From assembly GCF_022512515.1 (NCBI RefSeq), contig NZ_JAKWBK010000001.1, positions 3,472,001 to 3,536,000 on the forward strand: DNA of 64,000 bases, in the 5' to 3' direction. A model generated the notes under the pieces. It was not told the DNA's origin, made no database searches, and worked only from the letters and a program-made list of their open reading frames with translations. The stretch is from Paraniabella hibiscisoli (GTDB lineage: Bacteria > Bacteroidota > Bacteroidia > Chitinophagales > Chitinophagaceae). The position numbers were made by a program, and so were the translations under genes. Shown here piece by piece: positions 1-64,000 of the stretch (position 1 is its first letter; each line of letters opens with the position of its first letter).

Positions 1-2738
1 AGTTTTCCGTTTCCGGAAACTAATGCGATGACCAGCAATACTAAAGGAATGGTTACCGGTGGGAAGATGGCAATATTAAACAGCCCACAATATTTGTATT
101 CCTTATCGCTTTACAATGATAAAGGCCGGAACATTCAAACCAAGAGCTTTAATCACACCGGCGCAGCAACACCCGACGTTGTCACTGCACAGTATAGTTG
201 GTCCGGGCAGGTATTAACTGCTGTAAATACAGTGAATAAAGCAGGTGGCAACGCACTTCAAACGGTAACTGCAACCAGTTATAGTTATGATATGTTGGGT
301 CGTTTGTTGACTACCGGGAAAAAGTTGCGGTAACTATTGTGGCTACCAGCTCAACAGTGACGACCGAAAAAATACTGGCCCGGCATTTATACGATGAAAT
401 GGGGCAGGTTAAAACAAAATATTTAGGTGTAAACCCACAAAACCTGTCGCAGGTAGTAGAAACCCAGGATTTTGAATACAATATAAGAGGGTGGCTCAAG
501 GGAATGAACCGGCCTTATATCACCGAGACTTCCGGTGGTGGCGGTTCAGCGCCGGCTCATCTTACCGTCAACCAATATCAATCGGGACAAACGTCTTATG
601 TAGCCTCGCAAAGCATTACGTTTACCGATGGATTTGAATCGGGGCCCAATGCTAATTTCAGGGCTTATATCGATCCCAATCTGCCCTCATCCTCCGGTAG
701 TCGCTATTTTGGGTATGAGCTTGCTTATGATAAAGTGAGCACGGGCACAGGTTTACCGGCATACAGTAAAGGCCAGTTCACCGGTAATATTACCGGCATT
801 ACATGGCGGGGGCAGGCCAACGGCGCCAAAGTAAACCGTTATGATTTTGATTATGATGCCACCGGCCGGTTATTAAAAGCAGGCTTTGGCCAGTTGAGTG
901 GTGGTGTTTTTAGTAATAGTACCAGCAATTTCAATATGCAGGTGGGGGATGGCCAAAACCCGTTAACGGCCTACGATGCCAATGGGAATATACTCAAACA
1001 AAGCCAGTATGGGTTAACCGCTGCCGGCGGAAGCTCCATACCCGTAGATGACCTTACTTATCAATATACTGCCGGTACCAATAGGCTGGCAAAAGTTACA
1101 GATGCCATTACCAACACGGCTGCCTATAACCTGGCCGATTTTAAAGACGGGGCTAATGGTGGGGACGACTACGACTATGACGTGGAAGGGAGCCTGATAA
1201 AAGACGAGAATAAGGGCATCTCCGGTATCGGCTACAACCTGTTGGGTCTGGTGGAGCAGATAGTAGTACAGGGTAAGGGTACCATCAGTTACCAATATAG
1301 TGCAGATGGTAGTAAATTAAGTAAAACCACCTCACCTCTATCAGGTAGCCCGCGTACCACATTGTATGTGGGCGGTATGGTATTTGAAGATAATTACCTG
1401 CAGTTAGTATCAATGGAGGCGGGGCGCATCCGTTTCAATGCGGGTAATACTTTGGTAGCTGATTATTTCCTGACCGATCATTTGGGTAATATTCGTGTGG
1501 TGGTGAGCGACGATGCCAGCTTACCGGATAAGGTTCTGGAAGAAAATCATTACTATCCCTTTGGTTTACATATGAAGGGTATGGGTTATCAACAGAATAT
1601 TGCCGGCGTTACCCCCAATAAATATAAATTTAATGCGGGCAGTGAGTTGAATACGGATTTTGATATTCAGATTTATGAAACGGCTTTTAGAGGATTGGAC
1701 CCGCAAATAGGAAGATTTTGGCAGGTGGACCCTATGGCTGGCTTGTATCTGGTTAATTCTCCCTTTCACTATGCGTTAAATAACCCAATTGCCAACAATG
1801 ACCCTACGGGTGCGGTTACCAGAAATGATATATACGGTTATATTGGCGACTTGTATGGAAGTGGTCATGGGGGATCCTGGGAAAAAGGTAAAGGATTTTC
1901 GTTTTGGGGTGCCGATGACCCGATGGCCTGGTATACCGGAGCCAGTATAATTCAAGAGTTTGGATTATACGGACAATTAGGAATTACAGATTCCTGGGAA
2001 GGTAGTCGAAACTCATTTTACCGGAGTGGTGGTAGGAGAGGGTCTGACTTTCTCTTTGAAGGAACCACTACTGTCGGAGAAATTTCCAAACCGGTATTAG
2101 TAAAGGGGAAAATCAAAAACAATACCTGGCAAACAAATGAAATAATTTATCCGGATGACTGGGGTGGCTCGAGCAAATGGTTGGGCCCTGAGAATTCACT
2201 GGGAATGCTAAAGGCTCAGGCGTACTTTGAACAAAATGCGATACATAATGGACTGGAGGCAGCACAGGCAAAAGCGAAAGCGGAAGGGTTAGATCCCTAT
2301 CACCTAACGAAATTTAGCGATGCTGCCCAAGCTGCAATTGGTTTTAGGCAAATGTCTTATGGCGCAGTGGCAATTTTGGCATCACCTTTCATGATGGAAG
2401 CTGGGGTTGCCGCATTGCCGTCATTATCTAATGGGATTGTTAATGCAGCTACTCAAATTGGAGGTGCCATACAAAATGCAGGCATTTCCACACATTTCTA
2501 CATAAATAGTGGAATTAACTCAGCGAAAGATGCATTGGTCTATACTTATCTTCGTACGTTGTCTATTCAAAATTTTGCTAAAATAGTGGCAGCCCAAAAA
2601 ATTCTAATGAATTCTATAGATCTCAAGCAAGGGGATGTTTATGCTGCTTGGTCCGTATTAGGAAATATTTCAGGCGCTTTTGTACCTCCGTTAAAACCAA
2701 GAGGTATTCCCAATGCAAATACAGTTGGGTTAAAATAA
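1..2738 (+). CDS. RHS/YD-repeat polymorphic toxin, 5' end outside window, one frame break
   Basis: The frame is open from base 1, so the gene begins before the window. YD-type repeats (YSYDMLGRL, YDFDYDATGRL, YQYSADGSKL) run to the RHS-associated core: DHLGNIRVVV, then YYPFGLHMKG, then RGLDPQIGRFWQVDP and LNNPIANNDPTG, ending near base 1811. RHS proteins form a hollow shell that encloses a C-terminal toxin. The last ~309 residues (about 1812-2738) are a non-repeat tip that I do not recognise; it has a hydrophobic stretch (AVAILASPFMMEAGVAALP) and ends in GLK. The frame breaks near base 320, where adding one A to the run of five joins TTGKK to VAVTIVATSS. Small AT-rich frames follow directly and are immunity candidates. 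The RHS call is firm; the toxic activity is inference. Confidence 0.85.
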
Positions 2739-2759
2739 AATCGTTAATATATTTGATAG

Positions 2760-3014
2760 ATGTATGAGAAAGATATCTTGATGTCAAGATTTAAAAATAT
2801 TCTTTATCGAATTGATCGATCTAAGTGGCATTTATTACATAATATCACTGTGGAGAATTATATTCATCATTTAGGTGATATAAATGATGATAAAGAAAAT
2901 AGTATTTGTAGAAAAACTATTATACTATATCTAGAATTATTGGAAAATTCTCAACTCTTAGACATTGACTATAATTTTAGCACTAATCTTTTTATAATTA
3001 CATTAACAAGCTGA
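2760..3014 (+). CDS. Small AT-rich protein after the RHS gene, candidate immunity protein
   Basis: An 84-residue frame starts 21 bases after the RHS stop (MYEKDILMSRFKNILYRIDR). An internal ATG at MSRFKN is an alternative start. I recognise no domain. It is rich in Ile, Asn, Leu and Tyr, looks alpha-helical in its middle (ICRKTIILYLELLENSQ), has no signal peptide and is clearly more AT-rich than the RHS core. Position right after a toxin tip and foreign base composition are typical of cognate immunity genes, but that is inference from place only. The following small frame (3047-3217) overlaps in another frame, so the two might be one longer protein broken by an indel. Confidence 0.5.
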   Translation: MYEKDILMSRFKNILYRIDRSKWHLLHNITVENYIHHLGDINDDKENSICRKTIILYLELLENSQLLDIDYNFSTNLFIITLTS

Positions 3015-3046
3015 GATCATTTTATTCAGAAAGAGTCGGGTTTATA

Positions 3047-3217
3047 TTGGTTCCATCTAAAAGCACATCGATCGTTTATCTTATTATTCTGATTTTAATC
3101 CTATTCCTCTTGAACGATCTCTATTTCACAATATTTATTTGCCTACTTTTATCAGGCTACTTGTTATTTGTATTCTATAAATGGAGGCAGAAAAAGATAT
3201 GTGGGTTATTCGTTTAG
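3047..3217 (+). CDS. Possible small two-helix membrane protein
   Basis: From a TTG codon at 3047 a frame of 56 codons reads LVPSKSTSIV, then two hydrophobic stretches (YLIILILILFLL and YFTIFICLLLSGYLLFVFY) divided by a short ND turn, then a basic tail (KWRQKKICGLFV) before TAG. The open frame reaches back to about 2987 without an ATG, overlapping the end of the preceding small gene. It could be a tiny membrane protein, the C-terminal part of the preceding gene after a lost base, or a chance frame. The two regular hydrophobic segments followed by basic residues are the only evidence. Confidence 0.3.
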   Translation: MVPSKSTSIVYLIILILILFLLNDLYFTIFICLLLSGYLLFVFYKWRQKKICGLFV

Positions 3218-3315
3218 TACAATACTATCTGCTACTTGGTTTCATCGAGTCAGCCTGCAACTAGATAGGTGGTTATATATCCATATTGGCCTATCTCTAG
3301 CTGGAATAGTAATTC

Positions 3316-3415
3316 TGAGGTCCTCCCATATTTAGTAGCAGCCTAAACTAGAAAATTGGCGCTATTGAGGTCCTCCCATATTTAGTAGCAGCCTAAACTA
3401 GAAAATTGGCGCTAT
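3316..3415. repeat. Exact 50-bp tandem duplication of an insertion-sequence end
   Basis: The 50 bases 3316-3365 (beginning TGAGGTCCTCCC, ending TTGGCGCTAT) are repeated without change at 3366-3415. The unit is the terminal inverted repeat region of the IS3-type element to its right: the reverse complement of 4668-4715 begins TGACCTCCTCCC and shares AGAAAATTGGCGC. Only two copies are present, with no spacer. Confidence 0.9.
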
Positions 3416-3440
3416 TTTCCTGAGATATTATGCCTGCGTG

Positions 3441-3500
3441 CGGAATGATGTGTGGTTGCTTTTTTACTTTTTTTCTTAACTCAATCCACACATCATTCCG
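3441..3500. repeat. Strong hairpin at the 3' end of the IS3 element
   Basis: Fifteen bases at 3441-3455 (CGGAATGATGTGTGG) pair perfectly with 3486-3500, with a 30-base T-rich loop. The flanks are further complementary in part (ATGCCTGC at 3430-3437 against GCAGGCAT at 3517-3524). It sits between the transposase stop and the terminal repeat and may end transposase transcription. Confidence 0.6.
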
Positions 3501-3538
3501 AACGTAGGAGCCGCCGGCAGGCATAAGAAAAGTCTTTT

Positions 3539-4495
3539 TTATTGCTGTTGTTGAACCCATTTAATAAATTCTGCCGGGGTCATATCATTTAAAGAACTAT
3601 GCGGCCTAAATTCGTTATACTCAATTCGCCAAGCTTCAATCTTTTCACTTGCGTCTTGTAAAGATAAGAACCAGTGGGCATTTAAGCACTCATCCCTTAA
3701 ACTGCCATTGAAAGATTCTATGAACGGGTTGTCTGTTGGTTTACCTGGCCTGGAATAGTCCAGAGTTACTTTATTTTCATAAGCCCAACGATCAACTTCT
3801 TTTGAGATAAACTCACTTCCATTATCTGTTTGTATCCGTTTCGGAACCAAGCCTCTCTTAGATTTAATCTGTTGCAACGCTGTGACCACATCGCTGCCTT
3901 TTAATGACTGCCCCGCTATAATGGCCAAACATTCCCGACTAAAATTATCCACTATAGTTAATGCCCTGAATTTTCTGCCGTCAAAGAGCGCATCGCTCAC
4001 AAAATCCATCGACCAAAACTGGTGCAATTCAGTATTCACCAGTCTTTCAAGCCTTTGTGCCGCAGCCCTGCATCGCCGCGGCTTTTTGCTTCTTAAGTTT
4101 AATCCTTCTTCTTTATACACCCGGTACACTCGTTTATGATTATCCCTCCAGCCTTCCCGCCTCAGCAGTATATATATCCGCCAAAGGCCATATCGCACAC
4201 GTGTAACAGCAATCTCACGGATCCTGCTTCGTAGGGGTGCATCTTGCCTTCGATGGTGTTTGTAATAGTATACCGAATGATAAACCATCATTAACCTGCA
4301 CGATCTTCGTGTTGATACCTGGTATTGCTGCCTCAGATATATCGCTAATTCCTTTTTCTGTGCAGGCTTCAGAGCTTTTTTTTTTATTACATCCTGTAGC
4401 ATTTGCCTGTCAAGACTCAAATCGGCTACAATCTGTTTTAAACGGGCGTTTTCTTCTTTTAGCATTCTTAATTCCCGAAGTTCGGATACGCCCAA
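3539..4495 (-). CDS. IS3-family (IS407-like) transposase OrfB, joined in frame to the end of OrfA
   Basis: Catalytic transposase of the IS3 family. The first ~40 residues ([20 protein letters not shown]) are the leucine-zipper end of OrfA, read in the same frame as OrfB across a run of ten A. Next comes the HTH_21-type region ([32 protein letters not shown]), then the DDE integrase core: D in [11 protein letters not shown] in [12 protein letters not shown] and E in [16 protein letters not shown]. It ends with the usual [15 protein letters not shown] block. All three acidic residues are present, so it may be active. In the family OrfB is made by a -1 frameshift from OrfA; with nine A in the run OrfA would end IKKKL and OrfB would be in the -1 frame, so the in-frame fusion seen here may be a base-call error. 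Confidence 0.85.
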
Positions 4496-4635
4496 TCCTC
4501 CATATTTTTTCTTCCAGTTGTAAAAGTAGCTTCCGAAATCCCCAGCTTCCGGCAGATCTCTTCCACCTTTACTCCCTGTTCTGATTGACGAATCGAAAAC
4601 ACAATCTGTGCCTCCGTAAACTTTGACTTCTTCAT
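4369..4635 (-). CDS. IS3-family OrfA (helix-turn-helix), frame break
   Basis: Begins [21 protein letters not shown], the standard OrfA start, with the HTH ([15 protein letters not shown]). The frame breaks at TTTTAC near 4520; adding one T gives [11 protein letters not shown] and leads into [12 protein letters not shown]. As written it would stop at 4468. With nine instead of ten A at 4376-4385 it would end VIKKKL at 4369, the usual OrfA end. It provides DNA binding and regulates transposition. Confidence 0.65.
4376..4385 (-). other. A10 run at the OrfA/OrfB junction (slippage site)
   Basis: Ten A on the coding strand followed by GCTC mark the place where IS3 elements shift frame by -1. In this copy OrfA and OrfB are in one frame across the run; nine A would restore the canonical arrangement. 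Confidence 0.55.
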
Positions 4636-4656
4636 ACGCAATATTTAATTTTTAAG

Positions 4657-5406
4657 TTATCGATATTGCGCCAATTTTCTACTTTTAATCGCTACGTTTT
4701 TTAGGGAGGAGGTCACGCGCCTTATACTCCCGTTTTTTCGTTCTATAAAAGCGTTTTGCATCGGCCTGCCAGGCTGAATAAACTGCAAGGTTATTGGTTT
4801 GTCCTTTTCGCTACACCATTGTTCCAGTTTATGCGATATAAATTCAGGCCCGTTATCACAACGAATAGTTGTCGGTATACCCCTGTGATTGATAAGCTTT
4901 TCCAATACTCTTATCACACGCAATGAGGGCAATGATGTATCTACTTCAATAGCTAAAGATTCCCTGTTAAAATCGTCTATGACATTGAACAAGCGATATC
5001 TGCGCCCATCCACAAGACTATCGCTCATGAAGTCGATACACCATACCTGATTGGGCCCTGTAGGCACTTCCAGGGGCTGCTTCACCCGTTCTGGCAATCG
5101 GCGTTTAGCTCTGCGGCGTATGTTGAGCTTCATATCTGTATACACCCGATAAATTCGCTTATGATTCCACCAATAACCTTTATTCCAAAGCCGGTAACAA
5201 CATTGCCAAAAGCCGATCGCAATATGTTTGGTAGTAAGATCTGTTAATGCATTTTGTAGCTCTGTATCATTCTTAAGTTTTGCTTTATACTGATAGCTGG
5301 TTCGGGATAAACTCATCAGTTTACACGCCTTGCGGTTACTTAGCTGTCCATCTTTGGTAAGACATTCAACAGCTTCCCTTTTCTCCTGAGACGTTAGAAC
5401 TTTTTT
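4657..5406 (-). pseudogene. Truncated IS3-family transposase OrfB
   Basis: Reads EKREAVECLTKDGQLSNRKAC, MSLSRTSYQYKAKLK, an HTH_21-like region (GFWQCCYRLWNKGYWWNHKR) and an integrase core with D in WCIDFMSD, D in IRCDNGPEFIS and E in NAFIERKNGSIR. After RR the frame enters the other IS end and closes about 19 codons later (KSRKLAQYR), so the C-terminal RPH block is missing. Truncation by insertion is direct evidence of a dead copy. The frame opens just after an A-rich run at 5401-5406 where the -1 shift from OrfA is expected. Confidence 0.8.
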
Positions 5407-5688
5407 CTATCAAAATCTTCATTGCTCGATTCTCCAAACTCATCTCTGCAAACATCTTCTTTAACTCGGCATTTTCCTTCTCCAGTTCCCGCATCCTGGT
5501 CACATCTTTAACTTCCATACCTCCATATTTCGCTTTCCAGTTGTAAAAGTGGCATCACTGATACCTATCTCACGACAGATATCCTTAACTGCTATGCCGC
5601 CTTCCTGCTTCTTGATTGCTGCCACGATCTGGCTCTCTGTAAATTTCCTTTTCATCGCTATTTAAAATTTAAAGTTAACAAACCCATT
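4716..5688 (-). mobile_element. Truncated second IS3-family element
   Basis: Holds orfA and about two thirds of orfB of a different IS3-type element. Its 3' part is cut by the IS3/IS407-like element ending at 4715, and the missing piece is not found on the far side of that element (3014-3316). Its 5' end, expected about 80 bases before orfA, is replaced by the IS481 end at 5689/5690. Both ends are therefore lost and it cannot move by itself. Confidence 0.7.
5394..5655 (-). CDS. IS3-family OrfA of the truncated element, two frame breaks
   Basis: Begins MKRKFTESQIVAAIKKQEGG with the HTH (VKDICREIGISDATF). It breaks at exactly the same TTTTAC as the neighbouring element; one extra T gives FYNWKAKYGGMEV and then the zipper (RMRELEKENAELKKMF). 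At 5401-5406 seven A instead of six gives the canonical ending IEKKF followed by TAA, and places OrfB in the -1 frame. That both repairs restore textbook IS3 structure argues that the breaks are read errors. Confidence 0.65.
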
Positions 5689-5721
5689 CTGTGATATTTC
5701 AAGACATGTGAGACAAAATGC

Positions 5722-6689
5722 CTATCGATTTCTGTAGTACATTTTGCTGTTTCTTGGTATTATTTCGACTTCCTTTTCCCAATACTTTGTTGTTACATCT
5801 GGTTGAATAGGTATCAGGTGTTCCAGTTCAAGAAGTTTTTCGTTTGGGGTTTTACCATTCAATGATGCATGAGGGCGTTTGTAGTTATAGAAATTTTGTC
5901 ATTCAAGTAATTTCATAGCAAGATCGAGAGTTCTTTCTTTACGATTAATGGTTGAATAAAACTCTGATTTATCTGTGAGTTGGGATCTTTCGACCTTTCC
6001 ATTCAGATGTGGACTCCTAGGCTTAATGGGCCTGAATTTTATAAAATGAACCATTAGCTCTTCCTGGAATATATCATTGAAAAATTCGGTTCCCCAATCA
6101 GTTTGTATGCTATGTACAGGGAATTGAAAAGTATCAAGCACATAACCTAGAAAATCTACAGTTGATTCTGCTTTTTTATTGGGATAGAGTTTCATTGCTC
6201 TCATCCGGGTACAATCATCAATGGCCGTAAATTGATAGCATTTAGCGCCAATTTTAGTAACATCCATCTGAACCCGATCTCCTGGAATGGGCCTGCTGTA
6301 GCGGGTTATATGCCCATGCTTCCTATATTTTTTATATTAGACATTCCGCTCCCCTTAATTACTCGCCAAACTGTAGGTGCAGAAATGTCGATATTATGGA
6401 CTCGAAGAAGATGAAGGCTTATTCTTTGTGGGCCAAAATTATACTCAACCCGTATGGCCTTTATAAGTGTGACTAATTCATCACTAACCTTTTGTTTAGC
6501 TAAAACTTTTGGGCGTGTGGAATGACCTTTTAGGGCATCCTTCCCATTATCTTTAAATCGCTTTATCCATCTGTACAAGGTAGATCGGGGAATACCACAC
6601 TTTCGAGCAGCTTTACTTACTGAGCCCAGCTGTTCATAACACCTTATCCAGGTTTCTCTAGCTTTGATTTGCCTTTGCTTAGCATCCAT
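5722..6689 (-). pseudogene. IS481-family transposase with in-frame TGA and a frame break
   Basis: Single-ORF transposase of about 322 residues. The N-terminus MDAKQRQIKARETW leads into an HTH (SKAARKCGIPRSTLYRWIKR) and LIKAIRVEYNFGPQRISLHL, then the DDE core with D in VQMDVTKIG, D in IQTDWGTEFF and E in LNGKVERSQ. One lost A near 6335 splits the gene. After LLE a TGA at 5899-5901 stands where the family has Trp; past it the frame continues with QNFYNYKRPHASLNGKTP to TAG at 5722. The stop codon is a substitution and not a homopolymer slip, so decay of this copy is likely. Confidence 0.8.
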
Positions 6690-6741
6690 TGAAAAAGGAA
6701 TTAATAAATAACCTCCAACGCTGACCGCCTGCCGCGGGCTT

Positions 6742-6819
6742 GCTTGTTTTAAATAGTTGCCTTTAATAATTTTAACTTGGTAATGCCCGAATGAAGACAG
6801 GCAACTATTTAAAACAAGC
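6742..6819. repeat. 21-bp perfect inverted repeat upstream of the IS481 transposase
   Basis: Bases 6742-6762 (GCTTGTTTTAAATAGTTGCC plus T) are the exact reverse complement of 6799-6819, with a 36-base loop. The pair lies between the transposase start (6689) and the right IS end (6881). Such a stem on incoming transcripts could hide the transposase start, or it may be a small independent palindromic insertion. Confidence 0.7.
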
Positions 6820-6881
6820 CTTAACCAAATCTACGTAAATTAAGCAAAGAAAAAATGTAGCGAATGTGTTGAAACTTTACA

Positions 6882-7031
6882 GCTTATGCTATTCAACTTT
6901 ATTCTTTTCCTAATGAAACAAATGAAGTTTTTACGCTTTGTGGTGATTCATATAGTAAGGTTGCTGACTCTTTTTCATCATTTATTGATTTGTACTTGAA
7001 TAACTCCATTAAACTTCAGTTAGGCACATAA
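6882..7031 (+). pseudogene. 3' remnant of a gene cut at the IS481 end, possibly SMI1/KNR4-like
   Basis: The frame runs directly from the IS481 end to TAA: AYAIQLYSFPNETNEVF, TLCGDSYSKVADSFSSF, IDLYLNNSIKLQLGT. The look of the end (a short phrase about content, then ADSFSSFIDLYLNN) is like the C-terminus of SMI1/KNR4 (SUKH) immunity proteins, a family common beside RHS toxins, but the piece is only about 49 residues, so this is weak. The 5' part is not in the window. Confidence 0.4.
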
Positions 7032-7347
7032 GCATTTTTTTGCAAAAAAAGTTTTTCTTCCAGCTTGTTTTTTACAAAGACCAGGCCCTTGCATATTTTG
7101 AACATTAGGACCCTAATGAGCTAAAACCGCAAAAGCCCAAAAAGTTGTTGGCTCCATTATTTGCCAAGCTTACATGCTCTTTTTCTTTTTTACATTAAGC
7201 GTAGAGCCAGAAAAGTGTACGGCCTTAACTATTAAACTGTGGTCAACTTAGTTTGATTTGCTGTTAGAGGCTAAGACCTATATGACAATGGGGGTTGCTA
7301 GTTGAACAAATAGAATCATTATTATCCCAGGGTACAAATGAAAAAAT
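7032..7347. other. Intergenic stretch without recognisable gene
   Basis: Roughly 316 bases with stops in all frames and no long frame. It begins after the gene remnant with T-rich and A-rich runs and contains no repeat or IS end that I can see. It may be further debris of the accessory island. Confidence 0.5.
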
Positions 7348-7372
7348 AAGCGCAACTTTTTTGATTGCGCTT
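7348..7372 (-). terminator. Terminator of the L,D-transpeptidase gene
   Basis: AAGCGCAA (7348-7355) pairs with TTGCGCTT (7365-7372) around a 9-base loop. On the minus strand the stem is followed by ATTTTTTC, giving an intrinsic terminator 20 bases after the stop at 7393. Confidence 0.75.
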
Positions 7373-7392
7373 TATTATAACTAAATTTCTGT

Positions 7393-8576
7393 TTAATCAA
7401 TCCCTACTGTTACAGTCTGCACCATTTTCTTTGCCGTCGGTTTTTCGCGGTATATAGCGGGCGACCACTTAGGCATCTGTTGCATTTTTTCTATCAGCAT
7501 ATCATTAAATTCCTTATCCAGCCCTCTCAGTATCTTAAAATTGACAGGCGTGCCATCTTTGTCTACAATGAACTCTACCTGTGCATAAGTATGGGTAACA
7601 CTATCAGGTAGGGATGGGATCATTTCTTTTCCCAGTTTTTTAAGAAAGGTTGTATATGCCTCAGTGCCTCCCGTAAATTCGGGCCATTTGGCTACCGCAG
7701 CTGTCTCCAGGTGTATTTCCCTTACAATAGGTTTAGTAGTGGTTTTAGGACGAACCTTTATTATTGGCTGAAACTTCGGTACTTTAGGCAAAGCATTGCT
7801 CACCACATATTGCCCGTCATCCTTGATCATAACAATAGGGATCTGCTTGTACTGCTCAAAGTAATCGTAAGCATCCTCCATTTTGTCCGAAAAATCTTTT
7901 AGCTCTTTATTTTCTTTGGTCAGCTTGCCCATGTATTCGTAACTCTTCTTTACATCATACTTAATAGGAAAATGTGCACCGGTATAAAGTCCAGGCCAAC
8001 GGATTTACTGCTGGCTGTTAAAACATATAGCTCATCGATCTGGTCATCTTTAATAGGAATACAGCCCACTGTTGCACAGCCACCATGTATATAAATATCA
8101 CCGCCGGGCTTTACAGGATCGCTCAAAACCCTGTCTGAAGCATTAGGGTAGTTGATGCCTAATGACAAATAATAAGCACTATTGGGGTTGAACTCATTAA
8201 TATGGTAAAATCCTTCCGGTACCTGGTAGTCGCCTTCAAATCGCTTAGGTCCGAGTGTGCCTACCAATGCGCAAACCTTATAGATCTTTAATAATTTGTA
8301 GGGTTCTGTTACCGTATTCTTTACCCAAACCTCCAGCTGGCTATCGTACTTAAAAGAGCGGATATACATGTAGCGGGCAGGCCATTTCAGGTTTTTGGCC
8401 TCAAATAGTGCCTTTAAATTCGCTTCTTTGCGTGCAAAGGATTCGCGCGGACGTTGAAAGCCCATTTGGTAGGTGACAAAAGATGCCGTGGCTGAATTGC
8501 CGGCATAAGACGTTTGTGCCTGAACCTGGAAACCGCCGGAGAAAACAAGGATAATCCAAAAAATATTTTTCATCAT
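7393..8576 (-). CDS. YafK-type L,D-transpeptidase with a TonB-C-like C-terminal domain
   Basis: About 394 residues once a lost T near 7963 is restored (VHIFPIKYDVKKSYEYMGK). The start at 8576 gives a signal peptide (MMKNIFWIILVFSGGFQVQA). Residues ~40-270 match the YafK branch of the YkuD family: LKWPARYMYIRSFKYDSQLE, EGFYHINEFNP, and the catalytic motif HGGCATVGCIPI with the probable nucleophile Cys at ~172; these enzymes act on peptidoglycan stem peptides in the periplasm. A Lys/Pro/Thr-rich linker (RPKTTTKPIV) leads to ~110 residues that resemble the TonB C-terminal fold (KWPEFTGGTEAYTTFLKKLG, AQVEFIVDKDGTPVNFKILRG, MPKWSPAIYREKPT). Family members usually end after the linker, so the added domain is unusual. 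It has its own terminator and is transcribed away from purK. Confidence 0.8.
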
Positions 8577-8815
8577 CGAAGATAAATTGCCCGTTATAAA
8601 GATAAAACCGGAAGGCTCAAAACTAATTGTCAATACCAATATTTACAACGGTCCGGGAGCTGAATTGTTGACAATCAATGATTAAATAATTCATCGGACC
8701 AGGCATACACTATTTTGAGCCCACCTGATTCACTGTCTGCAAATTTAACAGTTACCACGCAAAATATGCATAAGTAAATGTTATAAATGGCAGTCCGCCA
8801 AAGCTGTTGCATACC

Positions 8816-8823
8816 TATCTTTG
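8816..8823 (+). promoter_or_regulatory. Candidate -7 promoter element for purK
   Basis: TATCTTTG fits the Bacteroidota -7 core TAnnTTTG. It ends only four bases before the purK ATG, so transcripts would be leaderless or nearly so. No TTG is seen at the usual -33 distance. Confidence 0.3.
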
Positions 8824-8827
8824 CGGC

Positions 8828-9954
8828 ATGCAAAAAATAGGAATTCTCGGTGGGGACAATTAGGCAGAATGCTTTTACAGGCGGCCGCTAATTATCCGGT
8901 AACTACTTATGTGCTGGAAAATGATGAACATAGCCCGGCAGCTCATTTATGCCATTACTTTACCAAGGGCGATATCAAGAACTACGATGATGTATATAAC
9001 TTCGGTAAAAACCTGGACGCCATTACTATAGAAATAGAAAATGTGAACATCGAGGCCCTGGAAAAGCTGGAACAGGAGGGCAAAACTATTTTCCCGAAAC
9101 CGGCTGTTTTGAAGATTATTTGCAATAAAGCCACCCAGAAAAACTACTATACAGAACACCAGATTCCCACTTCTGCTTACATATTGACGCATAATATCGA
9201 TGACCTGGCGCAACATACAGCGTTTTTACCTGCGGTGCATAAACTAGCTGAAGGCGGTTATGATGGGAAAGGTGTTCAGGTGATCAATGAAGAAAGTGAT
9301 ATCACCAAAGGTTTTGATGCATTGAGTGTTTTAGAAAAGAAGGTGAATATAGCCAAGGAAATAGCCATGATGATTGCCGTGGGCGTAGATGGGAAGTTGG
9401 CCTTGTACCCGGCTGTAGAGATGGTATTTGATACCAGCCTGAACCTGTTGGCTTTCCAGCTTTGCCCGGCTGAAATTTCTAAAGACATATATTATAAGGC
9501 CGAGGCGATTGCATTAGCTTCCGTGAAGAACCTTAATTCTCCAGGCATTTTTGCGGTAGAAATGTTTGTTACTCCAGAAGGAGATGTTTTGGTAAACGAA
9601 ATGGCACCGAGAGTGCATAATAGCGGCCACCACACTATCGAGGCTCATTATAGTTCGCAGTTCGATATGCTTTGGAGGGTGATGTTGCAATATCCTTTAG
9701 GCAGTACCGATCCTATTAAATCTTCGTTAATGCAAAATATTATAGGTGCTGAAGGACATAGTGGTACTGCTCATTATGAGGGATTGGAAGAGATGCTGAA
9801 AATTGAGAATGCATTTTTCCATATTTATGGAAAGGCTGAAACCAAGCCTGGTCGTAAAATGGGACATGTAACCATCGTAAGTAATGAAAAGGTTGACCTG
9901 CTGCATAAAGCTAATAGGATCAAACATAATTTATCAGTGATCAGTAAGAAGTAG
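8828..9954 (+). CDS. purK: N5-carboxyaminoimidazole ribonucleotide synthase PurK
   Basis: ATP-grasp enzyme of purine synthesis: converts 5-aminoimidazole ribonucleotide, ATP and bicarbonate to the N5-carboxy form, in the cytoplasm. The start at 8828 gives MQKIGILGGGQLGRMLLQAA, the typical PurK beginning, after one G is added to the run of four near 8850. Further marks are the adenine dinucleotide-like segment ITIEIENVNIEALE, FPKPAVLKIICNKATQKNYY, LAEGGYDGKGVQVI in the ATP-grasp lobe, and VNEMAPRVHNSGHHTIEA, the strongest PurK signature. About 375 residues, the normal length. No purE is next to it. The coding end overlaps a series of 7-bp repeats. Confidence 0.93.
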
Positions 9955-10001
9955 TCAATAGTGAAAAGTCAATGGTGAATAGTGAATAGTGAGTAGTGAG
10001 T
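9953..10001 (+). repeat. Degenerate 7-bp tandem repeat starting in the purK stop codon
   Basis: Seven heptads in register: AGTCAAT, AGTGAAA, AGTCAAT, GGTGAAT, AGTGAAT, AGTGAGT, AGTGAGT. The same heptad family occurs after the RND adaptor gene at 11853-11894. The array begins inside the TAG of purK and ends 18 bases before the next start. Confidence 0.8.
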
Positions 10002-10019
10002 AATCTGTAAATAGTTGCT

Positions 10020-10631
10020 ATGAAGTGGTTGAATGAAGTTGTTTTGGAAACCGATAATGTACAGCTGATTCCTTTGAGGCTGGAGCACCGGAACGATCTG
10101 CTTGCTGCCGCCACCGATGGAAATCTTTGGGAGCTGTGGTTTACAAGTGTTCCATCTGAAGTAAACATTGATGCGTATTTAAGTAAGGCTTTATCTGATT
10201 TTGAAAACGATACAGCATTGCCTTTTACTGTTATAGACAAAAGAACGAATAGCATTATTGGTACTACCAGGTTTGCAAACGTGGTTAACGAACATAGACG
10301 GGTGGAAATTGGCTATACCTGGTATGCAGCATCCTATCAAAAAACCTATGTCAACTCAGAGTGCAAGCTCTTATTGCTGCAATATGCTTTCGAAGAATTG
10401 AAAGCGATTGCGGTTGAGTTTCGCACCAACTGGTATAATTTCTCTTCAAGGAATGCCATAGCCCGCCTGGGCGCCAAACAGGACGGCGTTTTAAGAAATC
10501 ACCAATTCATGCCCGATGGCTCTTACCGGGATACCGTTGTATTCTCGATCATAGAAAGCGAATGGAACGCTTGTAAAACATCGCTTTTATACAAAATAGC
10601 TCAAATACACCAGCGGAACAAAAACAGCTGA
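10020..10631 (+). CDS. GNAT-family N-acetyltransferase (RimJ/RimL type)
   Basis: Intact, 203 residues. Starts MKWLNEVVLETDNVQLIPLR, then LEHRNDLLAAATDGNLWELW, with the GNAT fold: PFTVIDKRTNSIIGTTRFAN (strand pair), RRVEIGYTWYAASYQKTYVN (motif A approach), LLLLQYAFEELKAIAVEF and NFSSRNAIARLGAKQDGVLR, which is the RimJ/RimL-like hallmark of the acetyl-CoA site and motif B. It would transfer acetyl from acetyl-CoA to a protein N-terminus or a small amine; the substrate cannot be read from sequence. It lies between purK and the RND operon, each separated by non-coding bases, so probably stands alone. Confidence 0.85.
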   Translation: MKWLNEVVLETDNVQLIPLRLEHRNDLLAAATDGNLWELWFTSVPSEVNIDAYLSKALSDFENDTALPFTVIDKRTNSIIGTTRFANVVNEHRRVEIGYTWYAASYQKTYVNSECKLLLLQYAFEELKAIAVEFRTNWYNFSSRNAIARLGAKQDGVLRNHQFMPDGSYRDTVVFSIIESEWNACKTSLLYKIAQIHQRNKNS

Positions 10632-10786
10632 GAACGAATACTTAATTATTTAAGATATTCCCGAATGTATAAAATGGAAGACCTAACGCGCCTGTTCTAC
10701 TAAAAAATAAGGTTTCAAGCAGGAATTTTTATTTTTTAGCGTCTTATGTTGATTACGTACTTAATTTTAAGGCATAACGATATTTG

Positions 10787-11841
10787 ATGATCCCAAGATA
10801 TGTTCACCAAACTATAATCAGTGCAACGATCGCCTGTCTTTTTGCTGCATGTGGTTCTAAAAAGCAAGAGGCAAAATCTAAGCCCGCCCAACAACGTACT
10901 GCTCCCAAACTGGAAGCTTACATTGTTTCTACCCAATCTTTTTCCGACGCCATAGAAGTACCCGGCTCCATTGTTGCCAACGAGGTTACTGAAATACGGC
11001 CAGAAGTATCCGGCCGCATCGTGCTATTAAATATTGCCGAAGGTAAGGCGGTAGGAAAGGGGCTTTACTGGCAAAAATCTATGACGGCGATCTGCAGGCG
11101 CAGTTGAAAAAGCTGCAATCCCAGTTAGCCATCGCCCAAACGAATGAGAACCGGGCTTCCCGTTTGCTGGAAATACAGGGAATCAGTCGTAACGACTATG
11201 ATATAACCTTATTAAATCTCAATAATATCCGTGCAGATATAGATGTGATCAAAACACAGATCTATCGAACAGAGATCCGCGCCCCTTTCAGCGGTAAGCT
11301 CGGGCTTAGAAATATAAGCCCGGGGGCCTATGTATCGCCTGCAGATATTATTGCTACCATTAACCAGGTAAGCGACCTGAAGCTGGACTTTTCCATTCCC
11401 GAAAAATATATTGGCAGCATTGAAAATGGTCAGCTGGTAGATTTCACGGTACAGGGAAGTGATAAAGTGTACACGGCCAGGGTTTACGCTACTGAATCTA
11501 ATGTGGGCATTACCAACCGTAGCCTGTTGGTGAGAGCCCGGGTTAACGGAGCTACCAGCGCGTTGGTGCCAGGTGCGTTTGCAAAAGTAAAACTTGGGTT
11601 TGCAGCAAATAACAATGCCATATTTGTTCCTTCCCAATCGGTGGTGCCTACGATAAAAGGTAAACAGGTTATTTTATACCGTGGCGGTAAGGCTGTATTC
11701 AGCGATGTGGAGGTTGGCGCCCGCGATTCTGCAAGTGTTGAAGTAACCCGCGGATTGAAAGTTGGTGATACCATTCTTACCACAGGCATCATGACGACAA
11801 AGCCGGATGCGAAGGTGGAGATCGGGAAAATTGTGAAGTAG
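10787..11841 (+). CDS. RND efflux periplasmic adaptor (HlyD/MFP family) lipoprotein
   Basis: Periplasmic adaptor linking an inner-membrane RND pump to a TolC channel. The start MIPRYVHQTIISATIACLFA is followed by the lipobox LFAACG, so it is probably lipid-anchored. The usual adaptor order is visible: beta-barrel/lipoyl start (VPGSIVANEVTEIRPEVSGR, IVLLNIAEGKAV), a helical hairpin (LKKLQSQLAIAQTNENRASR), the second lipoyl half (IRAPFSGKLGLRNISPGAYV), the barrel (LDFSIPEKYIGSIENGQLVD) and the membrane-proximal domain ending TTGIMTTKPDAKVEIG. A lost G in AAAGGGGCT near 11058 splits it; one more G gives GKGALLAKIYDGDLQ. About 351 residues. First gene of the efflux operon with the RND pump and TolC. 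Confidence 0.9.
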
Positions 11842-11852
11842 TGAAGGGAAAT

Positions 11853-11894
11853 AGTGAATAGTGAATAGTGAATAGTGAATAGTGAATGGTGAGT
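11853..11894 (+). repeat. 7-bp tandem repeat (AGTGAAT)n after the adaptor gene
   Basis: Five perfect AGTGAAT units at 11853-11887 and a sixth changed to GGTGAGT. A related AGTGAAG begins in the adaptor stop codon at 11840. Read on the minus strand the repeat encodes the HYSLFTI pattern of spurious frames. Confidence 0.9.
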
Positions 11895-11988
11895 AGGAAT
11901 GAATATTTTATCCTGCATTAGAGCATCCCGTATCCAGTATCTCGTTTACAGCATCTAATATCTAAAATCTAAAGTTCAACGTTTACCA

Positions 11989-14900
11989 GTGAATATTTCT
12001 GAATTAAGTTTAAGAAGGCCGGTGCTGGCGATAGTGATGAATGTGGTCATTATCGTGTTTGGTGTTATTGCCTTCAAGTTTCTTGGGGTAAGAGATTACC
12101 CGGCTATTGATCCTCCTAATATTGGCGTACGCACCACTTATGCCGGTGCCAACGCAGATATTATTGAGTCACAGATCACCGAACCCCTGGAAGACGCGAT
12201 TAACGGGATACCTGGTATTAGGAATATTACATCGAGCAGCAGTAACGGTAGCAGCAGCATTAACGTGGAGTTCGATGTGGGGGTAGACCTGGAAGCTGCA
12301 GCCAACGATGTGCGCGATAAAGTAGCCGCTGCGCAAAGGCAATTACCTCCCGACCTTGAAGCGCCTTCTTCAGTAAGCAAGGCAGATGCCAGTGCAGAGC
12401 CCATTCTTTCCATGACGGTACAAAGCGATACCAAGAACCCCTGGAGCTGACCGAATATGCCAATAATATTTTAATAGACCGTTTGCAAACCATACCCGGT
12501 GTAAGTAGTATTGATACCTGGGGTGAGAAAAGATTCGCCATGAGGCTTTGGCTGGATCCCAATAAAATGGCAGCTTTTAATATTACGCCCGAAGAGATCC
12601 AATCTGCTTTACAAAGAGAAAATATTGAGCTGCCTTCGGGTAAGCTCACCGGCGATAATACCGAGCTGACGATTCGCACTTTCGGCCGGCTGGATACGGA
12701 AGAAGAGTTTGCTAATATTGTAATAAAAAATGTAAACGGAAGCGATATACGCGTTAAAGATGTAGCTAATGTTGTATTAGGTCCGGAAAATGAAGAAAGC
12801 GCTTTAAAAGAAAGTGCTGTGCCGATGGTGGCGCTGGCAATTGTTCCGCAGCCGGGAGCTAACTATGTGTCAATTTCAGATGAATTTTATAAGCGCCTGG
12901 AAGATATTAAAAAAGAAGTACCTGCTGATATCAAGCTGAATATAGCGTTGGATCAAACGGAGTATATCAAGAAATCGATCCTGGAGGTAGAAGAAACGCT
13001 GATTATAGCTATTGGGCTGGTGGTATTGATCGTGTATTTGTTTTTTAGAGACTGGTTACTGTCTATCCGTCCATTGATTGATATTCCTGTATCATTGATT
13101 GGCGCTTTTTTCATTATGTACATTATGGGGTATACCATCAATGTATTAACGCTATTGGCAATTGTACTGGCAACCGGGCTGGTGGTGGATGATGGTATAG
13201 TGGTGACAGAGAATATCTTTAAGAAACTGGAGCAGGGCATGAGCAAGCGGAAAGCCGCGCTGGAAGGCTCTAAAGAGATCTATTTTGCGGTAATTGCAAC
13301 TTCTATCACCCTGGCCGTTGTGTTCCTGCCTATTGTATTCCTGGAGGGGTTCGTAGGCCGTTTGTTCAGAGAGTTTGGGATTGTGGTAGCAGGCGCAGTG
13401 TTGATCTCGGCATTTGTATCGCTAACCCTTACACCGGTCCTCAACGTTTTTATTTCGAAGAAAGACGTGCATAAGCACTCCTGGTTCTACCTGAAAACCG
13501 AACCGTTTTTTACAGGAATGGAAAGCCTGTATGAGCGTACACTGAAAGCCTTTATGAAGCTGCGCTGGATTGCCTGGGTTGTGATTGCAGCTTGTTTTGT
13601 GGTTATTTATTTCCTGTTTACCAATATACAATCAGAGCTGGCGCCGATGGAAGATAAAAGCCAGTTCAGGTTAAGCTTAATGGCACCCGAGGGAACCTCT
13701 TTCCTGGCCATGGACCAGTATGTAAACAAAGTGTCACAGTTCCTGATCGATTCCGTACCCGAACATGAGATTGTACTTTCAATAACAGGCTCGCGAATGA
13801 GTGGCGCCGCTAATAACGGGATGATCCGGGTAAGACTGGTAAAACCCGGAGACAGAGATCGTTCACAAAAAGAAATAGTAGAATATGTAAATAAGCATGT
13901 TTCTCAATATACCGAAGCAAGGGCTTTTGCCAACCAGGATCAAACCATACAAGTAAACCGGCGCGGCGGGCAGGCCGTACAGTTTGTGTTACAGAATAAT
14001 GACTTTGATAAGCTGTCCGAAATACTGCCGAAGTTTTTAGATGAGGCCAACAAGAGTGATATACTGACACAGGTAGATGCGGATCTTAAATTTAATAAAC
14101 CCGAACTGCGTGTACATGTAGATCGTCTTAAAGCTGCACAATTAGGAGTTTCTATTGCTGATGTGTCGCAGGCGCTGCAAACCGCTTACAGTAATCAACG
14201 CCTGGGATATTTTACCCGCAGCGGTAAACAATACCAGGTAATGGCACAGGTAGACAGGATAGATCGGGATGATCCAAACGATTTGAAAAAGATCTTTGTA
14301 CGCAATAATGCGGGCAGCTCATCAGCCTTGATAATATCACCAATTCTGTTGAATCTACCACGCCGCCTACGATCTATAGGTTTAACCGTTACAAATCTGC
14401 AACCGTCTCTGCCAACCTTTCCGAAGGTCATACTGTAGGTGACGGAGTTAAGGAAATGGAACGTATTGCCAATAAGATGCTGGACGAAACATTTACTACT
14501 TCTTTAACCGGCTCCGCCCGGGACTTTGCGGAGAGCAGTGGTAACACTATGTTCGCCCTGTTGCTGGCCATAGGGTTAATATACCTCATTCTGGCTGCAC
14601 AGTTCGAAAGCTTTATTGACCCCTTCATCATTATTCTTACTGTACCGATGGCTTTTGCCGGGGCTTTTATTTCTCTTTGGATATTTGGACAGACCTTTAA
14701 TATCTTTTCGCAGATCGGTATGATCATGCTGATCGGTTTGGTAACCAAGAATGGTATATTGATCGTAGAGTTTGCCAACCAGAGCCGGGAGAAAAAGGTA
14801 TGGGCAAAACGGAGGCGGTGGTGTATGCTGCTGGTCAGCGTTTGCGCCCGATATTAATGACAAGCCTGGCAATGGCTCTGGGCGCATTGCCGATCGCTAT

Positions 14901-15114
14901 GTCATTAGGTGCTGCGGCAACCAGCCGTATCCCGTTAGGTATTGTAATTGTTGGAGGTATTATATTTTCGCTGGTACTAACACTATATGTGTTGCCCGCT
15001 ATTTATAGCTATATGGCATCAGGCAAAGAAGTAAAAACATTTGAAGAAGTGTTGGCAGACGAGGAAAAGGAGCTGGCTAAAACAAGCGGAGATGAGGCGC
15101 ATGACAAAAAATAG
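11989..15114 (+). CDS. RND multidrug efflux pump (HAE1/AcrB family), three frame breaks
   Basis: Inner-membrane proton-driven exporter, about 1042 residues when repaired, the normal size. Starts at GTG with NISELSLRRPVLAIVMNVVI (TM1), then the pore domain (YPAIDPPNIGVRTTYAGANA, ITEPLEDAINGIPGIRNITS), TM2-6 including GLVVDDGIVVTENIFKKLEQ with the proton-relay Asp pair, LEGFVGRLFREFGIVVAGAV, the second repeat (LAPMEDKSQFRLSLMAPEGT) and the last TM block (FIIILTVPMAFAGAFISLWI, LIGLVTKNGILIVEFANQSR, GMGKTEAVVYAAGQRLRPIL). Breaks lie near 12438 (C run), 14315 (G run) and 14794 (A run); each is closed by one added base. Substrate unknown. It follows the adaptor and is followed, with a 14-base overlap, by TolC. 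Confidence 0.92.
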
Positions 15115-16451
15115 TAAAATGAAAGGATTGTACAGGCATCGGTTGTTGATGATACTGGTGGCATTGATGGCATTGAGCACCAGCTCCCGGGCACAGCGCA
15201 TATTAACGCTGGAAGAGGCAATTGCTACTGCATTGCAGAATAATTATGATATACAGATCGCTAAAAATGATTCGCTGGTTGCAGCAATAGATTATAGCTA
15301 TCGCAACGCTGTTTTTTTGCCAACGATTAATGCTGATGCGGCACGAACCTATAATAACAATAACCAGCGTCAAACGCTGGCGGACGGAACAGAGCGAAAG
15401 TCGAACGGGATCCGCTCCAATAACCTGCAGGCGAGTATAGGGCTGGATTGGGTATTGTTTGATGGTTTTCGCATGTTTGCCACAAGGGACAAAGCTGCGG
15501 CTTTTTTGCAAGCGGGCTCTCATACTGCTAAAGCCCAGGTCATTAATACAGTGGCGCAGGTAGTGAATACTTACTATAATATTTCACGCCAGCAACAATT
15601 GATCAAAGCTACTGATGTACAGATAAGGCTGAATAACGACCGGTCGCGCCTGGCGCAATATAAACTGGAAATAGGTAGCGGCGCAAAGCCCGATGTACTG
15701 CAGAGCAAGGTAGACCTGAACGAGCAAAAGTCTTTGAAAATGCAGCAGGAAACACTAATAGGCCAGCTAAAGCAGCAGCTGATACAGGCTATGAACAGTA
15801 ATATAAAAGAGCATGAGTTTTCTATACCTGATACCATCCCGTTAAATGCGTACATTGCCCTGGGTGATATACAGGAAGGTATTGACCAAACAAATCCCGA
15901 CCTTTTGCTGGCCCGTTCCAATATCGAAATAGCTAAATATACATTGAAAGAAACCAAGGCGGGTTTATGGCCCACTATTGCATTTGGCTCAGCCTACAAT
16001 TACAGCCGTACGGTTAATAAAAGAGTATTGAATAATTTTTCTACTCTATTCAACCAGTTAAATGGTTATAATTATGGTTTTACTGCTACGGTACCCATCT
16101 TTAACCAGTTCAGGGTGCGCCGGCAGATAAGGCAGGATCAATTAAGCGTCAACCTGCAGGAACTCAGTTATGAGAACCAGCGCTCACTAATCAACCTCTC
16201 AGTGATCAATGCTTTTAAGGATTACCAGCAGCAGCAAAAGTTTTTAAAACTGGAGGAAGAGAGTATTGCGCTGGCAGAAGAAAACGTGACTATTGTATTT
16301 GAAACCTATAAGCTGGGCAGCTACCCTGGTACAATTAAGGGAAGCGCAGCTGAGTCTGGCACAGGCTTATGACCGTTTGATAGCGGCACGTTATAACCTG
16401 AAACTGGCAGAAACAGAGTTGTTGCGCCTGAAGGGCGATATCGTTAAATAG
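15101..16451 (+). CDS. TolC-family outer-membrane efflux channel
   Basis: Outer-membrane exit duct of the RND system. The ATG at 15101 (MTKNSKMKGLYRHRLLMILV) overlaps the pump gene by 14 bases; ATG at 15119 is an alternative. A signal peptide ends near SSRAQ, then the first TolC repeat (RILTLEEAIATALQNNYDIQ, GLDWVLFDGFRMFATRDKAA) and the second (LLLARSNIEIAKYTLKETKA, GFTATVPIFNQFRVRRQIRQ). The frame breaks at about 16322 (KLGS, then TLVQLREAQLSLAQAYDRLI) and ends LRLKGDIVK at 16451. This break needs two added bases or one removed, unlike most others here. About 450 residues. Confidence 0.9.
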
Positions 16452-16472
16452 TTCATATAGGTCAACTATTAT

Positions 16473-16513
16473 ATCCAGCCAAAACTTATGTATAGATACT
16501 GATTTGGCTGGAT
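16473..16513 (+). terminator. Terminator after the RND operon
   Basis: ATCCAGCCAAA (16473-16483) pairs with TTTGGCTGGAT (16503-16513), an 11-bp perfect stem with a 19-base loop, followed by TTGTATTTACTTTTT. It lies 21 bases after the TolC stop. The rest of 16514-16692 shows no gene. Confidence 0.7.
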
Positions 16514-16692
16514 TTGTATTTACTTTTTCCGCTGGTTAATCAATGCTAATAATAGTTGGCTAAATTCTTATTGCTATGAAATTTTTTGCGGAAGTATAAG
16601 GTTAGAAACGGCCTGTAACAGTTCAACTTTGATCTTTACTTTTTTACTACCTCGTCCTTGTTTGTTACACGAAATGTTATTGTGAAATAAGA

Positions 16693-16713
16693 AAACCCAT
16701 ATATAATGGGTTT
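16693..16713 (-). terminator. Hairpin after the minus-strand lipoprotein gene
   Basis: AAACCCAT and ATGGGTTT form an 8-bp stem around ATATA, about 40 bases beyond the lipoprotein stop. On the minus strand the stem is followed by TCTTATTT. Two terminators thus separate the converging operons. Confidence 0.5.
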
Positions 16714-16753
16714 GGTGGCTCAGATATATTTGAGCGCGGAGCAGAAGCGATAC

Positions 16754-17367
16754 TTATTTTGATTTGTTGATGAGCTTTCCTTCAGGAGTTACCTCAAAAT
16801 TCAATTCATAGTAGTTGGTCGTGATCATCCTGCCATTTTGCTTTGAAGATTCTCCTTTTTTGGTGGTTTGAATATCAAACTCATGACCGACACCTCCTTT
16901 TGCAACCTTTAAAGTGTAATTACCTAACCCGGCATATTCATAAGCATTAGCATCAATCTGCTGAATGGCCTCGGTAACATACTGGGCTATTTTCGAAAAA
17001 TCGAATTGGGATAATGGCTTTGCATTTCGAACCATGTCTTTATACCAGGGAAATTCTTCCATACTCTTTGCACCTATAGAATCTTCAGTGTTCAAACTGA
17101 TCTTTATGGCTTTAAAACCTTCCGCTTTTACTACTTCAACCGATTTTGCTTCCTGCGTAAAGGACTGGCTGTTATTAAAATCAAAATCGATTTCAAGAAG
17201 CTGCTCATCTGGTTGTACTTTTTAGCGATAATTCCGGGGATTTTGTTTACCTGGTCTTGCTGGCTCATATCTACGCCTCCGCCGAAATTTTCTTTAACAG
17301 CATTGCAGGCAGATAAACTTACAACAGCAAAGCAAACGACGGCCGCAATAATATTGTTGAATTTCAT
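16754..17367 (-). CDS. Predicted lipoprotein of unknown function, one frame break
   Basis: About 204 residues after adding one A near 17217 (IIAKKVQPDEQLLEIDFDFN). The start at 17367 gives MKFNNIIAAVVCFAVVSLSA and then the lipobox Cys (LSAC), with CNAVKENFGGGVDMSQQDQV after it, so it should be anchored facing the periplasm. Downstream are VVKAEGFKAIKISLNTEDS, FSKIAQYVTEAIQQIDANAY, YTLKVAKGGVGHEFDIQTTK and YYELNFEVTPEGKLINKSK, a mixed alpha/beta protein that I cannot place in a family. It sits between two efflux operons but is separated from TolC by over 100 bases, so a functional tie is unproved. Confidence 0.7.
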
Positions 17368-17483
17368 AACACTTAAAAGTTGTTTGTTCAAATATAAAAG
17401 CGTTATGAATCGTTCGGCGACCTGATCAATATTCGCGGGCGTTGAAAAAATATTCGTGCCTGCTATCGGTTTTTTAGCGGATG

Positions 17484-18940
17484 TTATTCGAGGAAAATAT
17501 CTAATGCCCCCGGGAATAACTTGTTAAAATGTATTGTTGCTATAGAAATCAAGTACTTTTTTCTTAGAATATAATCGTAGCGCGCGTTAACAAGATTTCG
17601 GTTCGCCCGGTCCAGGTTGTTTTTGGCTGTTAGATAGTCGATGGAATTACCCACGCCTTCTGTGAACCTCGCTTCGGCAGCTTCAAAAGATTCTTTATAA
17701 GCAGCAACCTGCTGAAGCAGGGTTTGATATTTTTCTACCGCCGTCTGCATATTTAATGTTGCTATATCAATATCCTGCTGTAATTGCCTTTTGGTATCGG
17801 CAGCTATGGTAGCATTACGCTTTACCTCCAGCTGTGCCTGCTTGATCCGGGTACGTTGTTGAAACGCATTAAATATGGGAATACTCAACGTGAGGCTCAG
17901 TGAGGAGTTCAGGTTATTGTTGAGCTGGGTGCCATAGGGAATGGAACTGCTCAGGTAATTATCCTGCTTTACAAATAGTGGATATTGCTGTTCATTAATG
18001 GTTACATAGTCCTGAGTTTGCCTGAAGCTGGTATTTTGCAGCAGGTTTTGTCTTGCTACGCTGGAGTATTGTGTGTAAGCGTTTCCGCCCAGGCTTAATA
18101 CAGGCCACAACCCACCTCTCGCCATCTGAACAGACTTTATGGAGCTGAGTGTGCGTAAGTCAACCGCTTTTACTAACGCGAGTTGCTGTAAAGCGGTGTG
18201 GTAAACACTATTCGCATCTCTGTTGTCGGCCTGCGGAAAGTCACTATTTAGCGCTTCGAAGCTGATCGTTGAATCATAAGGAATGTTCATTAGCCTGAAC
18301 AAACTTAAACGAGCGTTACCCAGGTTGTTTTTATTGTCGGTAATAGTAAGCCGGTCATTGGCAAACTGACCTTTGAGATCTGATAGCTCCGATGGTTTGA
18401 TAGCGCCTTCTTTATTGAGTATATTCAGTCGTTCTACCTGTTGTGCAGATAGTTTCGCCTGGTCTTCTACCAAATGGGCCTGCTCGCTTAAACTCAACAC
18501 CTGCAGGTAAGCCAGGATAATATTAATGGCAAGATTATCTTTTTCCTGTCGCAATTCCATTTGTGAGGCTTTCCAGCTGAGATCCGCTCTTTTGATATTG
18601 TTCATCTTCGAAAGACCACTAAACAATACGATACCACTACTCAAACTAAAATTGGAGGAGTTAAACGATTGTGTTACCGGCGAGTTGGTGAAAGGATCGA
18701 TGCTTCGTCCCTGGTTGAAACCATGACCGGCGTTCCCGTTTAAATCGGGTAGCAGGTTGAGTTTGCTTTGCCTGTAATCTAATTGTTCTGATTTTTCTGC
18801 AATGCGCCGCTGCTCCACATCAAAATTGTTATGAATACCGGTCTCTATGCATTGCTGTAAAGTCATTGTTTTTTGAGCATAACTTGTGATGCTTATGCCC
18901 ATTAAAAAAACACTAAAAATATCCCCGTTTGTTCCTTCAT
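17484..18940 (-). CDS. TolC-family outer-membrane channel of the ABC export operon
   Basis: About 485 residues. The apparent start at 18902 lacks a signal peptide; adding one T to the run of seven at ~18903 gives MKEQTGIFLVFFLMGISITS YAQ from 18940, a proper signal. Two TolC repeats follow: MTLQQCIETGIHNNFDVEQR, SLSSGIVLFSGLSKMNNIKR and MARGGLWPVLSLGGNAYTQY, LSIPIFNAFQQRTRIKQAQL, then FTEGVGNSIDYLTAKNNLDR near the end. It is the last gene of the minus-strand run of two ATPases, an adaptor and five permeases, and would supply their outer-membrane exit. Confidence 0.88.
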
Positions 18941-18980
18941 TATAATAAAGCTGTTTTAATTATCCTGCCTGCTTCTTAGC

Positions 18981-19642
18981 TTAATTTTCAATAGTGCCAT
19001 CCAGTAAACTGATGATGCGGTTGCCATAAGCTGCATTTTTTCTGAGTGAGTTACCTGTATAATGGTCGTGCCTTCTTTGTTCACTTGTTGGAAGAGCTCC
19101 ATGATCTCTTCGCCTTGCTTTGAATTAAGATTGCCGGTAGGCTCATCTGCCAGTAAGAGTTTGGGCCTGGCGATCAATGCACGGGCGATACCTACCAATT
19201 GTTGCTGGCCACCCGATAATTGTGCAGGAAAAAGATCCTTCTTGGCCACAATATTAAAGCGGTCAAGTATGTCGGCTACCATGGCTTTGCGGTCGCTACC
19301 TTTTACATTCTGGTACAATAAAGGTGTTTCTATATTCTCATAAACGGTTAATTCATCTATCAGGTGATAAGCCTGGAATACAAATCCTATATGTTGCTTG
19401 TATAGATTGGTTCTTTGCTTTTCTTTTAGCTGGTGAACCGATTCTCCCACAAAGTTGTAGATGCCCTCATCGAAGCTATCCAGCATACCTATCACATTTA
19501 AAAGGGTAGACTTGCCCGATCCGGACGGCCCCATAATAGAAACAAATTCCCCTTCGTTGATGGTGAGATTAATGTCTTTTAACAGGAAGATGCGCTGGTT
19601 GCCGTTGTTGACCCACTTGTAAACTTTTTTCAGTTCTAACAT
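18981..19642 (-). CDS. MacB/LolD-type ABC ATP-binding protein (second of the operon)
   Basis: Nucleotide-binding subunit for FtsX/MacB-type permeases. Starts MLELKKVYKWVNNGNQRIFL; Walker A GPSGSGKST, Q-loop IGFVFQAYHLIDELTVYENI, signature LSGGQQQLVGIARALIARPK, Walker B LLLADEPTGNL, and TTIIQVTHSEK with the switch His. The signature reads LSGGQQQLVG where the operon's other ATPase has LSGGQQQRVAVARA, so the usual Arg after QQQ is Leu here. One lost A near 19037 hides the true ending AAYGNRIISLLDGTIEN, which stops at 18981. About 220 residues. Forty bases after permease 5 and 40 before TolC. Confidence 0.9.
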
Positions 19643-19681
19643 ATAATTAATTGATTCGGATTTTGATAATGATTTGATCTT

Positions 19682-22037
19682 TTACTCTGTTCTTAAACTT
19701 TTTACCGGGTTGGCTATTGCAGCATGCGCCGATTTATAGATGATTGTTATCAATGCCATGCCGAATATAGAAGTGAATAAGGTGCATAGCAGCAATAAGT
19801 TTACACCATAGCTGTATACAAATAATTTCATGAATAAATAGCAGATAACATAGCCAAGTGGAAGTGATATGAGCCCGGAAATTAACGTCAGTTTTATAAA
19901 GCTTTTAGAAAGTTGTCTTATGATCTCTCTTACGGGAGCGCCCATTACTTTTCGAATGCCTACCTCTTTTGTGCGCATTTCGTTATGATAGGTTACAATG
20001 CCCAATAGACCCATTAATGCAATGGTTAGTACTACTACGCAAAATGTTCCGACAATATTCATATCGCCCCCGGGAAAATAGCGTTCATACATATCTTTTT
20101 GATAATTAGAAAAGCTGAGCTCGGTGTGAGGGAAATATTTTTTCCAGATGGTATTCATTTCCGATTTAAACCGCTGTTCCTCTACTTTGTTTTTAGTCTT
20201 GATATTTAATACATGAAATTGTTGAGGATTGTATTGAATGATCAAAGGTTTTGCAGTAAATTGATAATTGGAATAACAGAAGTTAGATGTGACGCCGCCG
20301 ATGGTTACTTCCTGCTTGTTATTCATCATAAATGTTTTCCCCACCGCATCCTGCGTCTTTCCCAGGCCAAGAGCAGATAGTAACTGTTCATTAACCAATA
20401 CAAAAGCGGAAGCAGAGTCGCTAACCGACGATATAAGATTACTCCCAGCCAAAATAGAAAGATTCATATTGATTATAAAATCACTATTGGCGGCATAGTA
20501 GCTGGCTGCTACACTTTCACTTTGAGCATTTTTGGCGACGGAGGCCTGGGCGGCGTTACCTCCAAAAGGTGTGGATACCAATCCGACCCGCTCCACATGT
20601 TGGTTTGCCAAGATATCCTGCTGCAACAGGCGCTGGTTTTCAGATACAGCAATATTGTAAATGTTTTCCCGGTTAAAATTGGTGTTGTCGGTAGCCATGT
20701 ATTGGAATTGACCAAACATGCTGGCTACGATGAAAATAAAGCAAGCCGATGCCACAAACTGGATTACCACCAGCATATTGCGTAAAAAGGTTTTCCCCAT
20801 CGCAGCAGGGGCTATGGTTCCCTTCAATACATTTACCGGTTTGAAGCGGGACAATATTTTGGCGGGTATAAATCCGGCCAGCACTCCTAATAGCATGGCG
20901 AACAGAACGAAGCTGGACCAAAGTATCCATTGATTGTCCACATCCCAGGCAAACCAGTTTACATAGCTGAATTTTTTAATAGTTGTAGTACTATAAAGCC
21001 TACACCCAGGGAAAGGCTGGTGGTTAGTATTGCCTCGCAGATAAATTGCGTGATTAATTGATACTGCCGGGCTCCTACAGTTTTACGCAAGCCTACTTCT
21101 TTTGCCCGGCTAACCGATCTTGCCAAAGTCAGATTTATGTAATTAAAAGTGGCCAGGATCAACAAACCTATAGCGAATGCAAAGTTTACAGAGAGATCAG
21201 AGATTGAGTCAACGTAGGTGTTCCCCTCCAAATCCTGGAAAGCAGGTGCCATCTGTTCAATTCCCTGTTTTTTGAAGCTGAGCAATTCTTTCTTTGATTT
21301 TGCCGCAGGTTGCCCGCTTAACTTTGCGGCAACAGAGTTGAGCGCCGCGTCTACTTGCTGCGGAGCCACATTGGGATGCATTAAAACATAAGTAAATCCG
21401 GTAAGCGATGTAGCACTCGAATCGCTTTTATGAAATTTTTTCCAGGTGCTCATCGATACCATGACATCGGTTTTAAAAACCGTGTTTCTTTTAAATGGCG
21501 CTAAAACGCCGGATACTACAAAGTCTCCGTAATCAGGATGAGATAGGATTTTACCTATGGCATTAGAAGCCCCAAAAAAGGCCTCGGCTTTTTCTTGGGT
21601 AATTGCAATGCTGTTAGGCTCTATCGGCTTGTTACCCGAAATAAATTTGAAACCGAACATATCAAAAAAGAGGGTTCCACATAAATGGGATTTGCCGAGA
21701 TCGTTTTCAACTTGTCGTTGAGCTCCCAGTCATAATCGCGTATTGTAAATGTTGCTTTTTCTATCGCCGGGTAATTGTTTTGTAAGATCTCAGCGATTGG
21801 TTGTGGTGACAGGGCATAATTGGTAATGCTGCCTCCATTGTCTTTTACATCCGTTATGATCCGGTAGGTGCGCTGAGGATAAGGGTGAAAATTGTCTGCC
21901 TCAAAAGCGCTTTGTACCTGTATCAGGGACAACAATGCAAACGGCAGGGATAATCCCAGGCCAACTATATTAATTAGCGAGAATAGCTTGTTCTTCATCA
22001 GATTTCGCCATGCTATTTTTACATAGTTTTTAAACAT
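19682..22037 (-). CDS. FtsX/MacB-like ABC permease 5, two frame breaks
   Basis: About 785 residues when repaired at 20972 (A run) and 21665 (T run). Begins MFKNYVKIAWRNLMKNKLFS with TM1 (INIVGLGLSLPFALLSLIQV), a periplasmic MacB-type domain (FISGNKPIEPNSIAITQEKA), the first FtsX block (ATFNYINLTLARSVSRAKEV, GLRKTVGARQYQLITQFICE), a mid TM (NMLVVIQFVASACFIFIVAS), a second periplasmic domain and the last FtsX block (LLGIVTYHNEMRTKEVGIRK, VMGAPVREIIRQLSKSF), ending ANPVKSLRTE. Members couple ATP hydrolysis to periplasmic movement of substrates such as peptides, lipids or drugs toward TolC. Last of five tandem paralogues, 40 bases before an ATPase. Confidence 0.9.
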
Positions 22038-22105
22038 AAATCGATTTTGAGTTTCTTAAAATAGTATTTTACATGGTACTCATTCGGTAGAGATCTCCGT
22101 TTTCG

Positions 22106-24539
22106 TCATTCCGATCTTAAGCTTTTCACCGGATTGGCAATGGCTGCTCTAACCGTGTGTACACTAATAGTAATAATTGCTATGGCTAAAGAGATAACCC
22201 CTGTAACAGCAAACAGCCACCAGCTTATTTCGATGCGATACGGGAAGTCAGAAAGCCATTTATTCATTAACCACCAACTCAAGGGCGCAGCAATAACTAT
22301 CGCCAATACAACCAATAGCAGGAAGTCTTTGGATAAGAGTGTCGCAATATTTTGAACAGAAGCTCCCAGCACTTTTCTGACACCTATTTCCTTGATCCTT
22401 TGTCCGATCATCAAAGCAGACATCGCAAACAATCCTAGGCAGGACAGGAGCGTAGCAACACTGGTAGCGATACCCAATATTTTAGAGAAGTTCTTTTCTT
22501 TACTATACCATCTGCCCACATTTTCATCTATGAATGATCCATTGAAATCGGCTCCGGGATCCGCTTTCTTATAAGCTTCTTTTACCAGGTTCATAGCAGC
22601 TACCGGATTACGATGGGCTATTTTTATCAATGCATAATCTACGAAGTCGGTATGGTCATTAGCGAGGTAAACAGATAGTGGCTTTTTTCCTCGTGCAGTG
22701 AATACAGGTGTATATCCGGGATAATACCGATAATAGTAGACCGTGGCTCTAAACTATCGGTAATGAACGAAAGGCCTAGCGGATTTTTAACGCCAAATGA
22801 TTGGGCCATGCTCTCCGTTACGATCACATTTCTTGAGGTGTCGGTACCAAAGTTCCTGCTAAAATCCCTGCCCGATAGTAGCGGTATTCCCATGGTTTTT
22901 AAAAAATCATAATCCACCGTTATTACAATGGTGCGGATCAGGCGCCCGTTGTAATCGAACCCTGATGAGCTCCGTGAAGTGCCTCCATCTTTTCCAACAC
23001 CGAAATTAATATCACTGCCTGTAACGCTTTCAACAGTTGTTTGAGCAGATAACTGTGAACGAAGGTCAGATATGATCTTTTGCCCTTTTCGGGGTGAGAT
23101 ATGGGAACGCTGATTACAGACTCCTGCGTAAAGCCCAAAGGTTTACTACGCATGTATTCGAACTGCCGGAAAACAATTAAACCCGAGACCATTAGCAGGC
23201 AGGCCATTATAAACTGCACTACGATGAGCGCATTCCTGAAAATGCCGGGACGCTTTACCGTAATATTGCCCTTTAGTACGCTTATCGTACTTAAGCGGGA
23301 TACCGTAGTTGCCGGGTAGCCACCTGCCAGTAAAGATACCAGTACAATTAGTAGGAGGGTGAAAATGATGGGGAAGGGCTGGAGCAAATAACCCAATGAG
23401 ATCCGCTGTTTTAATAATTGGTTAAGCGGTTTGATGCAAATACTAAGTGCGGCTATGCCTATGACTACTGAAGCCAGACAGATTAAGAAGCTTTCGCCCC
23501 ATACCTGAAGAAAGATCTGCCGTTTACCAGCTCCAAGGCTTCTGCGTACACCTACTTCTTTTATGCGGGTAAAAGCCTGGGCAATGTTGAGGTTGATGAA
23601 GTTAAATACAGCAATAATCAATATTAAAAGCCCAACAGTTAATAAAGTGTATAAATAACTTTTGGCGGTTACCGGCCCCGTTCCTTTCTCAATATCAAAA
23701 TGTATTTGAGAGAGCGGTAAAAGCCGGAGCGCAATAATATCACCGCTTTCATCAGGTTTGGCGCCTCTTTGTTTCATTTCCTGAATATCAGTAGCACGGT
23801 ATTTCTGCACTACCGGACGTATTCCTTTTTCAGCATCTGTAGCTGGTATACCAGGTGCCAGTTTAATATAAACATCATGATCCTGTGTATTCCACCGGTC
23901 TTTAATGTTAGTGTAATCAGGCCTTAGTTCCGTTCTTACCAGTAAGTCGTAGGTTACAGACGAATTGTCTGGAAAGTCTTTCAATATAGCCGAAATGGAT
24001 AAGCTTTGCCAAACGCCATCTATATTTACTTTTATTATTTTCCCAATGGGATCTTCTTTTCCGAAAATGGCTTTGGCTGCATATTCGCTCATTACAATGC
24101 TGCCCACATCTTGCAGGGGTGCTTTCGTATTACCCGATATGATGGGGAAGGAAAAAATCCTGAAGAAATCATCGTCCACATAATTGAGCTGCAGGTTAAT
24201 TTCTTTGTTGTTGTAGGCTACGGCGCCATTACCATTCTTGTAACGTGTTGCCAGCTCTACTCCCGGAACTTCTGTCTTCAATGCAGGCGCTACTGGTAAA
24301 CCCATAGTTGCAGAGCGTCTGGAGCCTATTTCGCCCTGGTCATCGCTGTAAAAGTTGTAGACCTTAAAAACAGAAGATCTATTTTGATGGAAGTTGTCGA
24401 AAGAAAACTCATAATAGGCAACCAGGAACAGGAAGATACTACATAAGAAGGCCACAGACATGCCCAATACATTAATAGAAGTATGGAGCTTGTACTTTCT
24501 GATATTCCGCCACGCTGTTTTTATATAATTTCTAAACAT
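22106..24539 (-). CDS. FtsX/MacB-like ABC permease 4, two frame breaks
   Basis: About 811 residues when repaired at ~23083 (one G in AAAGGGCAA) and ~22690 (one A). Begins MFRNYIKTAWRNIRKYKLHT, TM1 (INVLGMSVAFLCSIFLFLVA), periplasmic domain (FFRIFSFPIISGNTKAPLQD, ILKDFPDNSSVTYDLLVR), first FtsX block (AVFNFINLNIAQAFTRIKEV, GVRRSLGAGKRQIFLQVWGE), mid TM (RNALIVVQFIMACLLMVSGL), second periplasmic domain (KTMGIPLLSGRDFSRNFG) and final FtsX block (IGQRIKEIGVRKVLGASVQN), ending ANPVKSLRSE. Its start lies 15 bases after the permease 3 stop. The five paralogues are far from identical, so the array is old. Confidence 0.9.
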
Positions 24540-24553
24540 AGCCAGGTATTGAA

Positions 24554-26938
24554 TTATTCGTTTCTTAAACTTCTTACAGGATTGGCTATGGCCGCTTTAA
24601 TGGATTGGAAGCTTACTGTAACCAATGTGAGCAACATAGCCGCAGCGCCCGCAATCAGGAATACCCATGCATTGATCTCTGTGCGATATTGATAGTTTTG
24701 AAGCCACTGTTTCATTACCAGCCAGGCTACCGGATAAGCAATTAAACAGGAGATCGCTACTAGCAATAAAAATTCTTTTGAAAGGAGTTGGGTAATACCC
24801 GTTATGCTGGCGCCGAGTACTTTACGGATGCCAATTTCTTTGGTACGTTTTTCAGCTGTGTAGGCCGAAAGTCCAAATAAACCTAAACAAGAAATAAGTA
24901 TTGCTAATACGGCAAATATTTTGGACAGGGTACTTATTAGCTGTTCATTCTGGAACATCTGGTCGAACTGCTCATCTACAAAGTGACTGCTAATAGGGTA
25001 AGAAGGTGTATGCTGTTTGATGGCAGCGGTTATTTTGGTTATAGCCTGTTCTATATCAATGCCCGGCTTTACACGCAGGTACATATTGTTAATACTGCTC
25101 ATATTGTTGCAATAAAATACCACCGGGTCAGGTTGCGCATACATATCTCCATAGATATAGTCGTTCACCACGCCAACAATAGTAAATTCACCACCTTCGG
25201 TGTCTCCCTCCCAGTACATTTTTTTGCCTACAGCACTGCCATCGCCCATCATTTTTTCTAAAGCCCGTGTAATGATAATATTAGGATTTTTGGTTTGAGC
25301 ACTGTCCGATACCACCAGGTTGTTGCCTGAAATCAGCTGCATCCCGTAGGCATCGAAGAAACCCGGGTTAATGCCACGCGTGGAAATAAGCGTTTTGTCC
25401 TTATTGAGTTTTCCTTTCCAGGTAAGACCACCTGTATTATTGCCGCCGTATAGATTATTGTAATCGCTTAGCCCTATATGTTCAACAACATGGGTATTTA
25501 AAATATCCTGCTGTATGGCCGCATAGTTCTTTCTTATTTCATCATTCATGTCAATTTGCAGCAGATTACTTTTGTTAAAGCCCAGGTTACGGCTTTTTAC
25601 GTGTTGTATCTGCTGAAAAATAATGACGGTGCTGACAATTAAAATAATTGAAATGCTGAATTGTAATACTACCAGACCTTTTCTGATAAAAGCGGCGCTG
25701 CCGGTTTTAACGTTCAGGCCTTTTAATACAGACACAGGATTGAACGACGAAAGATAGAAGGAGGGGTAGCTGCCTGCGATCAGCCCGCAAATAACAGCAA
25801 TTGTAACCATAGCAATAATATGACTGGGTTGGCTAAGGCCAAGAGTAAGGTTGGTTTGCGCCAGTGAGTTAAAGGAGGGGAGCAGCAATGACATGAAGAG
25901 GACTGCAATAATGGCTGACAGGAGGGCCATACAGAGTGTTTCAGCAATAAATTGAAAAATCAGTTTTTGCTTGCCGGCGCCTAATACTTTTCTAACACCT
26001 ACTTCCCTTGCTCTTTTTCGCTTTGGGCAGTAGAAAGGTTCATAAAGTTGATACAGGCTATAACCAATATGATCCATGCAATAATTGAGAACATGTGTAC
26101 ATACTCAATTCTTCCCCCACCTGTAAGTTTACCATTTTTAAATTCACTTTTAAGGCGCCAATCATTCATAGCCCATAGCATAGGGGAAGCTGTAGCTTCC
26201 GCTTCTCTTTTTTGATCATGTTACTAATGGACCGGTTGATAGCCTGTGCTGTTATGCCTTCTTTCAGCTCTACAAAAGTTTGTAAGCAATTGTTGCCCCA
26301 GGATTGAGCCCAGGAATGGTTAAGGTTATACCAGATGGCAAAGGGTGCTACCCAATCGAACCGAAGGGTGGATGTAGCGGGTATATTTTCGATAACACCA
26401 GAAACAACGTATTCATTTTTATTATCAACCCTGATAGATTTTCCCACTACATTTTTTGCAGTACCAAAGAACTTTTCGGCTGTTGCCTGTGTAAGCACCA
26501 AAGAATAAGTTTGTGAAAAGGCGGTTTTAGCACTGCCCTCGGTAAAGTGAAAACTAAACATGCTAAACAGCGATGGCTCAGCATAAGCGCCAAATGCAAA
26601 TATCGACTTGTCGCCAACTGCCAATAGTTGTTTGGTTCCTTTGTCGGCAATCCGGCAACTGTTAACAATACCAGGTATCTCCGACTGCATGGCGGGTCCC
26701 ATAGGCATGGGTGTTGAACTGAAGGTGGATGTTTGTGACCCGTAGGTCTGGTTGGTCATTACCTCATATAACCGGTCTTTTTTGAATGGAACTGATCGTA
26801 ACTTACTTCATGCTCCACCCAAAGAAAAATAAAACCAGCACAGGTAATACCAATAGCTAAACCAAAAATATTCAGAAAGCTATAACCTTTGTTTTTCCAA
26901 AGGGTTCTGAAAATAGTTTTTATATAATTATTGAGCAT
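24554..26938 (-). CDS. FtsX/MacB-like ABC permease 3, three frame breaks
   Basis: About 795 residues. The true start is 26938 (MLNNYIKTIFRTLWKNKGYS), recovered by adding one A near 26780 (FHSKKDRLYEVMTNQTYG). Further breaks are at ~26203 and ~26020 (STAQSEKRAREVGVRKVLGA). TM1 is FLNIFGLAIGITCAGFIFLW, then a MacB-type periplasmic domain (ATAEKFFGTAKNVVGKSIRV), the first FtsX block, mid TM (RKGLVVLQFSISIILIVSTV), second periplasmic domain (AYGMQLISGNNLVVSDSAQT) and last FtsX block (LFGLSAYTAEKRTKEIGIRK, VLGASITGITQLLSKEFLLL), ending ANPVRSLRNE. The middle member of the five-gene array. Confidence 0.9.
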
Positions 26939-26999
26939 GTATTGATTATTTGAAAATTATCGTCTTATTACTGTTATAGAGAAGCGCTAATCATCAATC

Positions 27000-29393
27000 T
27001 TATTCTGATCTAAGACTTTTGACCGGGCTGGCAGTTGCAGCTCTTATAGCATGGAAACTAATTGTTGACAGTGTGATAAGGATCATACCCAGAACAGCTG
27101 CGGCGAAAACCCACCAGGATATTGCTACTCGGTAATTATATTTCTCCAGCCATTCATGGAGATAGTAATAGGCGACGGGTATAGCTATAACACTGGCGAT
27201 GCTTACCAGTATTATAAATTCAGCCGAAAGTAAAGTCCATAAATTAAATACAGATGCGCCTACTATTTTTCGTATTCCCAGTTCCTTGGTACGTTGTTCT
27301 GCTACAAACGATGCTAAGCCGAATAAACCTAAGCAGCTAATGAAAATAGCCAGCAAAGTAAAGAAGCCCGCCAGGTTGCCAATGCGTTCTTCATTGGAGA
27401 ACTTTTTGGCATATTCTGTATCCGCAAACTCATAGGCAAATGGTGCTGCGGGGATCAGTTTCTTAAAAACTTTTTCTATAATCGCCAGGGATGCTGACGT
27501 GCTTTTTTCCGGATTTAGTTTCAGGTTAATGACGTTTACGTTATTATTCGTTAAAAGATATACCGCCTGCTTCACCGGTTCGTATGGAGACGTCATTACC
27601 ATATCTTTTACCACACCTACAATGGTAAACGCGCCGGCTTCCGGGCCATCTCCCCATCGTACTACTTTGCCTATAGGGTCTTTTACACCCATAAATTTTA
27701 CAGCCGCTTCGTTCAGGATTACGGAACTACTGTCTCCTTTAAATTCCGGGGAAAAGTCGCGTCCCTCTTTAATAGTAAAGCCAACTGTTTTCCCATATTC
27801 GGCGGTTATCCAAATGGTGGCAAAGTCACTATCAGTATTAGGGTCTTTACCCTCCCAGTTAAAACCGCTGTTATTACTCCATACACCGGTAACGGGGCTT
27901 GACGATTCAGACATTTCTTCAATGGCCTGTTGTTTTTTTAGCTCTGTACGCAGGATATCGTATTTGCCGTAAAAGTCCGGCGTCTGCATCATGATCGATA
28001 CCAGGTTATTCCGGTCATAACCAACAGGCCTGTTTTTACTATGTTGTATTTGCTTGTATACAATGATAGTGCAGATCATTAAACAAACAGAAACTGCAAA
28101 TTGCATTACCACTAAAACCTTCCGGGGCAGGGTAGCCAACCGCCCGGCTTTAAAAGTGCCTTTTAATACTTTGATAGGCCTGAACGAGGATAAATATAAT
28201 GCAGGGTAACTTCCGGCTAATAAACCGGTAACAATAGTAAAGCCGAGGCCGATCAACCAAAACCAGCCATTGCTCCATAAAATATGTATTTGTTTGTCGG
28301 CTACTTTGTTAAACCAGGGCAGGGACACCATGGTGAGCAATATGGAAAATACAAAAGCAATAAGTGCTACCATTACCGATTCGCAGAGCAGTTGTCCCAC
28401 TAATTGGCTACGATGTGACCCAACTGTTTTCCTGATCCCAACTTCTTTTGCTCTTTTTCGGAACGGGCAGTGCTTAGGTTCATGAAATTGATGCAGGCTA
28501 GTAGTAATACAAATGCACCAATGATAGCGAACATCCAAACATATTCTATTTGTCCGCCAGACTGTACTCCCTCTTTGTAAGATGATCGCAGATGCCAGTC
28601 TTTCATTGGATGGAGAAAGATCCGGGATTTAAACCTTTTGTTTCTTTCTGCTACCTTGTTATATCGTACTTTCTGAATTTTGGCGCTTACCGATGCGAAA
28701 TCGGTATGGTCATTTATTTGCACAAAGCATTGAAATGAATTGTTGCTCCATTGTGTAGCCGCCTCTGCTAACCATCCTTCGGATGTTTTATACAGGTCCC
28801 AGGGAGCGATGAATTTTAAATCCCTGAACGTGGTGCTGTGGGGAGGTCTTTAAATACGCCGGTAACTTTAACATCCAGTTTGTTGTCGATCTTCATCGAT
28901 TGATTGATGGGGTCCGCATCTCCAAAAAAGCTTTGGCCGTGCTTTCAGAAATGAGAATACTATTGGGGTTACTCAAACTCTTCCTGGAGCCTTTCAACAT
29001 ATCGAGCGATAAAATGTAGGGTCCATCTTTATCGATGTAAATACCGTTCTTGTTTAAATAATTATTGTTAGTGCTCAGCATGTGATCGCCTTGCCAGGAG
29101 GCCATCGCTATATACTTGAAATTATTTCCATAGAGGGTTTTTAGTTCGTTTCCCAGGGGGAATGGAACGGCAGGCCAGGTTTCTGTATTGCCATTCTTGC
29201 TCTCGTATTGCTGTATCTGCGCCACCCGGTCATAGTTGGTATGGTAATGGTCAAAATTAAGTTCGTCCCATATCCACAAGCCAATGAGTGTCGTAACAGC
29301 CATGCCTATGCTTAAACCGCCGATATTGATAAAAGAGGCTATTTTATGTTTTAATAAATTCCTCCAGGCTATTGTGAGATAGTTTTTAAGCAT
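27000..29393 (-). CDS. FtsX/MacB-like ABC permease 2, three frame breaks
   Basis: About 798 residues when mended at ~28922 (T run), ~28838 (C run) and ~28455 (A run). Begins MLKNYLTIAWRNLLKHKIAS, TM1 (INIGGLSIGMAVTTLIGLWI), periplasmic domain (STAKAFFGDADPINQSMKID, VFKDLPHSTTFRDLKFI), first FtsX block (ACINFMNLSTARSEKRAKEV, GIRKTVGSHRSQLVGQLLCE), mid TM (RKVLVVMQFAVSVCLMICTI), second periplasmic domain (ITAEYGKTVGFTIKEGRDFS) and final FtsX block (LFGLASFVAEQRTKELGIRK, IVGASVFNLWTLLSAEFIIL), ending ASPVKSLRSE. 55 bases after the permease 1 stop. Confidence 0.9.
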
Positions 29394-29448
29394 AATTCCT
29401 ATTGTTTTGAATAAGGTTGTTTGGGATTGGTTTTCTCGGCTATTCTTT

Positions 29449-31842
29449 TTATTCAGTTTTCAAACTCTTTACAGGATTGGACATAGCTGCTTTTACTGCC
29501 TGTGTGCCAATGGTGATTAACACAATAATAGCAATGGTGAAAACAGTTCCTGTCACCATCATCCAGTTCAGGTGAATACGATAAGCAAATGTTTGCAGCC
29601 ATTTGGAAGCAGCCAGCCAGCTAAGGGGGATTGCTACCAGCAGCGCCACGATGATCAGTTGCAGGAATAGCTTACCCACCAAAACAAGCACATCACCTAT
29701 GCCGGCTCCCAACACCTTCCTGATACCGATTTCCTTGGTTCGTTCTTTTATGATATAGGCAGTAAGTGCAAACAGTCCCATTGCTGAAATAAGTATGGCA
29801 ACCAGGGCGAAGAAGCTGATGGTTTTTTGAATAGTAAAATAGGTTTTAAATATCCGTTGAAAATTCTCATCCAAAAAGGTATAGCGGATAGGTGTGTCTG
29901 GCTCAATTTGCTTCCACCTCTCTTCTATATTGCTGATTGTTTGCGATAGGTCGCCACCCGACAGCTTTATTAAAAGCGCTCCGCCAGACAGGTACCCGCA
30001 TGCCTTATTATTGATGGAGTATGCGATTGGTCTTACTGCGTTTGCCATATCCTGCACATTAATGTCTTTTGTAATACCTACTATTTGCGCTTTAACCGAA
30101 TCGCAGTAGGGCATGCCTACAAAAGAGCCAACTACTTTCTGATTGCCCCACAAACTGGCTGCCGTTTCGTTTAAGATAAGGCTGCGCGTATTTTGATCGG
30201 CATAACTGTCATTAAATCCCCTGCCCTTTAATACGGGCGTTCCAACCGTTTTAAAATAGTCGGCGCTTACCTTAACAGTGGTCATTTTTATAGTCTGGCC
30301 GTTAAACGAATAGTCGTTTAATATAGTGTCTACATCGGCATCGCCCGGAACCAGTGTTGTTTTAGATACCAGCTCTATACCAGGAACGGATAAGAGTGTC
30401 GCCCGGGCTTTATCGAATCCGTCATCGCGGGTGCCTTGCTGAGCTTCAATTCGCATGATCTGAGCGCTGGAAAAGCCTTTATCCTTTGTTTGCATATAGT
30501 GAACCTGTGAACTAATGACTATAACAGAGAAAACAAAAAAGGCAGAAAGTGCAAATTGCAAAACCAATAATAAGTTGCGGAGTTTTAATCCCGACTTGCC
30601 CTGCGAGTAGTTACCTTTTAATATTTTAGAAGTGTTGAAGCGGGAAAGAAAAACGGAAGGATAGAGGCCCGATAATAAAATAACCGTTACAATACATAAA
30701 GTGATCTGCGCAATAAAAACCAAGGTGCCACCACTGAGAATGGAAAACTGAATGCTGAACTCCTGTTTGAACCAAGGCATTAATAGTACCACCAGCATTC
30801 CTGCAATGCATAAGCTCAATGAACAGGATAAAATAGCTTCTCCCATAAACTGCCAGAACAATTGTTGCCTGCGGCCTCCTAACACCTTTCTTACACCTAC
30901 TTCTTTTGCCCTTTTAATAGATGTGGCAATAGATAGATTGCTAAAGTTTACAGCTCCTGCAACCAGCAACAGGAAGGCTAAGATTAGCAGCACCACTATA
31001 GTTTTGAAATTACTGCCTCCGCTTTTGGGGAAGTTGTGGAGCGCCGATAGCTTTTCTGAAAATAGAATTGTTTTATTTTCTTTTTGCAGGTATTGCTGAT
31101 AGGTTAGGTTATTAGCTTTCTGCTGGTCATTGTAGTAAATAGTATTGATCGCAGTTTCCAAATCGCCGGGTGTAACTGCATTTTTTACTTTTATAAATGT
31201 CTGATAAGAAAAGTTCTGCCAGTGACTATTTGATTTTTCATAAGGAGAGCGAAATAATATCTGCATATTTAATGCAGAAGGTTGGTCAGGCGATTGCATG
31301 ATGCCCGACACTACGACTTCAATCCTCCCGTAGAGTTTAATGGTTTTGCCGATAGGGTCGTCCTGGCCAAAAAGTTTGTTCCTCACAGTTTCAGTAATTA
31401 CTGCTGCATTCGGTGCATTTAATGCGGTATGTATATTACCAGAAGAAAGTTGATAGGGAAAGACTTTAAAGAATAATGAATCTACTTCTGTGATACCTTT
31501 TTGGTATATTTTTTTATCGTTTGCCGCTACCAGTATCTCATAATCGCCCGCGCCACTCATACGCGTTGCGGCTTCGGCATTACTGTATTTTCCGGCTATT
31601 AAGCGACCCAGAGGCTCAGGAGTTGCCCCATTCCAGGCTATACCATCTTTATCTTCAATTCCAAGCTTATAGATCTTTGTCAGTTCCGGGTTCCATTTAT
31701 CATAGCTTAGTTCATAGTTCAAAAACAGAAGCACTAAAATAAAGCTGGCAAGACCAATACCCAGTCCGATGATATTGATGGCGCTATACCATTTATTGAT
31801 CCGCAGATTTCTCCAGGCAATTTTTAAGTAACTTTTAAACAT
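29449..31842 (-). CDS. FtsX/MacB-like ABC permease 1, intact
   Basis: The only one of the five permeases that reads without a break, 797 residues, and so the best model for the others. MFKSYLKIAWRNLRINKWYS, TM1 at ~20-42 (INIIGLGIGLASFILVLLFL), MacB-type periplasmic domain to ~280 (VRNKLFGQDDPIGKTIKLYG), first FtsX block at ~285-400 (GAVNFSNLSIATSIKRAKEV, GVRKVLGGRRQQLFWQFMGE), mid TM ~427-447 (LLLVLQFALSAFFVFSVIVI), second periplasmic domain (KTVGTPVLKGRGFNDSYADQ), and last FtsX block from ~680 (MGLFALTAYIIKERTKEIGI, RKVLGAGIGDVLVLVGKLFL), ending SNPVKSLKTE. It starts 39 bases after the first ATPase. Confidence 0.93.
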   Translation of the reverse strand: MFKSYLKIAWRNLRINKWYSAINIIGLGIGLASFILVLLFLNYELSYDKWNPELTKIYKLGIEDKDGIAWNGATPEPLGRLIAGKYSNAEAATRMSGAGDYEILVAANDKKIYQKGITEVDSLFFKVFPYQLSSGNIHTALNAPNAAVITETVRNKLFGQDDPIGKTIKLYGRIEVVVSGIMQSPDQPSALNMQILFRSPYEKSNSHWQNFSYQTFIKVKNAVTPGDLETAINTIYYNDQQKANNLTYQQYLQKENKTILFSEKLSALHNFPKSGGSNFKTIVVLLILAFLLLVAGAVNFSNLSIATSIKRAKEVGVRKVLGGRRQQLFWQFMGEAILSCSLSLCIAGMLVVLLMPWFKQEFSIQFSILSGGTLVFIAQITLCIVTVILLSGLYPSVFLSRFNTSKILKGNYSQGKSGLKLRNLLLVLQFALSAFFVFSVIVISSQVHYMQTKDKGFSSAQIMRIEAQQGTRDDGFDKARATLLSVPGIELVSKTTLVPGDADVDTILNDYSFNGQTIKMTTVKVSADYFKTVGTPVLKGRGFNDSYADQNTRSLILNETAASLWGNQKVVGSFVGMPYCDSVKAQIVGITKDINVQDMANAVRPIAYSINNKACGYLSGGALLIKLSGGDLSQTISNIEERWKQIEPDTPIRYTFLDENFQRIFKTYFTIQKTISFFALVAILISAMGLFALTAYIIKERTKEIGIRKVLGAGIGDVLVLVGKLFLQLIIVALLVAIPLSWLAASKWLQTFAYRIHLNWMMVTGTVFTIAIIVLITIGTQAVKAAMSNPVKSLKTE

Positions 31843-31880
31843 ACAGCCGATTTAGATTTTTTCCTGATGGTTGGTGATCA

Positions 31881-32558
31881 TTAAACTAATATATTCTCTG
31901 TAACTGTCTGGCCATCCAGCATACGTATAATACGATGACTATAGCGGGCATCATGCTCGCTATGGGTTACCATAATGATGGTAGTGCCTTGTTCATTGAG
32001 GTCGGTCAGCATTTCCATTACTTCGTTACCGTTAGAGGAATCGAGATTACCGGTAGGCTCATCGGCCAGGATCAGCTTGGGCTTGTTTACAACAGCGCGG
32101 GCAACAGCTACTCTTTGTTGCTGTCCGCCCGAAAGCTGTTGGGGGTAATGGTTGCGACGATGCATGATCTGTACCTTTTCAAGTACTTCTTCCACCCGTT
32201 TTTTACGATCGGCGCTTTTAACACCGGTATATATCAGCGGGAGCTCTACATTCTCAAAAACAGTTAGTTCATCAATCAGGTTAAAGCTTTGGAAAACGAA
32301 ACCAATATTATGCTTTCTTAAGTCTGCTCTTTTGCGTTCATTGAAATGCGCCACTTCAATACCATTGAAAACGAAGCTGCCGCCATCCGGATCGTCCAGT
32401 AACCCCAGTATATTTAACAGGGTAGATTTACCACAGCCGGAGGGACCCATCACAGCAACAAATTCTCCTTCTTTTACTTCGAGCGATAATTTGTTGAGCG
32501 CAATAGTTTCTACTTCTTCAGTCCGGTACATTTTTTCCAGATCGGTAATTTTTATCAT
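31881..32558 (-). CDS. MacB/LolD-type ABC ATP-binding protein (first of the operon)
   Basis: Intact, 225 residues. MIKITDLEKMYRTEEVETIA, Walker A GPSGCGKST, Q-loop NIGFVFQSFNLIDELTVFEN, signature LSGGQQQRVAVARAVVNKPK, Walker B LILADEPTGNLDS and the switch His in TIIMVTHSEHDARYSHRIIR. This is the classic MacB/LolD class of ATPase that pairs with FtsX-type permeases. It is followed by permease 1 and preceded, 49 bases away, by the HlyD-type adaptor. It differs enough from the second ATPase (18981-19642) for each to serve different permeases, or for a heteromeric pair. Confidence 0.93.
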   Translation of the reverse strand: MIKITDLEKMYRTEEVETIALNKLSLEVKEGEFVAVMGPSGCGKSTLLNILGLLDDPDGGSFVFNGIEVAHFNERKRADLRKHNIGFVFQSFNLIDELTVFENVELPLIYTGVKSADRKKRVEEVLEKVQIMHRRNHYPQQLSGGQQQRVAVARAVVNKPKLILADEPTGNLDSSNGNEVMEMLTDLNEQGTTIIMVTHSEHDARYSHRIIRMLDGQTVTENILV

Positions 32559-32606
32559 ATAAAAGATTTCAGATTCGAAAGTTTAGGTTTAGTGCTGTTG
32601 TTAAAT

Positions 32607-33860
32607 TTATTGTTTGATCACCAACTCCTGCATATCTTCTCCATAATTCTCATAGCTGCTGGTTACTATTTTATCACCGGGTTTTAGCCCGCTGATCACT
32701 TCGAAGTAATCAGGGTTTTGACGCCCCAGTTCAATATCTGTTTTATAAGCAACAGACCCGTCTTTACTGAGTTTGTACACCCATCTGCCACCGGTTTTGT
32801 TATAAAAACCTCCTCTTGCCAATAATAAAGCCTTGGTTTCATCGCTTAAAGCCAAACGTATCTGCAGGGTCTGGCCGCGCCTGATGCCTTCCGGCGCTTT
32901 GCTCTCAAAAGCCATATCCACCGAAAATTTCCCATTGGCTACCTGTGTATATACTTTTTTAATGGTCAGTGTATAGTCTTTACCGCCAATACTTGCTATG
33001 CCCTCAAGTCCGTTATAGATACGGTTAATATAATGCTCATCTACATCTACCCGAACCTTATAGTCTCCCATTACATCCAGCTGCCCTAATCTTTCACCTT
33101 TGTTTTTGTTTTGCCCAGGTTCTGCGTCAAGAGAAGTGAGTTGCCCGTCAACCGGCGCACGTACTATCAAATCTCCCACTTTTTGACGCATTACCGATAA
33201 GGCATTTTGTGAACCAGTGTACGATTGTTGGGCCTGTACCAGCTGTTGTTTAGAAGATTGAGCGTCCTGGTTAATGGTTTCAGTGGCCAGGTTTTTTTAG
33301 CTTGCTGGTAGTTATAAGCGTTTTCACTTTGTTTCAGCTCCTGCAAACCAATAGCCTTTTTATCATATAGTTTTTTGTTAAGTGTATACACCCGGTCAGC
33401 TTCTTTCAGTTCGTTATCTACATCAGTCATCTGGTTGAGGTTAGTAATGCGGTTTTGCTGGGAGGCATTTTTAGCGATCTGCATTTGCGTGATCAGGTTG
33501 TATACCTGTGTTTCCTGTTGCACCAGGCTCAGCTGAAGATCCGTATTCGACAATCTCAGGATCGGTTGTCCTTTTTCATGATGGCCCCGTCTTCTACAAA
33601 CTTTTCTTCCACACGACCGCCTTCCGCAGCGTCAAGGTAAATAGAAGTGAGTGGCTGCACCACGCCGTTAACCGGTATAAACTCCTGGAAATTTCCCTGC
33701 TTTACTTCACTGATCGTGATTCTTTCAGCGGCTACATTCAGTTTGGTATTGCCTGTTGTAGCGTAAATGCTGGCTGCAATCAATACTACGAGGCCGGCAA
33801 TACCGGCGATAAGCATGATTCTTTTCTTAGACCATTTTTTTGTTCAATCTTCCTGTCCAA
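32607..33860 (-). CDS. HlyD/MacA-type periplasmic adaptor, three frame breaks
   Basis: About 418 residues; membrane-fusion subunit joining ABC permeases to TolC. The start is taken as TTG at 33860 (LDRKIEQKKWSKKRIMLIAG) because the family opens with MDRxIE(K)KKW; it needs one A added to the run of seven at ~33837. A single TM follows (MLIAGIAGLVVLIAASIYAT), then FQEFIPVNGVVQPLTSIYLD, a coiled-coil hairpin (VQQETQVYNLITQMQIAKNA, KKLYDKKAIGLQELKQSENA), lipoyl part (VGDLIVRAPVDGQLTSLDAE) and barrel (GQTLQIRLALSDETKALLLA), ending YENYGEDMQELVIKQ. Other breaks: ~33573 and ~33294, both A runs. First gene of the export operon. ATG at 33932 in the same frame would be almost on the predicted transcript start, so is less likely. 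Confidence 0.88.
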
Positions 33861-33946
33861 CCCTATTAGTTTTAATTGATATGATTCTTTTAGTACTGTT
33901 CTAAAAAGCTGCCGGATTTTTTGATCAGTCATCCGGCACTGATGCC

Positions 33947-33962
33947 TTGTAATACCGTGCCA
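33947..33962 (-). promoter_or_regulatory. Candidate sigma-54 (-24/-12) promoter of the export operon
   Basis: On the minus strand the sequence TGGCACGGTATTACAA carries a perfect -24 half (TGGCACG) and a poorer -12 half (TTAC for TTGC, one base closer than usual). It lies 86 bases before the adaptor start and faces it. The divergent gene pair codes for a sigma-54 activator and its kinase, which makes the match more credible than by itself. Confidence 0.45.
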
Positions 33963-34022
33963 TAATCGCAATTTATTTGTTTTCAATGTTCTATGTGATT
34001 TGCATGACATGTGTTTTGTGCG

Positions 34023-34047
34023 AAACCGGACACTGAGTGTACGGTTT
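34023..34047. promoter_or_regulatory. 25-bp palindrome, candidate activator binding site
   Basis: Inverted repeat with arms AAACCG and CGGTTT outside and ACACT and AGTGT inside, around a central G; the only mispaired positions are one base in each arm. It is 60-100 bases upstream of the -24 box of the export operon, the usual place for an enhancer bound by an NtrC-type activator, and about 80 bases before the activator's own start. Confidence 0.5.
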
Positions 34048-34128
34048 TGATACAGTTTTTTTAATTGTCACCCGGCAGGCTATAAAAATGTATATCAGGT
34101 GATCAAATGTGGTATTATTGCATTGCAA

Positions 34129-35479
34129 ATGTCCCTAAAAAATATATCCATATTAGCTGTAGACGATGACGCAGATATGCTGACGGCATTGCGCTTATTG
34201 CTGAAGGCAGAAGTGAGGCAGATCACTACCGAAAAGAACCCGGAAAATATACGCACGCATTTACTGGAACAAAAGTACGATCTGTTACTGCTGGATATGA
34301 ATTTTACGAGCGCGCTGCATACAGGTAATGAAGGGCTTTACTGGCTACGGAAGGCTAAATCGTTAGACCCCGGCATACAGGTAGTAATGATCACCGCCTA
34401 CGGGGATATTGACCTGGCCGTAAGGAGCTTAAAGGATGGGGCAGCAGATTTTATTGTAAAACCCTGGCATAATGAAAAAATGCTGGAGACCATTAAGGAA
34501 ATAGTTGCGCAAAAAATAAATCAGCAAGAGCCGCTAATAGTACGCTGTTGCAGCCGGATGTTTCTTTTATTGCTGAGTCTCCGGCTATGCAGGATATTTT
34601 GTATAAGATCAGGAAAATTGCTCCTACGGAAGCCAATATCTTAATACTGGGAGAAAACGGAACAGGTAAAGACCTGGTAGCCCACCTGGTTCATCAGCAG
34701 TCGTTGCGCCACAATGGTCCGTTTGTAAAAACAGATGTAGGCGCTTTAACAGCCAGTCTTTTTGAAAGCGAGTTATTTGGTTATAAACGGGGCGCTTTTA
34801 CCGATGCAAGGGAAGACAGGGCAGGGCGTTTTGAAATGGCTTCGGGAGGTTCGCTTTTTTAGATGAGATCGGGAATATTGCCTTGCCGCAACAGGCTAAA
34901 TTATTGACAGTGCTACAAAACAGGGTAGTAAACCGGTTAGGCAGTAACGAAGCGTTGCCTGTCAATATACGGTTAATATGCGCTACCAACCTGCCTTTGC
35001 ACGAGCTGGCTAATGAACATCGTTTTCGGCGCGACCTGGTGTACAGAATCAACACCGTTGAGATCACAATACCGCCATTGCGCGACAGGCAGGAAGATAT
35101 TTTACCCCTTGCGCAACACTTTATTAAACTGTATAGCGAGAAATACCTCAAACCTTCTTTGTCCATTAGCAGGCAGGCCATTGAAAAGCTAAAGCTATAC
35201 CATTATCCAGGCAATATCAGAGAGCTGCAGTACGCAATTGAGAGGGCTGTGATCATGTGTGAAGGGAAAACACTGGATGCCGATGACGTGGTTTTTTCGC
35301 CTATAGAAAAACACCAGGCCCAGGTGCAGGAGCAGGGTCAAACGAACCTGGAAACCCTTGAGAAAAATACCATCATCAGGGTTGTTGAAAAACATAACGG
35401 GAATATTACCAAAGCTGCGAAGGAGCTGGGTCTTACACGCACAGCTCTATACCGGCGTTTAAGTAAGTACGATATTTAG
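34129..35479 (+). CDS. Sigma-54-dependent response regulator (NtrC family)
   Basis: About 450 residues. Start MSLKNISILAVDDDADMLTA. Receiver domain 1-120: acidic DDD pocket, phospho-Asp in LLLLDMNF, MITAYGD and VKPWH. AAA+ domain ~140-380: Walker A GENGTGKDL, sigma-54 contact loop YKRGAFTDAREDRAGRFEMA (GAFTDA where the consensus is GAFTGA), Walker B LFLDEIGNI, then VNRLGSNEALPVNIRLICAT and VYRINTVEITIPPLRDRQED. Fis-type HTH at the end: NITKAAKELGLTRTALYRRL. Breaks are at ~34533 and ~34855 (T run; restores SLFLDEIGN). It is divergent from the export operon and 4 bases before a kinase gene, so most likely activates that operon. Confidence 0.92.
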
Positions 35480-35483
35480 CACT

Positions 35484-36814
35484 ATGGCAATCCATCGAAA
35501 ATACAGGTTCAGGTATGCACTACGACTGGTATTACTTTTTCTTTCATTGTTGGTTACCGCCTGGTTTTTCCTGAAAGCTGAGTATATTTTATCCGTATTG
35601 GTCTTTTTACTGGCAGTGGTGCAAGCCTGGCTGCTTTATAAGCTGGTGGTATTGCCTTTTACTGAATTAGAAGATTTTGCATCAGCTGCCAGGTACCGCG
35701 ACTTTTCGCGCCATTTTAATATCGATAAAGCTCCTGTGGAGCTACAGGCATTAAGAAACGATTTTAACCAGATCAATCAGACCTTTAAAACAATTACCAA
35801 AGAGAAAGAAGCCCAGTATCAATACCTTCAGAAAATACTGGAGTTAATACAAACCGGTATTTTGCTGTACGATACAGAAACCGGTAAGGTGAGTTGGGTG
35901 AACGAGTCGCTTAAAAAAATGCTGGAGCTTCCGTATATCCCCAACCTGCAGCTGATAGAAAAGAAGAATGCAATAGTTTATAATGCAGTACTTCAGCTGG
36001 AACCGGGCCAGAGCAGTGTGCTTTTACTGGATGCCGACCAGCAGAAGTTAATGCTTTCTGCAGCAGCTTTCTTTACAGAAGGTAAAAACTACAAGCTGGT
36101 AGCATTACAGAATATTAATGAAGCGCTTGATGAGAACGAAGCCAGGTCCTGGCAGAAGTTGCTGAGTGTTATGACCCACGAGATCATGAATTCTGTAGCA
36201 CCCATCGCTTCGCTGGCAGCTACATTAAAACAGCAGCTACAGTCAGGCGGCAATAATTTGAGTTCTATTAAGGAGGATGTAGAACTGGGCATTGAGACCA
36301 TACAGCGTAGGAGTGAGGGCCTGATGCAGTTTGCGGCTACTTATCGTACCTTGAATAAAATTACCAGCTCGCGTAAACAATCGTTTCTTGTTGGAGAGTT
36401 GTTTGAAAATGTGTTGCAATTGCTAAGTCCTAAACTGGATCAGCGAATTATTAATACCGATATTATTCTGAAAGATCCTTTAATGAAGCTGAGTGCCGAC
36501 CGGCATTTGATAGAGCAGGTATTGATCAACCTGGTGCTCAATGCCATTGATGCTTTAAAAGATACCCGGGATCCAAGGTTGATACTTTCGGGTTATTTGA
36601 ACAATGATGGCCGGATCATTATAACAGTTACCGACAATGGTGCGGGGATGCCGGCAGATGTAATGGAAAAGATTTTCATTCCTTTTTTAGCACCAAAGCA
36701 AGCGGGAGTGGTATTGGTTTAAGCCTTTGCAAACAGATCATGTTGCTGCACAAAGGCAACATCTACGCAAAATCAGTACCTGGCTCGGGAACGGTTTTCT
36801 ATTTGCAGTTTTAA
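35484..36814 (+). CDS. NtrB-like sensor histidine kinase
   Basis: About 443 residues. Two N-terminal TM segments (LRLVLLFLSLLVTAWFFL and YILSVLVFLLAVVQAWLLY) with almost no periplasmic loop, so it probably senses within the membrane or in the cytoplasm. HAMP-like stretch (LPFTELEDFASAARYRDF), PAS domain ~120-205 (LIQTGILLYDTETGKVSWVN), phospho-acceptor His in SVMTHEIMNSVAPIASLA, N box INLVLNAIDAL and G boxes VTDNGAGMP and GSGIGLSL. One lost T near 36682 hides the last ~40 residues (FFSTKASGSGIGLSLCKQIM, ending GTVFYLQF at 36814). The stop overlaps the end of the convergent GtrA-like gene by 4 bases. Partner of the regulator just before it. Confidence 0.9.
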
Positions 36815-37275
36815 AGCGGAGCTGAAGAGTTGTCTTCTTCCTCTGCCACATAATCGGGTACCACTGTTTTCTTAAAGGTGAAATTGCGTTGTACCAGGTA
36901 ACTTACAATGATCAATATAGCTGTGGTGCCCAGCTGCGCAAATGTGGGAAATATATGCAGGTATTCAACTGCCAGTTTCAGTAATATCCAGTTTAAAAAA
37001 AGGTTCAACAAACAAGAGAGAAAATACCTGAAGAACTGCACCCTTCCTTTGATCTTGCTATCGTCAAACACTACATATTTCATCAGGAAAAAGCCCCAGA
37101 ATAAAGCCACGGTAAATGAAATAGCAAGCGTAACGGTATAAGATTCAAAAACGTAAAAACCCAGGTCTACATTCTGGCTTCCTACTATATAATGATAGGC
37201 GATATAAAAAGTAAAAAGACCCAATAGGGTATTGGAAGCACCGGTTGCCAGGTAACGGAAGGTTTGAATGGTCAT
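36811..37275 (-). CDS. GtrA-like small membrane protein
   Basis: Intact, 154 residues, four TM segments: YLATGASNTLLGLFTFYIAY, YTVTLAISFTVALFWGFFLM, YFLSCLLNLFLNWILLKLAV and FAQLGTTAILIIVSYLVQRN, then the family ending FTFKK. Between TM2 and TM3 the loop KYVVFDDSKIKGR matches the typical GtrA loop. GtrA proteins are thought to help move lipid-linked sugars across the inner membrane for cell-surface polysaccharides. No glycosyltransferase lies beside it, so its role is open. It converges on the kinase gene. Confidence 0.82.
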   Translation of the reverse strand: MTIQTFRYLATGASNTLLGLFTFYIAYHYIVGSQNVDLGFYVFESYTVTLAISFTVALFWGFFLMKYVVFDDSKIKGRVQFFRYFLSCLLNLFLNWILLKLAVEYLHIFPTFAQLGTTAILIIVSYLVQRNFTFKKTVVPDYVAEEEDNSSAPL

Positions 37276-37507
37276 TAACTTCTTAAAAGGAGGGTAAAAA
37301 AGTCAATAACCGGCAAAATAAAATTTCTAGCCCGATAAAAATGTTGCCGCATCGGCTGCGAAGATATTGGTATTTACAGCTATTTATGATGTATGCTATC
37401 TTAAATTTCTGCTGTATTGCGGTCAAATCAGTAATATCTCTAATTTCTGTAGGAGACCAGGGACAGGCGCGGATAGGCAACTGTAAATCGCGAACGAAAA
37501 AATCTTG

Positions 37508-37515
37508 TACGTTTG
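37508..37515 (+). promoter_or_regulatory. Candidate -7 promoter element for argS
   Basis: TACGTTTG matches the Bacteroidota -7 core TAnnTTTG, 19 bases before the argS ATG. No good -33 TTG is seen at the preferred distance. Confidence 0.4.
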
Positions 37516-37534
37516 CACGAAAATTAAAGATAGT

Positions 37535-39307
37535 ATGAGCATTGTTGCGGAATTGAAACCTGTAGTACTGGATACTTTAAACCAGTTGTACGGACAGGAT
37601 TTTGGCCAGGATGTGGTTTCGATCAATATAACCAAGCCTGAATTTGAAGGCGATTACACTTTGGTACTTTTTTCCTTTATCAAACTGCTGAAAAAGAAAC
37701 CGGAAGAAATAGGGGATGAGATAGGCCAGCACCTGGTAGATAACCATCCGCAGCTGATCACTTCTTTTAATGTTATTAAGGGCTTTTTAAATCTTTCGAT
37801 CAATCAGAACTTGGAAGCAATACCTGGAGCAGCGATATGCTGTGACCGATTTCAGGCAGTCTGCTGAAGCTCCACAGAAAATTATGTTGGAATATGCTTC
37901 GCCAAATACCAACAAGCCTTTGCACCTTGGGCATTTGAGAAATATTTTCCTGGGCTGGAGCGTTTCAGAAATTTTGAAACAGCGGGGTGATGAGGTTTTT
38001 AAAAGTTCTATCTCTAACGACCGCGGGATCCATATCTGCAAATCAATGGTAGCCTGGGAGCAGTTTGCAAACGGTCAAACACCAGAACAGGCAGGCGTAA
38101 AAGGCGATCACCTGGTAGGAGACTACTATGTGTTGTTTGGTGCTAAACATAAAGAGCAGATGGCTTCTTTAATAGAAGCAGGTATGAGCAAAGAGGATGC
38201 AGATAAAAATACACCGATCATGAAAGCCGCTCAGCAAATGCTGGTAGACTGGGAACGCGGTGATACGGCTGTTGTGGGACTTTGGGAAAAAATGAATGGC
38301 TGGGTGTATGAAGGGTTCAGCAAAACCTACAATCGCATCGGTGCAGACTTTGATAAAAATTATTATGAGAGCCAGACCTATTTGTTGGGAAAGGAATTTG
38401 TGCAGGAAGGTTTAAGCAAAGGTGTTTTTATCAGAAAGAAGATGGCAGTGTGTGGATTGATCTGACATCGGACGGGCTGGATGAAAAGATTGTGCAGCGT
38501 AAAGATGGTACTTCGGTATACATAACGCAGGACTTAGGTCTGGCAGATGAGAAGTACAAAGATTTTCCTTATGATGAGAGCATTTATGTAATAGCGGATG
38601 AGCAGAATTATCACATGAAAGTGCTGAAGCTGATCCTGCAGAAATTGGGCAAGCCTTACGCAGATCGTATTCATCATTTAAGTTACGGAATGGTGGAGCT
38701 TCCAACGGGAAGAATGAAAACCCGTGAAGGTACCGTAGTAGATGCGGATGATTTGATGGATGAGCTGGTAAAAGTGGCGGCAGCTAAAACCGAAGAGTTG
38801 GGCAAGGTGAGCGGCTTTAACGAGGCAGAATTGAAAGAACTTTATGAAACCATTGCAGTAGGTGCTTTGAAGTTCTTCCTGTTACGTGTAGACCCTAAGA
38901 AACGTATGGTGTTTAACCCTGAAGAAAGTATCGACTTTCATGGTTTTACCGGTCCGTTTATACAATATACGCATGCGCGTATCAAGTCAGTATTAAGAAG
39001 TGAGACGATCAACCAGGAATCGGTTATTGCAGATGGTTTATTGCCGCTGGAAAAAGACCTGGTGTTTTTGCTGGAGCAGTTTAATGTAGTGGTACAGCAG
39101 GCTGCTTCCGAGTTTAATCCATCTCTGTTGGCTATTTATGCTTTTAACCTGGCCAAGCTGTTCAATAGTTTTTATGCGGCACATTCTATACGTAATGCCG
39201 AAAGCGAAGAGAAAAAGCAATTGCGGTTGAAAATTTCTACCTTAACTGCCAATACTATTGCTGCATCGATGAGCTTATTGGGTATTAAGGTGCCTGAAAG
39301 GATGTAG
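37535..39307 (+). CDS. argS: Arginyl-tRNA synthetase
   Basis: Charges tRNA-Arg with arginine; class I enzyme, cytoplasmic, essential. About 591 residues. Start MSIVAELKPVVLDTLNQLYG at 37535. N-terminal Arg-specific domain (EFEGDYTLVLFSFIKLLKKK, NVIKGFLNLSI), HIGH-like motif in NKPLHLGHLRNIFLGW, the KMSKS-like stretch GRMKTREGTVVDADDL, and the anticodon domain (FIQYTHARIKSVLR, FNSFYAAHSIRNA, LGIKVPERM). Breaks occur at ~37815, needing two bases added or one removed, and at ~38437, where one A gives RKEDGSVWIDLT. A strong terminator follows. Only chance frames occupy the other strand. Confidence 0.95.
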
Positions 39308-39335
39308 TAGCGGTTATTGAATAATTATGATAAGT

Positions 39336-39366
39336 ATGCGGAATGAAGAGGCACTTTATTCCGCAT
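39336..39366 (+). terminator. Terminator of argS
   Basis: ATGCGGAAT (39336-39344) pairs with ATTCCGCAT (39358-39366), 13-base loop, followed by a run of seven T. It starts 29 bases after the argS stop. Confidence 0.85.
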
Positions 39367-39426
39367 TTTTTTGAGTAGGTTAATATGATGCGGGCTATAT
39401 TGTAGTCACTACTTAGTGAATAATTT

Positions 39427-39434
39427 TATATTTG
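39427..39434 (+). promoter_or_regulatory. Candidate -7 promoter element for the lipoprotein gene
   Basis: TATATTTG fits TAnnTTTG, 42 bases before the ATG at 39477. A TTG lies 14 bases upstream, closer than the preferred spacing. Confidence 0.35.
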
Positions 39435-39476
39435 TACCCGGGATCGGGATTTAATAAGTATTCTAACCATAATGAA

Positions 39477-40187
39477 ATGTCAAACTGTATTTTATACCTA
39501 TTGGTAATACTCAGCCTGATGACGAAAGGATGTGATTCTTCGAAAGGCGCGCAGCAAGCGACCGGTAATAATCAAACTGACATGCCATCAACAGCGTCCT
39601 GGCTTAAAGAGCAGTATAATAATGTGGTGGAGATAGAACAAAAACATGTTGCCCGATCGGGGGATAATTTTCTGGTTGATATTCCGCTTACAGAGCACCC
39701 GGACAGCGGTTATGTGTTTTTTCTGAATGCAGCTATACCTGTAAATAAGTTGGTAAAGTTGGAAGGCTTTTATCCTGGCATTAAAGAGCTCACTATTATT
39801 GTACCCGATTGGAAGTTTTATGAGCAGGTAGCTGCAGATGCAACCAAAAACGGTATTATGCTGGAGCCTGCTACCACCAACCTGTATTATCATGTTATTC
39901 GCGAGAACGATAGTATAAAAGTAGATAGCATCCGTATATCGGGAGACGGGCATCCTCAACTCCAGTATCAAAAGCCAGCAGTTCCTAAAGATATGCTGGT
40001 GGTATACCGCACAGAAAGCTACGGTTCGGTTTGCTGCCCGAAAGACCCGCGATGGGAAATAGCAGATGAGGATCCTGCCTTTGTTAAAGAGTTTGAACAG
40101 CGGTATCAAACCCATATTACAGAAACCTACCGCCAGAATAATGGCAAAGAAGGTGAACATAGTGTTTTTATACTTTGCCTGCGCTAA
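39477..40187 (+). CDS. Predicted lipoprotein of unknown function, intact
   Basis: 236 residues from the ATG at 39477, chosen because it gives a lipoprotein signal: MSNCILYLLVILSLMTKGCD with a lipobox ending in Cys. An upstream in-frame start would put 15 extra residues before it. After a Ser/Gln/Asn-rich linker come WLKEQYNNVVEIEQKHVARS, FLNAAIPVNKLVKLEGFYPG, LTIIVPDWKFYEQVAADATK and near the end YRTESYGSVCCPKDPRWEIA. The paired Cys and overall length do not match a family that I know. It stands alone after argS, with its own promoter core. Confidence 0.75.
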   Translation: MSNCILYLLVILSLMTKGCDSSKGAQQATGNNQTDMPSTASWLKEQYNNVVEIEQKHVARSGDNFLVDIPLTEHPDSGYVFFLNAAIPVNKLVKLEGFYPGIKELTIIVPDWKFYEQVAADATKNGIMLEPATTNLYYHVIRENDSIKVDSIRISGDGHPQLQYQKPAVPKDMLVVYRTESYGSVCCPKDPRWEIADEDPAFVKEFEQRYQTHITETYRQNNGKEGEHSVFILCLR

Positions 40188-40190
40188 CAA

Positions 40191-40676
40191 TCCAACAACG
40201 TCTAAGCTTTATATTGGAGAAACGCTCGCAATGGATCGTCAATAAAGAAGCTAAAAAAATAGCCTTCCAGCCCCAGGTATTTACACCTCAATTAGTACCT
40301 GTTATAAAAACGGGATTCACTAAAATGACTCAATTATAGCTTCCCTGGCATGCCTGATCCGGATGGATTGAGAATGATATGGGCTGGATCGCCTTTAGGC
40401 GGTTAAAGCATTGTCAAGCCTGGTAGACGTGCAGTTTGATATTTCTTTTCTGTCTCATTTTTTTTTTTTTTTTGACACTCTCGCGCTATTTTTTCTTCTG
40501 GCCGTTAAGGTATTGCTAACACCTGTTAAATCCTTACCGGAATATTTTCAGGTTTCAAAGAGTTTTCTCTGTCTTCTGTCGAAAACCGGCATGAGAGATG
40601 CTGGTTTTCAATCAGTTTTGTGATCTCTTTACAAACAAGAGGTGCTCAATAGCACATCTACATCAATCAAAACAAA
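40191..40676 (+). other. Intergenic stretch with a T16 run
   Basis: About 490 bases before the secreted-protein gene. A frame of about 40 codons (LEKRSQWIVNKEAKKIAFQP) lies at its start and resembles nothing known to me. A run of sixteen T at 40458-40473 is the longest homopolymer in the window. The last 100 bases should hold the promoter of the next gene, but no clear TAnnTTTG core was found. Confidence 0.5.
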
Positions 40677-42120
40677 ATGAAAAAATCTTTTCTCACTCGC
40701 ATTAGCCAGCGCTGTTATTACGCTACAGGCTCAGGATCGCATTTACTGGTCGGCTTCATGTCCAACTTTTTCAAGGATGGCTTCCCCAACCGCTAAAAGC
40801 ATGGCTACAACGGCCAGCAGTAGCGTAGCTAACCCCTCCGGCAGCACAAGTGGCTGGTTCCAGGGTAGTATCGATCCAACAACCGGTGCGCTTACCCCAG
40901 GTACTAACTATTATAACAGTACCGCAATTAAGGCAGAGTACCCTATAGGGATTTCACCCAACGGTTATTTATACGGTATTGCTGGCAATGTAACCAACAA
41001 TAACAACGGCGTCATTCAACTAGCGTATAAGCCTGCTGCTGTTTTCACCGATACGGCCCCCACACTCACTCCTTCAATTGATTTAAATGGTACCAGCAAT
41101 CCCACACAGGATATTTACCCTTACGCCCTCGGCATCGGAGCGTCAGGAAACGGAGGCTTTATTTATGAAGATGGCCCTGGTATGAAGTATACCAGCTTTA
41201 CAACGGCAGCCAACGGGTCAGTAACCTGGGGCAGTTCGGTAGCTATTTCACTGATCAATTCAGATGCGCCTGCAGCCTGGAATAGTTATATAGAAATCGC
41301 CGACCTGGATTTTGATGCTGCTGGTAATCTTTATATACTAGGAACCCGCTATACGGCCAGCACCTCTGAACCGCAACCGGCTATTTACATGGTACCTGCA
41401 GCCAATGTGGGCACCGGTGCTATGACAGCTAATTTACAGTGGGCAATTATCGATAGTAAGAATCTTGGTGATCTTGGAGGCAATCGCGGTTTGGCTTATT
41501 CAAACGGTACTTTTTATCTTTCTCAATCCTCAACAACTGATTTCACTACCTATACGAATTACATTACGGCCATACAACCCCCTGCCACCGGAACTTCGAT
41601 TGTTTTAGGAGATAATTATACATCGCTTACCGGATATTGCGAAATAACTGACCTGGCTGTAATTCCGGCATCAGTATTACCGGCAGATTGGGGAAGCATT
41701 AATGCTCTTGTTCAAAATGGCCAGTTGAAAGTACAGTGGCAAACACTAAAAGAAGCCAGTAATGATCATTTTGAAGTGGAAGCGTCTGCTGATGGTGTAA
41801 CTTTTTCCAGCATTGGTAAGGTAGACAGCAAAGCCAATAACGGAAACAGTGATACTGCATTGGACTACAGCTTTAATATAGATGTGAATGGAGTAGTATT
41901 AGGATTTTCGGCCGTAGCCTTACTGCTGCTTTTTGTTCGCCGCAGAAAAACATTTTTAGCGCTTGCCACTGTTCTGAGCATTGTTATGACTGTTCAAATA
42001 GGTTGTTCTAAAACCAGCAATGATGTTGCCACTACGAGCTCCACTTTATTTGTTCGTATTGCACAGATAGATAAAGATGGTAAAAAGACCTACTCGAAAG
42101 TGATACAGGCAAGGAAATAA
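40677..42120 (+). CDS. Secreted protein with a hydrophobic insert inside a C-terminal beta-sandwich-like domain
   Basis: About 480 residues. The frame is clear from 40777 (MASPTAKSMATT), and just before it reads LASAVITLQAQDRIYWSASC, the end of a signal peptide. ATG at 40677 with one A fewer in the run of six gives MKNLFSLALASAVITLQAQ. The body resembles beta-propeller strands (ADLDFDAAGNLYILGTRYTA, GGNRGLAYSNGTFYLSQSST). Near the end, LKVQWQTLKEASNDHFEVEA SADG and IAQIDKDGKKTYSKVIQARK are the two halves of a domain common at the end of Bacteroidota secreted proteins, but between them sit two hydrophobic segments (VVLGFSAVALLLLFV then RRRK, and FLALATVLSIVMTVQIGC, lipobox-like). Attachment mode is unknown. 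The next gene converges, with a shared terminator. Confidence 0.7.
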
Positions 42121-42181
42121 ATTTGTTCTTGTTATAGAACAAGCGTATTCGCAGTTTTTATATTAATGATTGTAAATAATG

Positions 42182-42208
42182 AAGCCGCCTCAGAATATGG
42201 GGCGGCTT
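42182..42208. terminator. Bidirectional terminator
   Basis: AAGCCGCC (42182-42189) pairs with GGCGGCTT (42201-42208) around an 11-base loop, followed by ATTTTAT on the plus strand and preceded by T/A-rich sequence. It lies between the secreted-protein gene and the end of the sugar-utilisation locus. Confidence 0.7.
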
Positions 42209-42261
42209 ATTTTATATGATTGAGCAAGGCTGTTCTACTACAAAGTAAAATGAAGATAAGG

Positions 42262-43982
42262 CTAATTTTTCCTGAAATCGATCACCACATTGTTTGCTAA
42301 AAGTTTTCCATTGATTGTAGTGATTAAAGCTCCAGCAGGAACCTGTACTAAAACTGCTGTTTTTTTTGCGCCAATTTTATAGCTAAAATGCTGCCTGATA
42401 TTACGTGCAACAAATTTTCCTTCTACTGTATTGTAAAGATCAATTGGGTGTTTTAATTTGTTTTTAATAATAACAGCCTTTGTCGCCGCATAGGGATTCG
42501 TATATAGGTGAGTGGGATAGGCTTCCTGGTGAAAGAAGTCAGTCGCCAGCAAATCCAGCTGAAGGATGCCTGGTATATTGGTTGGGTGTATAGTGCTGCC
42601 GAAGATACCTACATGCCCGCTTCCATACACACTTAACTGAGATTCCCTTGGGTTTTTGTCTTGCACCCATAAAGGTCCGTCTCCCTGCGCCACCGGGGCT
42701 GCCAGGTGTTCGCTCTCTTTATAAAGTGATTTTTTGATAATGCCTTCGTACGCAATCACTCCTTTTGAAGTAGCTATTGCATTCGGTAAGGTCTGGTGAT
42801 TGGCCGGCATGTACTGGGGGTAGAATAACCTGGCTACATTAGCGGCATTCAGCATCCATTTGCCCACAGCGGCTGCATAAGAGGCGTCATATCTAACCAT
42901 CGGTAATAACGGCAGTGCGAGGTCGTAAGTATTCATTAAAAATCCATAACCACCATTGTGTACGGTACTGCCTACCATACCAGATATATCAAAACCATTC
43001 CAGTTGCCCACCAATACACCCCATCCTTCACGACATTTAGCATTTCCATCAAAGCTCCAGTCGAGGATCTTTTGAAAATCGAACTGCTGTCCGGCTTCTA
43101 CGTTTAACATGGCTGCAACATAGGCGCCGTAAGGCATCAGCAATTCGTAAGTCATGTTTTCATTTAATGCAAGCAATGCTTTAATTGCATTGATAGCGCC
43201 ATGCAAATAACGTTTATCTCCGAATTTTTTATAAGCCATATATAAAACCCATGCCTGGCCGGCCGCTGCATCGGGCTGTATACAGATCTGGTTTTGTGTG
43301 GGTGTTAAAGTAGCATAATTGAAGAAACTGTAATTATAATTGCCCTGCAAAACAGAGTCTGCAGCATAAAATTTTTCGGCAATGCTCCTGGCTATTTGCT
43401 CAAAATCTTTTTCATTGGGGTATAAACTGTAAATAGAGTAGAACAATACATTGGGATATACATCATACCACCAGTCTCTTCCATAACCACCGCCGAGCAA
43501 TGCTACTTCAGGGCAGGTATTATTCATCATAATATTCCAGCCGGTTTCTTTGTTGAAATAGTTTTTCAACATAGCCACATAGTTGTATTGCTGCGTTGAT
43601 TTATCAATGCCTACCAGGCTCGCACCCAGTACAGCGCCCATGGTGGTCAGCGCCTCATGAAAAATGCCTTTATGATTTTGAAGACCCTGGCGTACGTCGC
43701 CTACTGCTGTGTAAATACCCGCCACGTTTTGCGGGAAATTTCTTTACTGCTGTCGATCCAGATCATAGGCCAGAACTTTCCTTTTGCATTGAAGTCGTAA
43801 ATTTTACGATCGAAATCTTTGGCAAGAGTGGTAAAATCGATAATTTTCAGGGGACGGGGCAGATCAGGCATCTCGTTAACCCGGTCGATTGATTTTTGCG
43901 ATACCTGCGAAAGTGCCGAGACGCTATAGCTGCATATAGCTAAAGTAAACAGATAGGTAAGGAGGATATTCTTAAATGTCAT
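42262..43982 (-). CDS. Secreted protein of the sugar locus, probable alpha/alpha-barrel glycosidase of unassigned family
   Basis: About 573 residues after one A is added near 43730 (SRKNVAGIYTAVGDVRQGLQ). Signal peptide MTFKNILLTYLFTLAICSYS ending near VSALSQ. The repeated helices with aromatic/acidic motifs (MNNTCPEVALLGGGYGRDWW, QICIQPDAAAGQAWVLYMAY, MPYGAYVAAMLNVEAGQQFD, VGNWNGFDISGMVGSTVHNG, NTYDLALPLLPMVRYDASYA) look like an (alpha/alpha) toroid, followed by a beta-sandwich tail (AVLVQVPAGALITTINGKLL). I cannot match it to a named family. Last gene of the SusCD-GH130-MFS run, 10 bases after the transporter stop, so a periplasmic or surface glycan-cleaving role is likely but unproved. Confidence 0.7.
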
Positions 43983-43992
43983 GGGCTACTGA

Positions 43993-45292
43993 TTAAGCTT
44001 GTGGTTGTATAACTTTTTCTACTGTTCCTGTTTGTACCGGCGGCAGTTCTTCCAGGCCGTCCGGTGCTATTTTGTTGCCATCTTTAATAATAACTTTTGC
44101 TACTAATATAGAACCTAATTGTAAAATAGCGATGATCAATATGGCATATCGTAAAGCTATTTCTGTAGAAACTTTATAGGCTAAAATTAAGAAAGTAGCA
44201 GCACCCAGGAAACGGCCTATATATAATCCTGCTTCATGGTTAAGGATATAGGCAAACTCGCTGCGTTTTTCTATTTTAGATACAATATCAATTACCCGGA
44301 ATTGTATGGGGAAATAAGCGAGGTCCATTAATGGCTTTGCGATCAGGAGTAAAAGAATGAATAAAATTACCCCGGTCTGGTTAAATAAAACACTGTTGAA
44401 AGCTGCGCCCGCCGTAAAAAGTATCAGCCCTGCTGCAAATATCTTGATACGGTCAGAGGGCTTGGTTAAACGTCCTAATACATACATGATTACCGCAGCT
44501 AATATAGCGCCAATAGATTGAGCAGTTCCCAATGCACCTTCTTTTCCCAGGAGGAGCATAATGAGCATAGCCGGAGCCGTAACCAGGAAGCCTTGTGCCA
44601 GTCCCTTTAATGAAGCCAGTACCAGTAGCTTTCTCCACAAGGGATGAAACCTGAAATAAACATATTTCTTTTGGACAGGATTGCTGAAACTGCTGCGAAA
44701 ACAAACTATTGAAGCCAATATGGTAACCATAAACACAATGCCCGTAACAATACGGTAGGCATTTTTACGCCTTCGCCAGATCCTTTTGACTCGATGAACC
44801 AACCAATCGTAATAGGAATAGCTACTGCGATCAAAGTATAGAAAAAGTTTCGAGTCCATAATAATAATTCCGGTTGCTATCGTTGGTAATAGCCAGTGCC
44901 AGGTAATCCCGGTTGGCCCAGTAAAAACCAAAAGATAATCCCATGATCATGCCGGCAATACCGATGCCTACAAGGTCCAGTGATTTTAAAGACATCATAA
45001 CGATCATCGATACTGCGCTCAGCATCATACCTGCCGAATAAAGCTTACGTATATTAACGTACTTTAACAGAAAACCATTCAGTAGAAAAGTGAGTGGTAT
45101 ACCAGTGTAAATAGTAAGCTGGTATATTACAACTTTGGTAGGGTCATTGGAGTTACGCATTACATAAGCTGCAACGAAAATATCAATAACGGGCAACACA
45201 AATGCGTATACCAGGTTGGTAAGTACCAGTATTCGAAAGTTATGCGGTTGCTGCCTGAAATGAGCTATTTCGCTGGATAAATATTTAAACAT
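43993..45292 (-). CDS. MFS sugar transporter, two frame breaks
   Basis: About 433 residues, roughly twelve TM segments. Begins MFKYLSSEIAHFRQQPHNFR with TM1 (ILVLTNLVYAFVLPVIDIFV), then TMs with the MFS loop LLKYVNIRKLYSAG and SFGFYWANRDYLALAITNDS. Two breaks close together (~44850 T run; ~44785 A run) are bridged by FFYTLIAVAIPITIGWFIES KGSGEGVKNAYRIVTG. The C-terminal half has FLVTAPAMLIMLLLGKEGAL, LVAKVIIKDGNKIAPDGLEE and a short charged tail. It overlaps the end of the GH130 gene by 8 bases. It probably takes the released disaccharide or oligosaccharide through the inner membrane to the GH130 enzyme. Confidence 0.85.
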
Positions 45293-46348
45293 GGGTATAG
45301 CTTAATTGTGATAAGATCTGGTTGATGGAAAAATTAGCTGCACATACCACTTCATCGGAGGCCCCATAATAAACGGTTACGGTATCGCCATCCGGCTGAA
45401 CAATATGCCCATTAGTAAAAACCACGTTGCCAAAAAATCCTGCCTGTTCGTAGGTAGCCAGTGGCATCATAATAGGATCAATGGTCTTTGCCAATACTTT
45501 TGAGGGATCCTGGAGGTCTAGCAAAAACGCACCCAGGCAGTACTGGTGCTTTTCGTTTGCACCATGATAGATGGCAAGCCATCCCTTATCAGTTTTAATG
45601 GGTGCTGCCCCACCACCCACACGGGCGCTATCCCAGCTTCCCTTTGTTGTTTTTACGAGGCATTGATGATTTCCCCAATGAATGCCATCGGGTGAACTGC
45701 ATAGCCATATATAGTTTCCGCCGATGTCTACGCTGCTGGGGCGATGCAGCATATAATGCCGGCCGTTTATCTGCTCCTCAAACAATGCGCAGTCTTTATT
45801 GTGAGGCGGTAATATCATACCATGTATCTCAAAATGTTTCCAGTCTTTGGTCGTTCGTAAACCTACACCTACACCGTTATCAGAAACAGAAGTAAAGGTG
45901 AGGTAATAGGTGTCGCCGATCTGTGTTACGCGGCAATCTTCTATGCCGAATGTTTCCAGCCTGCCAATTCCGGTCAGTGGCGGATAGCCTTCGGGTTCAT
46001 AAAAATGAATACCATCATCACTGCAAACCAGTCGCAGGTGCGACAAGGTTGTTAAATAGTCGGCACCTTTATAATTGATCACGCGCGCGTCGGTGGCGTC
46101 CAGGTCAGGATCTGATTTGGATATTCTGATCAATTGTATCGCCCCTTCTTCAGTGAAAATAGGGAAGGAGATCGTTGCTTCGTCCTGCGTGGGGCGCTCT
46201 GCCACCCGAACGATCATCCATGTTTTGTTGTTGAACCGGAATACGCCGGGGTTGAGCAGGCATGCTATCTCCAGCCCCTCCGTACTGGGCTTCAGATCTG
46301 AAGGTCTCAGTAACGGATTCCGGGGAATCTCTTTGCTATGTCAGACAT
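45285..46348 (-). CDS. GH130-family glycosidase/phosphorylase (mannoside-type)
   Basis: About 354 residues. The true start is at 46348 (MSDIAKRFPRNPLLRPSDLK), found by adding one C near 46322. No signal peptide, so cytoplasmic. The five-bladed propeller of GH130 is evident: FRFNNKTWMIVRVAERPTQD, the conserved acid in FGIEDCRVTQIGDTYYLTFT, DCALFEEQINGRHYMLHRPS, GSWDSARVGGGAAPIKTDKG, WLAIYHGANEKHQYCLGAFL and the ending FTNGHIVQPDGDTVTVYYGA. GH130 enzymes cleave beta-mannosides by phosphorolysis or by hydrolysis; which one applies here cannot be settled by eye. It lies 12 bases after SusD and overlaps the MFS transporter. Confidence 0.88.
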
Positions 46349-46359
46349 TGAATTGTTTT

Positions 46360-47844
46360 TTAGTATCCGTTGTTTTGAGTGATGGAACCGCCTGATTTAT
46401 CGATCTCTCCCTGGGGAATGGGGTAGAGATAATGCTTGTCCTGGAAGCTTTTGCCAAGCCCGGTAAGAAATGCTTTAGCTATTCCCCACCTTTTCAGGTC
46501 ATTGAAACGATGACTTTCAAAACCAAGCTCTACGCGCCTTTCGTGCACCAGCCAGTTTTTAATTTCATCTTTATTGCTGGAAGCCGGGCGATCGGCAATG
46601 CTGCCAGCGGGTACAGTTCCTCCCGTAATAGTAGGCGTTTGGCGGGCCCGGGTGCGTATCTTGTTAATATAGGTTACAGCATTTGCATAACCGTTGGTTT
46701 CATTATAAGCTTCTGCTTTCCACAGTAAAACATCTGCCCAACGAATGTACACCTTATTACTGGCGGCATCTTCATTGCCTTTATTGGCGGTGCCCGTCTC
46801 GCCGAAAATTTTATATACATTTTGGGCAGCCGCATCCACGGTATAAAGCAAGCGCGGGTCATTGGCTTCAAATTCGTTAATGAAATTTGTAGTGGGCGCT
46901 ATAAAGCCCCATCCTGCCAACGCGCAAATACCATTACCATTTCTGGGTGTTTGCTCTGGTACATGGTTGTAGGCAAAAATTACCTCGTTATCAGCGTATT
47001 CTTTAGCAATCGAAAAATTATCAAAATAATTACTGTTTAAACTGTAATAACCAAGTCCTTCCAGTTCTGTAATGATCGTAATGACATCGTTCCACTTCTG
47101 ATTGAATAAAGCTACTTTGGCCTGCATGGCTAAGACGGCTCCCTGCGATATCCGCCACTTGTCGGTAGCATTGGAGTATTTGCCCGCTGGGATCAAACCT
47201 TTGGCTGCTGCCAAATCAGTACTAACCTGGTTGTACACTTCTTCTTTTGATGTACGTTTGGATACCTCATAGGCTTCGGAAAAGTTCTTCAACGGTTTTA
47301 GCAATAGTGGTACATCACCAAAGGCGTTTACCAGATCAAAATAGTAAAATGCTCTTAGAAAATAAGCTTGTCCCAGCTGGTAATTTCTGCTGGCGTTATC
47401 AATGGATAGTTTCGACATTAAGGCATCGTCTGTAAGATAGCTGATAGCCATATTGCAGCGCGAGATACCTTCATAGTTATAACTCCATTGTCCATTAAAT
47501 CCACCGTTGTCGGCTGTGAAGCTCCAGGAGGAAAACTGATCCATCCAGGCCTGGTCGCCATCGGGGTTCCATTTCTTCTGCATATCGCCTGAGGCAATGT
47601 CCTGTATAATAAAATCATTTCTGAGTACCAGTCCTCTTGGCCAATCCCAGTTGCCCAGTAAGTTAAGCGTGCTGGATAACATTTGATAAGAAGAGTTGAC
47701 CGCACCGGTAACAGTACCTACCTGTGGATCGGTATTTACCTGTTGCGGTGTTAAAAGACCGATGGGGTCACGATCGAGATTTTTCATACAACCCATCGTC
47801 AATAAGAGGGCTGCGGGTATTATTAGTTGATATATCGCTTTCAT
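46360..47844 (-). CDS. SusD/RagB-family glycan-binding lipoprotein
   Basis: Intact, 494 residues. Signal MKAIYQLIIPAALLLTMGCM with lipobox TMGC, so surface-exposed lipoprotein on the outer membrane that caps its SusC partner. Tetratricopeptide-like helices of the family are seen (SYQMLSSTLNLLGNWDWPRG, YQLGQAYFLRAFYYFDLVNA FGDVPLL, EVYNQVSTDLAAAKGLIP), then the C-terminal signature VYIRWADVLLWKAEAYNETN, WLVHERRVELGFESHRFNDL KRWG and HYLYPIPQGEIDKSGGSITQ NNGY. These last motifs are diagnostic. It starts 32 bases after the SusC stop and is followed closely by GH130. Confidence 0.95.
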   Translation of the reverse strand: MKAIYQLIIPAALLLTMGCMKNLDRDPIGLLTPQQVNTDPQVGTVTGAVNSSYQMLSSTLNLLGNWDWPRGLVLRNDFIIQDIASGDMQKKWNPDGDQAWMDQFSSWSFTADNGGFNGQWSYNYEGISRCNMAISYLTDDALMSKLSIDNASRNYQLGQAYFLRAFYYFDLVNAFGDVPLLLKPLKNFSEAYEVSKRTSKEEVYNQVSTDLAAAKGLIPAGKYSNATDKWRISQGAVLAMQAKVALFNQKWNDVITIITELEGLGYYSLNSNYFDNFSIAKEYADNEVIFAYNHVPEQTPRNGNGICALAGWGFIAPTTNFINEFEANDPRLLYTVDAAAQNVYKIFGETGTANKGNEDAASNKVYIRWADVLLWKAEAYNETNGYANAVTYINKIRTRARQTPTITGGTVPAGSIADRPASSNKDEIKNWLVHERRVELGFESHRFNDLKRWGIAKAFLTGLGKSFQDKHYLYPIPQGEIDKSGGSITQNNGY

Positions 47845-47875
47845 ATTATTCTTTTACTGGTGAAAAACTGCTGAT

Positions 47876-50800
47876 TTAGAATCTGACATTGATGCCTAAC
47901 ATTAAATTGCGGGATTGCGGGTAAGTACCCTGGTCAATTAGTGCTGTCGATTCCGGATCCAAGCCTGTGTATTTGGTAACCGTGAAGAGGTTTTGTGCAG
48001 ACACATAAAGGCGACAATTTTGGAAAACATTACCTGATTTTACTACCTTGCCCAAATCATATCCAAGCTCTATGTTTTTTAAACGTAAATAGCTGGCGTC
48101 CTCTACAAAAATGCTGGAGATATAGCTGCTGCCATTGTCCTGGAAGGTAGAGCGGGGCATCGTGTTAGTGCTGCCTTCGCCATTCCAGGCGCCTAATGTA
48201 GCCACCGTGTGGTTGAACGGACGGGAATCATAATCGATAATTTTCTTCAGATCATTATAACGCTCCACACCCTCAGCTCCCTGGAAAAGAAAGGAAAGGT
48301 CTAGGCCCTTGTAGCCTAACCTGAAGTTGGCGCCGTACATTAATCTGGGATTGGGGTTGCCAATATGGGTGCGGTCATCATCATTGATAATACCATCGCC
48401 GTTCAGATCTTTAAAACGGATATCACCGGGTACCTGTGAAGGGCTGCTTACACCATGTAAATGGCTGGAAATCTCTGAAGTGTTTTGATAAATACCTTCC
48501 ATTACATATCCAAAATAGGAATTAAGCGGGTGGCCTGCTTCTGTTTTAGTAACCGGCCCGGTAAGGTTGGGTAGATTAGGGTGCAGTTTCACTACCTCGT
48601 TCTTAAGCGTTGCGATGTTAGCGCTGATACCATAGGTAAAAGCATTTGCAGTGTTGTCATAGTTTACTGATGCTTCAAAACCTTTGTTCATTACGGTTCC
48701 TGCATTTACTACGGTGGCAGATACATTGCCCACTAATGCTGGCAAAGAAATGGGTAGTAAAATATCGGAGGTGGTTTTTTTGAAGTAGTCAAAGGTGAAA
48801 TTGAGTTTGTTTTTCAAAAATCCTATATCCAGGCCTATATTATCCTGGCGGGTGCTTTCCCATTTCAGATCGGGGTTGCCGTATCTTGAAATAAGGTATT
48901 GCTCGCCCGATTTTCTCAGCAAAGTAAGATAAGCATAGTTGTCAATTTCCTGGTTGCCCAATGTACCGGTACTGGCCCTGAGTTTCAGGTCAGATAACCA
49001 ATTGGCCTCTTTCAGGAAACTTTCCTGTGAAATTCTCCATCCCACAGAAACGGATGGGAAATATCCCCACTGGTTATCGGGTGAAAAACGGGAGGAAGCG
49101 TCAGCTCTTAAACTGGCCGTTACAAAATATTTGTTTTGAAAATTGTAGTTGGCAGAACCAAATAATGAAAACAAGGCCCATTCTGAAGCTGTACCACTAT
49201 TCCAAAGGTCTTGTGCAGTACCGCCAAAGTCTAAATATTGGAAAGTAGGCTGTGTGTATTCAAACCGTGCACGCGATGCTCCAATGGACGAAGCCCGGTT
49301 TTGTATATATTCTGTACCACCCAATACACTAAAAGTGTGGTCACTTATTTTTTATTGTATTGCAAAGTATTATTCCAGGTAATGGTGGTTTCCTGACCAC
49401 GATTTTCATTGAGGCTGGTAGGTCTGTTCTGACGACCCAATCCTTTGTCTGCATCAGCGCCGCCGCCATCAACATCGCCAAAGTTCTGGTTAAAGGCTTT
49501 GTTGTGCAACATATTCAGGTCGATACCAAAATTGGTTCTGAATTTTAATTCTTTCTTAGCCAGGAATGCATACTCGGCGAAAGCGTTTCCAAATGTTTTT
49601 AAATTCACTCTTTTGTCATTCGTAAAATAGGCTAGGGCAATTGGGTTGGCGCTAAATTCATATCGATTGGCCGCCCCATTCCAGCTGCCACCATTGGCCT
49701 GTACATTCCGGTAATAAAATGGCAGGTCTGTATATGGGTCTTCTGCTGAATAAGTAGGGTCAGACGGGTCTTTAAAGACTGGAATTACCGGTGCCCGCAG
49801 AAACGCATGGCGTATAATTCCCGGCGCATCGCCGCTGGAAGATGTTTTGTCCTGGCGTATATTGGTGATTTGCAGGTTGGCGCCAACTTTCAGCCTGTTC
49901 GTCAGATTGCCGATAACATTGCTTCTGAAGTTGATCCTTTCGTACTGATCATTGTCATAAATAACTATGCCGTTCTGCTTATAGTATCCGCCAGAGATCA
50001 GGTATTGCACCGATTCGTCGCCGCCGCTGGCGGTAAGGGCCACATTCTGGCTACGGCCCGTTGTAAACAATTCATCCAGCCAGTTCGTATTGGCAAGGTC
50101 GGTTCGCGATTTGTCGGTTGTATATGGATTAGTACCTGTTAAACCAGAATTATTCCAGCTTTCTTCCATTTTGTCCATGTATTGGCTGCCGCTCAGCATA
50201 GTAGGCAGGTTGGCCACCTTATGAAAGCCTGTAAAATAATTCAGCTCTACAGCAGGTTTACCTTTTTGCCTCCTTTGGTGGTGATCACTACTACGCCTGA
50301 GGCCGCCCTGGAGCCATAAATAGCTGAGGCTGCTGCATCTTTTAGCACGGTTATGCTTTCAATATCCTGGGGATTAATAAAGTTGATTTCACGGGAAGGA
50401 ATACCATCCACGATATACAGCGGGTTGTTATTCCCAATGGTGCTGTTACCCCTTATTCTTATTTCTATCCCATCACCGGGAGCGCCCGTACTTTGGGTTA
50501 CCTGTACACCCGCTACGCTACCCTGCAATAGCTGTCCCACATCAGGAACACGTCGGGTGCTGAGGTCGGCCATATTAACGCTGCTGGCAGCACCGGTAAT
50601 GGTACTCTTTCTTTGAGCGGTATAGCCCACTACCACAATATCATCCATCGATTGGGTAGATGGCATCAGGGTAAAATTAAACTCGGTAAGGCCCGCAGTG
50701 TTCACTTCCTGCTCTTTATATCCCACAAACGAAATAACCAGTATCGCATTTTCGGGTATATGAATGGAGAATGAACCATCGCTTCCGGATACTACTGCAC

Positions 50801-51005
50801 CGCTAGCTCCTTTTACTGAAATAGTGGCACCTTCGATCGGCTCTCCATTGGAAGTAACTACTTTGCCCGATATATCCCTGCCGGTTTGTTGGGCAAAACT
50901 GCTTAAATTAAATAAAAAGAATGCCAGGCAACAGCTAAACAGGCGAAGTGCGCGAGGCCATTTTGAGGCCAAGGCGGGCAAACAATTTTTGTTCGGTTGT
51001 ATCAT
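47876..51005 (-). CDS. SusC/RagA-family TonB-dependent outer-membrane receptor
   Basis: About 1043 residues when mended at ~50265 and ~49355, both A runs. Signal region then a CarboxypepD_reg-like domain (DISGKVVTSNGEPIEGATIS, ILVISFVGYKEQEVNTAG), TonB-box-like MDDIVVVGYTAQRKSTITGA, plug (VPDVGQLLQGSVAGVQVTQS, EIRIRGNSTIGNNNPLYIVD GIPSREINFINPQDIESITVLKDAAASAIY) and a large barrel ending TYPQSRNLMLGINVRF. It carries glycans through the outer membrane with energy from TonB. First gene of the locus, about 280 bases after the hybrid sensor gene. The substrate is not readable, though GH130 suggests a mannoside. Confidence 0.94.
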
Positions 51006-51173
51006 AATTATGGCTTTAGAATTAAATCGTATTTTATTTACAAACTACCCGGAACTGACAGATTCTGCTCTTCTTGGAAATGATGGTACACTTTATAATA
51101 ATAGCAGGTAGCAAACTTTCAATCTGGCGAACTGGCAATAATCGTTAAGTTTCTGTACCAAAACTACGGTTGA

Positions 51174-51194
51174 GTACCCCCGAAAAGGGTGTAC
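51174..51194. promoter_or_regulatory. Imperfect palindrome upstream of susC
   Basis: GTACCCCC at 51174-51181 and GGGTGTAC at 51187-51194 form an inverted repeat with one mismatch, about 170 bases before the SusC start in a 281-base intergenic region. It could be a site for the AraC domain of the hybrid sensor; nothing but position and symmetry supports it. No other feature was seen in this gap. Confidence 0.25.
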
Positions 51195-51286
51195 CATTAT
51201 TGCATTTTACTGTACTGTAATTGCAAAAGAAGGTAATTCTTCTTTTTTAAAGAATTGATTTTCAAATTAAAATAAAAATCATGGTT

Positions 51287-54200
51287 TTAAGTCCCTGCTT
51301 TTGCGGTAATCCTGGGGGCGCATTCATACCTTTTTTTAAACTCCCTGAAAAAATAGGACTCATTGTTAAAGCCGCTGTTCAGGAAGATCTCTCCAACCGG
51401 CATATTGGTGTGGATGAGCAGGTCGGCTGCCTTTGCCAAACGTGTATGCTTGATGAATTCTCCGGGCGTCATTCCTGTCAGGGATTTAGTTTTGCGGTAA
51501 AGCTGCATCTTGCTCAGGAAGATGGTTTTTTCGAGTAGGGCTGCATTAAGCTCTGGATTGAGTATTTCTTCCTGTATAATACGGGTAAGCTGCTCAAGGA
51601 ATGCTTTGTCATCTTTTTTGATCCCGGCATCACGAACAGGTAGATTACTATCTGCATTTTTAAACAGTTGCTGTATGCGTTTCTGGTATTCGATCAGCTT
51701 TCTTACCCTTACTTTGAGGTTCGACGTATTAAATGGCTTTGAAATATAAGCGTCAGCTCCGGCCTCATAGCCCTCCATATGTTGTTCTTCCATTGATCTG
51801 GCCGAAAGCAGGATAACGGGTATCTGGCAGGTTGCCGGGGTTTCTTTGATTAACTTACATAATTCAAGACCGTTTACCTTAGGCATCAATATATCAGCAA
51901 TTACCAAAGAGGGCATATAGGTATTGACGAGTTCGGCAGCCTGCCCTCCGTCTTCTGCTTCATATATGATATAGTCATTTTTTAGAATATCTCTTAACAG
52001 GTAGCGTATTTCCGCTTCATCGTCTACAATTACCACAATGTCCCTTTCTTTATTCTGAATTTCCTCTATAGCAGCCGTTTTATTTCCCAGGTTAACGGGA
52101 CGTGACAGGCTATCAGAGGTCATTACAGTAAACAGCTCGGAAGGGGTATCGTCTGCCACCGGCTGCTCCTGCACCGGCTGGTTGATGTTTTTTAATGGAA
52201 TGCTGGTTGTAAAGCAAATGCCATTCTGCCTGTTTTCGGCCACAATGGTTCCTTCAAGCAGGTTTACCAGCTGGGAAGTGAAGGCGAGACCGATGCCTGT
52301 ACCATAACTGTCGGGTGCGTTTTTAATGTTATCGCCGGTATAGAATTTTTTGAAAATATCGCGGAGCTGCTCTTCCGGTAAATGAGCGCCCGAGTTAAAC
52401 ACCTGCAAGGATAACTGATTGTCGATGATCGAAGCATGGAAGGATACCTTCTCGTTTTTGCCGGTGTATTTAAAGGCATTGGATAGCAAATTGAATAGGA
52501 TCTTTTCCAGTTTGTCCTTGTCCATCCAACCCATCATGTTGCCGGCAATATGATAATCGTATTCCAGTTTTCTTTTTTCAGCCAGGGGTGCAAACGGCTC
52601 CACTATATTTGTTAATAATGCAGTGAGGTTAAGATAGCTGAAGTTGTTTCGGGTATACCCGGTATCGGCTTTTCTGAATTCAAACAGCTGGTGCAGCAGG
52701 TAAGTGAGTTTTGCTGTTTGCTGTTTAATCAGAGACAGATATTTGTTCCTGTCATCTTTAATAAGTAGGTTGTCTGCTTTTTCTGTGAATCGTTCGAAGC
52801 CACCCATAATGAGCGTGAGCGGGGTTTGCAGCTCATGTGCGATATTGGTAAAAAAGCCGATACGGTTTTCATGTACCTCTTCTTCTTTTAACCGCATTAG
52901 TTGTTCGAGCTTCAGTTGCTGTTTTATTACCGTTCTTCTTTTACGGTAGCTGTATAAAGCATAAAGGGCAAAACCAAAGATCAATGCGTATACAATAAAG
53001 GCCCATATGCTCAGCCAGGGATAAGGTTGTATTTTTACCTGTAGCACCGTGATTTCGTTCGAACTGAGTCCCTCTCCGTTATTCCATTTTATTTTGAGCT
53101 CGTAGCTGCCGGGCGGAAGATTACTATAAGATATCTTGGCTATGGCTTTCTGTGTATTCCATGTATGATCATAGCCTTCCAGGAAGTAAGATATTTCAAA
53201 TTTTTCGGCATTGGCAAAATTAATGGCCGATGCTTCAAGGCTAATATAATTTTCGTCCCGGGGAGTTGTATAGAGAGGGGAATAGCCGTTTTATTATTGG
53301 GGAAAACAAAAAGACTGTTTTGCCCCGAACCCTGGTTTCCCGCAGTAACGTATGAAATAAGCATGTTTCCCAGGTAATTGCTTTTGCTGATCCGGGCGGG
53401 CAGGAAACTATTGAACCCAGATATGCCACCAAAGTAGAGCTTGCCATTTTTATCTTTCCATACAGCGCCGTCACTAAACTCGCTGCTTTGCAAACCATCG
53501 GTTTGCTGGTAATTACTAACCGATAAATTAGGCCAGTTGATCTTGGCTATTCCTTTATTGCTGCTGATCCAGATGTTCCCTTCATTGTCTTCCGTGATGG
53601 CGTGGATGGTATTATTGGGAAGACCCTGTTCGGTGGTGATCTTTCTAAAAACAGGGTTGCTTTTGTTTATTTCATCCGGCAGTAAAAAATTAAGTCCGTA
53701 GCTGGTACCTATCCATAGAACACTTCTCTTATCCTTATATATATAAATGATATCATTGTTGGATAAGCTGCCTTCATAAGTAAAGGCCTTAAAGGTTCTG
53801 AACCGACCGGTTTTCTTGTTTAAAAGACTAAGCCCGCCATACCTGCAACCCACCCAGATATGATCTTTATCGTAAGGTGTGATGGAATAAATAATATTAT
53901 TGGCCGGACCTTTATCTTTTTCTCCTGCGCTATATTTTCGCCCCGAAGCATATTTGATACTACCATTTACTGCTCTCGAAAAACGGAGGTGTAACAGGCC
54001 GTACCCACTGGTGCCCACCCATATAGAGCTATCGGGGTCCTGGTAAATGCTATACACCGATCCAAAATCAGGGCAGGTTTCTTTATTGATAATATCAGAC
54101 CATTTAAAGAACCGGTCCCTGTTTGCTTCATATATATTCAACCCGGCTCCATCTGTTCCTATATAAATAAGGTTATCTATCCCTTTTTTTAAAGCATATA

Positions 54201-55371
54201 CTGAATTGTTGTCGAGATATTCAGGTGCAGTTATGTTTTTAAACTCTTTTTCTTTTGATGGGTTAGCGTAGGTAATAATCCCCCTTCCTTTTGTTGCTAC
54301 CCATAATTGCTGCCCGTTTTCACAAAAAGCACGTACCGGGCGGTTGTAGGCGCTGCCCTGTTGAAATAGCGAAACTGTTCCAAAGAATTTTGTTTGAGGC
54401 GTTATTTTGATAACACCGTTACCATCTGTGCCTGCCCAAAGGGTTTCATCTTTTAAGGCCCAACTGGTAACCCTTATATTGGTGAGAAATCTGGATACCT
54501 CAGGCATAATGCCCGAAGGTTGCCATACATGATTAAATATACTGCAGCCACTTGTACTCCAGGCAATGAAATAATGATTATTATAAAAGGTGATTGAATT
54601 GACTGTGCTGCCTAACGCGACAAGGGCAGAGGATCCGCCTGGGGTATAACGATATAAATAGGCGTCGTTTTTGGCAAATAAAAGCTGGTTATTAACGAGG
54701 AAAAAATTAGTAGCGCCGTTTGTTATAGCAGCTATTAACCTGGGGTGGTTTTGCGAAAGCGTCCATAATTGTAGCTGATCATTTTCTGTAAGAATGATCA
54801 AACAGTTGTTACTGTCGAAGGAGAATTTCTTAATCTTAAGGGATATGGTTCCAGGAATGGCTTCGAATTTATTTTGCTTCAGGTTATAATGGGTTAATCC
54901 TTGCCGTTGTGTATAGCAAAATACCTGTCCATTTGAATCAATGGCAATTTTATACTCGTGCTCGGTAATATTCCCCGGTACATTTTGCTGATAAAAGAAA
55001 TTATAAAACCGGCCTTCTTTTTTGTCGTATCGGGTTATACCTCCAATAGTGGTGATCCACAAGTTGCCGCTCTTATCTTCGTCAATTGCCTGGATGATGT
55101 TACTGCCGATACTTTGCTGATCGTTATTTGAGTTATAATTAAATATCCTCAGGCGGCTTCCTTCAAACATGTTTAAGCCATCCCAGGTACCCAGCCAAAG
55201 CAACCCGTCTTTATCTATATGCAGATCATTAATGGAGCTGTTGGATAAACCGTTGTAATTGTCATATGCCTGTACCAGGAATGAATCTGCCGGTGAGGCC
55301 GCAAAACTTCTACTGCTGATTAACAAAAAAGAGCACCATAGCAGCAAACATTTTATGCAGTTATTGATCAT
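51287..55371 (-). CDS. Hybrid two-component system sensor/regulator (HTCS)
   Basis: About 1361 residues, one break near 53262 (G or C run; joins IQLPG to DENYISLEASAINFANAEKF). Order: signal peptide (CLLLWCSFLLISSRSFA), two seven-bladed Reg_prop propellers (~30-720; blades such as INDLHIDKDGLLWLGTWDGL), Y_Y_Y domain (NLPPGSYELKIKWNNGEGLS), one TM (AFIVYALIFGFALYALYSYR), HisKA with His in FFTNIAHELQTPLTLI, HATPase (KILFNLLSNAFKYTG, GTGIGLAF), receiver (IVVIVDDEAEIRYLL, phospho-Asp in VIADILMP, Lys in ISKPF) and an AraC HTH (MQLYRKTKSLTGMTPGEF, GFNNESYFFREFKKRY). Such proteins bind a breakdown oligosaccharide in the periplasm and switch on the adjacent SusCD operon, here just downstream. Confidence 0.94.
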
Positions 55372-55513
55372 GAAGCCTTATCGTTTATAAAGCAAGTATA
55401 CGGAATCCAGGCATTAATACGTTAACAGGGATTTTCGTTGACGCTCACTCGAATAGTTCAATGTAGTATTAAACGAATACCAGGATCTTTTACAGTTGTG
55501 TCATAGATCGTAG

Positions 55514-57475
55514 TTACTTCAGTATAATACCAGCTAGTGGCGGCAGATTGATTGTGATTCTATACTTTTTAGAGGCCTCATCTAACAGCTCGCTTCTTAT
55601 CTCCTGATTAAATACATTACCGGTACCGTCAAACTCTTTGAGGTCAGAGTTGAAGACCTCCCGGGTGTAATGCTTACCGTAGGTTTCAATAACCCAGTTG
55701 TTGCGTACTTCGGGCGTGGCATTTAATATAATCAGTACATCATCTTCTTCTTTTTCAGCTTTCCTTTTATAGATCATCACACATTCATTACGGTGATTGA
55801 GGTCTACCCATTCAAATCCCCCGATATCAAACTGGCGCGTGTAAAGCGCCGGCTCATTTTTCAATACCTGGTTAAGCGTTTTTAAACAATGTTGTGCTCC
55901 TTTGTGGCTGTCGTGCTCTAACAAATGCCAGTCTAATTCTGATTTGTAATTCCATTCGCTGGTTTGTCCAAACTCGCTGCCCATAAACAAGAGTTTGCCT
56001 CCGGGATGTGTCCACATATAAGTGAAGAACAGCCGGAGATTAGCAAATTTTTGCCATAGGTCGCCGGGCATTTTAAATAGCAGCGGACTTTTACCGTGTA
56101 CTACTTCATCATGACTAATGGGTAGCATAAAGTTCTCATCATAATAGTACATCATACTAAAAGTAAACTGGTTCTGATGAAAAGTGCGGTGAACTGCTTC
56201 CAGTTTAAAATAGTCGAGCGAGTCGTGCATCCAGCCCATCATCCATTTCATGCCAAAACCCAGGCCGCCTGTAAACGTAGGTTTTGATACGCCGGGCCAA
56301 TCGGTAGCTTCTTCTGCAATGGTTTGTACACCCGGAAAATCACGGTACACCATTTCGTTAAGGTTTTTAATAAAGTCGATCGCTTCCAGGTTACCATCGC
56401 CTCCATGTTCATTAGGCTCCCATTCGCCCTCTTTGCGGGAGTAATTCAGCTTTAGCATGGAGCTTACAGCATCAACCCGTATGCCATCTATATGAAAAAG
56501 ATCAAACCAGAACCTTGCATTACTGATCAGGAAGGACTTTACTTCGCCTCTTTTATAATTGAATATATAGCTGTTCCAATCGGGATGGAAGCCTTTTCGC
56601 ATGTCGGCATATTCGTAAGTATGATTGCCGTCAAACATAAAAAGACCATGCGAGTCGTAGGGAAAGTGCGAGGGCACCCAATCTAATATTACGCCAATGC
56701 CTTCCTGGTGAAAAGCATCGACCAGGCGCATAAATCCTTGCGGATCACCAAACCTTGATGTAGGTGCAAAATAGCCGGTGATCTGGTAGCCCCAGCTTCC
56801 GTCGAAAGGGTGCTCTGCAACGGGCATAAACTCCACATGGGTAAAGCCCATTTCTTTTACATAAGGCACCAGGCTTTCTTTCATTTCATCATAGCTTAGG
56901 TATTTATGCTCATCAGTTGCATCAGGTCTTTTCCAGCTTGCCAGGTGCACTTCGTACACACTCCATGGAGCGTTCAACGCATTGTGTTTTGCCCTGTTTT
57001 GCATCCATTCGTTATCATTCCATTCATATTGCAGGTCCCAGGTTATAGAAGCGGTAAGTGGTTTTAGCTCCCAGAAATTAGCGAAAGGGTCGCCTTTATC
57101 TGCAATGCGGTTATTAGGCCCGGCTATGTGATATTTATAGAGTTCTCCTTGTTTAATGTCTGGTATAAATCCTTCCCAAATTCCACTATTATCCCATCTG
57201 GGCGTAAGGGGGTGAAAGCTTATCCCAGTCGTTAAAATTACCCGTTACAAAAACAAACTTGGCACTCGGCGCCCACACGCAAAAATACATACCCCAAACG
57301 CCGTTAACTTGTAGGGGGTGGAGCCAAATTTTTCATATAATGTATAATTAGAGCCATTCTGAAAATTAGTGATGTCTTCTTCTGTCAGGATGGAGTAGTT
57401 CCAGACAGGTTTGGTGGTGTCTATAAAATTTTTCTTTTCAAAACTTTCCTGCAAAATTTTAATATCAATAGGCAT
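55514..57475 (-). CDS. glgB: 1,4-alpha-glucan branching enzyme
   Basis: About 653 residues, GH13. ATG at 57475 ([20 protein letters not shown]); a TTG 18 bases upstream is an alternative. Two breaks near 57305 and 57218 fall in the N-terminal CBM48 region ([20 protein letters not shown], then [20 protein letters not shown]); the second needs two added bases or one removed. The GH13 barrel is clear: [31 protein letters not shown], nucleophile Asp in [15 protein letters not shown], acid Glu in [12 protein letters not shown], and [14 protein letters not shown]. It puts alpha-1,6 branches in glycogen. Same strand and 140 bases from the HTCS gene, but not evidently part of that locus. Confidence 0.93.
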
Positions 57476-57773
57476 GGTGAATGTTTGAGGCAATTTACGA
57501 TAATTATGATACCAACAACGTTGTTCAGGTTGAATTCCGTTATTCGCCGATAAAAAAGAGGAGTTTACCGGAAGTGAGGTACAGGTTACTTTAAATATTT
57601 CTATTTTTATACCTGATCGAATGTCAAACGGATGCTACGCGCTATTCGTAGATATCTATTATTGTCGTATTTTAACAAAAAATTGATTGCCTGAAATCTT
57701 TTTGTGCTAATTGTTTATGGAAATTTGTTTGTCGCGCGTCTTAAACGCTTATAACTACTTATCGAAACCAACT

Positions 57774-60586
57774 ATGAGATTATACCTTACGCTTGCCTTA
57801 CTGTTTGCATGTAGTCTATTCACTTATGCACAAACTTCTACTATCAAAGGAGCTTTGGTAGATTCCGCGGATAAAAAGAGCTTACAAAACACAGTAGTAG
57901 TGCTGGTGAATGGTAAAGATTCAACCTTGGTTGATTTTACCAGGGCAGGAGCAGAAGGTGATTTTCGGCTTAATGTACCCGATACGGGTAATTATACGCT
58001 AATGGTTACACATCCGTATTTTGCTGATATCTCGGAGAGCATAAAAATGCAGCCCGGTATGCCTGTTAATATGGGTTTTATCAATATGATTTCAAAAGCA
58101 AAGCTGCTGGACGAAGTTATTGTTAAGGCTAATAAGGCCATGTTTATGAGAGGCGATACAACCGTATTCACTGCCGATAGCTTTAAAGTTGCTGAAGGAG
58201 CAAATGTAGAGGAGCTTTTGAAAAGGCTCCCGGGTTTTCAGGTAGACCGGAACGGTAATATCACAGCAATGGGGCAAAGTGTGAAAAAGGTTTTAGTCGA
58301 TGGCGAAGAGTTTTTGGTACCGATCCGGGTATTGCCACAAAAAATCTGAGGGCAGATATAGTACAGGAAGTTAAAGTATACGACAGGGCCAGCGATCAGG
58401 CCAATTTTACAGGCATCGACGATGGAGTAAAGGACAGAACCATTGATCTAAAATTGAAAGAGGATAAAAAGAAGGGATACTTTGGTAAGGTAGATGCCGG
58501 GGAGGTCTTAGAGAACGTTCGGCATTTAATGATGACGCAGGTAAGGGCAGGTACTATGGAGCTGCGATGCTCAACTCTTTCAAGGCTAAGCGAAAACTAG
58601 CAGCTTATGGTATTAGCAGCAACACTGGCTTTATGAACCTGGATTGGGAGGATGCAGATAAGTATGGATCGGGAGCTACAAGTTCCGGCATTACTGAAGA
58701 TGGGGGAATGTATATTTCATACGGTGGCGGTGATTATAATTCAAGCAATGGTATTCCTGTTAATTATAACGGAGGACTGCATTACAGTAACAAGTTTAAT
58801 AAGGATAAGAATTCAGTGAATGCGGCTATAGGTTTGTGCGCATAGACGCACCGGGTAATACGCAGGTGTTTTCTAAAAATTTTACACCGGATTCATCCTG
58901 GAATACGAATTCGATAAATAACTATTTGAGTATATCGGACAAGCATAGCGGCAATTTTGTTTTTGAAACAAAGTTGGACTCTATGAATACCCTAAAACTT
59001 ACCACCGGTGTTAATTTGAATTTCAGCAAATCTAATGGCGATTACGATGTAGAAAATTTGAACGGTGAGACGAGTGCGATGATCAACACCAACAACCGGA
59101 GAAGTAATGATGATAGGGATCAATCGGCCTACAATGCCAACTTATTGTGGATGCATAAATTTAAAAAGCAGTATCGCACTATTTCTGTTAATACCAGCTT
59201 TAATGCCAATAAAAGTAACAGTGACGGATTCTTGTACTCCCAGCTGGACTTTTATAAGAACGATATAGTTGATAGTACCAATATTATTGATCAGAGAAAT
59301 TTAATTAATAATACGAGCAATACTATAGGCTCTCGTATTTCTTATACGGAGCCATTGGCAAAAGACTTTTACCTGGAAGCCAGTTATGCTTTCAATAGAG
59401 TGGATAGGAATAATGTGCGTGATATTTTGGCAAAAGGTAATGGGGGAGCATATAATAATCGTGTAGACTCTCTAAGTAACAATTTTGATTACAATGAAAT
59501 GTCTAATTCCCCTGGTTTTGGTTTAAGATATAGCAATAAAAAGGTGAATATTAATGTAGGTTCCTCAGTAGCTTTTACTTCCTACGATCAGCTGGATAAT
59601 ACACTGGGTACTGAAACCTCTTTTAGTTTTTCTAACCATTTTCCTCGTGCCAATATATCTTATAAAATAAAACCCAGCGAAAGTGTAAGGCTTTTTTATA
59701 ATGGGAACACTACTGCGCCAAGTCTGAGTCAGCTGCAACCGATCCGGGTTAATACCGATCCGCTGAATCAGTATATAGGAAACCAAGATCTGAGGCCTTC
59801 GTTCGCCCATCGTTTCAGCCTGAGCTACGATAACTGGAAAATGCTATCCGAAAGAAATATTTATGGAGGTATGGATTTTTCGTTTACGCAGAATGCATTC
59901 GCTACGTTCGCTAGTATCAATAACGCAGTACGTACTTCTAAAACGGTTAATACAGATGGTATTTATAATTATAGCGTCTATTTGTCCTATAATAAAAAAT
60001 TGCGAAAAGCTAATCTTCGCGTAGGTCTTAGTCCAAGAATTAATATGAGTCAAATGGTGGACTTTGTGGCCAGCTACAATGGTGAAACGGTTAAGAATAC
60101 AACTAAAAATAGTTTTTATAATTTGCGATTAAGCATTTCGAGGGATGTAGAGAAAAATATAATTTTTATCTGGCTCCTTATTTTGGCTATAATGTGGCGA
60201 AAGCTTCGGTAAGTGAGCAGGCAAATGCCCAATACTGGACAGGAGGTGGGTACCTGGATATGCGTGTTTATTTACCAAAGGAAATTGAAATCTATAATAC
60301 TATAGATGCATCTTTGAGGCAAAAAGACTCTCGTTTTCCGACTAATAACAATTTCGTTTTTTGGAATGCCGAGTTAATTAAATGGATTTACAAGAAGGAG
60401 TTTCAGGTAAAGATTGCAGTTAATGATATTTTGAATCAGAAAAATGGATATTCCCGGAATTTCAATAGTTTCAGCTTTACAGAAACCTATAATAATACTA
60501 TTTTACGCAGGCACTTTTTAGTCGGGTTTGTCTGGAATTTCACGAAAATGAATGGAGGCGCTGCTGTAACTCCTCCCGCGAAATAG
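57774..60586 (+). CDS. Outer-membrane beta-barrel protein with N-terminal regulatory-like domain, four frame breaks
   Basis: About 938 residues. Start MRLYLTLALLFACSLFTYAQ (signal) at 57774, followed by a carboxypeptidase-regulatory-like domain (TSTIKGALVDSADKKSLQNT, GDFRLNVPDTGNYTLMVTHP) and a TonB-receptor-like plug segment (GDTTVFTADSFKVAEGANVE, ELLKRLPGFQVDRNGNITAM, EVKVYDRASDQANFTGIDDG). The barrel has many alternating strands (FYLEASYAFNRVDRNNVRD, HFPRANISYKIKPSESVRLF, YNKKLRKANLRVGLSPRINM) and ends ILRRHFLVGFVWNFTKMNGG. Breaks at ~58311, ~58503, ~58828 and ~60150 are each closed by one added base. It is the barrel type that is regularly found just before GLPGLI proteins, as here; substrate unknown. 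Confidence 0.85.
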
Positions 60587-60638
60587 ACCGTGAGAATGGA
60601 ATGAGTTTATGCCACTATGCAACAATTAATTTAATACA

Positions 60639-61378
60639 ATGAAACAGATTTTAGTTATAGTTTTTTTATAATGGGTGCTTTAGCTGCTAAAGCTCAAACC
60701 TATGTAAACAGCGGGTCTATTGAATATGAAGTTAAGACGAATGTACATGCTTTAAATGAGGGTGATGAATGGTTTGAGCGGTTTAAGGATCAGGTGCCCA
60801 AATTTACAGTTAACTATTATACATTATCGTTTAATGATAATAAGTCGGTTTATAAGTTTGACAGAAAGGGGGATACTAAAAGAGGGTTTTCCTTTGGCTT
60901 AAGTGAGGAGGAAAATGTCTGGTTTAATGATTACAGCAGCAAAACCTATGCTACGCTGATGACGCTTGAAGGGTATTTGCTTTTTAACGGGGAACAGAAA
61001 AAGATTAACTGGAAGCTGGTGCCCAATGATCAGCGCGAAATTGCCGGGTTTAGTTGCCGCAAAGCTCAGACAGTTTTATTTGACAGTGTATATGTTTTTG
61101 TTTACTACACAGATAATATAACGCTCAGTGGTGGTCCTATGAACTTAAATGGATTGCCCGGCACTATACTTGGTGTAACAGTACCTCGTTTGCATACCAG
61201 TTGGATGGCAACAGGTTTAAAACTGGATAAGCCGTCTGCGGCATCTTTGATGCCACCGACAAAAGGTAAAAAGAAGACACAGCAGGAGGTTAAAACTGAT
61301 CTGGCAAGCCTGGCGAAATCCTGGGGCTCCGAAAGCAAGAGATGGCTGGATCAGATGTACTGGCGAACTTTTCTTTAA
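60639..61378 (+). CDS. GLPGLI-family protein
   Basis: About 246 residues. The start at 60639 gives MKQILVIVFFIMGALAAKAQ, a signal peptide, once one T is added to the run of seven near 60663. Body: YVNSGSIEYEVKTNVHALNE, RKGDTKRGFSFGLSEEENVW, YATLMTLEGYLLFNGEQKKI, WKLVPNDQREIAGFSCRKAQ and the family motif GGPMNLNGLPGTILGVTVPR. The GLPGLI family is secreted, limited to Bacteroidota and of unknown role, usually encoded next to a TonB-receptor-like barrel, as seen 53 bases upstream. Its stop overlaps the end of lysC by 4 bases. Confidence 0.9.
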
Positions 61379-62648
61379 GCCTCTTCTCTATACAGCAACC
61401 GCATATTGTGAACGGTTTGCTGTCTCACTAAAAACTGTTTTTCCTCCGCATGTTTTTTCAGCGAAGCATTATCGTAATGTCTTATGGTTAACAGGGTTAA
61501 ACCAGGTGTAACCTGTACATCAAAATTTTCAGATGCTTCAGCAGCAAACTGGCTGATCTTCTCCTCCCTGTTGTCAAAAGCATAGGTAATGCTGATCGCA
61601 CCGTTTTGTGTAAGGGTAGGTGTGATAAAAAGCTTTTCAAATAATTCGTACAATATCTCGGTGTTGTGTTCTCCTATAAAAGAAAAATCTTTCGATTTTA
61701 ACTCCACCATCACCTGGTTTCTCTTAATTACTATAATAGGAGGGAGCTGCTTAACGATATTATTATGAATATGCGTGCCGGGCAGGTCCTTATTCAAAAA
61801 GCATTTTACAAATAATGGATACCTTTATTTTGTAAGGGTTTTATAGTTTTAGGGTGAATGACCTGGGCTCCGTAATAAGCCATTTCAATCACCTCCGTAT
61901 AATTCAATTCGGGGATAGGCACGGCATCGGCAATTTCTTTCGGGTCGGCATTCATCACGCTTTCTACATCCTTCCATATAGTTTGGCTTTCTGCGTCGAG
62001 CATGTTGGAAAATACAGCCGCCGTATAATCGCTGCCTTCACGTCCCAGCGTGGTGCTTTCATTTTCATCGGTGGCGCCGATAAATCCCTGGGTTAATACC
62101 AGAGCACCTTCTGTTAAAACGGGGCGGATAAGCTCATCTACTTTTGCCTGTGTAAAGCTCCAATCAATATTGGCGTCTCTGAAATTGTCATCGGTTCTGA
62201 TGATGTCCCGCACGTCTATCCATTCATTGCGAACGCCGGCTTCATTTAAATAATGGCTTACAATTGCAGTAGACATCAGCTCTCCCGAGCAAACAATCTG
62301 GTCATAATAATAGTCATATTCCCTTACAGGCTGATCGTGCAATAACCATTCAACTTCGGTGAAGAAGTCCTTCAACTGAGCTTCGCAGGTAAGGTAGTTA
62401 GTTACTAAAAGGTACTTGGCTGTATTTAAATGCTGCTGCTTCACTTGCTCAAAAAGCTGTAAAGCCTCCTCGTTTTTTTGCTGGTAGAACGCTTCTGCTA
62501 CTTTTTCGAGGGCATTGGTAGTTTTGCCCATAGCAGAAATTACTACCAAAAGCTGTTCGTTTTGATACTGCACTAAAATATCACCAACATTTTTTATTCT
62601 GTCGACACTATTTACCGAGGCTCCGCCAAACTTAAAAACTTTCACCAT
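61375..62648 (-). CDS. lysC: Aspartate kinase
   Basis: About 424 residues; phosphorylates aspartate, the first step to lysine, threonine, methionine and diaminopimelate. Start at 62648: MVKVFKFGGASVNSVDRIKN, the kinase signature KFGGAS. Then LLVVISAMGKTTNALEKVAE, YDQIVCSGELMSTAIVSHYL, LVLTQGFIGATDENESTTLG REGSDYTAAV, and IWKDVESVMNADPKEIADAV with IEMAYYGAQVIHPKTIKPLQ. One C lost near 61820 hides the join KGIPLFVKCFLNKDLPGT. The C-terminus is ACT-like (VMVELKSKDFSFIGEHNTEI), the usual site of feedback control. No homoserine dehydrogenase part, so monofunctional. Confidence 0.92.
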
Positions 62649-62794
62649 TTGTATTTTTAGAAAGTGCAAATGTCGTGGTTTGTTGGCAATATTTTGAGCG
62701 TCTGGCCCCAGTGCCTGTAGAAAAGCAGGTATAGTTTTTCTGATACAGCCAACTTTTCAACTGTCATCTGCCAACTAAATTGTAGTTTTAGCGC

Positions 62795-63555
62795 ATGGCA
62801 AATGTGAAGATTTCTGTAAGGGACCTGGTAAAAAACTATGGCGATTTTAAGGCCGTTAAAGGCATTTCCTTCGATGTTTTTGAAAACGAAATATTTGGAT
62901 TGCTGGGGCCTAATGGTGCAGGAAAGTCTACTACCCTCGAAATAATAGAAACACTTCGTAAAAAACAAGCGGCTCCGTACAGGTGGCAGGCTATGACCTG
63001 GATGAAAATCCTAATACCATCAAAGGGCTGATTGGCGTACAATTACAGGCCAGCAGTTATTATCCCGGTCTGAGTCTGCTGCAACTGATCGACCTGTTTG
63101 CAGGGTTATATAACCAGAAAGTGGACGGGATGGAATTGCTACGCTCCGTAAACCTGGAAGAAAAGGCAAAGGCGAAGTTCAAAGAGCTAAGCGGCGGTCA
63201 AAAGCAGCGTTTTTCGGTGGCTACCACGCTTATTAACCGGCCGCAGGTAATATTCCTGGATGAACCAACCACCGGCCTCGATCCGCAGGCACGCCGTAAT
63301 TTGTGGGAACTCATTAAAACAATTAAGGCGCAGGGAACCACCATCATTATTACTACGCATTATATGGATGAGGCAGAATATTTGTGTGATCGTATCGCTA
63401 TCATCGATGCAGGAAAGATTGTGGCCCTTGATACACCCGATAACCTGATCGACCACCTGGTCGACTCAGGCTTTGAACGACCAAGAGAGGTGAAGAAGGC
63501 CAACCTGGAAGATGTGTTTATTCAATTGACCGGTAAAACCCTTAGAGAAGCCTGA
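62795..63555 (+). CDS. ABC transporter ATP-binding protein (ABC-2/DrrA type)
   Basis: About 253 residues. MANVKISVRDLVKNYGDFKA, Walker A LLGPNGAGKSTTLEI, Q-loop area GVQLQASSYYPGLSLLQLID, signature LSGGQKQRFSVATTLINRPQ, Walker B VIFLDEPTTGLDP and switch His TTHYMDEAEYLCDRIAI. One A lost near 62962 breaks the frame; seven A give IETLRKKTSGSVQVAGYDLD. This class pairs with ABC-2 permeases for export of drugs, lipids or sugars. The next gene is a prolyl isomerase and no permease is in reach, so the partner must lie elsewhere. Divergent from lysC across 146 bases. Confidence 0.9.
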
Positions 63556-63620
63556 TTTATTTACCGGATGAATTGAATGAGTAGTATAGGTTTTATGAAT
63601 TATTTTTGAAAAAATGTTTT

Positions 63621-64000
63621 ATGGATTTGAATTTACAACAAAAATTACGTTCCGCTATGAATGAAAAAATAGAAAAGCAAAAACAGGAAGGCAGCGATTT
63701 TTTAGCCGCTAATAAAAGTAAAGAAGGAGTGCTGGAGCTGGAAGGTGGCATTCAGTATGAAGTGATCAAAGAAGGTACAGGTATACAACCTGAGTTGTCC
63801 GACTCAATAACTGCTCATTATAGAGGTGCATTATTAAGTGGTAAAGAATTTGATAGCTCTTTTAAACGCAACCAGCCTTTTACTGCACGCCTTACCCAAT
63901 TGATCCGAGGTTGGCAAATTGCTATTCCTCTGATGAAAGAAGGAAGCCACTGGAGATTGTGGATTCCTTCAGACCTGGCTTATGGTGACAGGGGAGCTGG
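63621..64000 (+). CDS. FKBP-type peptidyl-prolyl isomerase, cut by the window end
   Basis: The ATG at 63621 opens MDLNLQQKLRSAMNEKIEKQ, a helical N-terminal part without signal peptide, then GVLELEGGIQYEVIKEGTGI QPELSDSITAHYRGALLSGK and EFDSSFKRNQPFTARLTQLI RGWQIAIPLMKEGSHWRLWI, ending PSDLAYGDRGAG at the last base. The FKBP core is plain (HYRGALLSGKEFDSS, LIRGWQIAIPLMKEGS, IPSDLAYGDRGAG). The N-terminal extension makes it of the FklB/FkpA kind, which help proteins fold; about 126 residues are within the window and only the last 20-30 are missing. It follows the ATPase by 65 bases. Confidence 0.92.
   Translation, partial: MDLNLQQKLRSAMNEKIEKQKQEGSDFLAANKSKEGVLELEGGIQYEVIKEGTGIQPELSDSITAHYRGALLSGKEFDSSFKRNQPFTARLTQLIRGWQIAIPLMKEGSHWRLWIPSDLAYGDRGA

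Follow-up and report, generated by a model that had tools for sequence, protein, structure and literature searches.

What switches on the MacB/FtsX-type exporter genes that stand back to back with the gene of an NtrC-family response regulator, and is the DNA between them a target of that regulator? The window, by which we mean the whole 64-kb stretch analysed (positions 3472001-3536000 of contig 1 in a 6.1 Mb genome), holds the HlyD adaptor, ABC ATPase and MacB_PCD/FtsX permease genes of a tripartite exporter together, with the regulator and a sensor histidine kinase on the other strand (Table 1). The first-pass annotation had read the space between adaptor and regulator as a sigma-54 promoter facing the adaptor gene and activated in the NtrC manner from a 25-bp palindrome. 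This idea is largely right as regards the enhancer region, the -24 element toward the adaptor, the NtrC-type regulator and RpoN, whose gene is present in the source genome, but the parts are arranged differently. We conclude that the region is very probably a NifA/NtrC-type enhancer with a sigma-54-like promoter, serving a MacB/FtsX-type exporter operon.

Table 1. Features of the window around the exporter-regulator intergenic region (window coordinates).
Feature	Position	Strand	Remarks
MacB/FtsX permease	29449..31842	-	PF12704, PF02687
ABC transporter ATPase	31881..32558	-	PF00005
HlyD-type periplasmic adaptor gene	32607..33860	-	start TTG at 33860 by homology; frame interrupted; PF13437
Degenerate -12 element TTAC	33949..33952	-	one base closer to GG than canonical
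-24 element TGGCAC	33957..33962	-	+92 from unit 1, +70 from unit 2
IHF-like stretch AACAAATAAATTG	33969..33981	-	7/9 by eye to WATCAAN4TTR; weak in window
A/T-rich block, family pattern about TAA-N5-TTG; window TAGAACATTGAAAACAAA	33976..33993	-	conserved columns +61/+62, +68/+69 of unit
Candidate activator-binding unit 2, TGTCCGGTTTCGCACA (TGT-N10-ACA)	34017..34032	-	starts 22 bp after unit 1; TGT at +22 in 50/69 loci
Palindrome AAACCGGACACTGAGTGTACGGTTT	34023..34047		junction of units 1 and 2; exact core in 22/69 orthologous regions
Candidate activator-binding unit 1, TGTATCAAAACCGTACA (TGT-N11-ACA)	34038..34054	-	at least 12/15 in 69/74 loci; exact TGTATC[A/G]AAAnCGnACA in 62/69
GGTATTATTGC, candidate housekeeping-type box of regulator gene, related to TATGGTAT-N2-TTGC	34111..34121	+	GGTAT-N1-2-TTGC in 16/79
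NtrC-family response regulator, GAFTDA	34129..35479	+	frame interrupted; PF00072, PF00158, PF02954 on its pieces
Sensor histidine kinase	35484..36722	+	PF02518; adjoins regulator in orthologs too

The adaptor (33191-33860) and the regulator are each split over several frames and are whole in the relative G016; the splits have the appearance of decay, or of assembly error at the level of single bases. More open frames for MacB/FtsX permeases, recognised by Pfam, lie past the exporter genes on their strand (24554-29393); together with the exporter genes they perhaps form one long operon.

Three sets of relatives were compiled. The regulator's receiver had one match each in 13 of 17 same-genus genomes, the source genome included; of the 147 family genomes, 71 have a match to it. 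From the family matches 78 loci were fetched, a selection that omits five lower or second matches and one (G045) that sits at a contig edge, and with the window they make up an ortholog set of 79. In 74 of these the adaptor gene lies upstream of the regulator on the opposite strand, usually followed by the ATPase and permease, and the kinase follows the regulator. RpoN is encoded in all 147 family genomes searched, so its co-occurrence gives no contrast. The second set comprises the best 80 of at least 578 named relatives of the regulator: many Chitinophagaceae, the family to which the window itself probably belongs, and also Mucilaginibacter, Pontibacter, Rufibacter, Cesiribacter and others, some records possibly being the same genomes as in the family set. 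We assume that these genera can be grouped as Sphingobacteriaceae-type or Cytophagales-type. The third set was drawn from a sample of 395 genomes of the phylum in numbered families (f1, f3, f24, f30 etc.), of which 103 hold the regulator group. Its 69 promoter loci consist of 29 and of 40 from the next ranks of the match list; for the 40, about a dozen ranks, mostly second matches of a genome, were passed over, and lower ranks lie outside the set. L380 was scored on a TGGCAC other than the in-register one and L393 on the other strand.

The palindrome reads AAACCGGACACT-G-AGTGTACGGTTT and is indeed present, 61-85 bp upstream of the TGG as had been claimed, with 11 of 12 arm positions complementary around a gap of 1. 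With arms of 12, at least 11 matches and a gap of 0-6 as criteria, 3 such palindromes exist in the window and 0, 3, 2, 0, 1 and 3 in six shuffles. Its exact core, CGnACA-N5-TGTnCG, is not enriched in the whole genome (2 places versus 6 for the reversed control pattern), and the second place, at C1:358270, falls inside a 212-aa open frame. The -24/-12 match of the window agrees at 10 of 14 consensus positions, a score of at least 10 that is found at 168 places on both strands of the 64 kb, 140 of them equal and 28 higher. Each of the two is thus unremarkable alone, and their significance comes from conservation.

Counting dyads on the exporter strand led to TGTATCAAAA followed by nCGnACA; the strongest dyads, those of the TGTATCAAAA block, occur in 51 of 74 upstream regions, and no dyad exceeded 9 in one shuffled set. 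In 69 of the 74 loci the corresponding unit, at 12 or more of 15 positions, is no more than 600 bp away from the adaptor start. None was found within that distance in the other five (L061, L116, L126, L127 and L128), which counts against the enhancer-promoter reading; L061, L127 and L128 carry a unit-TGGCAY composite elsewhere in the locus, and L116 a unit on the other strand. Unit 1 is the sole site without mismatch to TGTATCAAAANCGNACA in its own genome, and besides this unit at 34054-34038 the window has no exact one. At up to two mismatches the own genome has 31 sites, versus 16 for the reversed pattern. In 29 near-match loci (L135-L163), read on the plus strand, no TGGCAY-N5-T was found 40-139 bp on.

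In many loci the TGT found 22 bp after the start of unit 1 marks the start of a second unit. Unit 2 of the window agrees with the NifA-type UAS pattern TGT-N10-ACA, unit 1 being one of TGT-N11-ACA, and the palindrome spans the inner halves of the units at 34054-34038 and 34032-34017. Going by these comparisons, the conserved element is probably a tandem pair of NifA-like units 22 bp apart, of which the palindrome is the junction. The first-pass annotation had also named conservation in orthologous loci as a check on the palindrome, and here the outcome is divided: the exact core is kept only in a minority of the orthologous regions (22 of 69), and the units persist. A conserved activator region does lie at an NtrC/NifA-like distance, but the bound element is probably the TGT-N10/11-ACA pair and the palindrome its varying junction. 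An alternative is that the dimer recognises the palindrome as such and that the outer TGT/ACA parts carry no significance; the near-perfect form of the palindrome in the window and those 22 exact cores would agree with it. We consider this highly improbable, because unit 1 is kept in loci that have lost the palindrome (exact in 62 of 69), and because the inverted repeat in f24, f30 and f54 is the unit, a TGT-N10-ACA palindrome (e.g. TGTTCGATATCGAACA, TGTCCGAATTCGGACA and TGTGCGCTACCGCACA), and not the junction. The 25-bp palindrome was rejected as the binding unit on these grounds.

The TGGCACG claimed as a -24-like element is found on the minus strand, facing the adaptor, as ATGGCACGGTATTACAA starting at 33963, with its GG present. 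It is well conserved: TGGCAY follows the unit in 66 of the 69 family loci that have one, the exceptions being L060, L078 and L089. The promoter tallies omit L089 and L060 and place L122 at +68, which gives 67 stretches, 66 with TGGCAY (shuffled mean 2.0, maximum 6). TGGCAY occurs 71 times at 40-200 bp from the unit in the 69 loci; in 67 cases the distance is +68-70 or +89-93, and in 70 cases position 12 is T. On the same strand the control word RTGCCA gave 5 scattered occurrences in all.

The -12 element had been called weaker, and it is poor, but in this family it is more than weak. The window has no GC at the canonical distance, ten bases after GG, and none one base closer either. In the family the degenerate -12 half fits best one base nearer to GG than usual: T stands at position 12 in 67 of 67 promoters and TT at 11-12 in 51, and the GC is mostly missing (GG-N10-GC in 1 of 67, GG-N9-GC in 13), which argues against a sigma-54 reading. 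Strict sites are scarce as well. A search of five genomes for TGGCAC-N3-6-TTGCW returned 120 matches (N3 38, N4 28, N5 13, N6 41); by an ORF test 3 of 28 with N4 and 2 of the 13 with N5 were intergenic, as were 3 of 12 tried among the 38 with N3 and 1 of 6 among the 41 with N6. These numbers are too small to reveal a usual spacing for the family; the scarcity of TGGCAC-N5-TTGCW weakens the best explanation. As a separate observation, L245 and L278 have TGGCAT boxes upstream of a kdp-like operon, in the space that separates a kdpA-like gene from the gene of another EBP; these candidate boxes of a Kdp-linked EBP occur in the own and one related genome, in loci not all of which were oriented.

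Does the arrangement recur outside the family? The exact unit was found in 23 of 395 phylum genomes at 39 places, and its reversed control at 4. Among 29 new loci, TGGCAY-N5-T follows at 68-71, 79 or 90-92 in 17. Sixteen of these composites stand before genes of exporter type: 11 before adaptors recognised by eye, and 4 before permeases and 1 before an ATPase assigned by Pfam. Four of the 16 are sites already counted, and the remaining composite, L253, precedes a protein without Pfam match. Four of the 12 loci without composite precede permease or ATPase genes (L250, L251, L254 and L268); some of the others may be chance matches. Among the named relatives the composite is present in 54 of 80 loci: 38 of 47 of Chitinophagaceae and others, 14 of 19 of Sphingobacteriaceae type, 1 of 13 of Cytophagales type and the single one of Flavobacteriaceae. 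Of the 69 loci in the phylum set, 50 show a TGT-N10/11-ACA unit at 60-96 bp upstream of a TGGCAY. The lack of the composite in 26 of the 80 named loci, and of such a unit-TGGCAY pair in 19 of the 69 phylum loci, argues against the enhancer-promoter reading. The Cytophagales-type orthologs keep TGGCAY and have changed half-sites (GTGCGA...TCGCAC). In eleven loci of this type (L344, L350, L353, L360, L361, L370, L374, L380, L384, L386 and L387) the altered half-sites, about GTGCGA/TCGCAC, stand in the same register before TGGCAY, which is, as far as sequence comparison can tell, a natural case of activator-site turnover.

Spacing is strict. Counting two-unit promoters twice, 124 unit-TGGCAY pairs at the set distances occur in 79 loci, versus 0 in reversed sequence. 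Within the searched range of 60 to 96, the unit-to-TGG distances take the values 60, 67-71, 77-81 and 88-92 only. Their phase R is 0.84, inflated by the double contribution of two-unit promoters, versus a maximum of 0.40 in 10,000 uniform draws.

The phylum set also bears on the -12 element. GG-N10-G is present in all loci of f24 (21/21) and f30 (4/4) and in the single loci of f42, f54 and f11. These 28 of 28 compare with 3 of 67 in the window's family (Fisher p 5e-21), a value that is only a guide, since the set was chosen after seeing the rows, and these are related to one another, several f24 promoters even being identical. The same spacing is found in 11 of 12 named Cytophagales-type loci, and GG-N10-GC in 3 of 4 loci of f30, the single f54 locus and 4 of the 12 named Cytophagales-type loci. 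Such canonical -24/-12 spacing in orthologs of other Bacteroidota families supports sigma-54. Elsewhere GG-N10-G occurs in 2 of 3 loci of f8, 1 of 7 of f3, 0 of 5 of f5, 0 of 2 of f9 and 1 of 5 of f1, this last being a mispicked row; the scarcity in f3, f5 and f9 argues against sigma-54.

The regulator has receiver, Sigma54_activat and Fis-type HTH (HTH_8) domains, as an NtrC/NifA-type EBP does. Its loop differs from GAFTGA: the 79 orthologs have GAFTDA (75), GAYTDA (2), GAFTGA (1) or GSFTGA (1), and of the 80 in the named set 77 have GAFTDA or GAYTDA and 3 have GSFTGA. The HTH sequence T-R-T-A-L-Y-R-R is invariant in all 79 aligned regulators except at its third position, T in 78. The D in the loop speaks against sigma-54, as does a study in which no sigma-54 was pulled down by Dickeya VfmH, a GAFTDA protein (PMC10714721); another source considers EBPs of Desulfovibrio with GAFTDA or GAYTDA to be capable of activation (PMC4641369). 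In our sets canonical promoters go with GAFTDA (f24, 6 of 7, one unread) and GSFTDA (f30), and in 2 of 5 cases in f5 GAFTGA goes with a non-canonical promoter, so the D neither excludes sigma-54 nor explains the -12 element.

The missing -12 GC and the GAFTDA loop are also what might be expected if a housekeeping-type sigma factor read the promoter, TGGCAY being another protein's site and the regulator an ordinary activator or repressor whose loop makes no sigma-54 contact. We regard this as very unlikely. Families f24 and f30 combine the same layout and a GAFTDA or GSFTDA loop with canonical -24/-12 spacing. The distance from TGG to the start codon is at least 28 nt in all 67 loci, and in L106, where it is 28 nt, little room is left for a separate core promoter. 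Finally, a TAnnTTTG promoter, which the first-pass annotation had set against its own, shows no enrichment on the exporter side (3 of 69 versus a shuffled mean of 5.7), and at the level of sequence the proposed promoter withstood this check. Within the sigma-54 reading that we prefer, we tentatively suggest, as an idea that may well prove wrong, that in the window's family and some neighbours the promoter has shifted to a degenerate -12 element one base closer (TGGCAY-N4-TT), orthologs elsewhere keeping GG-N10-G. Activation would then depend on a GAFTDA activator and on an enhancer of two units in rigid helical phase, and promoter opening by sigma-54 would in this way tolerate a -12 element thought indispensable.

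Does the region also serve the regulator gene? Unit 1 lies 75 bp from the regulator start, and a bound activator could affect a divergent promoter. Self-regulation through a sigma-54 promoter on that side, as envisaged earlier, is not borne out, TGGCAY-N5-T occurring there in 4 of 79 loci (shuffled mean 1.3, maximum 4). The strict register moreover holds toward the exporter, and in 16 of 79 loci the regulator has a conserved box of another kind before it. We therefore think it unlikely that the region also drives or modulates the regulator gene. The box, as TATGGTAT-N2-TTGC, is present in 12 of 79 loci, the window not among them, versus 0 in shuffles, which suggests that it is the regulator's own housekeeping promoter in these 12 orthologs. 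In the looser form GGTAT-N1-2-TTGC it is found in the window and 15 of 78 orthologs (shuffled mean 0.12, maximum 2) and possibly has the same role. TAnnTTTG is present on the regulator side in 14 of 79, at the upper edge of the shuffles (mean about 8, maximum 14). Eight same-genus relatives (L059 and L061-L067) have a further composite 65-66 bp upstream of the regulator, with 91-bp spacing and facing as the exporter does.

Between the units and the promoter lies a conserved A/T-rich block. Over the family, sequences resembling WATCAAN4TTR, taken by us to be the IHF consensus, score at least 8 of 9 in 17 of 67 stretches (shuffled mean 3.7, maximum 9), with a mean best score of 7.0 versus at most 6.8 in shuffles. 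This match is statistical, and weak in the window, which tells against the best explanation as a whole. The elements present in the sequence, how well they are conserved, their strict spacing and phasing and the regulator's domain make-up lead us to infer the following course of events. Upon an inducing signal the kinase would phosphorylate the adjacent NtrC-family regulator, whose binding sites would be the tandem pair of TGT-N10/11-ACA units, both on the same face of the helix and separated by two turns. Bending of the A/T-rich block, perhaps by an IHF/HU protein, would bring the activator to RNA polymerase with sigma-54 sitting at TGGCAY, and ATP hydrolysis would open the promoter so that transcription starts toward the adaptor gene. 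Help by IHF at sigma-54 promoters is described in parts of two sources (PMC7057263, PMC6296734).

Among the titles that the literature searches listed, none was seen of an experimental study of this promoter. Within the literature searched, the activator site, its phasing, the linked group of GAFTDA regulators and the lineage change in the -12 element seem to be new. They give a concrete, testable activator site and promoter for the exporter-regulator group in those 103 phylum genomes, bacteria in which, according to the abstract of a 2025 computational survey, sigma-54 control is less explored (PMC12316311). The orthologs moreover form a natural series in which the -12 element changes and the activator sites keep their helical face, and could show how essential the -24/-12 and GAFTGA rules are.

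Compared with known systems, the region most resembles NifA-activated nif promoters, which, in the parts of the sources concerned with them, have TGT-N10-ACA about 100 bp upstream of the start, a -24 element and help by IHF (PMC2820453, PMC6296734). Unlike those, it has two units 22 bp apart, the first one base longer, at fixed helical spacing across genera, as well as a two-component EBP with GAFTDA and, in the window's family, a degenerate -12 element. In Pseudomonas CbrB promoters (TGTTAC/GTAACA), too, a sigma-54 promoter assisted by IHF has several subsites in both orientations upstream of it, as one of these sources describes in part (PMC6296734); they differ in half-site sequence and regulon, and are likened here by layout. 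The survey cited above predicts sigma-54 control of FtsX-like ABC exporters in Bacteroidia, the same class of target gene as here, and presents this link as its first evidence; its passages use TGGCACN5-7TTGCT and name no activator site or regulator (PMC12316311). The G-to-D change in the GAFTGA loop is shared, going by passages on each, with Desulfovibrio DVU2106 and Dickeya VfmH (PMC4641369, PMC10714721), but unlike in those two proteins, GAFTDA is here the rule of an orthologous group.
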